Origin: Verrucomicrobiales bacterium
GTDB lineage: Bacteria; Verrucomicrobiota; Verrucomicrobiia; Verrucomicrobiales; DEV007
Length of the DNA: 64,000 nt
Direction of reading: 5' to 3'
Assembly (NCBI GenBank): GCA_029213065.1
Contig: JARGPH010000014.1
Location: 352 to 64,351, forward strand
Under the pieces are notes generated by a model. It saw only the letters and a list, made by a program, of their open reading frames with translations. It was not told where the DNA came from and did not search any database. Positions 1 to 64,000 of this stretch are shown in pieces (position 1 is the stretch's first letter; every line of letters begins with the position of its first letter). The translations under genes and the position numbers were made by a program.

Positions 1-110
1 CCCCCCCCGCCCCCCGCCCCACCCGCGGCCCCACCGCGGGGGGGATTTTTGGGGCCCCGGGGCCCCCTCGGCGCCCCCTTCGAGGCGGCCCCCCCGCCGC
101 GGCCCCCCCG
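1..110. other. Extreme G/C homopolymer-like stretch
   Basis: The first ~110 bases consist almost entirely of runs of C and G with a single short T run near position 46. No credible reading frame, promoter or repeat unit is visible. The composition is unlike the rest of the window, and it ends abruptly at the actcaac sequence near 111. It looks like a low-quality contig or read end, although a real G/C-rich structured element cannot be excluded from sequence alone. Confidence 0.5.
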
Positions 111-111
111 A

Positions 112-150
112 CTCAACCCTGTTGGGTCGATGACCTAACCCTCTTAGGTG
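112..150 (+). repeat. Double-hairpin motif, copy 1
   Basis: Two small hairpins lie side by side. CAAC/GTTG closes a CCT loop (114-124) and CCTAA/TTAGG closes a CCCTC loop (134-148). A related sequence at 29227-29261 keeps CTCAAC, GTTGGGT and TAACCCT at the same spacing, with 8 bases between the last two. This suggests a dispersed structured repeat. Between this motif and the gene at 337 there are about 190 bases with no other feature that can be supported. Confidence 0.4.
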
Positions 151-336
151 TGGGGAGGGATGAGGAATTCCTTCCAATTTGGGCTTCGCGCGTATCGGCT
201 GCGACGTGGAATGAGTTTCATTCCTCTACTGTGAGAGTCGCCGATTTCGCTGTTATCCCTCCACTTTTGACACGAATTTTACAGAGTTGTTACCTGGATC
301 CAACCCGAGCCGTTTTTGAGCGGGCTAAGGTTTGGC

Positions 337-1170
337 ATGATGAACCGACACACCTGTTATCAATCGTTCCTCCGGCTCTTCGCGGTGACCTGCCTTGCGG
401 CGGGAATCCAGGCTCAGGCGCAGGAGGATGAGAAAGCTCCAGCTTCGAAAATCGAGCCTCAGATGGCGATGCTGATTGAGTGTTTTGAACTGGATCACCG
501 GGCTGCGAATCAATTGATCCGGGAATACTCGCCGAAGGCGGCCAATGCCGGGGGACTGAGGGACCACCTCGGCGGGATGGTAAAAAACGGCAAGGCAGCG
601 CTCGTTGAAACGGTGTGGATGCGTTCGAGGAGCGGGCAAAGGGCAAAATCGGAGTCGATTCGTGAAACGATTTATCCGACGGAGTTTGATCCCCCGGAGA
701 TTCCCAACACACTCGGAGTGGTTCCTAATCCGGTGAAGGTAAAGGTGAAGCCGGGCGAGACTGCCACCGCACAAGCTGTCCTGCCTCCTCTCGCGGTGAC
801 AGGTGGAGGAGGGAGTGGAGCCGAAATTCTGATGACTTCGGCGACTCCCACCGCCTTCGAGACCCGAAACGTGGGGACGACGGTGGAGACCGATGCGGTG
901 CTCTCAAATGATGATGGGTTGGCTAGGATCAGCCTCGCTCCGGAAATGATCTCCTATCACGGGCGTCAATTTTATCTCCGGCCCGGTTCGGAAAATGTTC
1001 CCTGGGGAGTCGATCATATATCATCGCCTCTTTTTTACGCGATGAAAACCAGCCTGCAGATGAAGGCAAAACCGGGGCACTACAATTTACTGGGAATGTT
1101 CACGCCTCCTGAGAAACCGAAGAGAAAGGTCATTGCTCTTCTTAAAATGGACCTGATTTACGCGAACTAG
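337..1170 (+). CDS. Exported protein with secretin-like C-terminal pattern (paralogue 1)
   Basis: 277-residue protein. The start is put at ATG 337 (ATG 340 is also possible) because a canonical signal peptide follows directly, with a hydrophobic core and predicted cleavage after AQA. The mature protein shares its whole plan with the next gene: an N-terminal helical part, a conserved SGQRAK...YPTE(F/Y)DP(P/A)EIPN segment, then a half with FE.RNVGTT.E.D.VLS, ISLAPE and a closing LLGM.TP...L...DLI. The RNVGTT...D.V...ISLAPE pattern resembles the beta-rich C-terminal secretin core. The protein is far too short for a full secretin and lacks the usual N domains, so this relationship is inference. 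It lies 26 bases before its paralogue. Function unknown, probably periplasmic or outer-membrane associated. Confidence 0.75.
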   Translation: MMNRHTCYQSFLRLFAVTCLAAGIQAQAQEDEKAPASKIEPQMAMLIECFELDHRAANQLIREYSPKAANAGGLRDHLGGMVKNGKAALVETVWMRSRSGQRAKSESIRETIYPTEFDPPEIPNTLGVVPNPVKVKVKPGETATAQAVLPPLAVTGGGGSGAEILMTSATPTAFETRNVGTTVETDAVLSNDDGLARISLAPEMISYHGRQFYLRPGSENVPWGVDHISSPLFYAMKTSLQMKAKPGHYNLLGMFTPPEKPKRKVIALLKMDLIYAN

Positions 1171-1196
1171 AACAAAAACGCTAACACCAGTAAAAA

Positions 1197-2021
1197 ATGA
1201 TGAAGTACCGATTTTTAATACCACTGCTTTTCACCTGTCTTATTTCCTCGTTCGTCGAAGCACAGGATCAGCCGGATCAAAAACCCGAAAAGACGGAGAA
1301 AGCGTCTTCGAAATCGAAGAAGGATGTTTTCACGAAAGAGATGACTTCGAACGACCCGATGAAGGACATTTCCCCTGAGATTGCTGTGGTGGTTGAATAC
1401 ATTTCGATCGATCACGCCACGGCGAATCAGCTTCTTTCCCAACATGCAGCGGAGCCTGACGGTGCCGGCAAAATTCGGGATATCCTTGAATCGATGCTTG
1501 ATGAAGAGACCGCGGAATTGAAGGAGACGGTTTGGCTGCGGAGCCTCAGTGGTCAGCGGGCCAAAACCGAATCGATTCTGGAATCGATTTATCCCACTGA
1601 GTACGATCCCGCTGAGATTCCCAACATTGTGGGAAGCATCGATTCTTCGCCGGATGGCGGAGAAGGAGGCGCTCGCACCTACATGACTTATGCGGGGCCA
1701 ACGGCTTTCGAATGTCGCAATGTCGGGACGACTCTCGAGATGGATCCAGTGCTCTCTGCTGATAACAACCTCATTGATATTTCACTCGCTCCCGAGATTG
1801 TTGAGAAAATCGGGGATGACTACTTCACGAGGGAAGGCTTCGAGCATACTTCGCGCGGAATCGAACACATGGGGATGCCGGTCTTCTACACGATTAAGGA
1901 TTCCACGCAGCTCACGGTGGTTCCGGGGAAATATCATCTCCTCGGACTCCATACGCCTCACGATGACCCCGGCAAACGCATCCTCGTATTACTGCGCGCG
2001 GATTTGATTTCCTTTGAGTAG
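1197..2021 (+). CDS. Exported protein with secretin-like C-terminal pattern (paralogue 2)
   Basis: 274 residues with a clear signal peptide (MMKYRF, hydrophobic core, FVEAQ). A Lys/Ser/Glu-rich linker of about 25 residues follows before the conserved part. It matches the preceding gene along its length: LRSLSGQRAKTES, YPTEYDPAEIPN, FECRNVGTTLEMDPVLS, ISLAPEI and LLGLHTP. Paralogue 1 has an extra ~18-residue insertion after PNTLGVVP that this copy lacks. The pair probably arose by tandem duplication. The stop lies just upstream of the sensor kinase start, so the two exported proteins and the two-component system may be co-transcribed. No catalytic motif is visible. Confidence 0.75.
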   Translation: MMKYRFLIPLLFTCLISSFVEAQDQPDQKPEKTEKASSKSKKDVFTKEMTSNDPMKDISPEIAVVVEYISIDHATANQLLSQHAAEPDGAGKIRDILESMLDEETAELKETVWLRSLSGQRAKTESILESIYPTEYDPAEIPNIVGSIDSSPDGGEGGARTYMTYAGPTAFECRNVGTTLEMDPVLSADNNLIDISLAPEIVEKIGDDYFTREGFEHTSRGIEHMGMPVFYTIKDSTQLTVVPGKYHLLGLHTPHDDPGKRILVLLRADLISFE

Positions 2022-2043
2022 GCAAAGTGATACTTTGGCCGGA

Positions 2044-3654
2044 ATGTTTGCTGCAAGACATTCTCCCGTGTGGATTCTGGCGTTGATTTTGATTTCGGCC
2101 GGCGCGGTTCTGGTGCTTGGGTTTTTCTTTTCACGGGAAACTCAAGTCGTCACCGTTGAGCAGGATCACGCGCCCCTCTCACGGTTTACGAGTGAATTGT
2201 TGAAAGAGGTCGAGTCTCTTGAGGAACTCTACGAAGGCCGGCTTCTTGACGTTCGCGCTCGAATCGGATCGGGTGAAAATACTCTGGAGGTGGCCTCGGT
2301 CTGCCGTGAGATTGTCGGTGCGGAGCAGGCCATCATCGTTCCCCGGAACGGAGAGGTCATTGCGATGGACCTGAGAGATTCGGATCGCTCGGTTCCGTTG
2401 CCCCACCCGATGAAGAAAGGCAGCGGGGGAATCAGGAAGGGGATAATCCTTGATTTTGACGACCTGGAGAGAGGGGCTTTTCTTTCGGGTTTTCAGTGGT
2501 TGGATCGCCCCGGCGAGGCGCTTCATTTTGCAACGATGTTGGATGGTGACACCGCTTTCGTTCTGAGGATTGACAAGGACGCTGCGATTCGTGCGGCAGA
2601 TGAATGGCTCGAATCCTGGGTCCCGGATGTGTTTGCTCCGGTGCAGGCTTCCGGCATGACCGCATCGGTAACAGGCCCCTTGAAGAACGTAATCGTTTCG
2701 ACGGGAGAAGTTGCGACCGATCTCTCCCCGAATTTAATTCTCCCGGTTTCCTCTGTCTTCGGAGACTGGAGCGTCTCCTCGCATCCCAAAACGGAAGTGG
2801 TGACGAGTTACAATCTCCCTTTCATGGTCGGTTCGGCGGCTCTCTTCGTTGTCCTCGTAGTCGCGGGTGTGTTCGGATTTACCCAGCAGTGCCGGGCGGT
2901 CCGGCTTGCTGAGCAACGGGTTTCATTCGTGAATCGCGTCTCACACGAGTTGAGAACTCCGATGACCAACATTCTCTTGAATGTGGATTTGTTAGAAGAT
3001 TCTGTTCCTGAGGAAAGCCGAATCGCAGCAAAGCGGTTGGGTCTCATCAGGGAGGAGGCTGGGCGTCTCAGTCGTCTTTTGGAAAATGTGCTCTGCTTTT
3101 CGCGGCGGGATAAACTCAAGGGCGAAGAGGAGGACGCCGGTCAGACCCTGCGGCTCGTTCCCTGTTCCCTCTTCACGGTGATCGATGCGGTGCTCGATCA
3201 GTTTGGACCGAGCTTGAGTCGTAAAAATATCGAGGTGGAGAGAGGTGCTCGCGACGTTTTACATACGGTCCTCGCTGATGAGGACGCCCTGAGGCAGATC
3301 ATCAGCAACCTGATTTCCAATGTCGAAAAGTATGCCGCAGCCGGAGGGAAACTCGAGTTTCGGGCCGCGCGTTCTGATTCGGGTGACTCGATCGTTTTGT
3401 CAGTGATCGACGGCGGGCCCGGAATCCCTGTCTCGGAAAGTGCGAGAATTTTCCGGCCGTTTGAGCGACTCAGCGAAGCCACCAAAGAAGGCGTTTCAGG
3501 AACGGGGCTGGGGCTTTCGATTGCGAGGGAGCTGGCCGTGAGTATGAATGGTTCGCTCGAAATTGATTTCAAGAATCACGGGGAGGGCGGGGGGGCTTGT
3601 TTTATCCTGACATTGCCAATGTCCGCGAACAACATTGTCAGGATTGCCTCGTAA
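2044..3654 (+). CDS. Membrane sensor histidine kinase
   Basis: 536 residues from ATG 2044. A TTG at 2014 would overlap the upstream stop and add ten residues. TM1 lies at about residues 6-26 and TM2 at about 259-280, enclosing a ~230-residue extracytoplasmic sensor region with no recognised domain. The cytoplasmic half has the HisKA H-box SHELRTP (His about 301), an N-box around NLISNVEKYA, the G1 motif DGGPGIP and the G2 motif GTGLGLS, so it should be an active kinase. The stop is 1 base before the response regulator start, which marks them as a cognate pair. The stimulus is unknown. The two exported proteins upstream are natural candidates as partners or targets. Confidence 0.93.
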   Translation: MFAARHSPVWILALILISAGAVLVLGFFFSRETQVVTVEQDHAPLSRFTSELLKEVESLEELYEGRLLDVRARIGSGENTLEVASVCREIVGAEQAIIVPRNGEVIAMDLRDSDRSVPLPHPMKKGSGGIRKGIILDFDDLERGAFLSGFQWLDRPGEALHFATMLDGDTAFVLRIDKDAAIRAADEWLESWVPDVFAPVQASGMTASVTGPLKNVIVSTGEVATDLSPNLILPVSSVFGDWSVSSHPKTEVVTSYNLPFMVGSAALFVVLVVAGVFGFTQQCRAVRLAEQRVSFVNRVSHELRTPMTNILLNVDLLEDSVPEESRIAAKRLGLIREEAGRLSRLLENVLCFSRRDKLKGEEEDAGQTLRLVPCSLFTVIDAVLDQFGPSLSRKNIEVERGARDVLHTVLADEDALRQIISNLISNVEKYAAAGGKLEFRAARSDSGDSIVLSVIDGGPGIPVSESARIFRPFERLSEATKEGVSGTGLGLSIARELAVSMNGSLEIDFKNHGEGGGACFILTLPMSANNIVRIAS

Positions 3655-3655
3655 A

Positions 3656-4354
3656 ATGAAAATTCTTATCGCAGAAGATGATCCCGTCTCGCTCGATTCC
3701 ATCGAGGCCTGTTTGTCGGGTGAAGGGTTTTCGACGCTTCTCGCGAAGAACGGGGATGAGGCGATTCAACTCTGGGAAGCGGAGAAGCCGGACCTGGTCT
3801 GTCTTGATATCATGATGCCCGAGAAGGACGGATTCGAAGTCTGCCGCCGGATTCGGGCATCGGATAAGTCGCTCCCGATTCTATTCCTCTCTGCCAAGAA
3901 CGAAGAGATTGACGTGGTCGTGGGGCTGGAGCTCGGTGCGGATGATTTCATTCGGAAGCCTTTCGGGAAGCACGAACTCATTGCCCGGGTGCGGTCGGTG
4001 CTTCGGCGTTCCGAAAGGGGCAGGGCTGATGGTGTTACCGTTGAAAGTTTTCAGATTCGGGATCTTATGACGGTTTATCCTTCGCGGCTCTGTGCGGTGC
4101 GCGATTCCTCGGGAGAGGAGATTGAACTTTCTCCCCGTGAGATTTCCATTCTCGGTTTGCTCCACGAGCACCTCGGCGAGGCGGTGCACCGCGATAAGAT
4201 TTTTGATCACTGCTGGGGTATCGACTACTACCCCGAGTCGCGAACGCTCGATCAGCACATGGTGCGTTTGCGAAAGCGGCTCGAGCGGGATCCCGCCAAT
4301 CCTGAGATTGTAGAGACGGTGCGCGGGGTGGGATATCGTATCAGGTCGTCCTGA
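3656..4354 (+). CDS. OmpR/PhoB-family response regulator
   Basis: 232-residue DNA-binding response regulator. The receiver domain has the acidic pair EDD (residues 7-9), the phosphoacceptor Asp51 in CLDIMMP, and a conserved Lys in RKPF. The C-terminal winged helix has the SPRE start, the R.LDQHMVRLRKRL recognition region and the terminal TVRGVGYR hairpin. ATG 3656 follows the kinase stop almost directly. An upstream in-frame start at 3635 would add MSGLPRK and overlap the kinase, and is less likely. The gene ends only 4 bases from the convergent glycosyltransferase, with no room for a conventional terminator. Confidence 0.95.
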   Translation: MKILIAEDDPVSLDSIEACLSGEGFSTLLAKNGDEAIQLWEAEKPDLVCLDIMMPEKDGFEVCRRIRASDKSLPILFLSAKNEEIDVVVGLELGADDFIRKPFGKHELIARVRSVLRRSERGRADGVTVESFQIRDLMTVYPSRLCAVRDSSGEEIELSPREISILGLLHEHLGEAVHRDKIFDHCWGIDYYPESRTLDQHMVRLRKRLERDPANPEIVETVRGVGYRIRSS

Positions 4355-4358
4355 TATC

Positions 4359-5015
4359 TCAGGCGCACTTGACCAATTTCGAGACCCGTCGCATCACTTT
4401 GAGGTGTAAGGGCATCGACCACGATTTTGCCCAGTGGTGAATCGCATAGGTGTTGTCGGTAATGTTCCGGAACATGAGTTTCTGATCACCGGGAACATCG
4501 CTATACGGATTGTAAGGGTAGAAAAACTCAGGAGGGAAGACGTTGATCTCGCCGGAGAACCTTGTGAGCACTTTCGTGCAGACTTCCGGGGCGATGAGAT
4601 ATGGCTGGCCGCTCTCAAATCGCTTTCTCATAAAGTCGAGACACTGCTCTGGAAAAGGGTGGCCGGCTTCTGCGCCGAGAATGCCACTATTCACCCGGTC
4701 GGCCTTTTCTTCACCGAGGAAGCATTTCTCTTCAAGAAGGGGATCGAGAGAGCGAACCACTTCGAAGTCGGTGTCGAGATAGACGCCTCCATGCTCGGCG
4801 AGTTTTTGAAGTCGCACGTAGTCGGATACGAAAGCCCATTGCTTTTTCTCAATGTGGTGAGCGATGAACGGGTCTTCGAGGTCGATGTTGTTCTCATTCC
4901 AGAACATGACTTCATAGTCAGGGCAATGTTCTTTCCAGCTCTCCATGCAATCGAGAGAGAGTTGGCAGAGTGGTCGGTCTCCGAACCAGCAGTAATGAAG
5001 TTTCTTCGGGATCAT
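4359..5015 (-). CDS. GT32-like capsular glycosyltransferase (DXD)
   Basis: 218 residues beginning MIPKKLHYCWFG, the typical opening of the DXD sugar-transferase family (Gly_transf_sug, GT32-like). The metal/nucleotide-sugar DXD motif is visible as YLDTDFE (Asp81-Asp83), preceded by SDYVRL and the GGVY turn characteristic of the family. It is expected to move a sugar from a nucleotide sugar to a growing polysaccharide on the cytoplasmic side. It is the last gene of the leftward polysaccharide operon, 44 bases after the flippase. Donor and acceptor cannot be told from sequence. Confidence 0.88.
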   Translation of the reverse strand: MIPKKLHYCWFGDRPLCQLSLDCMESWKEHCPDYEVMFWNENNIDLEDPFIAHHIEKKQWAFVSDYVRLQKLAEHGGVYLDTDFEVVRSLDPLLEEKCFLGEEKADRVNSGILGAEAGHPFPEQCLDFMRKRFESGQPYLIAPEVCTKVLTRFSGEINVFPPEFFYPYNPYSDVPGDQKLMFRNITDNTYAIHHWAKSWSMPLHLKVMRRVSKLVKCA

Positions 5016-5059
5016 AGTTTCCAGTGTTGCGATTGAAATTTTTTATCCGAGATGCGGGA

Positions 5060-6430
5060 TCAGCCCGTTGGCGATTCTGATTTCGGTTGCCTGTGAAAAA
5101 GTTTTGGAAGGAGCGGTGCGTCGCTTTCACCGCTGAGTTGCTTCAGGTTTGCGAGGACCATCAAGGCGAGTTTCCACGCCGGGAAGATGAGGATGCCGGT
5201 GGCGAGGCCGAGATACATCCACTCCATTCCCGCGAGACAGAGGCCGCTGATTCCGAGGACGACACTTGCGACGAGGCCCTGAACAATCGGAGCCACCGTA
5301 TCGGAAAGCATCCCGGAACCGATCAGGATATAGCGGTTCACATCTCTCCACCCGAGCAGGGTGAGGAAGCACATTTGAGCGGCGAAAAGGCTGCGATCGA
5401 TGGCGAATTCGCTGCCGTAGACCAGCGGCACGAGAAGAGGGCCGAGGCCTATCATGCCAATTCCCATGAGGATGATGATAACGCCATAGAATCCGAACAG
5501 CCTGAGCGCGGCTGTTTTGACCCATCCACCGTCGCTGCTTTCCTTTGCATTGATCGAGGCGGTCCAGAATGGCCCTCCCACTGTTTCAATAATTCTGCGG
5601 AAAATGGCAGTGATGGTGACGAAGACCTGATAGACGGCAACTTCTCCCGGACCGAGGGTCCGGGCGACGAGAAGGCCGCAGACGGTGATTTCGACGAGAA
5701 AGACGAGATCGGTTGTCGCGGAAAAAGACATTCCGTCGACCCATAGTTTTTTGAACGTTGCCCAGCTGAACCTTGCTCGTTTCGCAACAAGATAGGGGCG
5801 CTTTCTCCACAGAAAATGAGTGTTGATGAGGCGTGCGAGAATGTTGGGAAGAAAGGTCGCGAGGAGCAGGAAGGGAATGCTCGGGAAAAAGTGGAGGCCG
5901 AAAATAATGATAACAGCGCCGAGGATGTTTCCAATGCAGGCGAATCCGTTCGCGAGGTGGGCCTCGAGATATCCCTGTCGAGTGGAATCGGTGTGCCACA
6001 TCATGATTTCGATGCCGAGAAGCCCAAGCCCGATGAGAAGAGCGGTGCGCAATTCATCGGCCCACTTCTCATATTCTGATCCGAAAAGAGTTTCGATTGG
6101 AACGGTCAGAAAGATGCTTCCGAGAATGAGACTGAAGAGCGCTGCCAGGGAGACGATGATGAGGCCACTGTGCTGGTAGTAGTGCCGTTCTCTGCTGCGC
6201 TTGTTTTTTGCCGATGCTTCCGCGATTGAGCGCGTCAGCGACGGCCCCATCCCGAACTGCAGCATCGTCAGCATGTAGATCGTGAGGGAAACCGTGGAAT
6301 AGATTCCGAATTCCTCACGGCCGAGAACGCGCGCCGCAAGTGGCAGAGCGATAAGCTGAAGAATCGACGAACTCGCCTTGGAGGCGATCGCGGTGTAGAC
6401 AGCAAATTTGATAGTGTTTCCCCGGTTCAT
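5060..6430 (-). CDS. Polysaccharide flippase (Wzx/MATE-type)
   Basis: 456 residues, strongly hydrophobic, with about 12-14 membrane segments. The N-terminus (KASSSILQLIALPLAARVLGREEFGIYS) is typical of the polysaccharide transporter superfamily, where a conserved LGREEFGIY-type motif follows TM1. It should flip lipid-linked oligosaccharide units across the inner membrane. It sits between a GT32-like transferase and a TupA-like enzyme in the leftward operon. There is an in-operon O-antigen ligase/polymerase on the other side of the divergent promoter, which fits a Wzx/Wzy-type pathway. Confidence 0.88.
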   Translation of the reverse strand: MNRGNTIKFAVYTAIASKASSSILQLIALPLAARVLGREEFGIYSTVSLTIYMLTMLQFGMGPSLTRSIAEASAKNKRSRERHYYQHSGLIIVSLAALFSLILGSIFLTVPIETLFGSEYEKWADELRTALLIGLGLLGIEIMMWHTDSTRQGYLEAHLANGFACIGNILGAVIIIFGLHFFPSIPFLLLATFLPNILARLINTHFLWRKRPYLVAKRARFSWATFKKLWVDGMSFSATTDLVFLVEITVCGLLVARTLGPGEVAVYQVFVTITAIFRRIIETVGGPFWTASINAKESSDGGWVKTAALRLFGFYGVIIILMGIGMIGLGPLLVPLVYGSEFAIDRSLFAAQMCFLTLLGWRDVNRYILIGSGMLSDTVAPIVQGLVASVVLGISGLCLAGMEWMYLGLATGILIFPAWKLALMVLANLKQLSGESDAPLLPKLFHRQPKSESPTG

Positions 6431-6462
6431 TCAGATTATTTTCAACTTCAAGAGTAAGAGTG

Positions 6463-7410
6463 TCAGGCTGCTGCACTGTGTTGTTCCGGGGAGGAGTGGA
6501 GCCATTTTTCTCCAAGCTCAAAGTCGAATTCTGCGGGGGCAATTCGGAACCTTCCCTCGGCCGGATTGAAGGTCATTTCACCGAAGTAAACCCTGTCTTC
6601 CACGGCGTAGAGATCGACGCGGACAAAATCGAATCCACGGCTGAGCGAGAGGGCCACGGACTTCATTTCTTCGAAAAGTTCCTGTTCCGGAAACACGTCT
6701 GAGAAGCCGGGGCACCCCCGGTAGCGCACTGGCTGATCCCCCACAAAGAGAGGGTGCATTTCCTCGTTGAAGAAACTGCACTCCTGTCTCCGCTCACTCA
6801 CCCGCCTGACGACTTCAGTGATGACTGATGATTTACCGTTCCCGTAATTGAAGACAAAAAATTTGTAGTCGAGTGGTGTTCCGTTGGCCTGTCCGGGGTC
6901 AATGAGGCGCTCTTCGACCAGGTAACCCGGCGGGATCATCTCATACCACCACTCATTTGTTTTCTCTCCGTAGCTGTGTTTTGCAGCGATTCTCTCGCAG
7001 GCGGCTTTTGCGATCTCAGGGGAGTTCTCAGAGATCACCTCCGCGGATCCGCAATCATTGTTCTTCTTCACGACGAGTTGATCACCCAGTTTCAGGAGAA
7101 GCTCGGGGGATAAGTCGGTTCCCGCGTAGCGGAGTGGAATCAGGTAGTCGGTGCCAATCGTTGCGGAGACGAATTCTCTCACTTTAATTTTGTCGCTCAG
7201 CTCAACGAGGCGCCAATCTCTCTCGTAGAGTTTTCTCCTGTGCAGTTTCTCACAGAACGAGTTCGGGTTCGTGAAGTCGGGCCAATATCCCATTTGAATG
7301 GCGAAGAGAATTTTCTCTTTGAGCAGGGTTGAAAGCGGCAGCGTCCGAATCGCTGACTTTGCTGCTTTTCGAAATGTGCGCGCCAATTTCCTCATCGTCC
7401 CAGGGCCCAT
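6463..7410 (-). CDS. TupA-like ATP-grasp protein
   Basis: 315 residues resembling the TupA-like ATP-grasp family found in capsule and teichuronopeptide loci. Visible family features are PNSFCEKLHRRKLYERD, the LSDKIKVREFV segment, LVVKKNNDCGSAEVI as an ATP-binding strand/loop, and a C-terminal DFVRVDLY...YFGEMTFNPAEG with the metal-binding Glu and Asn. Members are thought to ligate an amino acid or peptide to a sugar acid, so this enzyme may decorate the polysaccharide. The start overlaps the end of the upstream GT2 gene by 19 bases (an in-frame ATG at 7395 is an alternative), indicating translational coupling. Confidence 0.82.
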   Translation of the reverse strand: MGPGTMRKLARTFRKAAKSAIRTLPLSTLLKEKILFAIQMGYWPDFTNPNSFCEKLHRRKLYERDWRLVELSDKIKVREFVSATIGTDYLIPLRYAGTDLSPELLLKLGDQLVVKKNNDCGSAEVISENSPEIAKAACERIAAKHSYGEKTNEWWYEMIPPGYLVEERLIDPGQANGTPLDYKFFVFNYGNGKSSVITEVVRRVSERRQECSFFNEEMHPLFVGDQPVRYRGCPGFSDVFPEQELFEEMKSVALSLSRGFDFVRVDLYAVEDRVYFGEMTFNPAEGRFRIAPAEFDFELGEKWLHSSPEQHSAAA

Positions 7411-8243
7411 TTCGCCGCCTCAGCTGCAGCTCGAATCATTTTCAAGAGAACAGCATGAGCGAGCCTCGTTTCGTGGAGGTCGATCACTTTAAAGTAGCAG
7501 CGAATCCCTTTGATCCTGTTTCTGCTTATCTGGTGTGTGTGTGTGCGATGGAGGCTTGCCGGAGAATTCAGTTTTGCGAAAGCGCCTCCGCTTCTGATGA
7601 ATCGGATCATCATTTCAAAATCCACTTTCAGGGGCAGGTCTTCCCGGTAGCCTCCGATTCTTTCGATCTTCGACTTCCGGTAAAGGATACTTGAATGCTT
7701 AAAGGGAACCAGAGGGCGTGCCATCAGAGAGGTCACGGGAGATGAGCTCTTTGCCAGCGCCGGGTATTGCATCAATCTGCGCTTGTTAGAGCCGTCTCGA
7801 AAGACCAGAGTATCAGCGCATATCAGGTCGAGGGTGCTGTCGGCTTCGAGAACTTTCCGGTAGGTCGCTACGGTTTCAGGAAGAAACTGATCATCCGAGT
7901 CAAGGACTGCGATGAACTCCGACGTCGCGATTGAATTCGCACGGTTGCGTGCCGCGGAGATCCCGATGTTTTCATTGCCTCGAATGATTCGAAGATTCGC
8001 TAACTTGCTCCGGTATCCCTCGACGAAAGCGAGAGACCCGTCGGTGGAGCAGTCGTCGTAGTAAATGATTTCGTCGGGTTGTGATTTCTGAGCGACGAGG
8101 GAGTCGAACATCTCAATCACGTAGTCCCCGGGATTGTAAGCAACAATCACGACTGACAGCGTGGTTTGCTTCGCGGCGGGAGAGGACGCTTCCGCGATGT
8201 AAGTGCTGCTCTCCCCAAGGAGCGTGTCGTTTGCGTAATTCAT
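7392..8243 (-). CDS. GT2-family glycosyltransferase
   Basis: 283 residues. After a 30-residue N-terminal extension the GT-A fold starts with LSVVIVAYNPGDYV. It continues with the nucleotide-sugar binding YYDDCSTDGS, NIGISAARN and the metal-binding AVLDSDDQFLPE, and ends with a typical variable acceptor domain. These are the classical motifs of inverting GT2 enzymes. It probably adds one residue to the lipid-linked repeat unit in the cytoplasm. It overlaps the downstream ATP-grasp gene and follows the small membrane protein by 38 bases. Confidence 0.92.
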   Translation of the reverse strand: MNYANDTLLGESSTYIAEASSPAAKQTTLSVVIVAYNPGDYVIEMFDSLVAQKSQPDEIIYYDDCSTDGSLAFVEGYRSKLANLRIIRGNENIGISAARNRANSIATSEFIAVLDSDDQFLPETVATYRKVLEADSTLDLICADTLVFRDGSNKRRLMQYPALAKSSSPVTSLMARPLVPFKHSSILYRKSKIERIGGYREDLPLKVDFEMMIRFIRSGGAFAKLNSPASLHRTHTHQISRNRIKGIRCYFKVIDLHETRLAHAVLLKMIRAAAEAAKWALGR

Positions 8244-8281
8244 TGTCAGGCGGTTACTGAATGTGAAATGTGAAAAGAAAT

Positions 8282-8803
8282 TTAGAGAGCAACCGGAAAT
8301 GTCGGACTCTCACCTTCATCTGTGCCTCCGATGCGATGGGCACCCCGATAGAGTTTTCGGTGAAGCATTCTGTATCCAACGAGATTCGACCATATCAGCC
8401 AGAGGCTCGCTATTCCGGCAAAGAGGGGAAGAAGGAGACGCGAGACGGCGTGCTCATCCAGGAAAATCAGCGACGCGAGAATCGTGGTCATCAGGAAGAG
8501 GATTTGACGGTAGCAGATCGCTGACTTACGACCCTTGCCAATTCCTGAGAGGCTTCTTTCTGACGGTTTCCGGCTTAGAAATTCAATGAGGAGTGTGAAG
8601 GAGATCCCGAAGCTTCCGAGCGCGAAGAAGAGGAGGCAGCCATCGGGTGCGGTTTTCAGCTGAGCCTGGCTCGTGGCGATGAACAGGGCGCAATACAGAA
8701 TCTGAGAGATCAGAACCTGAATCAGGAAATGGATTCGGCTGATAAAAAAGCAGTTTTTCGGAACGAGCCGGCTGAAAAATGAGTCAGATCTATTTTTTAT
8801 CAT
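8282..8803 (-). CDS. Small membrane protein of unknown function
   Basis: 173 residues with about four hydrophobic segments (near 24-45, 56-77, 104-120 and 124-145) and a short hydrophilic C-terminus. No family was recognised. As the first gene of the leftward polysaccharide operon, directly downstream of the AT-rich divergent promoter region, it may be a membrane partner of the assembly machinery, but this rests only on position. Confidence 0.6.
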   Translation of the reverse strand: MIKNRSDSFFSRLVPKNCFFISRIHFLIQVLISQILYCALFIATSQAQLKTAPDGCLLFFALGSFGISFTLLIEFLSRKPSERSLSGIGKGRKSAICYRQILFLMTTILASLIFLDEHAVSRLLLPLFAGIASLWLIWSNLVGYRMLHRKLYRGAHRIGGTDEGESPTFPVAL

Positions 8804-8941
8804 AAATTAGATTTTTTACAAAATAGAGTTGCAATTATGGTAAATCAAGCAATTTTGTTGAGAAGAATACGAAAATTATTATAAGCCTGAAAACCTAGGC
8901 GGGGATTCAGACTCTTTTTGAACTGATGTAACTTTTTGCAA
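8804..8941. promoter_or_regulatory. Divergent AT-rich promoter region of the polysaccharide locus
   Basis: This 138-base gap separates the leftward and rightward polysaccharide operons and is clearly more A/T-rich than the flanking genes (for example ttagattttttaca and cgaaaattattataag). It must hold the start signals for both operons. No confident -35/-10 pair could be assigned. A TTGTTG near 8858 followed by tataag near 8880 is possible, but its spacer is too long. Confidence 0.5.
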
Positions 8942-10942
8942 ATGAACGATCACACGACCAGCGCAGGAGCATCGCCGCTATCCTCCCGATTTTATGTAAG
9001 CGACTTGCTTCACCTCTTGAGGCACTACTGGGCCATTCTCCTGGTTGTCCCGGTCTTGATTCTCGTAGCGATTTGTCTCTACGCTTTTCTGGGAACGAAG
9101 TATTACGCTGCGAGCGCCTCGGTTTACATGGACCCGAGTTTCGGACATCGCATTCAGACTGAGTCCAATGGGAAAGAGCCTCAAATTGTTGAGGATGAAG
9201 AGGCGCTCTTTTCGATGGAGGAAACCATTTGCTCGCCTCCGATGATTTTGCGGGTTCTGAAAACGCTGAAGCTGGATACGGATTTGGAGTTTCTTCCTCA
9301 GGAGATCAGGGAAAGAAAGCTGAACGGCCTGGATGTTCCCGATTCGAGGTTGGTTGATTCAGTGGCATCGCGTTACAGCGCCGAGTTGATCAATGCGACG
9401 AGGATCATCAAGGTGCACGTGAGAGATGATTCCCCGGAAAGAGCAAGCCGGATCGCGGAGGCTTTCATTTCGGAGTTCGTAAAGTTTCTCCAGGAGAATC
9501 GTGTCGAGAGCGAGAAAGAGTTGAAGACGGCTCTGATGGCGCAGTCGGATAAAATCCGCGCTCGCGCGATTGAGGCTGAGCAGGATCTGAACAATTTCAG
9601 AAGTCAACAGCCCGACTTTCTCGTTGAGCAGGACAGCAACGTCTTTACCCAGCAGATGCAGGATGCGGCGACCGAACTTAGCAAGGCGAATGCGGAGCTG
9701 GTTCGTTTGAGAAGTCTCCGTGACGCGCTTGAGCAGATCGATGCGGATTCAAATCCGATGCGCATTCTTACGCTTTCGAAAGGGCAGTATGCGGTGGATT
9801 TGGAAAGTGTGATTTCCCAGCTCACAGCTGCCGATGCGAAGTTTGAGGAAGTGAAAGAGAAATATGGAGTGAATCATTCGGAGTACCGGGCGGCGAGTAA
9901 TCAGCTCTCCCGTTTGCAGGAGTCGCTCAAGGATTACGCCTCTGAGATCAAAGTGGCAACGACTTCCAGATTTGATCAACTGAGCCAGCAGAAAGAGATT
10001 CTCGAGGCCGAGATGACGGGACTGCGCGATCGCTTTAAAACCTATAAGTCGGCAGGGGCTGAATTTCGCGGCCTCCAGAGCGCGGTGGAACGGGAGTGGG
10101 ATGCCTATGACCGAATTAATGATCGGATTTTGAACCTCGGAGACAGCGCCGATATGAGCGCGAAGCTCGCGACTCCCATGGGGGCGTCGATCGTTCCTCA
10201 CAAATCCACAAAGAGAAAACTGATCTCCGCTCTCGCCGCGGGGATGGTGCTCTCTGTCGGATGGGTTCTCGTGGTCGCCGCCATTCTCATTCTGAAGGGA
10301 TTGCCGTTCACCTCTCCTCGTCAGATCAACGAAGTATTGGGTGTCCCTCTTATTTCAACCGCAGGAAAAGGCCGGACAACGGGTCCGGAAACGCTTTCTT
10401 CGCTTCATATTTTCACGCACTCAAACCGTGTCATTTATCTGACCTCGATGGAAGATGGGGCCGCTGGAGACAGCGTTTGTGGAATGGTTTCCAAAACGTT
10501 CCTCGAAAGAGGGGAACCTGTCACCGTGGTCCGGATTTGCGACGCTCAGCCTGATGCCCGTTACTCATTTGAATCAGACCGCGTCAAAGTGGTGGACGTT
10601 TCCTCGACGCAGACAGGGGTGAAGGAGTTGAAGAAAAACGTAAAACAGTATCTCAAAGACAATCCGCTTCAGAATGTGATAGTGGATACGACCGCAGTCC
10701 GGGATATGGAAACCAAGCTTGCTTTGGGTAAAGTTTCCGGGTCAGCCATTGTCATCGTCCAGAAGAACGGCATCACCCGGGAGCACGCAGAGAAGTGGTT
10801 CCAGCGCTTCCGCGGGAAGGTGGAGAACGTTCTCGCGATGTATCACACCCCCGAGGTGACGCGGACAGAGCCCCGCCTCGCCCTGCCTCTCAAATCGGGG
10901 CCGGCGCCGAAGTTGATTCAATCGGAGCCGGCACACTCCTGA
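8942..10942 (+). CDS. Wzz/Wzc-like chain-length protein with decayed BY-kinase domain
   Basis: 666 residues from ATG 8942 (a TTG at 8936 is less likely). TM1 at about 29-51 follows a Wzz-type N-terminus. A long, mostly helical periplasmic region spans about 55-415, including a PDFLVEQDSN segment and coiled-coil-like stretches. TM2 lies at about 420-446. The cytoplasmic C-terminal ~200 residues keep the order of a bacterial tyrosine-kinase domain, with VIYLTS, a P-loop position and NVIVDTT. The P-loop reads DGAAGDS, with Asp where the catalytic Lys is expected, and the second Asp-rich Walker motif and C-terminal Tyr cluster are missing. It probably controls chain length and export without kinase activity. 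Confidence 0.85.
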   Translation: MNDHTTSAGASPLSSRFYVSDLLHLLRHYWAILLVVPVLILVAICLYAFLGTKYYAASASVYMDPSFGHRIQTESNGKEPQIVEDEEALFSMEETICSPPMILRVLKTLKLDTDLEFLPQEIRERKLNGLDVPDSRLVDSVASRYSAELINATRIIKVHVRDDSPERASRIAEAFISEFVKFLQENRVESEKELKTALMAQSDKIRARAIEAEQDLNNFRSQQPDFLVEQDSNVFTQQMQDAATELSKANAELVRLRSLRDALEQIDADSNPMRILTLSKGQYAVDLESVISQLTAADAKFEEVKEKYGVNHSEYRAASNQLSRLQESLKDYASEIKVATTSRFDQLSQQKEILEAEMTGLRDRFKTYKSAGAEFRGLQSAVEREWDAYDRINDRILNLGDSADMSAKLATPMGASIVPHKSTKRKLISALAAGMVLSVGWVLVVAAILILKGLPFTSPRQINEVLGVPLISTAGKGRTTGPETLSSLHIFTHSNRVIYLTSMEDGAAGDSVCGMVSKTFLERGEPVTVVRICDAQPDARYSFESDRVKVVDVSSTQTGVKELKKNVKQYLKDNPLQNVIVDTTAVRDMETKLALGKVSGSAIVIVQKNGITREHAEKWFQRFRGKVENVLAMYHTPEVTRTEPRLALPLKSGPAPKLIQSEPAHS

Positions 10943-10967
10943 TCGAGCGCTTTCCTCATCGATCATA

Positions 10968-12164
10968 ATGACACAGAGCTACTCGATCCTGAACGCGCGG
11001 CTGCCCTCATTTGATGCGGTCGTCCACAACGGGGTGATCGTGGCTCAGGCCCTTCTCGTCTTGATGTCCCCGTTTATCCGTCTTGCGGGCGGGGCCCCGA
11101 TTCAGGATCGGGCTATGGACGTGATCTTCGCTCTCTATCTCGGAGTGGTTGCACTGAAATGTGTGTTTGGCAGGCCAACTTTCAGATTGATTGCCGGCCT
11201 CGCTCTTATTGGCGCCTACGGGATCGCCGGACTGGTCGAGTCATACCTGAATCAGAATCTGGGAGGGTTTGTCTTTGAGGCGAAATTGTTTGTCTCATTG
11301 GCGCTCTTTTTCTGTCTTCTCGACGAGCGGCCGAAAATCTCGGACAGGTCCCTGAAACTGCTGTTTGGCTCATTCATTGTCGCCTCGGCCTGTTTTCTGG
11401 TCCTCAACCCCGGGGAGCGTCTCCATATCGTGAACGAGAGTAATTACCTGTGCATGTATGTCGGGATTGCGATGTTTTCCTTTATCTCCGCAAAAGGTCG
11501 GACCATCAGTAATAAGAGTCTCATCGGGCTCGGTGTCTTTACGATGGTCCTTATCATTGTATCCCAAAGCCGAACCGGGGCGGGGTTTCTCGCTGTAGCG
11601 TGGCTGGTTTACTTTTGGGAGCGGTTCGGATTCGGAAAGGCCGCCCTTGCCGCCATGATCCTCGCGGGTGTGGGGCTTTTCGGAGCGGTCGCTGCCATTG
11701 CAGTGGATGCCCCGATAGTGGCTCGTTTTGATGAACTGAGAAATCCGGCAAAGGTCGATCGATTCATCTATTTGATTGAGGCCGGAAAGATTATCGAAAG
11801 AAGGTCGGTGAGCGAGAACCTCGTCCGCCTGACCTACGCTGAGCCCGTCTCGACACGTGTTGCCGATGATATGAAGTGGCTCACGAGTCGAAGCGATACA
11901 GGAACAGAGCAGGGGCAACTCTATCCCCATCATTTTCACCTCGCTTATCTCCGTCTTCTAACGGGGCACGGTTTTGTCGTGCTGGGGCTTTTCGTTGTCG
12001 CGTTGCCTTTCGTGTGGCGGCACAACAAGTATCTCGCCCTCGGGCTGGGGGTTTGCTCTCTTTCGATGTCGGTTCCCTACCTCTCCCTGTTTTTCGGATC
12101 GCTTCAGATCGCTATGGCTTTCCCTTCTCTGAAACCGTCAAGAACCCTGGCAATGCTCAAATGA
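10968..12164 (+). CDS. O-antigen ligase/polymerase-like membrane protein
   Basis: 398 residues with about 10-12 membrane segments. A large periplasmic loop (roughly residues 245-320, containing RFIYLIEAGKII) is followed by HHFHLAYLRLLTGHG, matching the His-containing segment seen in Wzy/WaaL-type O-antigen ligases and polymerases. The central SQSRTGAGFLAVAWL is also typical of the family. It lies 25 bases after the chain-length protein and overlaps the next gene through an ATGA stop/start. Whether it polymerises repeat units or ligates chains cannot be decided from sequence. Confidence 0.82.
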   Translation: MTQSYSILNARLPSFDAVVHNGVIVAQALLVLMSPFIRLAGGAPIQDRAMDVIFALYLGVVALKCVFGRPTFRLIAGLALIGAYGIAGLVESYLNQNLGGFVFEAKLFVSLALFFCLLDERPKISDRSLKLLFGSFIVASACFLVLNPGERLHIVNESNYLCMYVGIAMFSFISAKGRTISNKSLIGLGVFTMVLIIVSQSRTGAGFLAVAWLVYFWERFGFGKAALAAMILAGVGLFGAVAAIAVDAPIVARFDELRNPAKVDRFIYLIEAGKIIERRSVSENLVRLTYAEPVSTRVADDMKWLTSRSDTGTEQGQLYPHHFHLAYLRLLTGHGFVVLGLFVVALPFVWRHNKYLALGLGVCSLSMSVPYLSLFFGSLQIAMAFPSLKPSRTLAMLK

Positions 12165-12904
12165 TATCGGTAATTAACAAGAGACTCAGTAGCGGATTCG
12201 ACCTCAGGAAGGGCGAGATTCACACCTTTCTGAATCCATACTCATACCTGTTGCTCCGGCGGAATCCTGAACTTCTGGAACAGTTTGATGTGGTTCATTT
12301 CGATGGAATTGCTCTCTGTCGAATTTACGAAATGTTCCGTGTCAAAAGTGTTCCCCGGCGCAGTTTTGATATGACCTCAGTAGCGAGAGATGTGCTGAAA
12401 TCCGCTTCAGTCGAAGGGAAGCGGGTCGCTTTCGTGGGGACGGAGGAAGGGGTGGTCGACAAGGCGGTCGATACGCTTCAGAAAGCTTTCTCGTTTGAGG
12501 TCGCGCTGGTAAGGCACGGATTTTTTTCCTCTGATGAGGAAATGGAGACGTTTCAAAAGCACCTTGTCGAAGTTGACCCTGACATTGTCATAGTTGGCAT
12601 GGGGGTTAACCGTCAGGAAAAGTTTCTCATTCAGATGAAAGGGCTCGGTTGGACCGGAACGGGATTCACTTGCGGTGGGTTTCTTCATCAAACCGCACTC
12701 CGTCTGGATTTCTATCCCAAGGTGATGGACAAACTGAATCTACGCTGGCTCTATCGGGTCTGGCGGGATCCTTACGTGATTCGCCGCTACCTTCTGGATT
12801 ATCCCAAATTTCTGATCTGCTTTCTTTCGGACTACTTCTCATGGCGCAATGAAAAGCCATTGGTCGAGAAAGTGGTTTTGAATGCCGTCCGTCAGTATTC
12901 GTAG
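12161..12904 (+). CDS. WecG/TagA/CpsF-family glycosyltransferase
   Basis: 247 residues beginning at ATG 12161, which overlaps the upstream stop as ATGA. Family hallmarks are FLNPYSYLLLRRN near the start, VVHFDGIALCRIYEMF (the conserved D-G loop), VAFVGTEEGVVDKAVDTL, PDIVIVGMGVNRQEKFL and a C-terminal LNLRWLYRVWRDP. GT26 enzymes transfer N-acetylmannosamine(uronate) or related sugars to a lipid-linked acceptor at the membrane. It is the last recognised gene of the rightward polysaccharide operon. Confidence 0.92.
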   Translation: MISVINKRLSSGFDLRKGEIHTFLNPYSYLLLRRNPELLEQFDVVHFDGIALCRIYEMFRVKSVPRRSFDMTSVARDVLKSASVEGKRVAFVGTEEGVVDKAVDTLQKAFSFEVALVRHGFFSSDEEMETFQKHLVEVDPDIVIVGMGVNRQEKFLIQMKGLGWTGTGFTCGGFLHQTALRLDFYPKVMDKLNLRWLYRVWRDPYVIRRYLLDYPKFLICFLSDYFSWRNEKPLVEKVVLNAVRQYS

Positions 12905-13007
12905 CGATCCGGGATCCAACAGGATGCCCCGGGATCCGAAGTTCACTTTTCAGTATTATTCAACCAGTTCACCAAAACAATCGTTTTAAGATTTGCACCA
13001 GCCACAT

Positions 13008-13889
13008 ATGAAAAACCCTAACAGAATGCTTTCATTCTCAATCGCACCGTTCCTGAGTAAGTCATCGGCGTTCGTTGCAGCGGGGGCGATGGCCCTCACT
13101 TTTCCACTGTTTGCACACGAGGCAGTACAGGTGACAGAAGTGGCTCCGAACGGCGAGCGCATCCTGGCGCTGGAGTCTACGCACACGATCAAACGTGATG
13201 GCAGGGTCGATGTCGAAGTTGAGTTTGATCTCGTTTCCGAAGGTATCTCTGTGAAGCGCGGTCCGTGTCTTAATTTGCTGAAAGTCTACCGTGGACCGAT
13301 GGGGCTGGTGCTCGACAACGGAGTCGAAGTTACCGGGGTGTGGCGAAACGGCGCTCCGGAGAGCTATTTCGAGGATGAAAAGGAATTCGAAACAGCTCTC
13401 TATGTCGGGGGGCGTGATCGACTCCTCGAGCCCGGAAATCACAGTTATCGTGTGACCTACACGATGCAGGGAGACTGGAGAAAAGCCGGGAATCATTTCA
13501 TGGGTGCTTTCGATATGGTGGGGGCTTTCAACGGTTTGCCAATTGAGAAGGCGGTCGCTCATTTGAAGTTTCCCGAAGGCGTCTCTGTAGAGCGGTTTTC
13601 CTCCTCGGTGACAGGGATTGCCAATTCCTCACCGGCTTATAAAACCACGCAGGTGGTCGACGGATTGAGAGTCGAGACAAATGGGGTCATGGAGAAAGAT
13701 CGCTCCTTTTTTATCAATGCGATCTGGCCGGCCGAGTCGTTTGCCTCGCGGAGTCAGTGGGTTCATGTTCTCGTCCAGCACCCGAGACTTCCGGTGACTC
13801 TATTCGCCGCTATCCTCCTGAGCGCTCTCCTCGGGTTTGTTCTTGTTAGAATTTTCGGGAGGAGCAGAGCTGTCACGGCCGTCGCCTGA
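13008..13889 (+). CDS. DUF2207-like membrane-anchored protein
   Basis: 293 residues from ATG 13008 (a TTG at 12993 would extend it by five residues). A signal peptide ends near PLFAHEA. The extracytoplasmic beta-rich region contains ESTHTIKRDGRVDVEVEFDLVSEG and HSYRVTYTM, resembling the N-terminal part of DUF2207 membrane proteins. One C-terminal membrane helix (about 262-283) precedes a short basic tail. The long C-terminal part of full DUF2207 proteins is absent. Its 3' end overlaps the convergent lipoprotein gene by 17 bases. Function unknown. Confidence 0.72.
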   Translation: MKNPNRMLSFSIAPFLSKSSAFVAAGAMALTFPLFAHEAVQVTEVAPNGERILALESTHTIKRDGRVDVEVEFDLVSEGISVKRGPCLNLLKVYRGPMGLVLDNGVEVTGVWRNGAPESYFEDEKEFETALYVGGRDRLLEPGNHSYRVTYTMQGDWRKAGNHFMGAFDMVGAFNGLPIEKAVAHLKFPEGVSVERFSSSVTGIANSSPAYKTTQVVDGLRVETNGVMEKDRSFFINAIWPAESFASRSQWVHVLVQHPRLPVTLFAAILLSALLGFVLVRIFGRSRAVTAVA

Positions 13890-14328
13890 TGCTTGCGAGG
13901 GCCGCAGGAGTGGCCTTCTTTACGAGCTTCGATTCCTCTTCCGTGAGCGGTCGGTAGGCACGTGGAAATTTCTCCCAGCCGTAGCCCCAACGCCACGGTG
14001 TCGGGAAAAGCGGGGAGCCTCCGACACGCACGCCGGCGAATGCCACGGCGGCGGCGAGAGGGTGCCCCGTGTCGCGGATGTCCTCTTTCATTTTTCGGTC
14101 GGCGGCTAGGCGGTCGGCGAAGGTGCCGCCCTGCCAGTAGGTGAAATCGTGGTGCTCACAGGCAAAACACCAGCGCTCGCGATCTTCTTTCGGGCCGTTA
14201 GGGAAACTGGTGCAGCCATCTGACTTAAATGGTGCAAGCGACGCCACTTCGGTCGTTCGGCACGACGGCAGAATGACGAGAGCGATTCCGGTAAAAATGA
14301 GAAGAAGCGGTTTCACGGTGTTTCTCAT
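13873..14328 (-). CDS. Lipoprotein with phospholipase A2-like HD motif
   Basis: 151 residues from ATG 14328. An upstream in-frame start at 14355 would add nine residues before the signal sequence. The signal peptide ends in a lipobox, LPSC. The core has CFACEHHDFTYW followed by RLAADRKMKEDI. This is the arrangement of the bacterial phospholipase A2 fold, a Cys next to a His-Asp pair, then an Asp about 15-20 residues later. A Ca-dependent lipid hydrolase anchored in the outer membrane is a reasonable inference, but the calcium loop is not obvious and activity is unproven. Confidence 0.68.
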   Translation of the reverse strand: MRNTVKPLLLIFTGIALVILPSCRTTEVASLAPFKSDGCTSFPNGPKEDRERWCFACEHHDFTYWQGGTFADRLAADRKMKEDIRDTGHPLAAAVAFAGVRVGGSPLFPTPWRWGYGWEKFPRAYRPLTEEESKLVKKATPAALASIRRRP

Positions 14329-14370
14329 TGAGTCGCCTCTTTCGCCCTTTCGCAAGTTATTCCGGACGGC

Positions 14371-14796
14371 CTAAGCGGGAGGTTGAGGGAAAATTCGCTT
14401 CGATTCGCAATTGATAAGGCGCACGTCCCGGCACGGTCCGTCGTAGGAATCCCAGAATTCGATGAAGAGCCCGTCGGGTGCGCTTTCTTCTACGATTTCT
14501 GAAAGCCAGGCGGCGTAGGTGTTGTCTTCGCCTTTCGCAGCTTCGATCAGGTCGGGGAACTTGCGGATGATTGCTTCGGCGAGTTCTCCGGGGCTTGAAT
14601 CGGGAGTGTCTCCCCAGTTCATGTTTAACTGATTCGTGAGCGAACCGGAGGGGCCTTTCACTGAGCTGTCACTGGTCAACAGGTGATAACGCCAATGGCA
14701 TCCGCTCGGAGAAAGCCCCGCGTTGATGCGCAGCTTTTTGTAGCCGCGTCGATGGAGTTCAGCGACGGCGAGGATCAGTTTGCGTGTGGCATTCAT
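14371..14796 (-). CDS. Conserved-looking protein of unknown function
   Basis: 141 residues from ATG 14796 (MNATRKLILAV). A longer reading frame opens at 14898 but would run through the divergent promoter region of the sigma factor. It is soluble and acidic, with a pattern of RRGYKKLRINAGLSPSGCHWRY, GELAEAIIRKFPDLI and a C-terminal DGPCRDVRL. No domain was recognised. It is on the opposite strand to the sigma factor, so the two genes may share a regulatory region. Confidence 0.6.
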   Translation of the reverse strand: MNATRKLILAVAELHRRGYKKLRINAGLSPSGCHWRYHLLTSDSSVKGPSGSLTNQLNMNWGDTPDSSPGELAEAIIRKFPDLIEAAKGEDNTYAAWLSEIVEESAPDGLFIEFWDSYDGPCRDVRLINCESKRIFPQPPA

Positions 14797-14831
14797 GGGC
14801 GGATTGATGAAAGGATCATGATAAGAGATGA

Positions 14832-14877
14832 TTCGAGAATGAAGCGATTTTGCTAAGCTTTTTTGAAATTTCTCGAA
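14832..14877. promoter_or_regulatory. 8-bp inverted repeat in the divergent region before the sigma factor
   Basis: TTCGAGAA (14832-14839) and TTCTCGAA (14870-14877) form a perfect 8-bp inverted repeat separated by 30 bases, lying between the divergent unknown gene and the sigma factor start at 14925. A regulator site or a weak hairpin are both possible. No -35/-10 pair was assigned. Confidence 0.3.
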
Positions 14878-14924
14878 AAAAGTCGGGCGATTTTTCATAC
14901 TGGTGGAGTTCCATTGTTAGAAAG

Positions 14925-15467
14925 ATGAGCCTGGAGTCAGAGAATAACGATTATGAGCAGTTCGTGAAGCTGTTCAGCAAGCACGAACCGGCGCTTCGTC
15001 GCTTTGTGCGTTCGTTGGTCTATTCCTGGGATGACGTGGATGATGTGATGCAGAATACCGGTTTGGTATTGTGGCGAAAGTTTTCTGATTTTGATCCCGA
15101 TACCAGCTTTATGAATTGGGCGAGTGTTGTCGCACGATTTGAAGTTCTCAGCTGGAAGCGGGATCGGGCACGCGACCGGCATGTCTTTGATGATGATCTC
15201 ATTTCGATGCTGGCGGAGGAAACGGATGCCGAGTGCGAGAAGTTGATCCTGCATCGACGCGCTCTTGATGGCTGTCTGGAGAAACTCCCGGAAGACCTTC
15301 GTCGAGTCGTCGTTGCTGCCTACGAACCCGGCGTGAAGCTGAATGAAGTGGCCGAAAGGATCGGGAGTTCGGCGACCGGGTTTTATAAGAGCCTTAGAAG
15401 GACGAGAGAGAGCCTCATGGCGTGCATTGAGGAGGAAGTAGCGAGTCAGGAAGGGAGGGCTCGATGA
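14925..15467 (+). CDS. ECF sigma factor (Rhodopirellula/Verrucomicrobium family)
   Basis: 180 residues from ATG 14925 (an upstream in-frame start at 14850 lacks support; agaaag precedes 14925). Region 2 includes SWDDVDDVMQNTGLVLWRKFSDFD and FMNWASVVARFEVLSWKRDRARDR. Region 4 is a helix-turn-helix with VKLNEVAERIGSSATGFYKSL. The WRKF..FD....F..WA..VARFEVL pattern is characteristic of the sigma subfamily expanded in Planctomycetes and Verrucomicrobia. Its stop overlaps the start of the FecR/LamG protein, which is the likely anti-sigma partner. Confidence 0.93.
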   Translation: MSLESENNDYEQFVKLFSKHEPALRRFVRSLVYSWDDVDDVMQNTGLVLWRKFSDFDPDTSFMNWASVVARFEVLSWKRDRARDRHVFDDDLISMLAEETDAECEKLILHRRALDGCLEKLPEDLRRVVVAAYEPGVKLNEVAERIGSSATGFYKSLRRTRESLMACIEEEVASQEGRAR

Positions 15468-17011
15468 ATGACCCTGAGTTTTCGACCTTATTAGACAAGT
15501 ATCTGAATCAGATGCTGAGCGAAGAGGAGTTCGTGGTTTTCCAGGAAGTACTGAAGTCGTCCGCGGAGAGACGCCGCCAATTGATTTGCCACAGCCAGCT
15601 TGATGCGGGTTTGATGGAAGTGGGGGGCACCTTGGAGGTGAAAGAGTCCAGTCCGGTGGAAAGTCATGCGGGAAAAAACGTTTCGTCTTCGGTCGTTTCG
15701 TGGCTCGCAGTAGCCGCTGCCGTTGCGGTCAGTACGCTCACCTTTTTTGCTCTCGCTTTGCGTGAAGACACGGAGCCAATGGCTCACGGTTTTGCGGTTT
15801 TGACCCGGACGGTGAATCCCGTTTGGAAGAGCGAAGTCTTTGAGGTAGGAAGTATTGTTCCTAAAGGGAGCCTTCAGCTTGAGAGCGGATCGCTGCAGGT
15901 CGAATTTTTTGGAGGGGCTACTTTGGTGATGGAGGGACCCGGCAATCTTGAGATTCGATCCGCGTCAGAAGCGTTTTGTCACAGCGGGAAATTGCGAGCG
16001 AGTGTTCCGCCTGCTGCGCGTGGGTTTGTCATTGATACACCGAGCGGAAAGGTCGTCGATTTGGGGACAGAGTTTGGATTGGAAGTGGGTGATGGCGGTG
16101 TGCCCGAGATTCACGTCTTCGAGGGCGAGGTCGAGATTCATGAATCAGGTGGAGAGGTTCAGACATTCTACGGAGGCGAAGCTGGAAAGGGGGCGGCTCG
16201 TTTTCCTGCAGACGTAGGGTCGTTTCTCAGCACGGCTGATCTCAATGAGGAAGTGATGGAGTCTGTTGAATCAAAGTTTTCGATGTGGCGGCGATTCAGT
16301 CGTGAGCTGAGTCGGGATGAGCGGCTCATCGCTTATTTTCCGATGGAGAATCCGGATCTTTCACGACGACGTTTGTTCAACGAGGCACCAACGGGATCTG
16401 AGATGGACGGAGCCATCGTAGGCGCAAATCGTGTTGAAGGACGGTGGGCGGGTGTCGGGAAAGGTGCGGTTGAATTCACACCTACAGGGAGCCGGGTTCG
16501 TCTCGCGATTCCCGGTGAATACGGATCGCTAACCTTTGCGTGTTGGGTGCGAATCGATTCTTTAGACCGTCAATACAATGGCCTCTACCTCGCTGATAAT
16601 TACCAGCCGGGAGAGTGCCACTGGCAGTTGCAGAAGGACGGGCGGATTCTCTTCTCGTTCCTTCACAGTCCGAAAGTGAATTTTAAATCCCTTTCTCCAG
16701 TGGTCTGGGATATTTCAAAAAGCGGGCAGTGGCTGCACTTAGCGGTGACCCTCGACTTGGAAAAACAGAAAGTCACTCACTACGCGAATGGTGAAATTAT
16801 CTTCGAGCATCCCATCGGATCGAAATACCAGATCGCCAAAACCCGGTTCGGTTCCGGAGAACTTGGAAACTGGGGTTTTCCTAATGCGCCGGACAACGAA
16901 TGGTTCGCGATTCGTAACTTGAATGGGCGTATCGACGAATTTGCGATTTTCTCGGAGGCTTTGGATCCGGCTGAGATTTTAGAAATGTACACGATTGGAA
17001 ATCCCCAATGA
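15464..17011 (+). CDS. FecR-domain and LamG-domain membrane protein (putative anti-sigma factor)
   Basis: 515 residues. The N-terminal ~70 residues are cytoplasmic and could bind the sigma factor. A TM helix lies at about 77-99. A FecR-type domain (about 120-250) contains FGGATLVMEGPGNLEI, KVVDLGTEFGLEV and EIHVFEGEVEI. The C-terminus (about 335-510) is a LamG/concanavalin-like jelly roll with LTFACWVRID, WLHLAVTLD and GRIDEFAIF. This architecture is typical of Planctomycetes and Verrucomicrobia next to ECF sigma genes. It may sense polysaccharide outside the cell and hold the sigma factor inactive. It overlaps the gene on each side by four bases or fewer. Confidence 0.93.
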   Translation: MNDPEFSTLLDKYLNQMLSEEEFVVFQEVLKSSAERRRQLICHSQLDAGLMEVGGTLEVKESSPVESHAGKNVSSSVVSWLAVAAAVAVSTLTFFALALREDTEPMAHGFAVLTRTVNPVWKSEVFEVGSIVPKGSLQLESGSLQVEFFGGATLVMEGPGNLEIRSASEAFCHSGKLRASVPPAARGFVIDTPSGKVVDLGTEFGLEVGDGGVPEIHVFEGEVEIHESGGEVQTFYGGEAGKGAARFPADVGSFLSTADLNEEVMESVESKFSMWRRFSRELSRDERLIAYFPMENPDLSRRRLFNEAPTGSEMDGAIVGANRVEGRWAGVGKGAVEFTPTGSRVRLAIPGEYGSLTFACWVRIDSLDRQYNGLYLADNYQPGECHWQLQKDGRILFSFLHSPKVNFKSLSPVVWDISKSGQWLHLAVTLDLEKQKVTHYANGEIIFEHPIGSKYQIAKTRFGSGELGNWGFPNAPDNEWFAIRNLNGRIDEFAIFSEALDPAEILEMYTIGNPQ

Positions 17012-19704
17012 GAATCATTTTCATTTTATCAATTCTTGTTTTGTCAGTTGGTTCTTCACTGGCGGAAGAGCCAAGTAAAGGTGAGAAGCTTTTCGCGCTG
17101 CATGTAAAGCCGCTTTTCGCTGAGAAGTGCAATGCCTGTCATGGGGATGAACCTGAGAAACTCAAAGGTGAGTTCGATATGCGAACACGCGAGACGATTC
17201 TCGCGGGTGGTGATTACTACGGCGAGGAGGTGCTTTTGCCGGGCCAAGGGGAAGAGAGCTTTTTGTATATTCTTACGAAACGGACCGAGGAAGACTACGA
17301 GATGCCGCCGAAAGAGGCCGATCAACTTTCGGAGGAGCAGCGGTGGTGGATTCGGGATTGGATTAACGAAGGTGCTCCGTGGCTGGATGATGAGCGTGTC
17401 GCCTTTATTCAGAAAGAGTATGCCGAAGGTGTCCAGGTCGTGACTTCGAAAGCGCTCTCGGATGATTGGCAGAACCGTCGCTATGAGTCGGAGAAATTGT
17501 GGGCCTATCGTCCTCTCGTCGTTGAAGCGGTTCCTGGAGGGGCGCACCCGGTGGACCATTTTATCGAAAAACCGCTCAGGGAAGCGGAGCTTGATCCCGC
17601 GCCGTCCGCTTCTCCGATTGAGTTGGCGCGCCGTCTGTCTTTCGGGCTCACGGGGCTGCCGCCGGAACCGAAGCAGGTGGATGCCTTTGCCTCTGCTTAC
17701 CGGAAGGACGAGGGCGCTGCGGTGGAGGACTTTGTCAGGACCTTGATGGCGACACCTCAATACGGTGAGCATTTTGCGCGTCAGTGGCTCGACGTGACTC
17801 GTTACGCGGACACCGCGGGATTTGCGAATGACTACACGAGGCCGAACGCCTGGCGGTATCGGGATTACGTGGTTCGAGCTTTTAATGATGATAAGCCGTA
17901 TCCCGAGTTCGTGAAGGAGCAGCTCGCGGGAGATGAAATCAACCCGGATGATCCTGAGCATCTCGTCGCGACGGGCTTTTTGCGTATGGGACCATGGGAG
18001 CAGACCGGGATGAGTGTCTTTCGTGAAACCCGCCAGCAGTGGCTCGATGATGTTACCGACGCGACGGGGCAGGTCTTTCTCGCTCATGCGATGCAGTGCG
18101 CGAAGTGCCACGATCACAAATTCGATCCGCTCCCGACTCGTGATTATTACAGGATGATGTCCGTTTTCTCGACGACCCAGTTTGCGGACCGGGAGGCACC
18201 GTTCCTTGAGCGGGAGAACCGGGACTGGTTTGATGCGTCCGATCAATGGGTTCAGGCGAAAGTGGCGTCCTATGAGGAGCAGAAGAAAGCGCTCAACGGA
18301 AAAGTGGCAAAGCAGAAGAAGGAGGAATCGGGCGATGCCAAGGTGGGGGATAACGGGCTCGACCCGGGAGATGAGGCTTCACTTGCGCGGATGACGAAGA
18401 ACATTTCGCGGCATCAATGGGAATACGATCGAACCAGGCCGATCGCCTTTTCGGTCTATACCGGCAACACGATTGAAGTGAAGAGTGTCGGTGATCGAAT
18501 CATGATGCCTAAAGCGGGTCCGTGGAAGCGGGGCGAATTGGAATCCGCAGCGATTCTTGCGGGGGGGAATGCCTTTTCCCCAACTGATCCTGTGACACCG
18601 GGGGCGCTCAGTGCTGCGGAATCGCTGGGGGAAATGGGTGAATTCAGTTTTCCGGATGGCAAAGGGAAACGACGTCTCGCTCTCGCCGAGTGGATTGTGA
18701 ATCAGAAGAATCCGCTGACCGCCCGGGTCCTCGTGAACCGGATTTGGGCGTGGCATTTTGGAAAAGGTCTCGCAGCGAACCCGAATAACTTCGGGGGGAC
18801 CGGGGGAATCCCAACTCATCCTGAATTGCTCGATTACCTTGCCGACTGGTTCATGAAGGACGGGTCGTCGATCAAGCGACTCAACGAGCTCATCCTGACT
18901 TCGGAAACGTATCGTCGCAGCTCGATTCATCCCGATCCGAAACGGCTTTCAGAAAAGGATCCGAAGGCGGTATTGTATGCCGCTTTCGCTCCTCGTCGCC
19001 TCACGGCGGAGGAAATACGCGACGCGATGTTGTCGGCGAGTGGTGAACTCAGTGATCGGGTCGGTGGCATCCCGGCGCGCCCCGATGTGAATGTGGAGGT
19101 CGCCTTTCAGCCCCGTCAGATCATGGGGGGAACCGCCTCCGTTTACGAGCCTGATCCGCTGCCGGAGCAGCGCAATCGCCGGAGCCTTTACGCGGAGAAG
19201 ATCCGTGGTTTGCGAGATCCTTTTTATGAGACCTTCAACCAACCCGGTCCTGACAATTCCTGTGAGCTGCGCGAGACTTCCACGGTGGCTCCGCAGGCCC
19301 TGACATTGTTCAATTCGGAGGAAGTCCTCGAACGTGCCATCGCGCTCGCATCGCGGGTCATAGGTGAAACGGGCGATTCGGAAGAGGCGGTTCAACGTGC
19401 TTTTCGTCTGAGTCTCGGTCGCCACGCGAGTGAAGCAGAATTGGCAGCGTGCCTCGCTCACTGGGAGCAGGCAACGATTGAAGAGTCCGGAAAAACCTAC
19501 CCCGCGAAAACGTTTGCGACAGAGATCGAGCGAACCGTCATGGCTGAGAAAACCGGTGAGCCCTACGACTTTGTTGAGCACGTTCCTGCTTACCGCGCTT
19601 ACGAACCCGACCTTCACCCCGGTGCGGTCGATCCTGAAACGAGAGGCCTCGCCCAGGTCTGTCTCGTTCTTTTTAATTTGAACGAATTCTCCTACCTCGA
19701 CTGA
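17008..19704 (+). CDS. PSD1/planctomycete-type cytochrome c protein (DUF1549, DUF1553)
   Basis: 898 residues with a signal peptide ending near SLAEE. A cytochrome c-like domain (about 25-125) carries CNACH (residues 41-45) and a later methionine-containing EMPP. The DUF1549 region (about 190-390) includes QWLDVTRYADTAG and a second CxxCH, CAKCHDHKFDP. The DUF1553 region (about 555-800) contains RRLALAEWIVNQKNPLTARVLVNRIW and LILTSETYRRSS. These proteins are hugely expanded in Planctomycetes and Verrucomicrobia and are usually followed by DUF1501, as here. They have been linked to extracellular polysaccharide breakdown, but their reaction is not established. Confidence 0.95.
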   Translation: MRIIFILSILVLSVGSSLAEEPSKGEKLFALHVKPLFAEKCNACHGDEPEKLKGEFDMRTRETILAGGDYYGEEVLLPGQGEESFLYILTKRTEEDYEMPPKEADQLSEEQRWWIRDWINEGAPWLDDERVAFIQKEYAEGVQVVTSKALSDDWQNRRYESEKLWAYRPLVVEAVPGGAHPVDHFIEKPLREAELDPAPSASPIELARRLSFGLTGLPPEPKQVDAFASAYRKDEGAAVEDFVRTLMATPQYGEHFARQWLDVTRYADTAGFANDYTRPNAWRYRDYVVRAFNDDKPYPEFVKEQLAGDEINPDDPEHLVATGFLRMGPWEQTGMSVFRETRQQWLDDVTDATGQVFLAHAMQCAKCHDHKFDPLPTRDYYRMMSVFSTTQFADREAPFLERENRDWFDASDQWVQAKVASYEEQKKALNGKVAKQKKEESGDAKVGDNGLDPGDEASLARMTKNISRHQWEYDRTRPIAFSVYTGNTIEVKSVGDRIMMPKAGPWKRGELESAAILAGGNAFSPTDPVTPGALSAAESLGEMGEFSFPDGKGKRRLALAEWIVNQKNPLTARVLVNRIWAWHFGKGLAANPNNFGGTGGIPTHPELLDYLADWFMKDGSSIKRLNELILTSETYRRSSIHPDPKRLSEKDPKAVLYAAFAPRRLTAEEIRDAMLSASGELSDRVGGIPARPDVNVEVAFQPRQIMGGTASVYEPDPLPEQRNRRSLYAEKIRGLRDPFYETFNQPGPDNSCELRETSTVAPQALTLFNSEEVLERAIALASRVIGETGDSEEAVQRAFRLSLGRHASEAELAACLAHWEQATIEESGKTYPAKTFATEIERTVMAEKTGEPYDFVEHVPAYRAYEPDLHPGAVDPETRGLAQVCLVLFNLNEFSYLD

Positions 19705-19706
19705 CT

Positions 19707-21116
19707 ATGAAGCGGAATTCATCACATCAATTTGCGACTCCGGCGCGGAGGGATTTTCTTTACGGAATGGGTGCCGGTCTCGGTTCGGTTGCGCTCACCT
19801 CGATGCTGCGAGGCTCTGCTTTCGGGAGCACTCTCAAGACGGTGCATCATCCCGCGAAAGCCAAGCGATGCATCTTTCTGATGATGGAGGGAGGCCCCTC
19901 TCACATTGACACCTTTGATCCGAAGCCGGAACTGGTGAAGCGCCATCTCCAGAAGTTTACGCGAAGCGGGAAAGAGGAAAGCGCGATGTCTTCGGGGGAT
20001 CGCTACTTTGTGAAGAGCCCGTTTGATTTCATCAAGGCGGGAAAATCCGGCGCGGACATCTGTACAGAATGGGAGCATTTGAAAAACCAGGTCGATGAGA
20101 TTTGTTTCTTCCGCGGGGCGCAGGTGGAATCGGTAAATCATCCGACGGCCTGCTATCAGCTGAATACGGGGAACCGGTTTGGCGGCGACCCCGGGGTTGG
20201 TTCCTGGGTCACCTACGGGCTAGGGACGGAGAATGAAAATCTTCCCGGATTCGTTGTCCTGCCGAGAGCGAGTTATCCCCAGGGAGGTGCTGCGAACTGG
20301 TCGAATGGATTTCTTCCCGCTGAGTTTCAGGGGACGCCGCTTCGACCGGAGGGAAGCCCGATTCTCGACCTCTCGCCTCCGAAGGGCGTGAGCCGTGAAC
20401 GTCAGCGCAAGAATTTGGATCTCTTAAGTTCATTGAATCAGCAGCACCTGGAATCACGTGCCGGACGCGGTGATCTCGAAGCGCGGATGTCGAGTTACGA
20501 GCTTGCCTACCGCATGCAAATGGAAGTGCCCGGGGTTCTCGATCTCGAAGGGGAGGACAAGCGGACCTTGGAATCCTACGGAATCGGTGATTCAAAGACG
20601 GATGCCTTCGGGCGGAAATGTCTTCTCGCTCGAAGGCTCGTCGAGAAGGGCGTTCGCTTTGTTCAGGCGTATGCGGGGAACTGGGATTCCCACGATTACA
20701 TCCAGCGGGCTCACGGCTCGTTGATCAAGTCGGTCGACAAGCCGATTGCCGGTTTACTGAAAGATTTGAAGGAGCGCGGAATGCTCGAAGATACCCTCGT
20801 CGTCTGGTGTGGAGAGTTCGGACGGACACCGGATAACGGGCTGCGCGGAGGCGGGCAATCCTACGGACGCGATCACAATGCGAAGGCAATGACGATGTGG
20901 TTTGCGGGGGGTGGCGTCAAAGCAGGACACACCATCGGGGCGACGGATGAGATCGGAGCGGAGGCGGTTGAATGTGTCCATCATATCAGGGATGTCCATG
21001 TTACTCTTTTGCACTTGTTAGGATTGGACGACAACCGCCTCAGTTATTACCACGCGGGACGTTACAAACAGCTTTCCCAGTTCGGAGGAACCGTGATTGA
21101 TGATTTGATAGCTTAG
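19707..21116 (+). CDS. DUF1501 Tat-exported protein
   Basis: 469 residues. The twin-arginine signal is ARRDFLYGMGAG followed by a hydrophobic core. The DUF1501 body is clear from CIFLMMEGGPSHIDTFDPKP near the start, VNHPTACYQLNTGN, and the C-terminal WCGEFGRTPDN...GRDHN. This fold is related to sulfatase/alkaline phosphatase-type hydrolases, with metal-binding Asp and His in SHIDTFD, EFGRTP and GRDHN. It begins 2 bases after the PSD1 gene, the usual pairing of these families, and probably acts with it in the periplasm or at the cell surface. Confidence 0.95.
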   Translation: MKRNSSHQFATPARRDFLYGMGAGLGSVALTSMLRGSAFGSTLKTVHHPAKAKRCIFLMMEGGPSHIDTFDPKPELVKRHLQKFTRSGKEESAMSSGDRYFVKSPFDFIKAGKSGADICTEWEHLKNQVDEICFFRGAQVESVNHPTACYQLNTGNRFGGDPGVGSWVTYGLGTENENLPGFVVLPRASYPQGGAANWSNGFLPAEFQGTPLRPEGSPILDLSPPKGVSRERQRKNLDLLSSLNQQHLESRAGRGDLEARMSSYELAYRMQMEVPGVLDLEGEDKRTLESYGIGDSKTDAFGRKCLLARRLVEKGVRFVQAYAGNWDSHDYIQRAHGSLIKSVDKPIAGLLKDLKERGMLEDTLVVWCGEFGRTPDNGLRGGGQSYGRDHNAKAMTMWFAGGGVKAGHTIGATDEIGAEAVECVHHIRDVHVTLLHLLGLDDNRLSYYHAGRYKQLSQFGGTVIDDLIA

Positions 21117-21129
21117 GGAATGGTGGGGC

Positions 21130-21774
21130 ATGTTCGCGATTGCCCGATTCCTCTATGTGCTTGTGCTCCCTGTCGCGGGATGTGTTGTCCTTGCATCGAA
21201 AGGGAGTCATCTCGGGATTGGTTGGGCGCTGCTCATTGTCGTAGGCATCTTCATCTATCACTATCTTCAGGCTGCCCTCATTGTGACGGAGCGGGAGGCG
21301 AAGACCGGCGTGAAAGATCTCTTCCTCGGCGCGCTCCCGATTGTTCTCGTCGGGGTCTCGGCTTCCTTTGCGTGGCGGGATTGGATTGTGGAGCAGATGT
21401 TTCTCGAGGCCGGCGCTTTCAGTCTCGGAGTGGCCTGCATTGCGGTTGGAAAAGGATTGCGGGAAGGGAGAAGCGCTCCGTGGGCTGCTATCGTGATCGT
21501 TTTTTTGCTCCCGGCCCTGACCTTGGTTTATCTCGCGGGGCGCACTGTCTTCCGGGCTAAGGAACTGTTGTGGCAGTGGGATGGTGCCGCTGTGCTGGCG
21601 GTCGCGATGATCGTTGCGGTGGTCGATACGGTGCGACGCCTGCATCCCTACGTGCTTGGGAGTGACCAGCTCGAAGAGCCCCTTAAGCAGGGATGGCAGA
21701 TCGTTTTCGCCGCAGTCTGGATGTTGGCCCTTTTTGTGGGGCTGCCTCTCATTTTGAAGTATCCCGGTTCGTAG
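21130..21774 (+). CDS. Polytopic membrane protein of unknown function
   Basis: 214 residues with about six hydrophobic segments (near 5-22, 28-50, 66-83, 93-107, 120-140, 150-165 and a C-terminal one around 190-208). No conserved motif or family was recognised. It starts 13 bases after the DUF1501 stop, preceded by ggaatggtgggg, which could serve as a ribosome-binding site. It may be the last gene of that transcript, but nothing in it points to a shared task. Confidence 0.7.
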   Translation: MFAIARFLYVLVLPVAGCVVLASKGSHLGIGWALLIVVGIFIYHYLQAALIVTEREAKTGVKDLFLGALPIVLVGVSASFAWRDWIVEQMFLEAGAFSLGVACIAVGKGLREGRSAPWAAIVIVFLLPALTLVYLAGRTVFRAKELLWQWDGAAVLAVAMIVAVVDTVRRLHPYVLGSDQLEEPLKQGWQIVFAAVWMLALFVGLPLILKYPGS

Positions 21775-21895
21775 CGGGATTGCTTCGCAACGAAACCCCG
21801 TCGCGGATGGGGGCGGGCGGATGAGACATTGATGCGGATCATGAATTGCTTGCGTAGATGGGGGCATCAGAGGACCGTGTGATTCTTTAAGTCAT

Positions 21896-22870
21896 ATGAA
21901 AGTTCTCGTCACCGGTGGAGCCGGGTATATTGGAAGTGTTGCCGTCGAATCTTTGCGGGCGGCCGGGCATACCGTGGCCGTTTTCGATAACCTTTACATG
22001 GGGCATCGCGAGGCGGTGGATCCTGAGGTGACGTTCTTCGAGGCCGATCTTGCCGATCGAAAAGCGGTTGATGAGGCCCTCGCGTCGTTTGCCCCGGATT
22101 CGATCATGCACTTCGCCGCCTATTCGCTGGTGGGGGAGTCCGTTGAGAAGCCGTTTAAATATCTTGGCGATAACGTCGTGAATGGGATCAATCTGATTGA
22201 GTCGGCGATCGAACACGGAGTGGAGCGCTTCATTCTTTCCTCGACTGCCAACCTCTTCGATGAGCCGGAAACGATTCCTATTTCAGAGAAGGAGAAGCTC
22301 ATCCCCGGGAGTCCTTACGGAGAGTCGAAATTCTTTCTCGAGCGGATTCTTCACTGGGCGAACCGGACGAAAGGACTTCGCTATGCGGCCTTGCGTTACT
22401 TCAACGCCGCCGGTTGCACCGCGACGCGTGGCGAAGATCACGACCCCGAGACTCATCTGATTCCTTTGATTCTTCAGGTCGCCCTCGGGCAGCGTGAGAA
22501 CATCAAGATTTTCGGCGATGATTACGACACCAACGACGGCACCTGCATCCGGGATTACATTCATGTCTCTGATCTGGCGCAGGCTCACATCCTTGCACTG
22601 GAGGCGCTCAAGGAGCACGAGACGCTTCATTACAACCTCGGTAACGGGAGCGGATTCAGCGTGAAGGAAGTCGTTGAAACGGTCCGGGAGGTGACTGGTC
22701 ATCCGATTCCTGCGGAGACGACACCGCGCCGTGCCGGAGATCCCGCGATGTTAATTGCAGACAGTCGGAAAGTGCGGAGCGAACTTGGTTGGGACCCTCA
22801 ATATCCCGACCTGAAATCGATTGTTCAGTCGGCGTGGGACTGGCATCAGGCTCATCCGAACGGCTATTGA
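21896..22870 (+). CDS. galE: UDP-glucose 4-epimerase
   Basis: 324-residue extended short-chain dehydrogenase. The NAD-binding GGAGYIG starts at residue 7, the catalytic YGESK (Tyr-x-x-x-Lys) follows SPYGESKF, and the family signatures [24 protein letters not shown] and [15 protein letters not shown] are present. Length and motifs match bacterial GalE, which interconverts UDP-glucose and UDP-galactose. It likely supplies activated sugars to polysaccharide synthesis such as the locus at 4359-12904. It is preceded by 121 bases without another gene. Confidence 0.95.
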
Positions 22871-22943
22871 GTTGGCCGGAACGCGGCTCGAAAGGGGATT
22901 TTTTTAGTTTCCCGGTCGATGGCGACTTGCTAGGATTTACTCC

Positions 22944-23864
22944 ATGAAAATTTCACGTCGAACCTGGATGACAGGTATCCTGAGTGCAGGTGCGCTCCCC
23001 TTGAATGATGCCTTTGCCGTTCCTGAACCCTATGATCGCAGTGGTTCCTCTTTGAGGGTCGGGCTTGCGGCTTATTCTTTTCGAAGGCACTTCGAGTTCA
23101 TGAAAGGAGCGCCTAACAAGTCACTCGCGGAGGGAGTCGAGCCCATCGACATGGTTTCCTTTATCGAATGGTGTGCCTCTCAGGGCGTTGCCGGCGCGGA
23201 GCTGACCAGCTACTTTTTCCCGCCTGATGTCGAGCCTTCCTATCTCGCTGAGTGCCGGAGAGTGGGTCATGTTAACGGAGTCGATATTTCCGGAACGGCG
23301 GTGGGCAATAATTTCTCCTATCCCCGTTCAGCTCCGGAGCGAGCCGAGCAGATGGAATATGTAAAGCGGTGGATCGATCACTCCATGGTCATGGGCGCTC
23401 CTCACATTCGGATTTTCGCAGGGAAGCATCCCAAAGGTGTCAGCGGAGAGGAGGCCGAAGCAAATGCGATCGACGCTCTCAGTGAGGCCGCCGAGTATGC
23501 CGCCGAAAAAGGGGTTATGCTGGGGATCGAAAATCACGACAGCATTGCCACGGCGGCGCGCCTTCTCCGGATTGTGAAAGCGGTCGACAGCCCCTGGGTC
23601 GGCGTGAATCTCGACAGCGGCAATTTCATTGCTGACGATGTCTACGCGGAGATGGCTGCCTCAGCGCCCTATGCGATCAACGTGCAGTTGAAAACCGAGA
23701 TCAAAGTCGGTGATAAGAAAGAACCGGTCGATATGGAGCGTGTCATCAAGATTCTCAAGGATTCAGGGTATGCCGGCTACGCGGTCCTCGAGTATGAGGA
23801 GGATAAAGATCCTTTTGAGCACATCCCGCCCATTCTGGAACAGCTCCAAAATCTCTGCCAATAG
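22944..23864 (+). CDS. Tat-exported sugar phosphate isomerase/epimerase-like TIM-barrel protein
   Basis: 306 residues. A Tat-type signal (SRRTWMTGILSAG...DAFA) precedes an AP-endonuclease-2/xylose-isomerase-like TIM barrel. Recognisable strands include VGLAAYSFRRHFEF, GVAGAELTSYFFPP, GAPHIRIFAGK, GVMLGIENHDS, GVNLDSGNF and the metal-ligand-rich end YAGYAVLEYEED. Exported members of this family are common in Planctomycetes and Verrucomicrobia and act on sugars or inositols, but the substrate here is unknown. It is 73 bases after galE and followed by two hairpins before the TPR gene. Confidence 0.88.
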   Translation: MKISRRTWMTGILSAGALPLNDAFAVPEPYDRSGSSLRVGLAAYSFRRHFEFMKGAPNKSLAEGVEPIDMVSFIEWCASQGVAGAELTSYFFPPDVEPSYLAECRRVGHVNGVDISGTAVGNNFSYPRSAPERAEQMEYVKRWIDHSMVMGAPHIRIFAGKHPKGVSGEEAEANAIDALSEAAEYAAEKGVMLGIENHDSIATAARLLRIVKAVDSPWVGVNLDSGNFIADDVYAEMAASAPYAINVQLKTEIKVGDKKEPVDMERVIKILKDSGYAGYAVLEYEEDKDPFEHIPPILEQLQNLCQ

Positions 23865-23903
23865 GCACGTTTTGGTAAGAGGATTTCGGAATAGTTGGTT
23901 TCG

Positions 23904-23969
23904 AGATTGACGTAAGGGGCGTCAATTTCGTGTCATGTGGGGAGACAACTTTTGTCTCCCTTCTTTTTG
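23904..23969 (+). promoter_or_regulatory. Tandem hairpins, second one terminator-like, at the head of the Exb operon
   Basis: Hairpin 1 has ATTGACG (23906-23912) and CGTCAAT (23920-23926), with AAGGGG in its loop. Hairpin 2 has GGGAGACAA (23940-23948) and TTGTCTCCC (23952-23960) with a 3-base loop, followed by TTCTTTTT. Hairpin 2 looks like an intrinsic terminator for the upstream gene or an attenuator. It overlaps the first codons of the longest reading of the next gene, which makes a start at TTG 23967 worth considering. Confidence 0.55.
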
Positions 23970-26840
23970 AAAGCCATTCTTCCATTCTGTGTTGCGGCGA
24001 TTTGGGCGATGCCCACTTCGGTCCGGTGCGTAGAAGAGGAAGAGGACACGGTTGATCCCGCGGAGGCAGTGATCGAAACAGAGGGGCCCGCGCAGTTGCT
24101 TGAGCGCGGTAGAGTGGCCTTTGCCGCGAACGATTTTGCAGTCGCTGAGGAGGCCCTTGAAAAATTTATCACCGATTACGGCGAAGCTGAAGAGGCGAAG
24201 GAAGCGGTTCGTGTGCATCGCCCTATGCTGGCGATCAGCAAGGTCGGGCTGAAGAAATTCGCGGAGGCACTCGAGTGGATCGATCTGTCATTGAACGACC
24301 CGAAGCTGGATCCGCGCCTCGGTGATGAGTTGAAATTCTGGCGCGGGATCTGTCTCATGACCGATGGGGAACTGGTCGATGCTCAGCACGCGTTTGGAGC
24401 TTACTGGGCGGATGAATCGCATGAAGCGTTCAAGCGCTACGAGGCTCTTCTTCTTTTTGCGACTCTCTATATTCAGCAGGGATTTCCAATCGACGCGGCT
24501 GACTTTCTCGAAGCGCAGCAGCCGAAGATTCGTGAACCTGCCCCGGAAGCGGCGGGCCGGGCGGTGGTCCTTGAATTGTATGCGCGCCTGCAGTCAGAGG
24601 AGCCTGACAAAGCGCTCGCGGTGATTCGCCGCGAATACGATTCAATGGAATCGATGACCCAGGTAATCAGCTTTCAAAGTCTCGCTTTGCAGTTCGGGTC
24701 GACCTTTCTGGAAAACGAAAACTGGTATGATGCAATCACCTGCATGCAGCGGATCTGGCCGGCGGAGAAGTTGATCGAAGCGCAGGGGAATCGTGTCAGG
24801 GAGATTGAGGAGCGGATTGCGCTGCTCGAAAAACGGGAGAACGCGCAGGGTGTCGTCTTTCAATTGAAGGCGATCCTGAAGCGGGTCGCGAGAGAGTTGG
24901 AGAATTTTGAGAAGATGGAAAACTTCGATTCCGCGCTCCAGCTTCGGCTCGCGATGGCGTATCAGGGATTGGGACGTTACCGGGAGGCCGCGCTGATCAT
25001 GGAGGAAATGCTCGCGGTGATGCCACCGGACTCGGTCGTCGAAAGTGCCACCCTCGCGCAGTTGCAGTGCTGGATGGAAATCAAGCGCTGGCCCAAGGCC
25101 GTCGCCGCAGCGGAGCAGTATGAGAAAGTCTTCGGCGAAGAGGGCAAATTTCTTCCTACGGTTTTGTTTCTGAAAGCCGAGGCGCTGCGGGAGGATCAGC
25201 AATATGGAACCGCCCAGTTGGCTTACGGGGATCTCGTGGAACGTTTTCCGGAAGATGATTTTGCGGCCAAGGCGCTCTTCATGCAGGGCTTTCTCTACCT
25301 GCAGCAGGATGACAATGAAGGAGCGCTTTACCAGTTCGATCAGGTCCAGCGAAAATACCCCGAGTCGCCGATGGCGGAGGACGCCGACTACTGGACAGGG
25401 CAGGCTTATTCATTCTCGGGCATGTATGCGGAAGCCCGTGAGCATCTCGAAGGTTATTTGAAGCGGCACAAAACGGCGAAGTATCTTAAAGAAGCGATTT
25501 TCCGCATCGCGGTCTGCACCTTTTCACTGGCCGAGTACGAAGAGGCGATCCGCTTGCTCGAAGGCTTTGTGGATGACTATCCCGGAGATCCTTTCACCGA
25601 TGAAGCCAACCTCCTTCTCGGTGATGCCTACTTCGGTCAAGGGGAAATGGATGCGGGCTTCGCCGCTTATGAGCGTGTCAGGCCCTCGGCAGTGCGTTTT
25701 TTCGAGGAGGCATGGTTCAAAAAGGGGAATGCTTTCAAGTTGCTGGAAGAGTATGAGACGATGCGGACGCACTTCGAGGAGTTCGTTGCCACCTACCCTG
25801 ACAGCAATCGAATGCCGGAGGCGGTCTACTGGGTCGGTTGGACCTATCTGAATGCGGATGAGCCTGAGAAAGCGCGGGAGATCTATTGGGAGGTGATCGA
25901 ACAATACGGGAACGATCCGGAGCGCTACGGCGTCCTCGATGTCATTGCCGCGTTGCCGAAGGTTTATAAAGATGAAGGTGAAGAGGGGAAGGAGATCGTG
26001 CTCACGAAGCTTCAGGTCATGAAGACGAGGGCGTCGATCGCGAAGGAGGCGACGCGGGCGGTCCGCGCCGGTTACGGGAAGTCGCTCATCGTCGGCAAAA
26101 CGGAAACGGTGGTTGGTTCGGATCTCGCGGTTCGTTCCGAGTTGCTCGATATTTTTAAATGGGTCGACCCGCAGAATCAGAACCCCGCGATCTCCGTGGC
26201 GATTGCCGAGGCACAGCTTGCGGCGGGAAACCTGACCACTGCAAAAAATCTTTTCACCGAGATTCGAAGGTGGCATCCGCGTGCGGTGCAGAAAGATCGC
26301 ATCTACCGCGCTCTCGGATCGATTGCGGCGACGGAGGGCGATACCGACAAGGCGATTGAGTTTTATGATAAGTTTGAACGCGAGGCGATTGCTTCGGCTC
26401 AGATGGGGGAAGTGCGAATCGAAAAGGCTGGGATTCTCCGAGAGGTGGGGAAAACGCGGGAAGCCCTCGAAACACTGGAGTCGGTTCTCGAAACCGGTGG
26501 CGTCACCGCGCAGACCAAGGCGGGAGCGCTCTTTGATCTCGGGCAGACCTGTGTGGAGGCCGGAGACCTGAAGCGGGCAATTGTCTATTTTGAAAGGCTC
26601 TACGTCGCCTACGGAAAATTCAGCGAACTCAACGCGAAGGCTTATTGGGAACGCGGTAAGGCACTTGAGAGTCTCGACTTGAATCGTGAGGCGCTTGAAA
26701 CCTACGAGGAGTTGGTCGGTCGTGCCGATCTGGAACGGTTCGAGGAAACGAAAAAGGCCGGAGAGAAAATTGCCCGGTTGAAAACGCTGCTGCCTCCAAT
26801 CGAAGAACCCGAAACGGAAAATGAGGAGGTCACGCTGTGA
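23937..26840 (+). CDS. Large exported TPR-repeat protein
   Basis: 967 residues from GTG 23937; TTG 23967 is an alternative giving MKAILPFCVAAIWAMPTSVRC as signal sequence and avoiding a hairpin that overlaps the longer start. The rest is a continuous array of tetratricopeptide-like helices, for example AEEALEKFITDYGE, AQLAYGDLVERFPEDDFAAKALFMQGF, AREHLEGYLKRHKTAKYL and MRTHFEEFVATYPDS, similar to those in BamD/YbgF-type envelope scaffolds. It is the first gene of an operon with ExbB and ExbD homologues, so it may be a periplasmic scaffold for an energised trans-envelope machine. Confidence 0.88.
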   Translation: MGRQLLSPFFLKAILPFCVAAIWAMPTSVRCVEEEEDTVDPAEAVIETEGPAQLLERGRVAFAANDFAVAEEALEKFITDYGEAEEAKEAVRVHRPMLAISKVGLKKFAEALEWIDLSLNDPKLDPRLGDELKFWRGICLMTDGELVDAQHAFGAYWADESHEAFKRYEALLLFATLYIQQGFPIDAADFLEAQQPKIREPAPEAAGRAVVLELYARLQSEEPDKALAVIRREYDSMESMTQVISFQSLALQFGSTFLENENWYDAITCMQRIWPAEKLIEAQGNRVREIEERIALLEKRENAQGVVFQLKAILKRVARELENFEKMENFDSALQLRLAMAYQGLGRYREAALIMEEMLAVMPPDSVVESATLAQLQCWMEIKRWPKAVAAAEQYEKVFGEEGKFLPTVLFLKAEALREDQQYGTAQLAYGDLVERFPEDDFAAKALFMQGFLYLQQDDNEGALYQFDQVQRKYPESPMAEDADYWTGQAYSFSGMYAEAREHLEGYLKRHKTAKYLKEAIFRIAVCTFSLAEYEEAIRLLEGFVDDYPGDPFTDEANLLLGDAYFGQGEMDAGFAAYERVRPSAVRFFEEAWFKKGNAFKLLEEYETMRTHFEEFVATYPDSNRMPEAVYWVGWTYLNADEPEKAREIYWEVIEQYGNDPERYGVLDVIAALPKVYKDEGEEGKEIVLTKLQVMKTRASIAKEATRAVRAGYGKSLIVGKTETVVGSDLAVRSELLDIFKWVDPQNQNPAISVAIAEAQLAAGNLTTAKNLFTEIRRWHPRAVQKDRIYRALGSIAATEGDTDKAIEFYDKFEREAIASAQMGEVRIEKAGILREVGKTREALETLESVLETGGVTAQTKAGALFDLGQTCVEAGDLKRAIVYFERLYVAYGKFSELNAKAYWERGKALESLDLNREALETYEELVGRADLERFEETKKAGEKIARLKTLLPPIEEPETENEEVTL

Positions 26841-27766
26841 AGACCCTGACGACGACCTTCCTCTCCCTGCTCCTCGCATCCCAGGCGAATGCTGAAGATG
26901 TGATTTATTTGAAGACGGGAGAGTCAGCGGTTTGCCGGATTGATGCGATCACGCCGAAGATCACGAATTTCACTTTGTTGAGTGATCCGGGGCCGGCGAA
27001 AGGATCGGCCCGCCGGACCGTGGCTACGGACCGGATCGACTATTTTGTATTCGGTTTCAAACCGGGAGAGGAAACGGTCTATCAGAACCGCAAAACGGAG
27101 AGTTCGGAGGTGTTGGAGAAATGGTGGAACACCTGGTTCGCTTATCTTGGTCGTCGGCGCTCCCGCACCGCCGCGTTCGGAAACGCATTCGGTCACGCGC
27201 TCCTTCGCGAGGATCCTGCGATCCATGCAAAGCGGGCTCTTTCCATTTATGATCGGATCATCGCTAAAGCCTGGTCGGCGGAGGATGTCGCTGAGGCGAA
27301 GCAGGGGCGATTGAGGGCTCTGATGGCAATGGGGGATCTTGAAACGGCGACTCACGAGGCGCAGTTGCTTGCCGGTGAGACCGAGGATCCCGGCCTTCTC
27401 ATCGAAGTGAAATACCTTCTCGCTCAGGCGGATTTTGAAACCCTGAAAGCGCTCGTCGAAGAGAATCCGAAATGGGAGGAAGACGATGAAGTGCGGCCGG
27501 AGAGAAACCGCCTTTACCACATCGTCGTTGACCAGTTGCTCTGGCCTCATCTCTTCCACGCGACCCGGGAGAACGAAGCGGCTCGCGGCCTTTTCGGTGT
27601 TGCCGGTGTCTATCGCTTCGCGGGCGAGGAGGAACTCGCCCGGGCTGCCTGTGAGGATTTGATCCAGCTCTATCCCGAAACCGATTTCACTCCGGGAGCC
27701 GTTGCCTTTGTCGAACAAATTCAGTCTCAATCAGCACCTGACCCTCCGGAAAAAGAAAACCCATGA
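26837..27766 (+). CDS. Exported protein with TPR-like helices
   Basis: 309 residues from GTG 26837, overlapping the upstream stop as GTGA. A signal peptide (MKTLTTTFLSLLLASQANAED) is followed by a small beta-rich N-terminal domain (DVIYLKTGESAVCRIDAI...DRIDYFVFGFKPGE). Helical repeats then run from about residue 110 to the end (EEELARAACEDLIQLYPETDF). It overlaps the ExbB start by four bases, so translation of the block is coupled. No enzyme motif is visible. It is probably a second periplasmic component of the Exb-type system. Confidence 0.82.
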   Translation: MKTLTTTFLSLLLASQANAEDVIYLKTGESAVCRIDAITPKITNFTLLSDPGPAKGSARRTVATDRIDYFVFGFKPGEETVYQNRKTESSEVLEKWWNTWFAYLGRRRSRTAAFGNAFGHALLREDPAIHAKRALSIYDRIIAKAWSAEDVAEAKQGRLRALMAMGDLETATHEAQLLAGETEDPGLLIEVKYLLAQADFETLKALVEENPKWEEDDEVRPERNRLYHIVVDQLLWPHLFHATRENEAARGLFGVAGVYRFAGEEELARAACEDLIQLYPETDFTPGAVAFVEQIQSQSAPDPPEKENP

Positions 27767-28584
27767 ACTCATATTACTCTCCACGCCGATTCACGGGAAT
27801 TGGATTCTGCCTGATCGCTTTTTGCGCAGCGCTCAGTTCGGTCTTTGCTGAGGATGCCGCCGATGCCGGTGTCATCGAGCAGAATGTTTCCGCCCTCGAT
27901 CTTTATAACCAGGGGGGAAGCTTCATGCACATCCTGCTGGTCTGCTCGATCGGGACGATTGCGGTGGCGGTTTACTGTTTTGTTCAGATCAATCGGAAGC
28001 GAATGGCGCCTCCTGAAATGGTCGACCAGGTCAATCGGGCGATGGCGGCGAGGGATGTCGGGACTGCTTACAGTGTTTGTCAGGGCAATCCGAGCAGCTA
28101 CGCGAAGGTGATGACGGGTGCTTTGTTGAAAGTGAATTTCGAACGCGATCTTGCCAACAAAGCCAGCATGATGGATGCGGCAGCGGAAGGACTCGACGAG
28201 GAGGAACATCGTCAAATGGTCTGGGTGAACTACCTGAATATTTTCGCGACGCTTGCTCCGATGGTGGGATTGTTAGGGACGGTTTGGGGGATGATCGAGG
28301 CCTTTGACAAGTTGGCGACGACGAGTGGTGACGCGAAGCAACTCGCCGGTGGGATCAAGATCGCGATGGTGACGACAGCGGGTGGTCTCATTGTCGGTAT
28401 CCCCGCGATGTTCTTTTACTTTTTCTTCCGCGACAAGTTGCAGGGTGTGATGACGACGGTGCAGAAGCACGCCAGCTTCGCGATCGATATTCTCTCGGGA
28501 GAGATCCGACTCGAAGGGGCCGTCCAGGAGGAAGTGGCTGCTGCGGAGGTGGCAGCGGAAAGCGAAGATTCAGCAGAAAGCTAA
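27763..28584 (+). CDS. exbB: ExbB/TolQ/MotA-family proton channel protein
   Basis: 273 residues. An N-terminal signal-like helix is followed by TM helices at about 50-70, 152-172 and 205-228. The second and third form the MotA_TolQ_ExbB core, with NIFATLAPMVGLLGTVWGMIEAF and a GGIKIAMVTTAGGLIVGIPAM segment whose Thr-Thr-Ala-Gly is the usual proton-pathway region. The C-terminus is an Ala/Glu-rich tail. It should form an inner-membrane channel with the ExbD proteins downstream, converting proton flow into mechanical work on periplasmic partners. Confidence 0.95.
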   Translation: MNSYYSPRRFTGIGFCLIAFCAALSSVFAEDAADAGVIEQNVSALDLYNQGGSFMHILLVCSIGTIAVAVYCFVQINRKRMAPPEMVDQVNRAMAARDVGTAYSVCQGNPSSYAKVMTGALLKVNFERDLANKASMMDAAAEGLDEEEHRQMVWVNYLNIFATLAPMVGLLGTVWGMIEAFDKLATTSGDAKQLAGGIKIAMVTTAGGLIVGIPAMFFYFFFRDKLQGVMTTVQKHASFAIDILSGEIRLEGAVQEEVAAAEVAAESEDSAES

Positions 28585-28587
28585 TTC

Positions 28588-28998
28588 ATGGTGCGCCGCC
28601 GAAAGAGACCTTTGGACGAGGTGAGTTTTCAGATCACTCCGATGATCGATATGACTTTCCTTCTCCTGATCTTTTTCATGGTGACTCAGAAAATCACCGA
28701 ACAGGAAATGAATGTCCCGGTGAAGCTGCCGGTCGCTTTCAGTGCGGCTCCGCCACAGAAAACGGAGCGGGACATCATCAATATCGATGGAGAGGGAAAC
28801 TATTACATCGGTGATCGCATCGCCTCGAAAAAGGAGGTGCTCGCTCATCTCAAAGTGAAGTTCAAAGACTTCCCGCCGCTGCAGATTTATCTCCGGGCCG
28901 ATCAGAATACTCCGTCGAAAAAGATTCGGGAGTTCGTGGAGATGGCGACGGAAGTGGGAGCGATCGATTTAATATTCGGCGTGTATGGAAAACAATAA
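28588..28998 (+). CDS. exbD: ExbD/TolR-family protein 1
   Basis: 136 residues, starting 3 bases after exbB. The short basic N-terminus and single TM helix contain the family's essential Asp in ITPMIDMTFLLLIFFMV. The periplasmic domain follows the TolR pattern (NIDGEGNYYIGDRIASKKEVLAHLK...QIYLRADQNTP...VEMATEVGAIDLIFGVYG). It should pair with a second ExbD subunit inside an ExbB pentamer. It is separated from the second exbD by 279 bases of repeat-like DNA. Confidence 0.95.
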   Translation: MVRRRKRPLDEVSFQITPMIDMTFLLLIFFMVTQKITEQEMNVPVKLPVAFSAAPPQKTERDIINIDGEGNYYIGDRIASKKEVLAHLKVKFKDFPPLQIYLRADQNTPSKKIREFVEMATEVGAIDLIFGVYGKQ

Positions 28999-29277
28999 AC
29001 AGATGCGAGCGCTAACAAACAAAATGGATCCGATAACCGGGCCATTTCTCAGGGTAGGGGGAGGCGTCCCTGCCGACCCGGGCTGTCCGATGGAACGCTC
29101 GGATTTGGGCTCTGCTTCGCAACTGGTTGATCGGGTTTTTCGTTATCGTATCGGACCACGCGGCTCAGCGGGACGCTTCGCCCCACCTTTCAGTGGTTTT
29201 TGCACTCGCCACTCAATCAAGCGACGCTCAACAGGGTTGGGTGAAGGGCTTAACCCTATTGGATACGGATTCTACAA
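28999..29277. repeat. Repeat-like insert between the two exbD genes
   Basis: 279 bases without a credible gene interrupt an otherwise tightly packed operon. Imperfect inverted copies lie at 29053-29074 (GGTAGGGGGAGGCGTCCCTG) and 29167-29187 (AGCGGGACGCTTCGCCCCAC), with a small hairpin TCCGA/TCGGA near 29086-29104 between them. A separate double-hairpin motif at 29227-29261 resembles the one at 112-150. No transposase or direct target repeat was seen. It resembles a non-autonomous repeat or a structured intergenic RNA segment. Confidence 0.55.
29227..29261 (+). repeat. Double-hairpin motif, copy 2
   Basis: CAAC/GTTG closes an AGG loop (29229-29239). TTAA/TTGG can pair around CCCTA, and a longer alternative stem joins AACAGGGTT with AACCCTATT. 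CTCAAC, GTTGGGT and TAACCCT are shared with copy 1 at 112-150 at identical spacing. It ends 16 bases before the start of the second exbD, which has no Shine-Dalgarno sequence. Confidence 0.4.
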
Positions 29278-29724
29278 ATGAGACGAGTGAGAAAAAGAAA
29301 CCACCAGACGGTGGAGATGCAGATGGGGCCGATGATCGACATGGTCTTTCTTTTGCTCGTCTTTTTCATGGTCTCGGCGAAGCCCATCATTCCGGAAAGC
29401 GATATCCCGATGGGACTCCCGGGGCAGGTCTCCCAGGAGGAGGCGGTTGATATTCCCGATGAGGCGCGGGTCATCATCGAGCCGAATGGACAGATCGTTC
29501 TCAATGAGCAGCAGCTCGACACGCCGGGCGGAACCTCGTTGCCCGAATTGCGCGCGGTCCTGGTTCGGTTTCGTGTTTCGGCGGAGAACGCGGGGAGCGA
29601 TGCGCTCGTGACCCTTGCGCCTCATGATTCTGTTCCGCATCAGCGACTCGTTGATGTGCTCAATGCCTGTGCCGAAGCCGGTATCACAGGTGTCACTTTA
29701 GCCGGAGCGACTGAGGAATCATGA
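29278..29724 (+). CDS. exbD: ExbD/TolR-family protein 2
   Basis: 148 residues. The basic N-terminus (MRRVRKRNHQ) and TM helix contain the essential Asp in MGPMIDMVFLLLVFFMV. The periplasmic part has DEARVIIEPNGQIVLNEQQLDT and a C-terminal VTLAPHDSVPHQRLVDVLNACAEAGITGV, typical for TolR/ExbD. It is a diverged paralogue of the upstream exbD. The ATG is preceded by ggattctacaa, with no ribosome-binding site. Two non-identical ExbD subunits agree with models in which an ExbB pentamer holds an ExbD dimer. Confidence 0.95.
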   Translation: MRRVRKRNHQTVEMQMGPMIDMVFLLLVFFMVSAKPIIPESDIPMGLPGQVSQEEAVDIPDEARVIIEPNGQIVLNEQQLDTPGGTSLPELRAVLVRFRVSAENAGSDALVTLAPHDSVPHQRLVDVLNACAEAGITGVTLAGATEES

Positions 29725-30824
29725 GTGAAGTTTCTCTTTCCCTCGATCCGGAGACGCCTCCGCCGAAGCCGCCGAAAAAGAAGCGGACGAAACCGGGCTC
29801 GAGTGATCAGGAGAAAAGTCATCGTCGCGCTCTCATCAGTTCGATCATCATTGGCAGCGTTGTCGTGCATGTCATTGCATTAATTCTCTTCGGGCTCTGG
29901 ACAGTGGCGCAACATTTCACGCGGCCGGAAGCGCGCTTTGAGATGAAGAAGGTCGTCAAGATTCCGCCGAAGACGCCCGAGCACAAAATGAACGTGGCCA
30001 AACACGAGGCGATGACGCCGAAGCCGACTTTCAATGACAAGCTCATCAGCACGCGACCGATTGATTTCGCCCTGCCGGATTTGCCGCAGGTCGACATGGA
30101 TCAAATGCTTCCGCTCGATCCGTCGGAGCTTATTTCGGATCAGGTGAGCAGTCTCGTCGGGAGCGCTGCGCTCGGTTCGGGGATGGGAACCGGGATGGGT
30201 GGCGGCGGAGGAACCGGAAAAGGGATGAGCCTTTTCGGCGTGCCCGCCAACGGTGAGCGTATTCTCCTGCTCTTTGATGTCGCCATCAGTGTCGTGAACA
30301 AAGCGGAGGCTTCGGGAGTTCCCTTCGATAAGGTGAAAGAGGAAACGGTGAAGTTTGTCGACTCGCTGCCGATCAGCTCGCAGTTTTCGCTGATTCAGTT
30401 CACGGGGAATTACATGCAGTTCACCGATGAACTCATCGCGGCAACACCCGGAAACAAGAAACTGGCGAAACAATGGGTCGAGAAAAAATGGACCACTGCC
30501 GGGGGACTCAGTTCCGCCGCCGCCGGAGTCACGCAGAATTTTCGCGGCGTTATTGGCGTGTTAGAGCGGGGGCTTGAGATGCGTCCCGATGTCATCTTCA
30601 TTATTTCCGATGCGAGTTTTAACTGGCGACCGGACGGGGGGAACGGTTATCCCGCAGTGCCTTATGATGAATTCAAGACGGTGATTAAGAAAATCGAAGA
30701 GGAATCGCGGGGCCGTGTGCCGATTCACATCTTCGCTTTTCAACCGCGCGATAAGGACGCCAAAGAGCTCGGTCGAATCATCCGGAAAACGGGCGGGGAG
30801 TTTGTGGAGTTGAAGGAAAAGTAA
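29721..30824 (+). CDS. TonB-like/vWA fusion protein
   Basis: 367 residues, overlapping exbD2 by four bases. A Pro/Lys-rich cytoplasmic N-terminus leads to a TM helix at about 37-62 (ISSIIIGSVVVHVIALILFG), as in TonB and TolA. A Pro/Lys-containing linker and a Gly-rich stretch (about 152-168) follow. The C-terminal ~185 residues are a von Willebrand factor A-type domain (RILLLFDVAIS, SSQFSLIQFTGNYMQF, RPDVIFIISDASF, VPIHIFAFQP). The MIDAS start is DVAIS (186-190) rather than DxSxS, so metal binding may be altered. It is probably the energy-transducing partner driven by ExbB/ExbD. Confidence 0.88.
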   Translation: MSEVSLSLDPETPPPKPPKKKRTKPGSSDQEKSHRRALISSIIIGSVVVHVIALILFGLWTVAQHFTRPEARFEMKKVVKIPPKTPEHKMNVAKHEAMTPKPTFNDKLISTRPIDFALPDLPQVDMDQMLPLDPSELISDQVSSLVGSAALGSGMGTGMGGGGGTGKGMSLFGVPANGERILLLFDVAISVVNKAEASGVPFDKVKEETVKFVDSLPISSQFSLIQFTGNYMQFTDELIAATPGNKKLAKQWVEKKWTTAGGLSSAAAGVTQNFRGVIGVLERGLEMRPDVIFIISDASFNWRPDGGNGYPAVPYDEFKTVIKKIEEESRGRVPIHIFAFQPRDKDAKELGRIIRKTGGEFVELKEK

Positions 30825-30962
30825 TAAAACTTTCTTTGATACCTGAGAAATGTCGTTTGATATGTGACTTTAACCTCCCGGCTATTGTCTGGAAAATTGC
30901 CCTCCTGTTGGCGGGCTGACAGACTGCTTTGAGCCACTTCTGAACTATATCTCCTTAACACT

Positions 30963-32150
30963 ATGAAAGACCAAATATTAGAAACACTCAATAATGCGCT
31001 TTCCAGCGTTCTTGGTGCCGCCGGCCCCTGGGTCCTTGCGTTGATTATCATCGTCATCGGTTACTTCGTTGCCAAGCTGATTGCCGGGCTCGTCCGAAAA
31101 GTTCTCTCGAAGACGAGCTTCGATGACCGTCTTGCCAAATTGCTCGGACAGGACTGCGAGGGATGCGAGAAAGGGATCTCGAAGTTCGTGTTCTACCTTC
31201 TCATGCTTACCGTGGTGGTGTTTGCACTGAATTCTGCCGGTGAATCAGAAGCGGTTGAGCCGTTGCAAAACGTGATCACCCAGATTTTCGGATTCATCCC
31301 CAATCTGATTGCTGCTGCCGTGATCGGTTTTGTTGCATGGATCGTGGCAACACTTTTTAAGAATCTTCTCGTGGGACTTCTCTCCGCGACAAAGGTCGAT
31401 GATCGTCTCGGACTTGGTGAGAACAAGCCGATCACGAACAGCATCGGAATGGTTGCCTTTTTCGGTGTTATTCTTCTGATGCTTCCCACCGCACTCGGGG
31501 CCCTGAAGATGGACGAGATTTCGGTTCCCATCAGCGAGATGATCGGAAAGATCTTCGATTATATCCCCTCCCTGTTCAGCGGTATTGTTCTCTTCGCGGT
31601 CGGTTACCTCGTCGCTTCCATCGTTCAAAAGGTGCTTGCGAATGTGCTCAGTTCAATCGGGCTCGACAGCCTTCCTGCCAAGCTTGGTTACAAGGGCGGT
31701 GATTTGATTGGAGGCCGACCTCTTTCTCTCGTGATCAGTTACGTGGCGATGGCGACGATTCTGGTTGTGATCGGTGCGCAGGCCATCTCCGCAATGAAGC
31801 TGGGTTTCATCTCCGATCTCGCTCAGGATTTTGTTCCCGGTTACTTCAAGATCCTTGCTGCGGTGATCATTTTCTGTATCGCGGTTTATGTTGCCAACAT
31901 CGTTGGTCAGCTCATTGAGCCGAAAAGTGAATTCTGGGCCAAGGTATCCCGCATCGCGATTCTTGTGTTTCTCGGAGCGGTTGCCCTTCAGAAGGCAAAT
32001 ATCTCAAGTCTCACCAACGAGACTTTCCAGTTCGCGATCACTGCGACGATCATTGCTGCGGCCTTCGCTGCCGGTGTTGGTGGTGCGATTGCTCTCGGAC
32101 TCGGAGGCCGTGACCGTGCCAAAAGCCTTCTCGATAATTTGAAAGAGTAG
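30963..32150 (+). CDS. Mechanosensitive channel-like protein with conserved TM-helix repeats
   Basis: 395 residues, mostly hydrophobic. It contains repeated TM-helix units of the type seen at the N-terminus of MscS-like channels: WVLALIIIVIGYFVAKLIAGLVRKVLSKTSFDDRL, LIAAAVIGFVAWIVATLFKNLLVGLLSATKVDDRLG, and FSGIVLFAVGYLVASIVQKVLANVLSSIGLDSL. No MscS beta-domain follows. There are about eight to nine TM helices. It starts 138 bases after the Exb operon and is closed by a strong terminator, so it is probably monocistronic. Confidence 0.82.
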   Translation: MKDQILETLNNALSSVLGAAGPWVLALIIIVIGYFVAKLIAGLVRKVLSKTSFDDRLAKLLGQDCEGCEKGISKFVFYLLMLTVVVFALNSAGESEAVEPLQNVITQIFGFIPNLIAAAVIGFVAWIVATLFKNLLVGLLSATKVDDRLGLGENKPITNSIGMVAFFGVILLMLPTALGALKMDEISVPISEMIGKIFDYIPSLFSGIVLFAVGYLVASIVQKVLANVLSSIGLDSLPAKLGYKGGDLIGGRPLSLVISYVAMATILVVIGAQAISAMKLGFISDLAQDFVPGYFKILAAVIIFCIAVYVANIVGQLIEPKSEFWAKVSRIAILVFLGAVALQKANISSLTNETFQFAITATIIAAAFAAGVGGAIALGLGGRDRAKSLLDNLKE

Positions 32151-32180
32151 TCTCAATTATTTTAGAAATATTAACTAATT

Positions 32181-32215
32181 CAGGGTCTTCGGAACACCGG
32201 AGACCCTGTTTTTTG
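32181..32215 (+). terminator. Intrinsic terminator after the channel-like gene
   Basis: CAGGGTCTTCGG (32181-32192) pairs with CCGGAGACCCTG (32197-32208) around an AACA loop, with one T-G wobble, and is followed by a run of T. It is a textbook rho-independent terminator, 30 bases after the stop. Confidence 0.92.
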
Positions 32216-32306
32216 TCGCACAAATGCAAAATCGAGGTATTTTTGCACTTAGTAGAGTTTAAAACTTTTTCTTAACTCTTAGTTTTCCGTAATTTTTTAG
32301 AGTGAA

Positions 32307-32870
32307 ATGAACCCGAAGCACTTCCGTCTCGTCCTCCTACTGAGCGGTCTGGCCTTGATACTGACAGGCTGCAAGACCCGGAATACTCAGCCCATGCCGC
32401 AGGAGCCCGTTCCGGTTCCACCAGCGGGGTACGGCGAGGCACCGCCGGCAAACGGAGATGGTGGTATTCCGCTTCCTCCCGAGCAACAGGGCGGTCGATT
32501 CGGATACTCAGGCGACAACGCGGGCGCTCCTCCTGCGCCACCGAAACCGGCGGATCCACCCAAGCCGGGTGTCAGGGACGTGCGGGATATTGATCCTGCT
32601 GATTCTTCAGCAAGTGCTCCGGCGCCTCCGGAGAAGAAGCCTGAACCGAAGAAAACTCCAAGTTCTTCGGATATGCCCTATGCGAACCCGGTTCCGGGAA
32701 ATCCGCTCGCAGTTACTTTGCCCGGAGCCAATTCCTCTCTCGGAAAAATTTCGATCGAAAAGTATGATTCTTCCATGAATCCAACCGGCGAGCCTCTCAA
32801 GCGGGGGACTCAGGTTCAAATTCCTGATCCCAACAACCCCGGGAAGAAGATTTTCTTCAAGGTTCCCTGA
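32307..32870 (+). CDS. Proline-rich lipoprotein
   Basis: 187 residues. The signal peptide ends in a lipobox LTGC, so the protein should be lipidated. The mature protein is dominated by Pro, Ala, Glu and Lys (for example PMPQEPVPVPPAGYGEAPPA) with a short ordered C-terminus (ISIEKYDSSMNPTGEPLKRG...IPDPNNPGKKIFFKVP). No domain was recognised. Its stop overlaps the start of tyrA, although no common task is evident. Confidence 0.78.
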   Translation: MNPKHFRLVLLLSGLALILTGCKTRNTQPMPQEPVPVPPAGYGEAPPANGDGGIPLPPEQQGGRFGYSGDNAGAPPAPPKPADPPKPGVRDVRDIDPADSSASAPAPPEKKPEPKKTPSSSDMPYANPVPGNPLAVTLPGANSSLGKISIEKYDSSMNPTGEPLKRGTQVQIPDPNNPGKKIFFKVP

Positions 32871-33739
32871 TGTCTGAAAGCGAATTGCCTTTTCGCAGTG
32901 TCGCAGTGCTCGGGCCCGGATTGATCGGGGGATCGTTGGTCCTCGCGATTCATTCGCGCTGGCCCGATTGTGAATTGAGGTGCTGGGCCCGTCGCGAGGA
33001 AGCGGTCGTGTCGCTGCGTGAGCGGTTCGGCGATTCACTGACGGCTTCCACCTCTGTACCTGAAATCGTCGAAGGGGCGGAGTGCGTCATCCTCGCGATG
33101 CCGACGGGTTTCATGGCCGGAGTGGTTGCTCAAATGACTCCGTTCCCGGATTCGCATGAGGTTGTTGTGACTGATGTAGGCAGCGTCAAAGGGCCGGTGC
33201 AGGAGGAGATAGGCGCAATGGTCTCCGCTCTTGGCGGTCATTTTGTGGGGAGTCATCCCATGGCCGGTTCAGAGAAAAGCGGTCTCGACCATGCCGACGG
33301 GGACCTGTTTGAGTCGGCGGCTGTGATCATGACCCCGGAAGCGGCCACTTCGGAAGCGCTTATCGATCGCCTCCAGCAGTTTTGGGAAGGCCTCGGGGCA
33401 ATGGTCTCTGAGATGTCCCCGGAGGCTCATGATGAACTCGTAGCGAGAATCAGTCACCTTCCTCACCTCGTTGCGGCGGCACTGGTGCGGTCGATGCTTA
33501 AAGAAAATCCCGGGGCGGCAAAGTATTCAGGGGGCGGTTTTCGTGATACGACCCGCGTTGCCGGAGGGCTCGAGTCAATGTGGACCGGGATACTCGCGGA
33601 CAATCACGAAGCGGTTTCAGGACAACTTAGCTCATTGATTTCCGAGTTGGAATCGTGGAAGGTGGCGCTCGATACGCTTGACCGGGAGCAGCTCCATCGC
33701 TTTCTGTCCGAAGCTCGCGAGCTTCGGGAAACCCTCTAA
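32870..33739 (+). CDS. tyrA: Prephenate/arogenate dehydrogenase
   Basis: 289 residues. The N-terminal Rossmann motif is VAVLGPGLIGGSLVLAI (residues 11-27), with VILAMPTG and VVVTDVGSVKGPV. The catalytic region contains GGHFVGSHPMAGSEKSGLDHAD with the family's key His and Ser, and VARISHLPHLVAAAL follows in the helical C-terminal domain. This is a monofunctional NAD(P)-dependent TyrA that oxidises prephenate (or arogenate) towards tyrosine. It lies 30 bases before aroA, forming an aromatic amino acid gene pair. Confidence 0.94.
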   Translation: MSESELPFRSVAVLGPGLIGGSLVLAIHSRWPDCELRCWARREEAVVSLRERFGDSLTASTSVPEIVEGAECVILAMPTGFMAGVVAQMTPFPDSHEVVVTDVGSVKGPVQEEIGAMVSALGGHFVGSHPMAGSEKSGLDHADGDLFESAAVIMTPEAATSEALIDRLQQFWEGLGAMVSEMSPEAHDELVARISHLPHLVAAALVRSMLKENPGAAKYSGGGFRDTTRVAGGLESMWTGILADNHEAVSGQLSSLISELESWKVALDTLDREQLHRFLSEARELRETL

Positions 33740-33769
33740 TTTAGATCCTTTTTTAATTATTCTTCTATC

Positions 33770-35071
33770 ATGGCCGAACTTCGCGTCAAAAAAGTTAAAG
33801 ATTTCTCAGCAGAATTGAAGGTGCCCGGTGATAAGAGCATCTCGCACCGGTCTCTTATGTTTGGTGCGCTCTCGAACGGCCCCTGTGAGATCACCGGTTT
33901 TCTGGCGAGCGAAGATTGTCTTGCGACGATGGAGGCGCTTTCTTCGATGGGAGTGGAGATCGAGCGACTGGGGGACAACGGAACGCATATTCGGGTTCAC
34001 GGTTGTCGTGGCGAGTTTAAGAAACCGGAAAAGCCGATCGACTGTGGTAACAGCGGCACAACGATGCGCCTCATGGCGGGAATTCTCGCGGGACAACCGT
34101 TTGAGTCAACCCTCACAGGGGACGAATCCCTTTCAAAAAGACCGATGAATCGCGTGGCTGTTCCCCTCGAGAGAATGGGCGCACGCATCAAAGGGCAGGG
34201 GGATCGCGTCATGGCTCCGCTGGTGATTACGGGGCGGGAGAAGCTCACGCCGATTCACTACGACTCACCTGTTGCCAGTGCCCAGATCAAGAGTGCGATT
34301 ATGCTGGCGGCGTTGAAAGCCGATGGCAAGACGACGATCACTGAGCCTCACCCATCTCGCGATCACACCGAGCGAATGTTGAACTATCTCCTCGTTAAGA
34401 ATATCCGTGAGGGGGACACCGTTTCGATCTGGGGTGGCCAGACTCCCGAGTCCCGTGACATCGTCGTTCCCGGTGATATCTCCAGCGCCGCTTTCTGGAT
34501 TGTTGCCGCTGCGGCGAGAAAAGGCGCCCGGCTTCTGATTGATAATGTCGGTTTGAATCCAACCAGGATCGGCGTGCTCAGCGTCATGATCCGGATGGGG
34601 GCCAAAATCATCGAGCGAATCGACGAGTCCGGTTGCGAGCCGATGGGGTCGATTGAAGTCGTCGGTGACGGTCTTCGCGGAACTGAGATCGGAGGAAGTG
34701 AAATTCCCACGCTGATCGATGAAATTCCGATTCTCGCCGTTGCTGCGGCGCTGGCGGAGGGAAAAACGGTGATCAAGGACGCTCAGGAGCTTCGCGTCAA
34801 AGAGAGCGATCGTATTTCCGCGGTGGCAGAGAGCCTTCGCCGCATGGGGGTTCCTGTCGACGAGTTTGCCGACGGTATGGAAATTACCGGTGGTCAAAAA
34901 CTGAAAGGTGCCGAAATCAATTCACTGGGGGATCATCGCATTGCGATGTCGTTCGCGATTGCGGGTCTGTTTGCCGAGGGGGAAACAGTCATCAAAGGGG
35001 TTGAGTGCATTGAGACTTCCTACCCCGGATTTATCCGCGAGCTGAAACAGCTCCAGGCGATGAGCCGATAA
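33770..35071 (+). CDS. aroA: 3-phosphoshikimate 1-carboxyvinyltransferase (EPSP synthase)
   Basis: 433 residues, full length for AroA. Signatures are LKVPGDKSISHRSLMFGALSNG at the start, DCGNSGTTMRLMAGIL, SLSKRPMNRV, SAQIKSAIMLAALKADG, LIDEIPILAVAAALAEG, LRVKESDRI and LGDHRIAMSFAIAG. It condenses shikimate-3-phosphate with phosphoenolpyruvate in the chorismate pathway, cytoplasmic. It follows tyrA directly and is closed by a terminator. The conserved residues suggest normal activity. Confidence 0.97.
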   Translation: MAELRVKKVKDFSAELKVPGDKSISHRSLMFGALSNGPCEITGFLASEDCLATMEALSSMGVEIERLGDNGTHIRVHGCRGEFKKPEKPIDCGNSGTTMRLMAGILAGQPFESTLTGDESLSKRPMNRVAVPLERMGARIKGQGDRVMAPLVITGREKLTPIHYDSPVASAQIKSAIMLAALKADGKTTITEPHPSRDHTERMLNYLLVKNIREGDTVSIWGGQTPESRDIVVPGDISSAAFWIVAAAARKGARLLIDNVGLNPTRIGVLSVMIRMGAKIIERIDESGCEPMGSIEVVGDGLRGTEIGGSEIPTLIDEIPILAVAAALAEGKTVIKDAQELRVKESDRISAVAESLRRMGVPVDEFADGMEITGGQKLKGAEINSLGDHRIAMSFAIAGLFAEGETVIKGVECIETSYPGFIRELKQLQAMSR

Positions 35072-35094
35072 TTTTTAAAGAAAACGCCATGAGA

Positions 35095-35136
35095 GCGGAA
35101 AATCTTTAAGATTTGCTCAGTTTTCCGCCTTTTTTC
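35095..35136 (+). terminator. Intrinsic terminator after aroA
   Basis: GCGGAAAA (35095-35102) pairs with TTTTCCGC (35121-35128), and T-rich sequence follows from 35130. It lies 24 bases after the aroA stop and separates tyrA-aroA from the Verru_Chthon cassette. Confidence 0.85.
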
Positions 35137-35192
35137 TTGTCCGAAATCCAAAAACTTGGTTTTCTACCGTCCTTTACCGGCTCTCGTGAGCC

Positions 35193-35292
35193 TGTAAATA
35201 CCGTGTAAATACATAGTATGGTCAAAAAAATGGCCCAAAATGCAAAATAGTCTTGTATTGCCTTTGTATTTCTTTAGGATTTACATTGTAAA
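35193..35292. promoter_or_regulatory. Cluster of TGTAAAT-type repeats upstream of the Verru_Chthon cassette
   Basis: TGTAAATAC occurs at 35193-35201 and again at 35204-35212, exactly 11 bases apart. TTGTATT occurs at 35253-35259 and 35264-35270, again 11 bases apart and in the opposite sense. ATTTACA (35279-35285) and TGTAAA (35287-35292) form a palindrome. Repeats on one face of the helix suggest cooperative regulator binding, as for OmpR/PhoB-type proteins. The regulator is unknown. Confidence 0.5.
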
Positions 35293-35361
35293 ACATGGAA
35301 TTGATCGGCTTCAGATGGCCTTAGACTCCGATTGTTTCCAAAATCCCAATTCTCCATCCCT

Positions 35362-38300
35362 ATGAAAATCGCTAAACACCTCAAGTCAGGAAGATTTTTA
35401 CCCAAGAGTCGTAAAGGGGTCGCGCTTGTGACAGTGCTCACCGTGATGTCGTTGACGACCATTCTCGTTCTGACCTTTTTCTCCCTCGCAACCAGTGAGC
35501 ACCGCGCTTCCAATACGTATTCGAATGGCCTTCAGGCGCAGCAGGTTGGCGAGCAGGCCGTTAACATGGTGATCGCTCAGATTCGTGAGGCTACCACCGC
35601 AGGAACGAAAATTGCGTGGGCTTCGCAGCCGGGTGCAATTCGCCGGTGGGATGACTCAGGGAAGGAAGAGAATGCCTACAAGCTCTACTCGGACGATTTA
35701 ATGAAGACCGATAATTGGGGGGAATTTAAAGCCGATTTCGACGATGCTCAGAACTGGTCCGGGCAGCCCGCGCACTACGTCGATCTGAATGAGCCGGTGA
35801 TTCGCGGAACTAAGGTCTACTATCCTATCGTTCATCCAAGGGCAGCGGATCTTCCGCAATGGCCAAAGGCGATCGGAGATGATGATGCCGGTGTTGAGGG
35901 GTTCAGTTATAACGAGCATTCGGCCAATAAGCTCACAGATGGTGGCGATTTTGGAAACAAGGCCGCTGCGGTTGCCGGAGCTGCGGGGCATGTTGCGATG
36001 CCGGTGAAGTGGATTTACCAATTGGAGGACGGCACTCTTGGTGTGTTGAGTCCTGATAATGGCAGTGGCGCAAAAGGGGAATACTCTTTTATGCCGCTTT
36101 CAAGCGGTGGGAATGCGGCAGATGAAGACAATCGCATTGTCGCCAGGTTTGCGTTTTGGGCGGATGACGAAACTTCCAAGCTCAATATCAATACGCACGC
36201 TGGTGGCCTCGCCTGGGATATTCCGAAGGCAGGCGGAGCGCTTGATATGGATATGGGACGGTTTCAGCCGGCTCAAAAGGAATGGCAGCGTTATCCGGGA
36301 CACCCTGCGACCACGCACCTCGGGCCGGCGCTTGCGCCGGGTATTTTGGATATTGTGAATGACCGGGATGCGATGGAAATGCTCTACAAGGTGGTTCCGC
36401 GCATTGTCGGAGGTGGTTCGCAATCAGGAACCCGCTACATTGATACACGGAACAAGGCTGAAGAGAACGGTCTCATTCCCGACAATGAGCCGCTTTTCCC
36501 GTCTCTCGACGATGTGGTGATGCGCTCTGACCGTGAGCCTCATGAGTATCCTGATGCCCAGGGTGATCCGGTTCCCGCCGATGAGCTCGGCGAGTATCTT
36601 GAGCGCGCTAAATTTTTTGTCACGGTGAACAGCCGGGCGCCTGAGACGAACATGTACAACCTGCCGAGGGTTGCTATTTGGCCGATCTACAACGCGAGCT
36701 ACAAGAGTGGAAAATACAAAACGCATCTCACTGCTTTCGACAGATTGATTCACTATTGTGCTTCGATGGGTGAATCAGGGGGCAGTGCCTACCCGCGTCA
36801 CGAATATGTGTTCAAGCGTGAGAATGCAGACGATAAGCATTATGATTACAATAATATTGAAAGGAACAAAGAGCTGTATTCCTACCTCGATGGGCTGATG
36901 AAGCGAAATGTTCCCGGGTATAGCGGGAGCTTTTCCGGTAAATACGGCAGCGGTGAACAGGAGCAGATTCTTACCGAGATTTTCGACTATATCCGTGCGA
37001 CCAATTTGCATGATGATTCGCTCTACGGTGAAAAATTCGATGACGCCTACGTAACGGAGAATTCATCGAAGCACATTACTTACACCAACTCCCGAAGCAG
37101 CACTAACAAGCAGGTTGGTATGAAGGGGCACGGGCAGGTCGTTCCGATTGAGATCGGGGCCACGCGCGGTTTCGGCCGGTTTTACAGCCTGGCCAGTGCG
37201 CAGGTTCAGGTGATCTCGTGTGCCGAGCCGGGTGATATTCCCCTGCCGAATAATATGGGAGCGAGGAGTTACGCGAACAGGAACAATAAAGATCCCGATT
37301 CGTCGCGGCCTATTTATCTCAACTTTCCCCCGATGCCGAAGAATTACCCTGATCCCACCCGGATCGGGATGACGGAATATCTGTCCCGTGTGCAGGGGAC
37401 CAGTACAACTGCAGGGAAAGGGGAGCCTGTCTGGCTGTTCGAGTTGAGACTGAGGCAGCCGAATCTCTTCAATGCTGCATTTGATCAGCGGAACTGGAAT
37501 TGGCAATTGGCCTATCTGGATGATAAATATTTTGAGGCAATTGTCGGAAGTTCAGACGGTATTCCTCCTAACCCCGGGACGAGAGGCGGAAGTCCTGAAG
37601 ATTGGGATCCTGTCAATTTCAAGTTCAACCAGGATACTCTCACCGCGTGGACACCTCCCACTGGCAGTGATCTCGGGGCGCCTGATCCTTTCACCGCCGG
37701 GGAGACGCGTTTGAAAGATGAGGAGCAACTGGTGCAGGCGATGTTTCTCTTCAATCTCTTTACTCCCAGTATTGGTTGGGGGTCGATCAACCCGGATATG
37801 GAGATTGCGATTTCGTTGACGGATTCGAGTTCGATGCGCTTTACGCCAGACTACGGCACTGCCAAGTTTAAACCTTATCCTGAGGCGGACGGCGTTCCTT
37901 TTCTCGGTTTTGCGATGAACGATGAAGCCGGCAGGTGGGTTTTTGCGACGAATGCAACAGATACGGCATGGGGCGGTCGCCGCTATGGTGGATTGATGCC
38001 ATACGAGTTTATTCTGAACGGACCGTGGACAGTGAACCGATTCGTTTACAATGTTATAAATGAACGGATTGAAGATCGGGGATTGCCACCGGCATTGAGA
38101 ATCCAACACCCCGGGAATCCCAGCACTTACGGCGGACGGGGGCGATTCACCTATTTGGATCGAGGGTATCAACTGCTTCCTGAAGCGATTGCTCTAAGTG
38201 ATCCAGGCAAATCGGGATCCGCAGATGATCTCGCGCAGTCCTATCGGTATGACCTGGTTACGGTGCCATTCAAAATTGGTGGTGCCAGCGTGGAGAGAGA

Positions 38301-40221
38301 TGGTCCCGGTGGCCCTGCAACCGATTTCAAGCCGGGCAGGGTGATGTTTACGGGCGGTCAGGTTGATTTCGACTTCCACCATGGAGGAAATCTGTCCGAG
38401 GGGTCCGCGTCGCAGTCCCCCGGTGGCGAGGGGAGCGATCTCCTTCAGACGGTTAAACTGACCGTTCCGGATTTTGAGATCCATTACCAGGACTCCCAGT
38501 CCAAAGACACTAAGGCACCCATGGTGATGAACCGGTGGGCTGACAGCACGGGGAATTATTATATAAATGCCAACGGAGGGTATTATAATGAGTTTGATAT
38601 CATGTCTAAGGATTCGTTCTCGTTTCTGGAGCGAAATAACCTGGGAATGGATCCGAGCAACATCCTCATGGATGAGAAGACCCGGATTTCTCTGGACGAC
38701 AACCGGTTGAATATCCCTTCGGATACGAGATCCTTTGCGAATGGTCGTTTTGCTCAGATCAGCGTTCATCGGAGACCGAGTCCGTTCGTTATTTCGGACA
38801 TCGTGCAGTCTATTGAGTTGAAGCACGGTGATGCCCGTATTGTAGCGGCGCGTAAGACGGTGTCGCCTTCGGAAGTTTTTGCGCCGCACCGATTCTACGG
38901 GACTCAGCCGATGGCGCATTCGGTTACGAATGCCGTGGGAGCGGATTACAGCGGGGCATCGATTGAGTCGGAGTATCTGATTCGCACGAATCTGGCATCG
39001 AACAATCCCTATAACAACCGGGCGCCGCTGCCATTCGGGGTGTCCCGATCAAGTGATGTCCAGTTATACGGTGACTTTGATAATGGATCCGGTCTCATGA
39101 TCGATGGGCCCTATATCAACAAACCGGACGAGGGGAATACCCACTCTTTGAAGACCAAGTATGCGCGAGAGCTGCAGGGTCACTGGGAGGAGCGGCGGAA
39201 TTACGGGGAATTTCCCTACTTCAACCGTGACTGGCTCCATGAAAGTGGTGGTCCTGCCTACTTCTCACCGAACCGGATTGTTTCGGGACCCGGAATGTTT
39301 GGCTCCCTTCCAACGGGGGTTACGACGGACACACCCTGGCAAACTCTCCTCTTTCGCCCCGATACAAGTGGCGGACCGGGATACGCTTCCCATCCGGGTG
39401 CAAGGACTCCTCCTGATCACCTGATTATGGATTTGTTCTGGATGCCGGTGGTCGAGCCTTATGCGATCAGTGAGCCGCTTTCGACCGGAGGAAAGGTGAA
39501 CATCAATTGTGAATTGGTTCCATTCCTTCATATCGAGCGCAATACCGCGATTCGCGGTGTCTTCCGCTCTGAGTTTATGCTTTGTGTTCCCAGGGCGTGG
39601 CACGCTGATTACAAGCACAATCATGGTCGTGGTCGTGGCTACCACTGGAGGGACAATCCTTATGGCGGGCAGTTGCAAGGGAAGCGTCTTCGCTCCACGA
39701 TTGTGGACGAGCCGACCCTCGAGCAGTTTTATGACCGGTTCAGTGATGGTTCAAGTGCCTTCAAGTCAGCGACTGAAATTTGTGAGATTCACTTGATTCC
39801 CGAGGAACTCTCCGCGCGTCTCGGCGGGGGTGCACGCGGCTCCGTGGGAAGTTACACTCCGAGTTTGCAGGATATGAAGTCCGGTAAGTATTGGGAGGAT
39901 CACTCGCTGGTGGGGGATAACTCACGGGAGCGGCCCTACACCAATATTCAGACCCGGATCACAACCAAGTCGAACACATTCAAGGTTCACTTTCGGGCGC
40001 AGGTGCTGAAGCAGGCGCGACGCGATTCCAGTTCTGAGTATGCTCTCTGGCGACCGGAGATGGATTCAGTCGAAGCGGAGTATCGGGGTTCCTCGATTGT
40101 GGAGCGCTACGTAAATCCGAATTCAGAAGAGATCTTCGATTTTGCGAAGAGTTCATCAGGCGAATCGTTGGATAGCTTCTACCAATACCGCGTCGTCAAT
40201 CCACGTCGTTTCGCGCCTTAA
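35362..40221 (+). CDS. Verru_Chthon cassette protein A
   Basis: 1619 residues from ATG 35362. The basic N-terminus leads into a pilin-like hydrophobic helix, KGVALVTVLTVMSLTTILVL (about residues 17-40), followed by TSEHRASNTY and QQVGEQAVNMVIAQI, the PilX-like layout of the family. A very long, mainly non-repetitive extracellular region follows, rich in Gly, Asn, Asp and Tyr, with no enzyme motif recognised. Its place before three pseudopilin-like genes identifies it as cassette protein A, a family defined from Verrucomicrobium spinosum and Chthoniobacter flavus with unknown function. It may be exported by a type II/IV pilus-like machine. Confidence 0.9.
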   Translation: MKIAKHLKSGRFLPKSRKGVALVTVLTVMSLTTILVLTFFSLATSEHRASNTYSNGLQAQQVGEQAVNMVIAQIREATTAGTKIAWASQPGAIRRWDDSGKEENAYKLYSDDLMKTDNWGEFKADFDDAQNWSGQPAHYVDLNEPVIRGTKVYYPIVHPRAADLPQWPKAIGDDDAGVEGFSYNEHSANKLTDGGDFGNKAAAVAGAAGHVAMPVKWIYQLEDGTLGVLSPDNGSGAKGEYSFMPLSSGGNAADEDNRIVARFAFWADDETSKLNINTHAGGLAWDIPKAGGALDMDMGRFQPAQKEWQRYPGHPATTHLGPALAPGILDIVNDRDAMEMLYKVVPRIVGGGSQSGTRYIDTRNKAEENGLIPDNEPLFPSLDDVVMRSDREPHEYPDAQGDPVPADELGEYLERAKFFVTVNSRAPETNMYNLPRVAIWPIYNASYKSGKYKTHLTAFDRLIHYCASMGESGGSAYPRHEYVFKRENADDKHYDYNNIERNKELYSYLDGLMKRNVPGYSGSFSGKYGSGEQEQILTEIFDYIRATNLHDDSLYGEKFDDAYVTENSSKHITYTNSRSSTNKQVGMKGHGQVVPIEIGATRGFGRFYSLASAQVQVISCAEPGDIPLPNNMGARSYANRNNKDPDSSRPIYLNFPPMPKNYPDPTRIGMTEYLSRVQGTSTTAGKGEPVWLFELRLRQPNLFNAAFDQRNWNWQLAYLDDKYFEAIVGSSDGIPPNPGTRGGSPEDWDPVNFKFNQDTLTAWTPPTGSDLGAPDPFTAGETRLKDEEQLVQAMFLFNLFTPSIGWGSINPDMEIAISLTDSSSMRFTPDYGTAKFKPYPEADGVPFLGFAMNDEAGRWVFATNATDTAWGGRRYGGLMPYEFILNGPWTVNRFVYNVINERIEDRGLPPALRIQHPGNPSTYGGRGRFTYLDRGYQLLPEAIALSDPGKSGSADDLAQSYRYDLVTVPFKIGGASVERDGPGGPATDFKPGRVMFTGGQVDFDFHHGGNLSEGSASQSPGGEGSDLLQTVKLTVPDFEIHYQDSQSKDTKAPMVMNRWADSTGNYYINANGGYYNEFDIMSKDSFSFLERNNLGMDPSNILMDEKTRISLDDNRLNIPSDTRSFANGRFAQISVHRRPSPFVISDIVQSIELKHGDARIVAARKTVSPSEVFAPHRFYGTQPMAHSVTNAVGADYSGASIESEYLIRTNLASNNPYNNRAPLPFGVSRSSDVQLYGDFDNGSGLMIDGPYINKPDEGNTHSLKTKYARELQGHWEERRNYGEFPYFNRDWLHESGGPAYFSPNRIVSGPGMFGSLPTGVTTDTPWQTLLFRPDTSGGPGYASHPGARTPPDHLIMDLFWMPVVEPYAISEPLSTGGKVNINCELVPFLHIERNTAIRGVFRSEFMLCVPRAWHADYKHNHGRGRGYHWRDNPYGGQLQGKRLRSTIVDEPTLEQFYDRFSDGSSAFKSATEICEIHLIPEELSARLGGGARGSVGSYTPSLQDMKSGKYWEDHSLVGDNSRERPYTNIQTRITTKSNTFKVHFRAQVLKQARRDSSSEYALWRPEMDSVEAEYRGSSIVERYVNPNSEEIFDFAKSSSGESLDSFYQYRVVNPRRFAP

Positions 40222-40257
40222 TTTTGCGCCTTAAGTTACGTTTTAACTGTTTTTTCT

Positions 40258-40863
40258 ATGAGAAAAGTAATCACACCTAAGAGGGGGCAAGCCCGGGGCT
40301 TCAGCCTTGTTGAAGTTACCATTGCTATGGCAATCGCCTCTGTGGCTTTAGTGACTTTGATGGGCTTGATCCCACAGGGGATGGACACGATGCGTGAAGC
40401 CGGTGATACGGCGATTGAGGCCCGGATTCACCAGCAGGTTCTCAACGAGTTGCAGCTCACTCCTTTTGATGATGCGTCGGGTAGCTCCCTTTTGGACAGC
40501 TACTACAATGATCTGGAGATCTATTACGATTCACAGGGAGAGGAGATGAGTCACAGTAAGAATCAGGGCTCGGTGGCTGATGATAAGAAAAAGGGCGCTT
40601 TCGCTCATATCTATTCTGCGAGAGTTTCAGTTCCCAAAACCTCCGGCGGGAAAATGCCGGAGTCCGTCGGGGGCGGAAGTTATTCAGGCTTTTCCTTCGG
40701 GGGATCCGATGCAAATACCAACATCAGACCTGTCATTGTGGAGATTACTTCAGCGGCAGGCGGAGATGATGATTTTGACTGGGATGCGGAGAAGAATGCT
40801 TCACACATTCATTCCTACCAGAGCGTCGTCGTGAAAATGGGCCGTGATCTTAACGCCAACTAG
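40258..40863 (+). CDS. Verru_Chthon cassette protein B (pseudopilin-like)
   Basis: 201 residues. A prepilin leader with cleavage site RG|FSLVEV, Glu at position +5 of the mature protein, is followed by a hydrophobic helix (AMAIASVALVTLMGLIPQG) typical of PilV/GspI-like proteins. It then has MREAGDTAIEARIHQQVLNELQLTPFD, the pattern of cassette protein B. The mature globular part has no recognised domain. It starts 37 bases after gene A with no ribosome-binding site visible, and is likely a minor pilin-like component of the same assembly. Confidence 0.9.
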   Translation: MRKVITPKRGQARGFSLVEVTIAMAIASVALVTLMGLIPQGMDTMREAGDTAIEARIHQQVLNELQLTPFDDASGSSLLDSYYNDLEIYYDSQGEEMSHSKNQGSVADDKKKGAFAHIYSARVSVPKTSGGKMPESVGGGSYSGFSFGGSDANTNIRPVIVEITSAAGGDDDFDWDAEKNASHIHSYQSVVVKMGRDLNAN

Positions 40864-40869
40864 AGAAAC

Positions 40870-41922
40870 ATGAATTTTAAAGAAATGAACAAAAGACGCT
40901 CTCAGAAAATCAAAGGATTCTCTTTGATCGAGCTGATGGTTTCGATGGGGATCTTGACGGTTCTCATGCTGATGATGACGGCTCTCCTCGATCAGGTACA
41001 GAAGAGCTGGCGCTATTCGGAAAGCCGGATCAGTCAGTTTCGTGAGGCCCGTGTCGCTTTCGATTTGATCACCAAGAAAATCGGTCAGGCGTCCCTGAAT
41101 ACTTATTGGGATTTGAAGGATGATGACGATGACGGGCTCGTGGACGGCTACTACAAGACCTCTGAGCTGCACTTCATTACGCTGGATGCGAGCACTCTCA
41201 AAGGAGGAGGCGAACAGGAGGGCGTTGGTCACGCGGTGTTTTTCCAGGCGCCTTTAGGGTTTTCGACGGATTATCGGAACCTGAACAATCTCTTCAACGG
41301 GCGTGGGTATTTCGCGTCTTTCGGGAGCGATCGCCTCTACAGGCCCTCATTCATTGATTCCTCTCCCCGGTACCGCTTCCGTATCATGGAGTTCAGGCCT
41401 CCGGCTGAGTCCAATCAGGTTTTTGAAGACGGAAAAGAAGAGAGGGAAGAGGATGAGCCTCAGGAGTTTACGGAGTGGTATACGCAAAGTTTATCGGTTG
41501 GAAAGGGGAACTTCGAGTCTCACCTGAATCCGCTTGCTGACAACATCATCGCGCTCGTCATTTCCCCGAGGGATGCCCTTGAGTCGTCTTCCGGGTCGCG
41601 GGATCAGACTTACAGCGAAATTGCGCCTGACTACAAATTTGATTCGAACAGTGATGATCCTTCTTTCGAGGGGTATTCTCAGCAGGTCCCACCTCTTCTT
41701 CGTATCACGATGGTGGCGATCGACGAGGCTTCAGCGGTGAGGCTCGAGGACGGAACGAAGATGCCCGATGATTTGCGAAGTGCGACTTCCGGATTGTTTA
41801 AAAGCACCCGGCAGTATCCCGAGGATATTAAGAAGCTGGCGGAGACTCTGAATGAGAAGAAAATAAACCACAAGATTTTCAGTTCCCTTGTGATGTTGAG
41901 AAGCTCCAAGTGGGGCACCTGA
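40870..41922 (+). CDS. Verru_Chthon cassette protein C (pseudopilin-like)
   Basis: 350 residues. The leader KG|FSLIELMVSMGILTVLM has the Gly before the cleavage point and Glu at +5, followed by a long hydrophobic helix and DQVQKSWRYSESRISQFREARVAFDLITKKI, typical of cassette protein C and similar to PilW/GspJ. The C-terminal region (DEASAVRLEDG...LRSSKWGT) has no known domain. It starts 6 bases after gene B. The four genes keep the A-B-C-D order described for the cassette. Confidence 0.9.
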   Translation: MNFKEMNKRRSQKIKGFSLIELMVSMGILTVLMLMMTALLDQVQKSWRYSESRISQFREARVAFDLITKKIGQASLNTYWDLKDDDDDGLVDGYYKTSELHFITLDASTLKGGGEQEGVGHAVFFQAPLGFSTDYRNLNNLFNGRGYFASFGSDRLYRPSFIDSSPRYRFRIMEFRPPAESNQVFEDGKEEREEDEPQEFTEWYTQSLSVGKGNFESHLNPLADNIIALVISPRDALESSSGSRDQTYSEIAPDYKFDSNSDDPSFEGYSQQVPPLLRITMVAIDEASAVRLEDGTKMPDDLRSATSGLFKSTRQYPEDIKKLAETLNEKKINHKIFSSLVMLRSSKWGT

Positions 41923-41940
41923 AATTATACTTTTACTTGA

Positions 41941-42627
41941 ATGAATATTCATAAAGACACGATGAGGAAGGCGTTTTCGCTGATTGAGATGATGGTAGTG
42001 CTGGGTGTGGTCGGCCTGCTTTTGGCGTTCGCCGCTCCCAATTTATTCAGCCTCCTGACCTCCAGCACCCTTTCGGGGGAGGGCACAGTGCTGCGAAATC
42101 AATTTACCTACGCGCAGCAGATTGCGGTATCGAAGAGCTCCGATGTTGAGGTTCGCTTCTTCAAATACGCCGACGAGTCTGCCGCACAATTGGATGAGCG
42201 CTTCCGGGCTTATCAGCTCTTTCAGTTTGATCGTGAAGGGAATATGGTGCCGGTGAGTTCTTTCTTCCGTGTCAAGACGCCGGTGGCAGTGCACGAAGAC
42301 AAGACGACTCTGCTCAATTCGGGGGCGTCATCAGGCAATCAGAATGATCGCAAGTATGGGTTCATCGCGCCTTATGAAGGGGTTGCTGATGCGCCGGTCG
42401 GTGCCGGAGGGGCAGCGGTGCCCACGAAGTATGTGGCATTCCGGTTCAGGCCGGACGGCTCAACTGATCTACCGTTCAGGACGTCTCAGAATGACACCTG
42501 GTATCTGACCCTGGTGCAGGGGGAGGGCGCTCTGGAGGATAGCAATCCGGCTAACTACGTGTGCCTTCAGGTGAACTCCTACAACGGTCAGGTTACGGAG
42601 TTCAGACCTCAAGCCGCTTCGAACTAG
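41941..42627 (+). CDS. Verru_Chthon cassette protein D (pseudopilin-like)
   Basis: 228 residues from ATG 41941; ATG 41962 gives the shorter leader MRKA and is equally plausible. The cleavage region is KA|FSLIEMMVVLGVVGLLLAFAAPNL, with Ala instead of Gly at the last leader position and Glu at +5. The mature part (GEGTVLRNQFTYAQQIAVSKSSDVEVRFFKY) resembles FimT/GspH pseudopilins and matches cassette protein D. It is the last gene of the cassette and is followed by a strong terminator at 42696. Confidence 0.9.
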   Translation: MNIHKDTMRKAFSLIEMMVVLGVVGLLLAFAAPNLFSLLTSSTLSGEGTVLRNQFTYAQQIAVSKSSDVEVRFFKYADESAAQLDERFRAYQLFQFDREGNMVPVSSFFRVKTPVAVHEDKTTLLNSGASSGNQNDRKYGFIAPYEGVADAPVGAGGAAVPTKYVAFRFRPDGSTDLPFRTSQNDTWYLTLVQGEGALEDSNPANYVCLQVNSYNGQVTEFRPQAASN

Positions 42628-42695
42628 CGCATAGTCTTTTAACGACGGCGGGAAGAGACCTGAATGGTGGCATTCCCGGCCTTGCTTCCACTGCG

Positions 42696-42726
42696 TAGGC
42701 GACCCATTTACGGGTCGCCTATTTTG
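42696..42726 (+). terminator. Intrinsic terminator after the Verru_Chthon cassette
   Basis: TAGGCGACCC (42696-42705) pairs with GGGTCGCCTA (42712-42721) around a 6-base loop, followed by TTTT. It separates the cassette from the respiratory operon. Confidence 0.92.
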
Positions 42727-42788
42727 GTTTCAGGGACTTTTTTGTACTCATTTGGAAAGTTTTGTGCCTCTCTGAAATTTCTCCCAAA

Positions 42789-42818
42789 AATCGCTTGTGA
42801 AATTTTTCACAAGCGATT
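42789..42818. promoter_or_regulatory. Perfect 30-bp palindrome with TGTGA-N6-TCACA core upstream of actA
   Basis: Two 14-base arms (AATCGCTTGTGAAA and its exact complement) are separated by TT. The centre contains TGTGA at 42796-42800 and TCACA at 42807-42811 with six bases between, the consensus of CRP/FNR-family sites. It lies 24 bases before actA and has no T run after it, so an operator is more likely than a terminator. It may tie expression of the respiratory operon to carbon or oxygen supply. Confidence 0.7.
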
Positions 42819-42842
42819 AAATATGGGCCTCTTTACTTCGAG

Positions 42843-43604
42843 ATGGGCAACATTTTTCCACGTTGGACAAACCTTCTGGCGGTCAAACTCCTCGTGTGTC
42901 TGGGAGCTCTTGGCACGTGCGTTATCGCTGTGGCATGGTATTCATGGACACCGAAATACACCCGCGTAGGCTATATGCCGCAGCAGCCGATACCTTTTGA
43001 TCACAGCCTTCACGCAGGGCAACTGGGGATGGACTGTCGATACTGTCACACCCATGTCGAGAACTCGCTTCATTCGAACATTCCCGCCGCTGAAGTGTGC
43101 TGGAATTGCCACGGAGCCGGCAAGGTGAAGTCCGATTCTCCCAAGCTTGAGCCATTGCGCCAGGCGATGGATGAGAATTACGAGAATTTCACCGGTGAGC
43201 CGATCAAGTGGGTGCAGATTCACAAGACTCCCGATTACGCCTACTTTGATCACTCGGTTCACGTAAATCGCGGGGTGAGTTGTGTGGAGTGTCACGGTCG
43301 CGTCGATGAGATGCCGGTGGTCTATCACGCTAAGTCCCTCAGCATGTCGTGGTGTCTTGATTGTCACCGGGATCCGGCGGCGAACCTGCGCCCTCTCGAT
43401 GAGATTACCAATCTGGACTGGACGGCAGAGGATTTGGACAAAGATCAGTTTTATGCTGAGCTCGCCGGTAAGACCGGGGCAAAAGTGGAAGAGCTTAAGG
43501 CGGCTGATGAAGGTAAAGAGTGGAGTCGCGAGTTGATCGGGGCTCACCTCAAGGAGGCTTGGCAGATTCATCCCCCACAGGATTGTGCAGCGTGTCACCG
43601 ATAG
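42843..43604 (+). CDS. actA: Alternative complex III pentaheme cytochrome ActA
   Basis: 253 residues with an N-terminal membrane anchor (about 11-35) and five heme-binding CxxCH motifs: CRYCH, CWNCH, CVECH, CLDCH and a C-terminal CAACH. Number, spacing and anchor match ActA, which receives electrons inside ACIII. HSLHAGQLGMDC and YFDHSVHVNRGVSC supply the additional His ligands typical of the family. It is the first gene of the ACIII/oxidase operon, just after a palindromic putative operator. Confidence 0.95.
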   Translation: MGNIFPRWTNLLAVKLLVCLGALGTCVIAVAWYSWTPKYTRVGYMPQQPIPFDHSLHAGQLGMDCRYCHTHVENSLHSNIPAAEVCWNCHGAGKVKSDSPKLEPLRQAMDENYENFTGEPIKWVQIHKTPDYAYFDHSVHVNRGVSCVECHGRVDEMPVVYHAKSLSMSWCLDCHRDPAANLRPLDEITNLDWTAEDLDKDQFYAELAGKTGAKVEELKAADEGKEWSRELIGAHLKEAWQIHPPQDCAACHR

Positions 43605-43644
43605 GGTGAGGGAGGCAATTCGGAACGATTTGATACTTATTTGA

Positions 43645-46600
43645 ATGAAGCGAAAGTGGAATCATCCTGCAGAAACTGAGAGTTCACGAGCTCACTGGAG
43701 AAGTCTTGGGGAGCTTGAGGGCTCGGAAGAATTTGAAGGCTGGCTTGAGCGTGAGTTCCCTCAGGGAGCGAGAGAGCTGGAGCTCGATGAGACTTCACGA
43801 CGCAGTTTCGTGAAGTTGATGGGGGCTTCGACGGCACTTGCCGGTTTCGGCGTCGCCTGTAAGCGTCCCCTGCAACACCTGGTGCCTTACAACGAGCACG
43901 TTGAGTGGGTGATTCCCGGTAAAGCGCTTTTCTATTCCACGGCAAAGCCGCGGCTGAGCGGGATCGGTTGCGATCCGCTCGTGGTGACCACCTACGAAGG
44001 GCGGCCTACCAAGGTTGATGGAAATCGGCTTCATCCTGCTGTGATGGGCGGTTCTTCGGCGTTTACGCAGGCGTCTGTGCTTGAGATGTATGACCAGGAC
44101 CGGTCACGCGGATACTTTGAGGGTGATAAGCCCTCCACTTCGGATGCGTTTGGTGCTGCGGTGCTTGCTCCTTTGAAGGCTGCGGCCGCGGGCGAGAAGC
44201 TGGGGTTAGTATTGTCACAGTCGACTTCACCTCTTCGCCACGCTCTTATTAAAGAGGTGCAGGCGGCATTTCCGGGCGTTCGTCTTTACGGGTATGGTGC
44301 TCTCGATGGGTCTGGCGGTCGCGCTGCGGCTGAGCTGGTTCACGGTAAAGGTGCTGTGCCGGTTGTTAATTTCTCGACCGCGAAGCGCGTTCTCTCACTC
44401 GATTGTGATTTCCTCGGCGATGACGCTGTCGGTGAAGATTCTCAGCGTGAGTTCGCTGCGACAAGAGATGTGGAGAAGAATCCTGATATCAGCCGTCTTT
44501 ACGTGGCTGAGTCGGCTTTCACTTTGACGGGTGGAATGGCGGATCATCGTTACCGCACTCCCGCTTCGCAGATTTTCCCGATCACGGCTCTGGTTGCTCA
44601 GGAAGTGGCTTCACTTACGGGTGATGCGGCTCTCGGCACGCTGGCTGAGAAGGCTCTCGCCAAGGCGGTTAAGTCTGTCTATCGCCTCGATTGGATCAAG
44701 GAATGTGCGGCTGATCTGGTTGCCTCAAAGGGCGCTTCCGTGGTTGTTGCGGGTGGTCGTCAGTCCGGTGCAGTTCACGCGCTCGTTGCCGGTATCAACA
44801 ATGCTCTGGGAGCGTTTGGTGGCATCATCTCGGTTCGTAAGCACGAGCTTCCCGAGCTTAATGATGTGGTTGCTCTCGCGTCTGATTTGGAATCCGGTTC
44901 CATCGAGACGCTTGTGGTGATGAATGACGGCGATCTCGCTTTCGATGCGCCTTCAGATCTGGGACTTAAGAAGTTGCTTTCGAAAGTGCCGACAGTGGTT
45001 CATCTCGGTTATCGCCGCAATGAGACAGCCAAGTTGGCCGGATGGCATGTTCCCAAGACGCACTATCTCGAATCCTGGGGTGATTGCCTCAGCCTGTCCG
45101 GGGTTTACTCGGTTCAGCAGCCGATGATCAACCCGATGTGGGGTGGTGTTTCCGATGATGCTTTTCTCCTTTCGCTTCTCGCTGATGATGCTTCACAGGA
45201 AGCGCTTCTCGGTCGGGTAAAGCAATCTTTCGCCGCGGCGGGAGGTAAGAAGTGGAATGAGGCTCTTCGTGACGGCTTTGCGAAAGAGATTGAGCCAGCT
45301 CCTCCGGTGACGGCGGTGAATGTGGCGGCTGCAGCTCCGCTTTTCGATTCCGTGAAGATCGCCGATTTTCCTCATGAGGGCGGCATCGAGGTTTCTCTGG
45401 TTGCCGGCAGTGCCACTTACGATGGGCGCTTTGCCAACAATGGGTGGCTTCAGGAGGCTCCGGATCCGATCACGAAATTGACCTGGGATAATGCGGCTTT
45501 GGTCAGCGTTTACACGGCAGAGGCTCTCGGTCTCGAGAATGAAGATCTCATTGAAATCGTTGTCGGCGATCGCAAGGTGATCGCGCCTGTGTTGAAGGCT
45601 CCGGGTCACGCTGATTTTACGATTTCAATTGCACTGGGTTATTACGGCGATCTCGCCGAAGGGACTGTCAGTAAAGGGGTCGGTTACAATGCCTACCCGC
45701 TCATGACTTCAAGCCAACCATACGTGGTTGGCGGCGCTACGGTTCGCAAGGCCGGTGGCACCAATAAGCTGGCTCTCACTGCTGAACACTACAGCATGGA
45801 AGGTCGTGCAATCGCCCGTGAAGGTACGGTCGAGATGTATAAGGAGCACAGCGATTTCGCCGGGCATCAGGGGATGGATCACCACATTCCCGAGAATATG
45901 TCTCTTTATAAGGGGGCTGACTATGAGAATGGCGGCACTCAGGCGGAGAATAAATTCATCAAGCAGATCCCGGGGCATGAGTTCCGCGTCGATCTTCTCC
46001 ACCAGTGGGCGATGACGGTTGATCTGAATACCTGCACCGGTTGTAACGCTTGTGTTATCGCGTGTCAGGCCGAGAACAATATCCCTATCGTCGGGAAAGA
46101 TCAGGTTCTCGCCGGCCGAGAAATGCACTGGATCCGGATGGATCGCTATTTCACGAGTCCGAAAGACGCCGAGACGGTCTCCGAGCGCGGCACGGCCCTC
46201 GACTATCTGGTCGGCGCGGAGTCTACCAAAGACACACCCGGTCAGCGGACTGTCGATGATGATCAGGTTGAAATGATTTCTCAGCCGGTCGCCTGTCAGC
46301 AGTGTGAGAGTGCTCCGTGTGAGACGGTTTGTCCGGTGAATGCGACGGTCCACACCGCTGATGGCTTGAATGCGATGGCTTACAATCGTTGTATCGGAAC
46401 GCGTTACTGCGCGAATAACTGCCCGTATAAGGCACGTCGTTTCAACTACTACGACTACAACAAGCGCCCGATCGATAAGATTGAGCTCGGGCCGCTTGCG
46501 CCTGCAGAGGGGAATGCAACCACGACTCAGGGATTGCAGAAGAACCCCAACGTTACGGTTCGTATGCGTGGTGTTATCGAGAAGTGCACCTACTGTGTTC

Positions 46601-46905
46601 AGCGTATCACCGCCGCTAAGATCGCGGCGAAAGCAGCAGCGCGCGATTCTGATGATGTTCAGGTAAAAGCGAATTCGTTTACGGTGGCATGTCAGGATGC
46701 CTGTGGTGCTGATGCGATTACTTTTGGTAACAAGAAAGCGAAGGGAGATAAAATCCTCGATGCGAAGAATAATCCTCGCAACTACGACCTTTTGAAGTAT
46801 ATCGGCACCCGTCCGAGGACGAGTTATCTCGCTCGTATTAAGAACCCGAATCCGAAGATGCCGGGAGCTGACCAAGTCGGCACAGTGACATCAAAAATGC
46901 ACTGA
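43645..46905 (+). CDS. actB: Alternative complex III iron-sulfur/molybdopterin-like subunit ActB
   Basis: 1086 residues. A Tat-like signal (SRRSFVKLMGASTALAGFG) lies at about 52-70. The large N-terminal half resembles a molybdopterin oxidoreductase, but family members bind no Mo cofactor there. The C-terminal third (from about residue 795) is a ferredoxin-like domain with four Cys clusters: CTGCNACVIAC, CQQCESAPCETVC, CIGTRYCANNC and CTYCVQRI...CQDAC, for [4Fe-4S]/[3Fe-4S] centres. It passes electrons between the quinol-side membrane subunits and ActA/ActE. Confidence 0.95.
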   Translation: MKRKWNHPAETESSRAHWRSLGELEGSEEFEGWLEREFPQGARELELDETSRRSFVKLMGASTALAGFGVACKRPLQHLVPYNEHVEWVIPGKALFYSTAKPRLSGIGCDPLVVTTYEGRPTKVDGNRLHPAVMGGSSAFTQASVLEMYDQDRSRGYFEGDKPSTSDAFGAAVLAPLKAAAAGEKLGLVLSQSTSPLRHALIKEVQAAFPGVRLYGYGALDGSGGRAAAELVHGKGAVPVVNFSTAKRVLSLDCDFLGDDAVGEDSQREFAATRDVEKNPDISRLYVAESAFTLTGGMADHRYRTPASQIFPITALVAQEVASLTGDAALGTLAEKALAKAVKSVYRLDWIKECAADLVASKGASVVVAGGRQSGAVHALVAGINNALGAFGGIISVRKHELPELNDVVALASDLESGSIETLVVMNDGDLAFDAPSDLGLKKLLSKVPTVVHLGYRRNETAKLAGWHVPKTHYLESWGDCLSLSGVYSVQQPMINPMWGGVSDDAFLLSLLADDASQEALLGRVKQSFAAAGGKKWNEALRDGFAKEIEPAPPVTAVNVAAAAPLFDSVKIADFPHEGGIEVSLVAGSATYDGRFANNGWLQEAPDPITKLTWDNAALVSVYTAEALGLENEDLIEIVVGDRKVIAPVLKAPGHADFTISIALGYYGDLAEGTVSKGVGYNAYPLMTSSQPYVVGGATVRKAGGTNKLALTAEHYSMEGRAIAREGTVEMYKEHSDFAGHQGMDHHIPENMSLYKGADYENGGTQAENKFIKQIPGHEFRVDLLHQWAMTVDLNTCTGCNACVIACQAENNIPIVGKDQVLAGREMHWIRMDRYFTSPKDAETVSERGTALDYLVGAESTKDTPGQRTVDDDQVEMISQPVACQQCESAPCETVCPVNATVHTADGLNAMAYNRCIGTRYCANNCPYKARRFNYYDYNKRPIDKIELGPLAPAEGNATTTQGLQKNPNVTVRMRGVIEKCTYCVQRITAAKIAAKAAARDSDDVQVKANSFTVACQDACGADAITFGNKKAKGDKILDAKNNPRNYDLLKYIGTRPRTSYLARIKNPNPKMPGADQVGTVTSKMH

Positions 46906-46940
46906 TCTTACGATCCGGAATTTTGACTATTTGATCTACC

Positions 46941-48383
46941 ATGGCAGATACCAACACAGCAAAGACGAGCATGCACCCTACTGAAGTAGAGGGTATCGCG
47001 CGTGAGCCCCTGGTGCTTAACAATCGGTCTTTGGGATGGATTACGGACCGCATTTGCGGCATCGTTGAAAACCGTCAGCCTTTCATCTGGTGGGTGCTTT
47101 TCGTTCCTTCAGTGGCGCTCTTCAGCTGTCTCCTTTTCACGCTGGTTTACCTCGTTTCAACGGGTGTCGGTGTGTGGGGGAACAACCAGCCGGTGGCCTG
47201 GGGTTGGGCGATTGTAAACTTCGTTTTCTGGATTGGTATCGGCCACGCCGGGACCTTGATTTCCGCGATTCTGTTCCTCACCCGTCAAAAATGGCGGACC
47301 TCGGTGAACCGGGCTTCGGAGGCGATGACGCTGATCGCGGTGATGTGCGCCGGTATTTACCCCGGTTTTCACGTGGGGCGTTTCTGGATGGTCTGGTTCC
47401 TCGCTCCGATTCCCAATGCGAACGGTATCTGGCAGAACTTCAAGAGTCCGCTGCTCTGGGATGTCTTCGCTGTCTCAACTTACTTCACGGTTTCGGTGAT
47501 CTTCTGGTATATCGGTCTCATCCCCGATCTCGCGACCCTGAGGGATCGTGCGAAGAAGAAGGTTCCCAAGTTTCTCTACGGATTTTTCGCTCTCGGATGG
47601 CGTGGAGGTAACCGTCACTGGCGTCACTACGAGATGGCTTATCTGCTTCTTGCGGCGCTTTCGACTCCGCTGGTTCTCTCGGTGCACTCTGTGGTCTCGT
47701 TCGACTTCGCGACCTCAGTGGTTCCCGGCTGGCACACCACCATTTTCCCTCCTTACTTCGTGGCGGGAGCTGTTTTCGGTGGCTTTGCGATGGTGCTGAC
47801 TTTGATGCTTCCTGTTCGCAAGCTTTACGGACTCGAAGACATGATTACCCACAAGCACGTGGATAACATGACGAAGATTATTCTCCTTACGGGAACGATC
47901 GTCGGATACGCCTACATCATGGAGCTGTTCATCAGTTACTACGGTGCGAACAAATACGAGACCGATGCTTTCCACATCAGGATCCTCTCCGGTCCTTACA
48001 CCTGGGCATACTACTGCATGTTCTTCTGTAACGTGATTGCTCCGCAGATCTTCTGGATGAAGTGGGCCCGTCACAATCTCTGGGTCGTCTTCATCGTCGT
48101 GAACTTTGTGAATATCGGAATGTGGTTCGAGCGTTTCGTGATTATTCCGACGTCGATTGCCCGCGACTTCCTGCCGGGGCAGTGGGGTTACTATTCTCCT
48201 TCCTGGGTTGAGAAGCTTATGTTCCTCGGAACCTTCGGAATGTTTATGATGTTGTTCCTTCTCTTTATCCGTTTTCTTCCGGTGATTGCGGCAAGTGAGG
48301 TGAAGGGTGTTCTGCCGGAATCTGACCCCCACTATCCGGAGTGGAAAAAGTTGCGTGAGAAACGCAGGCAGTCAGAGCGCTAG
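46941..48383 (+). CDS. actC: Alternative complex III quinol-binding membrane subunit ActC
   Basis: 480 residues, an NrfD-like polytopic protein with about 10 TM helices. The family's [27 protein letters not shown] segment holds the conserved His-Ala-Gly near the quinol site, and [14 protein letters not shown] and [12 protein letters not shown] are also typical ActC stretches. It is 35 bases after actB, with no Shine-Dalgarno sequence before its ATG. It oxidises menaquinol or ubiquinol and is paired with ActF. Confidence 0.95.
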
Positions 48384-48411
48384 TTTTTTAATTTAAGTAA
48401 ATACGGGAACC

Positions 48412-48969
48412 GTGAGTGATTCATCAGTCAGTTCAAAAAACCTTTTCGGGTATGTCGCAGAGTTTGCCAATGCGACGGATCTCTATCATGCCGCTGAGAA
48501 GATGCGTGATGGTGGATTTCGCCGATGGGATGTGCATACGCCGTATCCGGTTCACGGAATGGATCATGCAATGGGTCTTGGGAAAAGTTGGTTGTCCGCT
48601 ATCGTTCTCGGTGGCGGTGTGACCGGGTTCTCGATCGCACTCTTTATGCAGTTTTTCACGCAGGTAGCTCTTTATCCGACGATCGTTCAGGATAAACCGA
48701 CCAATCTGTTCACGGTGCCGGCGTTCTTCCCGGTGACCTTCGAGCTCACGATTCTGCTTTCAGGATTTGCGACAGTGTTCGGTCTCCTCGGTATCATGAT
48801 GCTGCCACGATGGAATCACCCTCTTTTCAATTCGAAGCTCTTTTCAAAATTTTCAGATGATGGGTTCATCATGGTGATCGAAGCGCGCGATCCGAAGTTC
48901 AAGCGGGAAAGAACCCGTGAGTTCCTCGAGGAGATCGGTGCTGAGAAAATCGAGGAGGTTGCTTACTAA
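48412..48969 (+). CDS. actD: Alternative complex III membrane subunit ActD (DUF3341)
   Basis: 185 residues from GTG 48412. The N-terminal soluble part (NLFGYVAEFANATDLYHAAEKMRDGGFRRWDVHTPYPVHGMD) is the DUF3341 signature, followed by two TM helices (about 61-85 and 105-130) and a cytoplasmic tail (FIMVIEARDPKF...EFLEEIGAEKIEEV). Size and motifs match ActD. It lies between actC and actE in the standard ACIII order. Confidence 0.93.
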   Translation: MSDSSVSSKNLFGYVAEFANATDLYHAAEKMRDGGFRRWDVHTPYPVHGMDHAMGLGKSWLSAIVLGGGVTGFSIALFMQFFTQVALYPTIVQDKPTNLFTVPAFFPVTFELTILLSGFATVFGLLGIMMLPRWNHPLFNSKLFSKFSDDGFIMVIEARDPKFKRERTREFLEEIGAEKIEEVAY

Positions 48970-48982
48970 TCAGGTTCTCACA

Positions 48983-49606
48983 ATGCGTTGGTTTTTTCTA
49001 GTTTTAGCAATTGCGGTGGTCGCGACGATTTATGCGATCGGGCCGCGCGGTGAAAAGTTTTCGGATCCTCCGTTCGAGCTCTTTCCTGATATGGATCATC
49101 AGTTCAAGTTTCGTCCGCAGGAATCGAGTCAGTTTTTCGCGGATGACCAGGTAGCTCAGAAGCCGGTCACGGGAACGGTGCCACTCGGATATTCGCTTCC
49201 GCATGCAGGGAACGACGACGATCTCGGCAGCGACCTCGCCTATTCAAGCGGCGACAGCTATTTCAGCACGGGGCAGTTCGGTGATTTTTACGGCAAGGGC
49301 TACCCCAAAGAAGTGACCCTGGATGCAGCACTGGTGAAGCGGGGACAGGAGCGCTTTCAGATTTTCTGCACACCGTGTCACGGTGAAACCGGTGACGGGC
49401 AGGGGGTTGTTTCCAAATACTGGGCAATTCCCCCAACCGCAAACCTCATCGACGCCCGCGTATCGGCGCTGCCTGAGGGACAGATTTTTTCCACGATTAC
49501 TCATGGCAAAGGGCTCATGGGACCTTACAACGGTGTGATTCCGGTGAAGGATCGATGGGCGATTGTTTCGTACGTGAAGTCACTACAGAAGGCTTCCGGT
49601 AACTAA
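48983..49606 (+). CDS. actE: Alternative complex III monoheme cytochrome ActE
   Basis: 207 residues from ATG 48983; an earlier in-frame start inside actD would add a basic, non-signal extension. A membrane anchor or lipoprotein-like helix (MRWFFLVLAIAVVATIYAIG) precedes a class-I cytochrome c domain with CTPCHG (about residue 130) and a distal Met in GKGLMGPY. It is expected to hand electrons from ACIII to the oxidase or another cytochrome. It starts 13 bases after actD. Confidence 0.92.
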   Translation: MRWFFLVLAIAVVATIYAIGPRGEKFSDPPFELFPDMDHQFKFRPQESSQFFADDQVAQKPVTGTVPLGYSLPHAGNDDDLGSDLAYSSGDSYFSTGQFGDFYGKGYPKEVTLDAALVKRGQERFQIFCTPCHGETGDGQGVVSKYWAIPPTANLIDARVSALPEGQIFSTITHGKGLMGPYNGVIPVKDRWAIVSYVKSLQKASGN

Positions 49607-49636
49607 TTTTGTATTTACTAATTTTTCCTAAGACTT

Positions 49637-51154
49637 ATGGCGGGATTAAAAGATGGCGATGATTTTAAGGACGGAGAATCCTTCAAGAATCCTCTTATCC
49701 TCAAGGGAGTGTTCGGCCTCGTTGGTTTTGGAGGGTTGGCTCTATTTGTAGCACTCAATTTTCTTCTCCCGGAGAAGAGAGGGGAGATGTCATACAGCTG
49801 GCTCTTTGCCCTGGTTTTCTTTCTTTCGCTCGGAGTGGGCGGCGTTTTCTGGACGCTTCTTCACCACGCCACCAACTCAGGTTGGGGGACGGTGATTCGC
49901 CGTTTGATGGAGAATTTGGGAAGTGTGATTCCTTTCATGCTCTTGTTGGCGGTCCCGTTCCTGATTCCAAACGGTTATCAGGATGATCTCTGGGAGTGGT
50001 TTCCAAAACGCGAAGCGGCCCTTGAGAAAGCGGAAGTTGCGGCGGAAAAGGGCGTCTCCCAATACGTGACCGAAAAGCAGGCGGAAATCGCCGGTGCGGA
50101 AGCAGCGGTGGCGTCTGCCGAGGCTGAGCTTGCCGCGATCGAGTCACCGAGCGCCGGTCACCGTGCGCACTTTGATCGCAAGATCGAGTCACTGAAGACG
50201 AAGCTCGCTAAGCTTCAGGAGCAGGATCTCTCCGAGGCTGCCGTCCACGAGACACTCGTCGATAAGAATTTCAAAAAGGAGGAAGCCCTTCTTCATGTGA
50301 AAAAGGGATATCTCAATGAAGGGTTCTGGTATGTGCGGTTCTTTTTCTATCTGATCGTGCTGTCCGGTATCGCTCTTGCGCTCCGTCACTGGTCAATCAA
50401 ACTCGATAAGAGCGGTGACCCGGGACTGTTTCTCTGGATGCGCCGGGCGAGCTGTGGATTTCTTCCTTTCTTTGCAACCGCGTGGACCTTCCTCGTTTTT
50501 GATTGGCTCATGGCTCTCGATTACACCTGGTTCTCGACGATGTGGGGTGTTTATCTTTTCGCCGGTGCTGCGCTCAACTCGATGGGGCTTCTCGTCATCA
50601 TCGTGACGCTCCTCCGTCACTTCGGATACCTCAAGAATATCGTGACGCTCGAGCACTACCATCTCATGGGTAAGCTGATGCTCGCTTTCGTAATCTTCTG
50701 GGCTTACATCGCTTTCTCTCAGTTCTTCCTCATCTGGTATGCGAACATTACCGAGGAAACGAAGTTCTATCTGACTCGTAACACCGAGTTCTGGAACCTC
50801 TACACGATCACTCTGCTGGTGGTGGGGCACTTCTTCGTTCCTTTCGCGATTCTCCTGCTCCAGAAAGTGAAAAAGCTTCCACTGGTCCTCTCAGGTGTCG
50901 CGGTTTGGAATCTGGTCATGCACGTTTTCGACATCTACTGGATTATCATTCCTGAGCGCGGTCCTTCTCTGACTGCTGCAGGGCCTGCCAAGGATATGCT
51001 CATGGTGATGCCCGGTGCATGGTTGTTTGATGTTTTAGCCTTTGTATCAGTTGCCGGGATCTTCGGTTTCTGTCTCCTCTGGCGCCTCGGATCTGCAAGT
51101 CTCTTCCCGTGTCGTGACCCTCGTCTCGATGAGTCCCTTAACGTAGTGAACTGA
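49637..51154 (+). CDS. actF: Alternative complex III membrane subunit ActF with coiled-coil insertion
   Basis: 505 residues, NrfD-like, about 10 TM helices. The core resembles ActF (SLGVGGVFWTLLHHATNSGWG, YLNEGFWYVR, WFSTMWGVYLFAGA). Between TM3 and TM4 about residues 124-205 form a charged, Ala/Glu/Lys-rich helical stretch with heptad-like spacing (AALEKAEVAAEKG, AEAAVASAEAELAAIES, KIESLKTKLAKLQEQ) that is not part of the usual subunit. It probably makes a coiled-coil arm that contacts neighbouring complexes. Confidence 0.92.
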   Translation: MAGLKDGDDFKDGESFKNPLILKGVFGLVGFGGLALFVALNFLLPEKRGEMSYSWLFALVFFLSLGVGGVFWTLLHHATNSGWGTVIRRLMENLGSVIPFMLLLAVPFLIPNGYQDDLWEWFPKREAALEKAEVAAEKGVSQYVTEKQAEIAGAEAAVASAEAELAAIESPSAGHRAHFDRKIESLKTKLAKLQEQDLSEAAVHETLVDKNFKKEEALLHVKKGYLNEGFWYVRFFFYLIVLSGIALALRHWSIKLDKSGDPGLFLWMRRASCGFLPFFATAWTFLVFDWLMALDYTWFSTMWGVYLFAGAALNSMGLLVIIVTLLRHFGYLKNIVTLEHYHLMGKLMLAFVIFWAYIAFSQFFLIWYANITEETKFYLTRNTEFWNLYTITLLVVGHFFVPFAILLLQKVKKLPLVLSGVAVWNLVMHVFDIYWIIIPERGPSLTAAGPAKDMLMVMPGAWLFDVLAFVSVAGIFGFCLLWRLGSASLFPCRDPRLDESLNVVN

Positions 51155-51183
51155 TTGCTTTCGAGTTTTTGTAATAACTTTAT

Positions 51184-51657
51184 ATGAGTGGTTCAGCCCC
51201 CATTTCAGAGTCAAAAGTGAAGCGTTTCATCGGAACGCTCGGTATCTTTGTTTTCTTCGGTTTTCTCGCACTGATTCTTTTTCAGAATGCAGGGAGTGAA
51301 TCTCTCGAGGATCGTGCCGCCCGTGGCGATTTCGACGAGGCGACAACGCAAGCGCGTTGGGAGAATCTGAAAACAGTGACAGAAGCCCAGTCGGTCGATG
51401 CGAAGAAAATCGAGGCCGCGATGGCAGCGGTTGCCAAGACACCGGTCGCACCTGCGAAAACCGACTTGGTCGTTCCGGGATCACCTACCTTTTTGAAGCA
51501 AATGGAGGCGCCGGCCAAGCCTGAAGCCAAGCCTGAAGCCAAGCCTGAAGCCAAGCCTGAAGCCAAGCCCGAAGCCAAGCCCGAAGCCAAGCCCGAAGCC
51601 AAGCCTGAAGCCAAGCCTGAAGCTAAGCCCGAAGCCAAGCCTGAAGCCAAGAAGTAA
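51184..51657 (+). CDS. Membrane-anchored protein with KPEA repeats
   Basis: 157 residues: one TM helix at about 15-36, a short soluble region (ESLEDRAARGDFDEATTQARWENLKT), and a C-terminal tail of eleven KPEA units ending in KK. No domain was recognised. It sits 29 bases after actF and before the CcoN-like gene, so it is probably a small accessory subunit or spacer protein in the respiratory supercomplex, with its extended tail on the periplasmic side. The repeat number may vary between strains. Confidence 0.8.
   Translation: MSGSAPISESKVKRFIGTLGIFVFFGFLALILFQNAGSESLEDRAARGDFDEATTQARWENLKTVTEAQSVDAKKIEAAMAAVAKTPVAPAKTDLVVPGSPTFLKQMEAPAKPEAKPEAKPEAKPEAKPEAKPEAKPEAKPEAKPEAKPEAKPEAKK
51517..51648 (+). 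repeat. Eleven 12-bp tandem repeats coding KPEA
   Basis: The unit AAGCCTGAAGCC (with synonymous variants AAGCCCGAAGCC and AAGCCTGAAGCT) is repeated eleven times without interruption inside the small membrane protein. The differences are only at third codon positions. Confidence 0.97.
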
Positions 51658-51696
51658 GGCGGCCAGGTATTCTACGAAAAATATTATCACGTTCTC

Positions 51697-53157
51697 ATGA
51701 CATCTGAACACCCAACGCCTGAGGAAATGAGCGAAAGAGCGGCGATTGACCGCTCTGCCCGCTTTCCCGTGCTGTTTTTCTTCACAAGTGCAGCAGCATG
51801 GCTTCTTGTTGCTACGTTGCTGGGTTTCTTCAGCTCTTTGAAGCTGAGTGTCCCCGGTCTCTGGGATAACTGTCAGTTTCTCGGCTATGGCCGTCTTTTC
51901 CCCGCCCACATGAACGCCCTTGTCTACGGTTGGGCGATGCAGGCCGGACTGGGTGTGGTGCTCTGGCTTATGGCGAGACTGAGCCGCAACAAGATTGAGC
52001 ATCCTGTCGCCATTATCGTTGCCGGAGCCCTCTGGAATGCCGGCGTAACCCTTTCCGTGATCACGGTGTGGTTCGGATTTGGTAATTCGATGCCGCTCCT
52101 CGACTTTCCGGCCTGGGTATGGCCTATCCTTGCAATCTCCTACGCGTTGATCGTCGTGTGGATCCTGCCGATGTTCCGTCAGCGTGGCGAATCACTCATC
52201 TATGTCTCTGAGATGTTTGTCCTCGGTGCCGTTGTCTGGTTTCCGTGGATCTTCATCACCGCAAACCTCCTTATCAATAAAGGAACCGCCCCGGTTATGG
52301 CTGCCGGCACCAATGCCTGGTTCATTACCAATCTCTCCTATTTCTGGATGGCTCCGATCGCACTGGCGATTGCCTACTACATCGTGCCGAAGATTTCCGG
52401 CCGCGCTGTTTTCAGTTATCCTCTCGCACAGGTGAGCTTCTGGCTCCTCGCCGCGCTTGCCGGCTGGACAGGGTTTGCCCGCTACATGGGTGGTCCGTTT
52501 CCTGCCTGGATGTCGGCGGTAAGCAGCACCGCTTCAATTTTCATCCTTCTCGCTATTATTGTGACAGTGGTGAACATTCTCATGACCTTGAAGGGAGCAA
52601 CCAAGATCTGGGAGTTCAGCCCGTCCTTGCGTTTCACCGTCTTCGGAATGTTGATGCTCGCGGCCTACGGTCTTCTCTCGGCAATCAGTTCGACTTACTT
52701 TTTCGGTAAGAATCTTCAATTCAGCCATTTTGTGGTCGGGCTCGACACGCTTGCTTTCTACGGTTTCTTCTCGATGACGGTTTTCGGAGCGATCTACTTC
52801 ATCGTTCCACGTATCACCGGAAGCGAGTGGCCTTCGGGTAAGCGCATTCGGACCCACTTCTGGTTCAGCGCTTACGGCATTATCACTTTAATCATCTGCA
52901 TGCTGGTTGGCGGTATCGCTCAGGGAGGAAACCTTGCTCAGTGGGACCAGGCGTTTTCGACCTCGTTCGTCACTTCTTCAGCATACGTCGCGGGGCGTTG
53001 CATCGCATGGGCTCTGATTGCATTCTCGAACCTCATGTTCCTTTACCAATTGGCGCTCATGTTTGTCGGCAAAGGGCGTAAATCAAGCGGACCGACTCTG
53101 ATTCATGCCGAGCCGGGTAAGGTTGAAAGCGCGAAAGCAGCTGCCGGTCTTAACTGA
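51697..53157 (+). CDS. CcoN-like protein lacking heme and copper ligands
   Basis: 486 residues with about 12 TM helices, homologous to cbb3 oxidase subunit I by overall pattern (GRLFPAHMNALVYGWAMQAGLG, SYPLAQVSFW, GAIYFIVPRITGSEW). Only His71 of the usual ligands is kept. The copper site W-Y-G-H becomes ITNLSYFWMAP, the His-His pair is absent (GFARYMGGPFP), and the heme HVH motif is replaced by VVGLDTLAF. It is unlikely to reduce oxygen. It is followed by CcoO-like and cytochrome c genes and precedes a complete aa3 oxidase, so it may be a structural or electron-transfer scaffold. Confidence 0.82.
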   Translation: MTSEHPTPEEMSERAAIDRSARFPVLFFFTSAAAWLLVATLLGFFSSLKLSVPGLWDNCQFLGYGRLFPAHMNALVYGWAMQAGLGVVLWLMARLSRNKIEHPVAIIVAGALWNAGVTLSVITVWFGFGNSMPLLDFPAWVWPILAISYALIVVWILPMFRQRGESLIYVSEMFVLGAVVWFPWIFITANLLINKGTAPVMAAGTNAWFITNLSYFWMAPIALAIAYYIVPKISGRAVFSYPLAQVSFWLLAALAGWTGFARYMGGPFPAWMSAVSSTASIFILLAIIVTVVNILMTLKGATKIWEFSPSLRFTVFGMLMLAAYGLLSAISSTYFFGKNLQFSHFVVGLDTLAFYGFFSMTVFGAIYFIVPRITGSEWPSGKRIRTHFWFSAYGIITLIICMLVGGIAQGGNLAQWDQAFSTSFVTSSAYVAGRCIAWALIAFSNLMFLYQLALMFVGKGRKSSGPTLIHAEPGKVESAKAAAGLN

Positions 53158-53189
53158 GAACCTTTGAATCGCGTAGAAAAATCATTTAT

Positions 53190-53810
53190 ATGAGTTCAAA
53201 CAAATTCTGGAAGTTGCTCGGCGCTCTTGGCGCGGTATTCGCACTCCCGTGGCTATTTCTCATCGTCATCCCATTCCTCAAAATGTCGAATGCCGAGCCG
53301 GTTCCTTATTCTGAGGAAGATGGTGTCGAAGGTATCGCGGCCTATCCGGACAAGACCCTGCAACGGCACGGAGCGAGCGACTACGGTCGTCAAATTTACG
53401 CTGCCGAAGGCTGCGCATACTGCCACACGCAGGTGGTTCGCCCTACCTACGCCGGCCCGGATATGTGGAGACCCGGCTGGGGTGGACGTGAAGAGGACGG
53501 GCTCGCCCGTGAAACTCAACCGGGCGATTACGCGACTGAGAAAGTGGCGATGCTCGGCTACCAGCGTATCGGCCAGGATCTTTCCAACGTGGGGCACCGT
53601 ATCACTTCCCGTGATCTGATGCATCAGCATCTCGTTGAGCCAAAGAGTCTCGATCCAAACTCGGGAATGCCGGCATACAAGCACCTTTACAAGAAATCTT
53701 CCATTGGCAGTGGCTATGTTCCTACAGGAAAAGCCGAAGCATTGGTGGACTATCTGATGTCTTTGAAGAAAGATCAGAAAATTCCGGGCGCTATCGTAAG
53801 CGGCAGCTAG
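53190..53810 (+). CDS. CcoO-like monoheme cytochrome c
   Basis: 206 residues. An N-terminal TM anchor (about 10-30) precedes the CcoO signature AAEGCAYCHTQVVRPT with one CxxCH (Cys75, Cys78, His79), GQDLSNVG and a distal MPAYKHL. The length is typical for CcoO. It partners the CcoN-like protein upstream, with which it starts 32 bases apart, and should carry one c-type heme in the periplasm. Confidence 0.92.
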   Translation: MSSNKFWKLLGALGAVFALPWLFLIVIPFLKMSNAEPVPYSEEDGVEGIAAYPDKTLQRHGASDYGRQIYAAEGCAYCHTQVVRPTYAGPDMWRPGWGGREEDGLARETQPGDYATEKVAMLGYQRIGQDLSNVGHRITSRDLMHQHLVEPKSLDPNSGMPAYKHLYKKSSIGSGYVPTGKAEALVDYLMSLKKDQKIPGAIVSGS

Positions 53811-53847
53811 TCCGCGAAACCAAATTTAATTTTAATCAGCTATCCAA

Positions 53848-54585
53848 ATGGGGAGCAACGAGAACAAAAACATCGATTACGATCAGGGAACCGTCAGCAC
53901 GGTTCAGTTGCATGACTCTGTTCGTCGTGAGAACGCCCTTCCACGTGAAGGGAGCGGCACCGTGGGCATTTCAATTATCGTGGTAAGCGCACTGGTCCTG
54001 ATTTTCGGTGGGGGGCAGCTTTTCAGCGGTGCCAACGGCTTTAGCGATAGCATTTACATTTCCGATTATTACAAGGCGGAGCCGAGACCTGCCCTCGGCG
54101 GTGACGGCGGCGATGCCGCAGCTGTCGCCTGGATTGATTCCTGGACCAAGGACGGTAAGAAAGTTTATGGTAACTGCATCGCCTGTCACCAGGCATCAGG
54201 GCTCGGAATTCCCGGTCAGTTCCCACCTCTCATCGGATCCGAATGGGTTGATGGTGGCACAGCTCGAATGGGGGCGATTCTCCTTCACGGAATCAGTGGT
54301 TCATTTTCAGTTGGCGGTCAGGCCTACAACGGTCTTATGCCGGCGTGGAACACGCTTTCCGATGAAAAAATTGCGCAGGTGGCCACTTACATTCGTCGTG
54401 AATTCGGCAGTCTCCCTGAAGGGGAGGACGGCGTAGTTACGACGGAGATGATCAAAGCGGCTCGTGAGCAATTCAGTGGTCAGGCAGTTCCTTATCAGGA
54501 AGCTGAACTGTTGGCGATTCCCGAAGGCGAGATGCTTCCGGGCGCAAAGGTGGACTTGCAGACGGGCGAACCGGCTGAAGGTTGA
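53848..54585 (+). CDS. Membrane-anchored monoheme cytochrome c (CcoP-like position)
   Basis: 245 residues. A soluble N-terminal ~40 residues precede a TM helix (about 42-60), then a class-I cytochrome c domain with CIACHQ (about residues 110-114), FPPLIGSEWV and the distal Met in NGLMPAW. It has a single heme where CcoP of cbb3 oxidases has two. A 45-residue acidic C-terminal tail follows. It probably shuttles electrons from ACIII or the CcoO-like protein to the oxidase CuA centre. Confidence 0.9.
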   Translation: MGSNENKNIDYDQGTVSTVQLHDSVRRENALPREGSGTVGISIIVVSALVLIFGGGQLFSGANGFSDSIYISDYYKAEPRPALGGDGGDAAAVAWIDSWTKDGKKVYGNCIACHQASGLGIPGQFPPLIGSEWVDGGTARMGAILLHGISGSFSVGGQAYNGLMPAWNTLSDEKIAQVATYIRREFGSLPEGEDGVVTTEMIKAAREQFSGQAVPYQEAELLAIPEGEMLPGAKVDLQTGEPAEG

Positions 54586-54663
54586 TATTAAAGGATCTCA
54601 ATCCGAAAACATTCAAAGACGGGGGTTTATCTCCACTCCTTATTAACGTAATTTAGACTTTCA

Positions 54664-56592
54664 ATGAGCGCAGCTACAGCAGAAACACACGATCAGGCTC
54701 AGGAGGAACATCATCATGTTGAGCCTTTCTGGAAGAAATATATTTTCTCCACCGATCACAAAACCATTGGAATTCAGTACGGTTTCACCTCGCTGGTCTT
54801 TCTCGCGTTCGGGTTTTTCCTGATGATGGTGATGCGATGGAGCATCGCCTACCCGGATCGCGCGGTTCCATTGCTCGCTGACTGGCCCTGGTTTCAAGCC
54901 TGGCTCGATGACAGCGGGAAAGTGACCGGCGATCTCTACAATATGTTCGGTGCGATGCACGGAACGATCATGGTTTTCCTCGGAATTGTTCCGCTCGCGT
55001 TCGGGGCATTCGGTAACTACGTGACGCCCTTGCAGATCGGTGCGCCTGATATGGCGTTCCCCCGTCTCAACATGGCGAGTTACTGGCTCTACCTTCTCGG
55101 TGGTGTGCTCATGTTCGTCAGTTTCTTTCTGCCTTCCGGCGCGGCCAAGGCCGGTTGGACGAACTATTCACCTCTCGCAACGACGACGGATATTCACTAC
55201 GGGGACCTTTTCTGGACGGGGCAGACCCAATGGCTCGTCGCGATGGCCCTGTTGATCACCTCGTCGCTTCTCGGTGCGGTGAACTTCATCTGTACCATTA
55301 TCAACCTGCGATGCCGCGGGATGAGCTGGATGCGTCTCCCGTTCTTCGTCTGGGCGATGCTCGTGACCGGTTTCCTTCTTCTTCTGGCGTTCCCTCCTCT
55401 TGAGGTCGCGGCGATCATGCAGCTCATGGACCGCATGGCGGGAACGAGTTTCTTTGTTCCGACCGGTCTCAATGTCAGCGGGATGTCCTTCGACGCCGCC
55501 GGAGGTGGTAGCCCGCTTCTCTATCAGCACCTTTTCTGGTTCCTCGCTCACCCCGAGGTTTACGTTCTGATTCTGCCTGCGCTTGCGATCGTGGCTGAAA
55601 TTATCCCCTGTAACACCCGGAAACCGCTCTGGGGCTACAAGACAATGGTCTACGCCGTGATGGTGCTCGGATTCCTCGCCTTTATCGTGTGGGCGCACCA
55701 CATGTACATCACCGGAATGGGGCCTGCGATTTCCACGTTCTTCCAGACCACGACAGTGCTGATCTCGGTGCCTTCGGTGATTCTGATCACCTCACTCCTG
55801 ATTTCCATGTGGGGCGGTTCGATTCGCTTCAATGTGCCGATGCTCTTCGCGACTGCGTTCATCCCCATGTTCGGTATCGGTGGACTTACCGGTTTGCCAC
55901 TTGCCTTCAGTCTTCCTGACCTGCACCTCCACGACACCTATTACGTGATTGCCCACTTCCACTACGTGGTCGCTCCCGGCACGATCTTCGGTCTTTTCGC
56001 AGGGATCTATCACTGGTATCCGAAGCTCACCGGGCGCATGATGAGCACCCGTCTCGGGCACCTTCATTTCTGGCCTTCATTGTTGTTCATGAACGGCATC
56101 TTTGCCCCCATGTTCATTCAGGGGATGGCTGGATTTCACCGCCGTGCCTTTGACGGTGGTAAGGCGTATGAGCAGATCAGCACGCAAATTTTCGCCGAGC
56201 CGAATACGTTTCTCGCCAACATCGCCGAGATTCTCAATGTGATTGAGCCGGATGCGGCCCTCCGTATGATCGATCTGAACATCGTGACTTCCGGATCCGC
56301 CTGGTTGCTCGCCGTGTTCCAGGTTCCTTTCATCATCAATTTGTTCATCAGCAAGTTTGTCGGCAAGAAAGTGAGCAGTGACAATCCGTGGGACGCAACC
56401 ACTCTCGAGTGGGCCACTCCAACGCCTCCGCCGCACGGGAATTTCCTTTCCGAGCCGGTTGCGTATCGTGGACCCTACGAGTATAGCGTGCCGGGTGAAG
56501 CGAGTGATTTTTGCCCGCAGTTCGAGGACGATCCTTCCAAGATCCCTGCCAAGAGCGAAGCCGGCAAAGAAGGTGATAAACCCGCCGTTTAA
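54664..56592 (+). CDS. ctaD: Cytochrome c oxidase subunit I (aa3-type)
   Basis: 642 residues, 12 or more TM helices. All key ligands are visible: low-spin heme His in FGAMHGTIMVF, copper His plus cross-linked Tyr in LAHPEVYVLILP (with the Glu that marks A1-type), the His pair in WAHHMY, and heme ligands in HDTYYVIAHFHYVV. The C-terminal ~90 residues are soluble. It is the real oxygen-reducing enzyme of the locus, in contrast to the CcoN-like gene upstream. Confidence 0.97.
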   Translation: MSAATAETHDQAQEEHHHVEPFWKKYIFSTDHKTIGIQYGFTSLVFLAFGFFLMMVMRWSIAYPDRAVPLLADWPWFQAWLDDSGKVTGDLYNMFGAMHGTIMVFLGIVPLAFGAFGNYVTPLQIGAPDMAFPRLNMASYWLYLLGGVLMFVSFFLPSGAAKAGWTNYSPLATTTDIHYGDLFWTGQTQWLVAMALLITSSLLGAVNFICTIINLRCRGMSWMRLPFFVWAMLVTGFLLLLAFPPLEVAAIMQLMDRMAGTSFFVPTGLNVSGMSFDAAGGGSPLLYQHLFWFLAHPEVYVLILPALAIVAEIIPCNTRKPLWGYKTMVYAVMVLGFLAFIVWAHHMYITGMGPAISTFFQTTTVLISVPSVILITSLLISMWGGSIRFNVPMLFATAFIPMFGIGGLTGLPLAFSLPDLHLHDTYYVIAHFHYVVAPGTIFGLFAGIYHWYPKLTGRMMSTRLGHLHFWPSLLFMNGIFAPMFIQGMAGFHRRAFDGGKAYEQISTQIFAEPNTFLANIAEILNVIEPDAALRMIDLNIVTSGSAWLLAVFQVPFIINLFISKFVGKKVSSDNPWDATTLEWATPTPPPHGNFLSEPVAYRGPYEYSVPGEASDFCPQFEDDPSKIPAKSEAGKEGDKPAV

Positions 56593-56648
56593 CCGGGGTT
56601 AGACCCCTTACCGAACGATTTAGAAGATTTTAGCAAGACGATTGCCAT

Positions 56649-58112
56649 ATGGAAATTCCACACGAAGTAACGCCGAGACGGGACACCGGTTTATACAATG
56701 CCAAGCTCGGCGTCTGGTTGTTCCTCGCCTCCGAGGTCATGTTGTTTGGCGGCCTCTTTTCCGCTTACATATTTTTGCGGGTCGGGATTCAGGACGGGGT
56801 TGATAACCCGTGGCCCTGGGGTCTCAACGTGCACAAAGACTTTGTCTGGCTCGGTTTCATCAATACCCTTGTACTCATCGCCTCCTCCGTCGGAGTCGTT
56901 TTCGCCTGGGTTGCCCTGAAAGAGCGGAATTGGAAGCTCTACCAGGTCTACATGTATGCGGTGATTGGTTGCGCCGTGATTTTCATGTGTCTCAAGGGGA
57001 TCGAGTACAACAGCAAGTTGAACCACCACTTCGGGATCAAGCTGAAGGACAACTCCGTCATGGAGGGGGAACTCGTGAACAAGACCGACCGGATTCGTTT
57101 CGAAGGAGCAACGGCCTCAGTCAGTCTGCAGGGCGCAGTGCCGGTCTTTATCAAAAGCATTCCGAAAGGGGAGTTCCCGATCTTCAAGGTGACCGAAGGA
57201 CCCGGCTCTGAAGAGGGGGTTGAAATCCATTCCGATTCTGAGTTGAAAGCGTGGTTCCACAAGGAGCGTCGCGCCATCTCGGCCAAACTCACCGAAGAGC
57301 GGAAGCGCTATCGTGCAGAGCTCGCCTCCGGGGTTGCCAATCCGACGCCGGTTTCGGTGAGCAGTTCAGCGAAGCTGACTTCAAGTGAGCCTTTTGTTCT
57401 CAACGCCAATCCCCGCAAAGTGGTTCTCCACAGCGACAGCGTGGTTAACTTCAAAGACGGTTCGAAAGTTGAGGGGAAACTGATCAGCGACGACGTCGAG
57501 TTCATCGTTCACGAGGTTGATTTGCAGCTCGTGCTTCCTCAAAAGCAGCGTGAGTCGATTGTCTGGGATGTCATCAACGACGAAGGCGCCAAGCAGCAGT
57601 TCTTTGAACAGCAGGACGCCGAGTATCGCCATCTCCGCGAATACTACGAGCCGCGTGGCGAGGTTATTCCCGAGAAAATGCTCCGTGGCCACATTCTGAA
57701 CCTCCACGACGTCCACCTCGGCGGGCATCATGGAGACGATCACGGTGATGATCATCATGACGCGGTTCATAAGAGCGAACCCAAGCCTTCCGCTGAAGGT
57801 GCCCACGAAGAGGCCGCTCACGAGCACGAAGATGATCACAGCATCAGTGTGCCGCGCGACCAGATCAAATTCATGGGGAACCACGGCCCCCGCTACGGCA
57901 ACTACTACGCGATCTATTTCACGATGACAGCGCTTCACGGCCTCCACGTCATCGGTGGTGCGCTCGTCCTCCTGTTCTTCACCGTCTTCGGGAAGAAGCT
58001 TTACCTGAAGAACCCGGAGCATCTCGCCAACCGCATCGAGGTGGGCGGTCTTTTCTGGCACTTTGTCGACTTGATCTGGATCTTCCTGTTCCCGCTCATG
58101 TATCTTCTTTAA
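56649..58112 (+). CDS. ctaE: Cytochrome c oxidase subunit III with long His-rich insertion
   Basis: 487 residues, more than twice the ~200 of short bacterial subunit III. TM helices at about 20-44, 65-90 and 97-118 ([21 protein letters not shown]) and again at about 415-448 and 468-486 ([32 protein letters not shown]) make up the normal protein. Residues about 122-415 are a soluble insertion holding two similar beta-rich segments ([26 protein letters not shown]), a helical part, and a His/Asp cluster [15 protein letters not shown] (360-374). This may bind copper or another metal. Confidence 0.93.
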
Positions 58113-58136
58113 TTTTTTATTCTATTTTCATTCATC

Positions 58137-58505
58137 ATGGCTGAATCAACTCACGACTGGGGAAAGCATAAGAAGTCTTATCTGATTGTTTTCGGAGCGC
58201 TTTGCTTCTGCACTTGTCTTACATTGGCGCTTGGTATTTTCGCCCCTTTTGATTTGGGCCCTCCGGGACCGACCCCTGCTGATTTCGTGATCGGCCTCGC
58301 GGTGGCCTGCTTCAAGGCAAGCCTCGTGGGACTTATCTTCATGCACTTAAATCACGAAAGAGGGCTGATTTACAAGCTGCTTGTTTTCACCTTTCTCTTT
58401 TCTCTCGGGCTCATGGCCCTGACCCTTTTCGCCGGTGCGGATCCCATTCTGGAGCAGTATGATACTCTGGAGAGCACCAAGGGGAAATTGATGGAGAAGC
58501 TCTAA
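58137..58505 (+). CDS. ctaF: Cytochrome c oxidase subunit IV
   Basis: 122 residues with three TM helices (about 15-35, 45-68, 78-100). The second holds the family's ACFKASLVGLIFMHL, typical of prokaryotic cytochrome c oxidase subunit IV. It is a small stabilising subunit 24 bases after subunit III, in the expected place. Confidence 0.93.
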   Translation: MAESTHDWGKHKKSYLIVFGALCFCTCLTLALGIFAPFDLGPPGPTPADFVIGLAVACFKASLVGLIFMHLNHERGLIYKLLVFTFLFSLGLMALTLFAGADPILEQYDTLESTKGKLMEKL

Positions 58506-58526
58506 AACCCCACACCCAAAAGTAAC

Positions 58527-58724
58527 ATGTCACTCAAACACTTTCATATCGCCTTCATCACCATCGTCGTCCTCGGCTCCTGGTCTTTAGGCGCCTGGTG
58601 TTTGCTGACGCGCGGGCTTCCCACGATGTTCACTGCGATGGGATGGGCCAGCCTCGTTGGTGGGCTCGGACTTCTCATTTACGGGGTTCGTTTCATGAAG
58701 AAAGTTCGCAAGGTGGTATCCTAG
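58527..58724 (+). CDS. Small two-helix membrane protein in the oxidase operon
   Basis: 65 residues with two TM helices (about 7-27 and 35-54) and a basic C-terminus (RFMKKVRKVVS). No family was recognised. It lies 21 bases after ctaF in the same direction, preceded by aaaagtaac with no Shine-Dalgarno sequence, and fits a minor oxidase subunit. Confidence 0.72.
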   Translation: MSLKHFHIAFITIVVLGSWSLGAWCLLTRGLPTMFTAMGWASLVGGLGLLIYGVRFMKKVRKVVS

Positions 58725-58733
58725 AAGAATCTG

Positions 58734-58943
58734 ATGATGAGCACGCTGTTACTTGAAAATATTCTCGCCTGCCCGATGTGCATGAGCGGCGCGGAGGGAA
58801 AATCCCTCCTCGCGGCCAACAGCGCCATCGGTGTGATGCTGGTCTTTCTCTTCACGATACTGGGGAGCTTTATTACTTTTATTATTTATCTCGCACGTCG
58901 TTCCCGGAAATTTGCCGGTGAACTCCCTGGCGAGGAGAACTGA
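58734..58943 (+). CDS. Small membrane protein with CPMC motif
   Basis: 69 residues with one TM helix (about 31-52). The segment ACPMCMSGAEG near the N-terminus has a CxxC pair that could bind copper or be redox-active, and the C-terminus is basic/acidic. It lies between the small membrane protein and subunit II, which carries the CuA site, so a role in metal delivery or assembly is a reasonable guess. No known family was assigned. Confidence 0.7.
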   Translation: MMSTLLLENILACPMCMSGAEGKSLLAANSAIGVMLVFLFTILGSFITFIIYLARRSRKFAGELPGEEN

Positions 58944-58993
58944 GGCTGAATCGAGTGTTCGGCTAACCGATCTTTTTACTGACAAATTTTGAT

Positions 58994-59758
58994 ATGATTG
59001 AGTGGATTAACGACATTTCCGGAATGCACGAGGTGGCTTCCCAGCATGGTAACGTGGGCAATCACATGTTGGCGCTGGTGCACTGGTTCATGCTCATCCT
59101 TTTTGTGGGCTGGTCTATATTTCTCGGGGTGATCCTCTGGAAGTTCCGCCGCAAGAAAACACCCCGTGCGAACTACCACGGAATGACTTCTCACTTTTCG
59201 ACACACGTCGAGATCGGGGTAGTGATCGTGGAAGTTGTCCTGCTCCTCGGATTCGCATTCCCACTCTGGGCAAAGCGGTCCGACAAGAATGCGCGACCTG
59301 TCGGTGATGAGGTCGTCAATCTCCGTGCGGTTGGTGAGCAGTATCGCTGGACCTTCCATTACGCCGGTGCTGATAAGAATGTCGGAATGACTTCTCACGA
59401 GCGGATTTCAGGAGCCAACCCGGTTGGACTCGTTGCAGAGGATCCCAACGCGGCTGATGACTTTGTTTCCGTGAATGAGCTGAAAGTGCCCGTGGGACGA
59501 CCCGTCGTCATTCAGGTGACATCGAAGGACGTGATTCACGGCCTCGCGATTATTCCGATGTTCTCTCAGCAGGATGCAATTCCCGGTTCGGAGATTCCGA
59601 TGTGGTTTGTTCCCGAAAAGGAAGGTGAGTGGAACATCGTTTGTGCTCAGCTTTGCGGAGCGGGTCACGCGCAGATGGTGGCCTACGTTGAAGCTGTCAG
59701 CAGCGAAGAGTTCGATGAGTGGTACGCCGCTCAAACTCCGCTTTTGCCTAAAAACTAA
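58994..59758 (+). CDS. ctaC: Cytochrome c oxidase subunit II (CuA)
   Basis: 254 residues. Two TM helices (about 25-50 and 70-92) precede the cupredoxin domain. The CuA ligands are visible: His in SKDVIHGL, then CAQLCGAGHAQM, giving Cys-x3-Cys-x3-His-x2-Met. No cytochrome c is fused at the C-terminus, so electrons must come from a separate cytochrome. The position last among the oxidase subunits is unusual, because subunit II generally comes first. A terminator follows. Confidence 0.96.
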   Translation: MIEWINDISGMHEVASQHGNVGNHMLALVHWFMLILFVGWSIFLGVILWKFRRKKTPRANYHGMTSHFSTHVEIGVVIVEVVLLLGFAFPLWAKRSDKNARPVGDEVVNLRAVGEQYRWTFHYAGADKNVGMTSHERISGANPVGLVAEDPNAADDFVSVNELKVPVGRPVVIQVTSKDVIHGLAIIPMFSQQDAIPGSEIPMWFVPEKEGEWNIVCAQLCGAGHAQMVAYVEAVSSEEFDEWYAAQTPLLPKN

Positions 59759-59785
59759 ACGGTCAGTTCATAGAATTGATCGAAG

Positions 59786-59815
59786 TGGCGGAGCGTGTAA
59801 GCACTCCGCCATTTT
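59786..59815 (+). terminator. Intrinsic terminator after ctaC
   Basis: TGGCGGAG (59786-59793) pairs with CTCCGCCA (59804-59811) and is followed by TTTT. It separates the oxidase structural genes from ctaA, or reduces read-through into the biogenesis genes. Confidence 0.82.
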
Positions 59816-59879
59816 CGTTATCAGCTTCGGGGAAGCCGTGCCCTCCGGACCTTCACGAGCGTATAAGATTCGATAGAAG

Positions 59880-60998
59880 ATGAGCAATCCATTACCTCAG
59901 ACGGCGTTTAACAAATATTCAAGAGTCGTCGCATTTTTCGCGGTGCTCCTCATTTGGTGGGGGGCGGCTACGACCTCCAAGCTGGCTGGAATGGCTTTTT
60001 CCGATTGGCCTCTCAGTCTGGGGTCGATCAATCCTCCGGGTTGGCTCAGCTACATGGTTCCGTTCCTGGAGCACAGTCACCGTCTTCTCGCAACGCTTGT
60101 CGGGCTCCTCGTTCTGGGGATGTTCTCCTGGGCTTATGTGAAAAGCGGGAAGCGCTTTCTCGAGGTTTTAATTCTCGTAATCGGTCTTGCTGTTATTTTC
60201 GCGATCTTCATCATGGCGGGAGCGGAGCGGAGTGATGCCGACAGAAAAGCGAGTCTATTGGGGCTCGGACTGGGGCTGGGGGTAATACCGTTCGTCTGGC
60301 TGATTTGGAGCTGGGCAAAGCGTTCCTGGACTCTCGTTCAGAGACTCTCTGCTTTGGCGCTGCTGATGGTGACGACACAGGCGATTTTCGGCGGACTTCG
60401 GGTTACTGAGATTTCGAATGCCTTCGCGGTTGCTCACGGATGCCTTGCTCAGGCTTTCTTTTGTCTTCTCATTCTCATTGTCATGGCGTCGGGTTCGAAG
60501 TGGGAGCTCATCGGGTTCTCCGCTTCACCGGGCGTGCGAAAGCTGATTCGCCTTGGCAGTGTTTCCCTAGTGGCGTTGGTTTCGATGCAGCTCCTTTTCG
60601 GCGCTTCGATGCGACATTTTCATCGCGTCGGACTTGCTGACACAGATTTGCTGAAAACAGCCGGACAATGGATTCCGCCGTTTCATGAACCGATCATCAT
60701 AGTCCTCTTTCTCCACAAGTGGACTGCCTTCTGTATCTTCGGGCTGGTTCTCGGTCTCTGGTTGAAGCTCAGAAATGAGCAGCGCATCGGAAAACATCTC
60801 ACGGTTCTCCTCCTCCTCCTTGTCGGGCAGATTGTCCTCGGGCTCACTGTTATTGCGACAGGGAAGCACTTCTGGCTCACCAATTTTCATGTCATCAACG
60901 GGCTGGCGATACTTGCGGTGGCTTTCACGTTTGCGGTGAAGTCGATGAAACCGAATTCGAGCGAGGCTGAACTCGCGCGAACAGGGAAAACGGGTTAG
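59880..60998 (+). CDS. ctaA: Heme A synthase
   Basis: 372 residues with eight TM helices. The four conserved heme-ligand histidines can be placed in LEHSHRLLATLVG, FAVAHGCLAQAF, FLHKWTAFCIF and NFHVINGLAIL, and QAIFGGLRVT is the typical middle segment. It converts heme O to heme A in the membrane, required by the aa3 oxidase encoded upstream. It is followed 22 bases later by ctaB. Confidence 0.94.
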   Translation: MSNPLPQTAFNKYSRVVAFFAVLLIWWGAATTSKLAGMAFSDWPLSLGSINPPGWLSYMVPFLEHSHRLLATLVGLLVLGMFSWAYVKSGKRFLEVLILVIGLAVIFAIFIMAGAERSDADRKASLLGLGLGLGVIPFVWLIWSWAKRSWTLVQRLSALALLMVTTQAIFGGLRVTEISNAFAVAHGCLAQAFFCLLILIVMASGSKWELIGFSASPGVRKLIRLGSVSLVALVSMQLLFGASMRHFHRVGLADTDLLKTAGQWIPPFHEPIIIVLFLHKWTAFCIFGLVLGLWLKLRNEQRIGKHLTVLLLLLVGQIVLGLTVIATGKHFWLTNFHVINGLAILAVAFTFAVKSMKPNSSEAELARTGKTG

Positions 60999-61020
60999 CG
61001 TGCCGAATAAATAATCAGGA

Positions 61021-61938
61021 ATGGCAGAGGTAGAAGTGAATCCCGAATCAACCGCATCGCCGCGCAATGTAGCGAGGGAGCTGCGTCGTGATGTCGTGAC
61101 CCTGACGAAAGCGCGGCTGAGCATCCTTGTCGTGATCACCTCGATTTTCGGGTACCTCATTGCGACAAAGGAAGGAGGGTTCTCGGCAGTTCTGCTGTTT
61201 CACGTTTTTCTCGGGTCCATCCTCGCCGCTTTCGGTGCCGCGGTTTTCAATCAGCTCATGGAAGTCGATGTTGACGCCCGCATGAAGCGGACCTCTGATC
61301 GTCCGCTTCCTGCAAACCGGATCCCGAGGCCTGCTGCGTTCGTTCTCGGGTGGCTCTTTTGTGCCTTCGGGATTATGCACCTCGGCGTGAAAGTGAATGT
61401 GATGGCTTCATCGATGGCGGGAATCACCCTGCTTACTTATCTTTTCGTCTATACCCCGATGAAGCGGGTTTCCACTTTCAACACGGTGGTCGGTGCGGTC
61501 TCCGGGGCAGTTCCACCGCTGATCGGCTGGACCGGAGGCGGCGGTGCGTTCTTCAGTGACGGGGCACTGTTTTTATTCCTCCTCCTCTTCCTCTGGCAGA
61601 TGCCTCACTTCGCCGCGATCAACTGGATGTATCGCGAAGAGTATGCGCTCGGAGGTTTTAAAATGTGGTCGAACGACGATGAGACGGGAGCAAAGACGGG
61701 AAAGATCGCCCTGTTTTTTGCGGTGCTGACATTTCTTTTCGGTGCTGTCTATCCACTCGTGAGCAACTCGCTTGCCTGGTGGGGGTGCTTTGCGGGCGGT
61801 GCACTCGGAGCGGTCATGGTTTGGCTGGCGATTAAGTTTCTCAAGAGCGGGAAGCGAAACGATGCGAGAACACTCTTTTTCTATACGCTGCTCTATTTGC
61901 CTTTGATGATGGTCGCTTCCTACCTCGCCTGGGCGTAA
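61021..61938 (+). CDS. ctaB: Protoheme IX farnesyltransferase (heme O synthase)
   Basis: 305 residues, about nine TM helices. The UbiA-family motif is NQLMEVDVDARMKRTSDRPLP (Asn/Asp-rich, substrate and Mg-binding). The second loop has YREEYALGGFKM. The start ATG is preceded by atcagga, one of the few plausible ribosome-binding sites here. It makes heme O from protoheme and farnesyl diphosphate for CtaA. Confidence 0.96.
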   Translation: MAEVEVNPESTASPRNVARELRRDVVTLTKARLSILVVITSIFGYLIATKEGGFSAVLLFHVFLGSILAAFGAAVFNQLMEVDVDARMKRTSDRPLPANRIPRPAAFVLGWLFCAFGIMHLGVKVNVMASSMAGITLLTYLFVYTPMKRVSTFNTVVGAVSGAVPPLIGWTGGGGAFFSDGALFLFLLLFLWQMPHFAAINWMYREEYALGGFKMWSNDDETGAKTGKIALFFAVLTFLFGAVYPLVSNSLAWWGCFAGGALGAVMVWLAIKFLKSGKRNDARTLFFYTLLYLPLMMVASYLAWA

Positions 61939-61959
61939 CTCCTTTTTATTTTCAGTTTG

Positions 61960-62667
61960 ATGGACAAAGAAGAATCTGACGTGACCCGAAATAAACTCAT
62001 CGCCTGGTGGGGGACTATCTTCGGGATTTGCTTTATTATCGTTTTTGGATCGATTTTCGTAACCCGTGCCTATTTGATCCGGCGCGACTACGAGGAGAAA
62101 AACTGGCGTCCACCGCATATTGCGAAACTCGAAACGGACTTGAATGTGATCAATCGGGACGGAAAGGAAGTTTCTCTCGGGATGTTGAGGCACAAAGTCT
62201 ACGTCACGGGTTATCAGTATACGGATTGCCCCGCAGGCTGTCTCGGAATGGCGGCGATGATGAAGACTCTCGAGGAGAAGTTCGGTGATAACCCGGTCTT
62301 CAAACTCGTCTCCATCAGCGTGAATCCGAAAGACGATACCCCTGAGAAGATGGATGCCTGGGTGAAGGACAAAGGAGTCGAATCAGACGACTGGTGGTTT
62401 CTCACCGGTGATCCTGACACGATTGCTAAATACATGATTTCGGAGTTCAAATTCTACGCGACCGAAGAGATTACTGATCCTGACATTCGCGCCTCGCAGG
62501 GACCGTTTGCTCACGATCAGCGCCTCGCACTCGTCGATGGTGATGCCAACATTCGCGGCTATTACGATGTCATGAATCCCAATCACGGTGAGTTCGAATT
62601 TAAAAGGCTCGTGCGGGATGTCGAAATGGTCCTGAACCCCGAACTCAAGCTTTCCGACTTCGAATAG
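61960..62667 (+). CDS. SCO1/SenC-family copper-delivery protein
   Basis: 235 residues from ATG 61960 (an in-frame TTG lies just before). One TM anchor (about 14-36) precedes a thioredoxin-like domain. The copper-binding CxxxC is DCPAGC and the third ligand His lies in FAHDQRLALVDGD. It should insert copper into the CuA site of subunit II. It follows ctaB by 21 bases and precedes the DUF420 gene by 3 bases. Confidence 0.94.
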   Translation: MDKEESDVTRNKLIAWWGTIFGICFIIVFGSIFVTRAYLIRRDYEEKNWRPPHIAKLETDLNVINRDGKEVSLGMLRHKVYVTGYQYTDCPAGCLGMAAMMKTLEEKFGDNPVFKLVSISVNPKDDTPEKMDAWVKDKGVESDDWWFLTGDPDTIAKYMISEFKFYATEEITDPDIRASQGPFAHDQRLALVDGDANIRGYYDVMNPNHGEFEFKRLVRDVEMVLNPELKLSDFE

Positions 62668-62670
62668 ATC

Positions 62671-63777
62671 ATGGAATTACTCGCCGCTTTCAGCTACGAA
62701 TCGCTTCCGCCAATCAATGCGGTTCTCAATTCCATCAGCGCGATTCTGCTCGTTACCGGAGTCCTTTTGATTAAGGCGGGGAAGAAGGAGGCGCACAAAA
62801 GAGCAATGATCGGGGCTTTGATTTCCTCGGCGCTTTTTCTTACCTCCTACCTCATTTATCACTACACGGCCCGGCACACCACCTTCCCGACAGAATACCC
62901 TGTGGCTCGAATCGTCTATCTGTCGATTCTCATTCCGCATGTCATTCTCGCGGTCGTCAATTTGCCCTTCATTATCATGTTGGTCGTTGCCGCCTTCCGG
63001 GGGAATTTTGAGAAGCACAAAAAACTCGCCCGCTTCACCTTTCCTTCATGGCTTTTTGTTTCCGTTACCGGAGTCATCATCTACCTGATGATCTATCAAT
63101 GGTTTCCTCCCTCAACGGATTCAAAGGCCAGTTCTTCCGATCCTTCTGAAAAGGTTCAGGCACTTTCCGGGTCAACACGAGTGGGCGATATCGTATACGA
63201 GTCGACCTTGCATGAGATTAAGGCTCAAGCCGGTCAGGATCAGGTCGAGGTATCCTTCCAAATCAGCAATAGAGGGAATGAACCGGTAAAGGTCACTCAA
63301 ATGGATTCGGGGTGTGCCTGTTTAGCGGTTGAAATCAGTGAGAATCCCATCTCCGCAGGAGGGACCGCAACCATCACCGGCGTTTTTGATACTTCGAAAA
63401 TGCGGGGAAGCACTGAGAAAAAGATCACCGTATCAACGGAGGGCCAGAAGCATCCCGTCTTTTTGAAGACCAGGATTCACGTCGACCCTCTCTACGATGT
63501 CATCGAGAGCATGACAACCTGGAGCGTCGGTTCAAAGCCCGAGCCGAAGATTGTGAAGTTCAACGTGAAGCGTTCCAAGCCGATTCATGTTCTCGGAGCT
63601 GAGAGCATGCGGAAGGAAGTCGCGTGTGAAGTCCTCGAGGTGGAGAAGGGCAGGGAGTATCATCTTAAATTGACACCGGATTCAACCGCGGAAACGCTGT
63701 TGGGATTTGTCAGGATAGAAACCGATTGTGAAATCGAGCAACTGGCACGGCCGCTCGCCTACTTCTCGATTCAATGA
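62671..63777 (+). CDS. DUF420 (CtaM-like) and DUF1573 fusion protein
   Basis: 368 residues. The N-terminal ~135 residues form four TM helices of DUF420 (LPPINAVLNSISAILLVTGVLLIKAGKKEAHKR, SYLIYHYT, ILIPHVILAVVNLPFI), a family that includes CtaM, needed for aa3-type oxidase maturation in Firmicutes. The C-terminal part (about 165-262) is an exported DUF1573 domain with the usual SFQISNRGNEPVKV and DSGCACLAVE. The fusion joins an oxidase-assembly membrane module to a periplasmic beta-domain. It overlaps the next gene as ATGATAG. Confidence 0.88.
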   Translation: MELLAAFSYESLPPINAVLNSISAILLVTGVLLIKAGKKEAHKRAMIGALISSALFLTSYLIYHYTARHTTFPTEYPVARIVYLSILIPHVILAVVNLPFIIMLVVAAFRGNFEKHKKLARFTFPSWLFVSVTGVIIYLMIYQWFPPSTDSKASSSDPSEKVQALSGSTRVGDIVYESTLHEIKAQAGQDQVEVSFQISNRGNEPVKVTQMDSGCACLAVEISENPISAGGTATITGVFDTSKMRGSTEKKITVSTEGQKHPVFLKTRIHVDPLYDVIESMTTWSVGSKPEPKIVKFNVKRSKPIHVLGAESMRKEVACEVLEVEKGREYHLKLTPDSTAETLLGFVRIETDCEIEQLARPLAYFSIQ

Positions 63778-64000
63778 TAGGAAAACAAATTGCCGCAATT
63801 CTCGGGATATCGCTCGTTGCTGCGATCCTCTCAGCGGCGATTCATCCTCTTCGCCCTCCCTTTTTTCAGGTCGAGAGCGCGGAGGTCCTTCGCTGGCAGA
63901 TCGACGTCGAGAAGGCGAATCAGCTTGCCGCTGCCGGTGAGGTTCTCTGGGTCGATGCCCGGAGCCGTGAGAAATTCGAGGAGGGGCACCTTGAAGGGGC
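63774..64000 (+). CDS. Rhodanese-like exported protein (cut by the window end)
   Basis: The frame opens at ATG 63774, overlapping the upstream stop, and stays open to the end of the window (75 complete codons). It begins MIGKQIAAILGISLVAAILS, a signal peptide or anchor. A segment VLWVDARSREKFEEGHLEGA near the window end matches the start of a rhodanese domain. The catalytic Cys and the stop lie beyond the window. It may act in sulfur or redox handling during oxidase assembly. Confidence 0.8.
   Translation, partial: MIGKQIAAILGISLVAAILSAAIHPLRPPFFQVESAEVLRWQIDVEKANQLAAAGEVLWVDARSREKFEEGHLEG

Follow-up and report, generated by a model that had tools for sequence, protein, structure and literature searches.

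Genes of the act cluster and the N-O-P module

The window analyzed here is a stretch of 64,000 nucleotides from the genome of a Verrucomicrobiales bacterium (contig JARGPH010000014.1). It contains an actABCDEF gene cluster for alternative complex III (ACIII), recognized by Pfam domains and gene order, followed by a linker ORF, three genes called N, O and P below, and the genes of an aa3 oxidase, all on one strand with short gaps (Table 1). A first-pass annotation had placed N, O and P at these positions and had judged the cytochromes encoded by O and P to look functional; the positions are confirmed, and both cytochromes look intact – O matches PF02433 and has a CAYCH, and P matches PF00034 and has one CIACH. 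Its description of the setting as an ACIII-aa3 operon is true of the window, but the module also occurs outside of such operons.

About ten Lys-Pro-Glu-Ala repeats are present in the linker ORF. Most relatives also have a one-TM ORF at this position, with a sequence that varies, and in two of them (L035 and L066) it bears a CXXCH. The CoxC protein (56649–58112) has 487 residues, with an insertion of more than 200 that includes an Asp/His-rich stretch; in relatives CoxC ranges from about 200 to 544 residues. A scan of 50900–54800 for promoters and terminators gave no more signals than shuffled sequences did.

Table 1. Features of the ACIII gene cluster and the N-O-P module in the window
Feature	Position	Strand	Evidence
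actABCDEF (alternative complex III)	42843..51154	+	PF14522, PF03916, PF11821, PF13442; conserved gene order
Linker ORF (one TM), after actF and before N	51184..51657	+	Lys-Pro-Glu-Ala repeats
N, ligand-less homologue of CcoN (polytopic, 486 aa, with the fold of CcoN)	51697..53157	+	PF00115, 144.5 bits
Codon of His71, the one ligand kept (first His of low-spin heme b)	51907..51909	+	Alignments
Thr211 in place of the CuB His	52327..52329	+	Alignment
Ala255 in place of the catalytic Tyr; Ala261-Arg262 in place of the CuB His-His	52459..52482	+	Alignment
Leu349-Asp-Thr351 in place of the heme b3 / heme b HVH	52741..52749	+	Alignment
O, CcoO/FixO-like membrane monoheme cytochrome c	53190..53810	+	PF02433, E 1.4e-15
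CAYCH heme motif of O	about 53412-53426	+	
P, membrane-anchored monoheme cytochrome c	53848..54585	+	PF00034/PF13442
CIACH heme motif of P	about 54175-54189	+	
aa3 oxidase genes coxA, coxC, cox4, coxB	54664..59758	+	

The N protein of the window

Seven cofactor or catalytic residues were checked – six His ligands and the helix-VII Tyr, which is the cross-linked Tyr of CcoN. The N protein of the window keeps only one, His71, which falls at the low-spin heme b position both in BLASTP against a CcoNO and in a phmmer alignment to solved CcoN chains. The copper-site motif WYGHN reads FITNL. The first-pass annotation had likewise stated that only His71 is kept, with the copper-site His, the His-His pair and both histidines of HVH replaced. 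The alignments place T211, A261/R262, L349 and T351 there, and A255 at the Tyr, and they agree with an alignment-free count of the six histidines that N has in total (5, 71, 102, 344, 387 and 470). The reference CcoNO is a canonical fused protein encoded elsewhere in the same genome with all ligands present; N is 24% identical to it (E 8e-22). The alignment with CcoN spans the length of N, and its TIGR00780 ccoN score of 103.6 bits is below the equivalog cut-off of 583 bits.

An AlphaFold2 model of N (pLDDT 88) has CcoN chains (3mk7/9g6b) as its best Foldseek matches, with TM 0.85–0.90, and in this model the protein retains the 12-TM CcoN fold. The comparison with CcoN structures and the modeling that the first-pass annotation had proposed thus gave a CcoN fold with no histidine at the heme b3 and CuB positions. 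Chance or sequencing error was rejected as the source of the ligand loss, because 80 further loci in the Verrucomicrobiales are ligand-less too and because dN/dS is 0.022 (rough, as dS is 1.9) between N and its 93% identical relative in L174.

Ligand states and their history in the Verrucomicrobiae

In a class-wide search, 178 of 236 Verrucomicrobiae genomes had matches to N, the weakest of which are probably ordinary CcoN; many of the genomes sampled are metagenome assemblies. Strong matches were limited to the Verrucomicrobiae in a phylum-wide sample. The actABCDEF-N-O-P arrangement is class-wide: N is accompanied by O in all 140 loci that were fetched, and N-O-P follows the act genes in all 40 wide loci. 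No N match was found in 22 of the 191 genomes that have ActD, which implies that N is not always needed.

The ligand strings are bimodal. All seven residues are present in 42 of the 140 loci, whose N proteins look like working oxidases, so fixation of the loss among ACIII-linked copies, a point that the first-pass annotation had raised, is contradicted. One locus has six residues, and 97 loci and the window have three or fewer. None of the seven is left in 42 of these 98 ligand-less copies.

Some loci and genomes have less usual states. In family f11 (L036, L084, L086 and L087), both histidines of low-spin heme b are kept and the b3/CuB site is lost, possibly an intermediate state. The locus with six residues, L093, retains ccoS and differs only in its first CuB His, which is Arg; this may be an early loss or an assembly error. 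The CcoN-like protein of L274 has all ligands and is encoded next to a CcoO-like one, and no ACIII genes were recognized in this locus; the same genome also has an ACIII-linked N that is ligand-less (L054). At five sites away from the N locus (G049:C17, G191:C114, G172:C216, G214:C17 and G175:C14), the distance between ActD and a high-scoring A-type CoxA is about 5 kb, and by their coordinates these are apparently ACIII operons without N. In the genus g2 genomes examined, which are of the same order and 2.2–3.5 Mb in size, ActD is very divergent or absent and there is no N.

The ligand state is matched by that of an adjacent gene. Of the 42 intact loci, 40 have a FixS/CcoS gene (PF03597) immediately 5' of N, versus none of the 98 ligand-less ones, the window included. 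One of the two exceptions (L105) is cut by a contig end; a motif search of the other (L106), where the N start had been called too early, gave no match. The presence of ccoS differed along with ligand state in 16 of 16 phylogenetically independent pairs (p 3e-5).

Changes of ligand state were counted on trees of ACIII subunits. The tree of N alone was rejected for this use, since its fast-evolving ligand-less rows attract each other. A tree of concatenated ActA-B-C from 40 loci requires a minimum of 10 changes of state, each imposed by branches with good support, and a single clade of ligand-less rows is rejected (p-AU 1e-100). An ActE-ActF tree of 131 loci has 20 changes, 16 of them on starred branches, though the exact count is rough because the tree was made with FastTree. 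Both states occur within each of five families. Parsimony alone gives no direction to these changes; they are read as losses because regain of seven residues is unlikely. One ancient loss followed by horizontal replacement of N-O-P by intact copies would agree with the N tree alone, in which most ligand-less rows fall outside the intact ones, but its long branches make that topology unreliable. The distances among intact N proteins correlate with those of ActF (r 0.92) and ActE (r 0.83), which speaks against frequent transfer, and the ligand-less L058 and L099 are nested among intact relatives of their own families. We consider this history very unlikely; ligand loss appears to have happened many times independently.

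The intact protein is the sole PF00115 protein in G008 and G145, which are 98–99% complete, and in G003; in G001 and G036 it is the only strong one besides a protein that, from its length and score, is probably an NO reductase. A search for bd oxidase (PF01654) found no match in G008, G145, G001 or G036 and weak matches in G003. Another strong PF00115 oxidase is encoded in 86 of the 87 genomes with a ligand-less N that were censused, and the exception (G230, 79% complete) has a bd oxidase. Since no heme-copper or bd oxidase besides intact N was found in two near-complete genomes, the ancestor of N-O-P was probably a functioning ACIII-coupled oxidase. The active-site Glu of C-type oxidases is absent from all 42 intact N proteins, which have Gln or another residue, and from all ligand-less ones, so the intact protein would be an atypical C-family enzyme with a predicted activity.

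Role of the ligand-less protein and relation to known systems

The ligand-less N genes are under purifying selection. Their NG86 dN/dS values are 0.02–0.24, similar to those of neighboring genes, and nearly all N loci have a full-length frame. Of the seven ligand columns, all invariant in intact N, five belong to the more variable ones in ligand-less N, while structural Gly, Pro and Trp positions are invariant there. That the ligand sites differ so widely among ligand-less copies might suggest a decaying relic gene without function. This is contradicted by the frames, the dN/dS values, the strict synteny and the invariant structural residues; the relic reading was rejected on selection and synteny and is extremely improbable.

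The heme c sites of the partner proteins are also kept. O has exactly one CXXCH in every locus examined, and P has at least one, with a single site in the window and in almost every relative. Axial Met residues were scored by alignment, as a strict MP motif is misleading. The axial Met of P is conserved in 138 of 138 aligned sequences. In O this column has Met in 43 of 43 intact-type loci and in 69 of 98 ligand-less loci; 22 of the 98 have Cys, so O may also shift its role.

The first-pass annotation had proposed a scaffold that bridges ACIII and the aa3 oxidase. The aa3 genes are directly downstream in the window and in most of its order, and CoxA is in cis more often in ligand-less loci (36 of 97) than in intact ones (7 of 42; Fisher p 0.017). 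However, CoxA is absent from the stretch read downstream in 61 of the 97 ligand-less loci and present in those seven intact ones, and once phylogeny is counted there is no association – 1.5 independent pairs go in the same direction, 1.5 in the opposite direction, and 13 have no difference. An in-cis aa3 oxidase is thus unsupported as the driver of ligand loss, and a specific bridge to it is unlikely. N seems instead to serve ACIII and its cytochromes. The scaffold idea fits better if N carries the cytochromes O and P on ACIII, and a putatively non-catalytic, cbb3-derived N tied to ACIII is strongly supported.

N could also be active in the membrane in some other way, for example in an ACIII-coupled ion path, or as a heme-b-only carrier in some lineages. 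His71 is retained in most Verrucomicrobiales copies, and the two low-spin heme b histidines are still there in family f11, which has no b3/CuB site. Against this, Thr351 replaces the partner His in the window, which makes a bis-His heme b impossible at that site, and the many copies with none of the seven residues have no such ligands at all. We regard this as rather unlikely.

We consider it probable that N is a recurrent pseudo-oxidase, the ancestral ACIII-coupled, cbb3-like N-O-P having become a membrane platform that supports O and P at ACIII. The ancestral N-O-P would have been an oxidase encoded together with ACIII and probably physically coupled to it, with electrons passing from quinol through ACIII, the hemes c of P and O, and heme b and heme b3-CuB of N to O2. 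In many Verrucomicrobiae lineages, including that of the window, other oxidases would have taken over O2 reduction, and N would then have shed its heme and copper ligands along with the maturation gene ccoS. Selection would have kept N most likely as a platform that retains the cytochromes O and P at ACIII, with electrons now exiting through them to aa3 or other acceptors. The physical association of N with ACIII is suggested here by gene order and co-inheritance. The evidence leans, somewhat less firmly, toward an oxidase subunit having become, within this one bacterial class, a metal-free structural subunit of ACIII in at least about 16 independent events, the assembly factor being lost in each. 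Many independent losses, each with ccoS loss and intact sisters, serve as natural replicates on the demands that ACIII makes of its partner, and they make the way in which ACIII hands on electrons directly testable.

The module resembles the cbb3 (C-family) oxidase, CcoNO(P) with CcoS, in the CcoN fold of N (TM 0.85–0.90) and the FixO/CcoO match of O, and intact loci have the CcoS/FixS gene and every heme and CuB ligand. It differs in that the N of the window is without six of the seven residues and without ccoS, and that P has a single heme site, whereas canonical CcoP is diheme. The intact proteins differ as well: four that were tested score 252–266 bits against the TIGR00780 cut-off of 583, and they have no active-site Glu, a mandatory feature of the C family (PMC5492636).

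ACIII-aa3 and ACIII-caa3 supercomplexes, in which electrons are passed directly, are described for Flavobacterium johnsoniae and Rhodothermus marinus (PMC5928083). In these, as in the window, oxidase genes follow the ACIII genes. The parts of the descriptions consulted mention no CcoN-like subunit, and the window has N.

The open-access papers searched contained no report of the ligand loss and nothing relevant on pseudo-oxidases or ligand-less heme-copper oxidases. A cbb3 or C-type oxidase beside ACIII is listed for verrucomicrobial methanotrophs and Opitutaceae (PMC8498564, PMC6688271, PMC11102522); the gene arrangement is that of N-O-P, and the two are very likely the same module. The methanotroph-like family f9, with pmoA in 12 of 12 genomes searched, presumably includes the published strains. 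The f9 protein at the place of the published 'cbb3' is ligand-less (L072, L173, L264–L267, L269 and L270; strings SESSHFV and ADAAHQT), and a profile search for another CcoN in four f9 genomes (G014, G023, G032 and G050) found none. Upstream of N in L267, only ActE and ActF were recognized; in a related methanotroph, the ACIII cluster is reported to contain a nos operon (PMC11102522). Some published annotations of a cbb3 oxidase are probably wrong: annotation by family counts ligand-less copies as high-affinity cbb3 oxidases, which are used to infer low-oxygen lifestyles, those of methanotrophs included.
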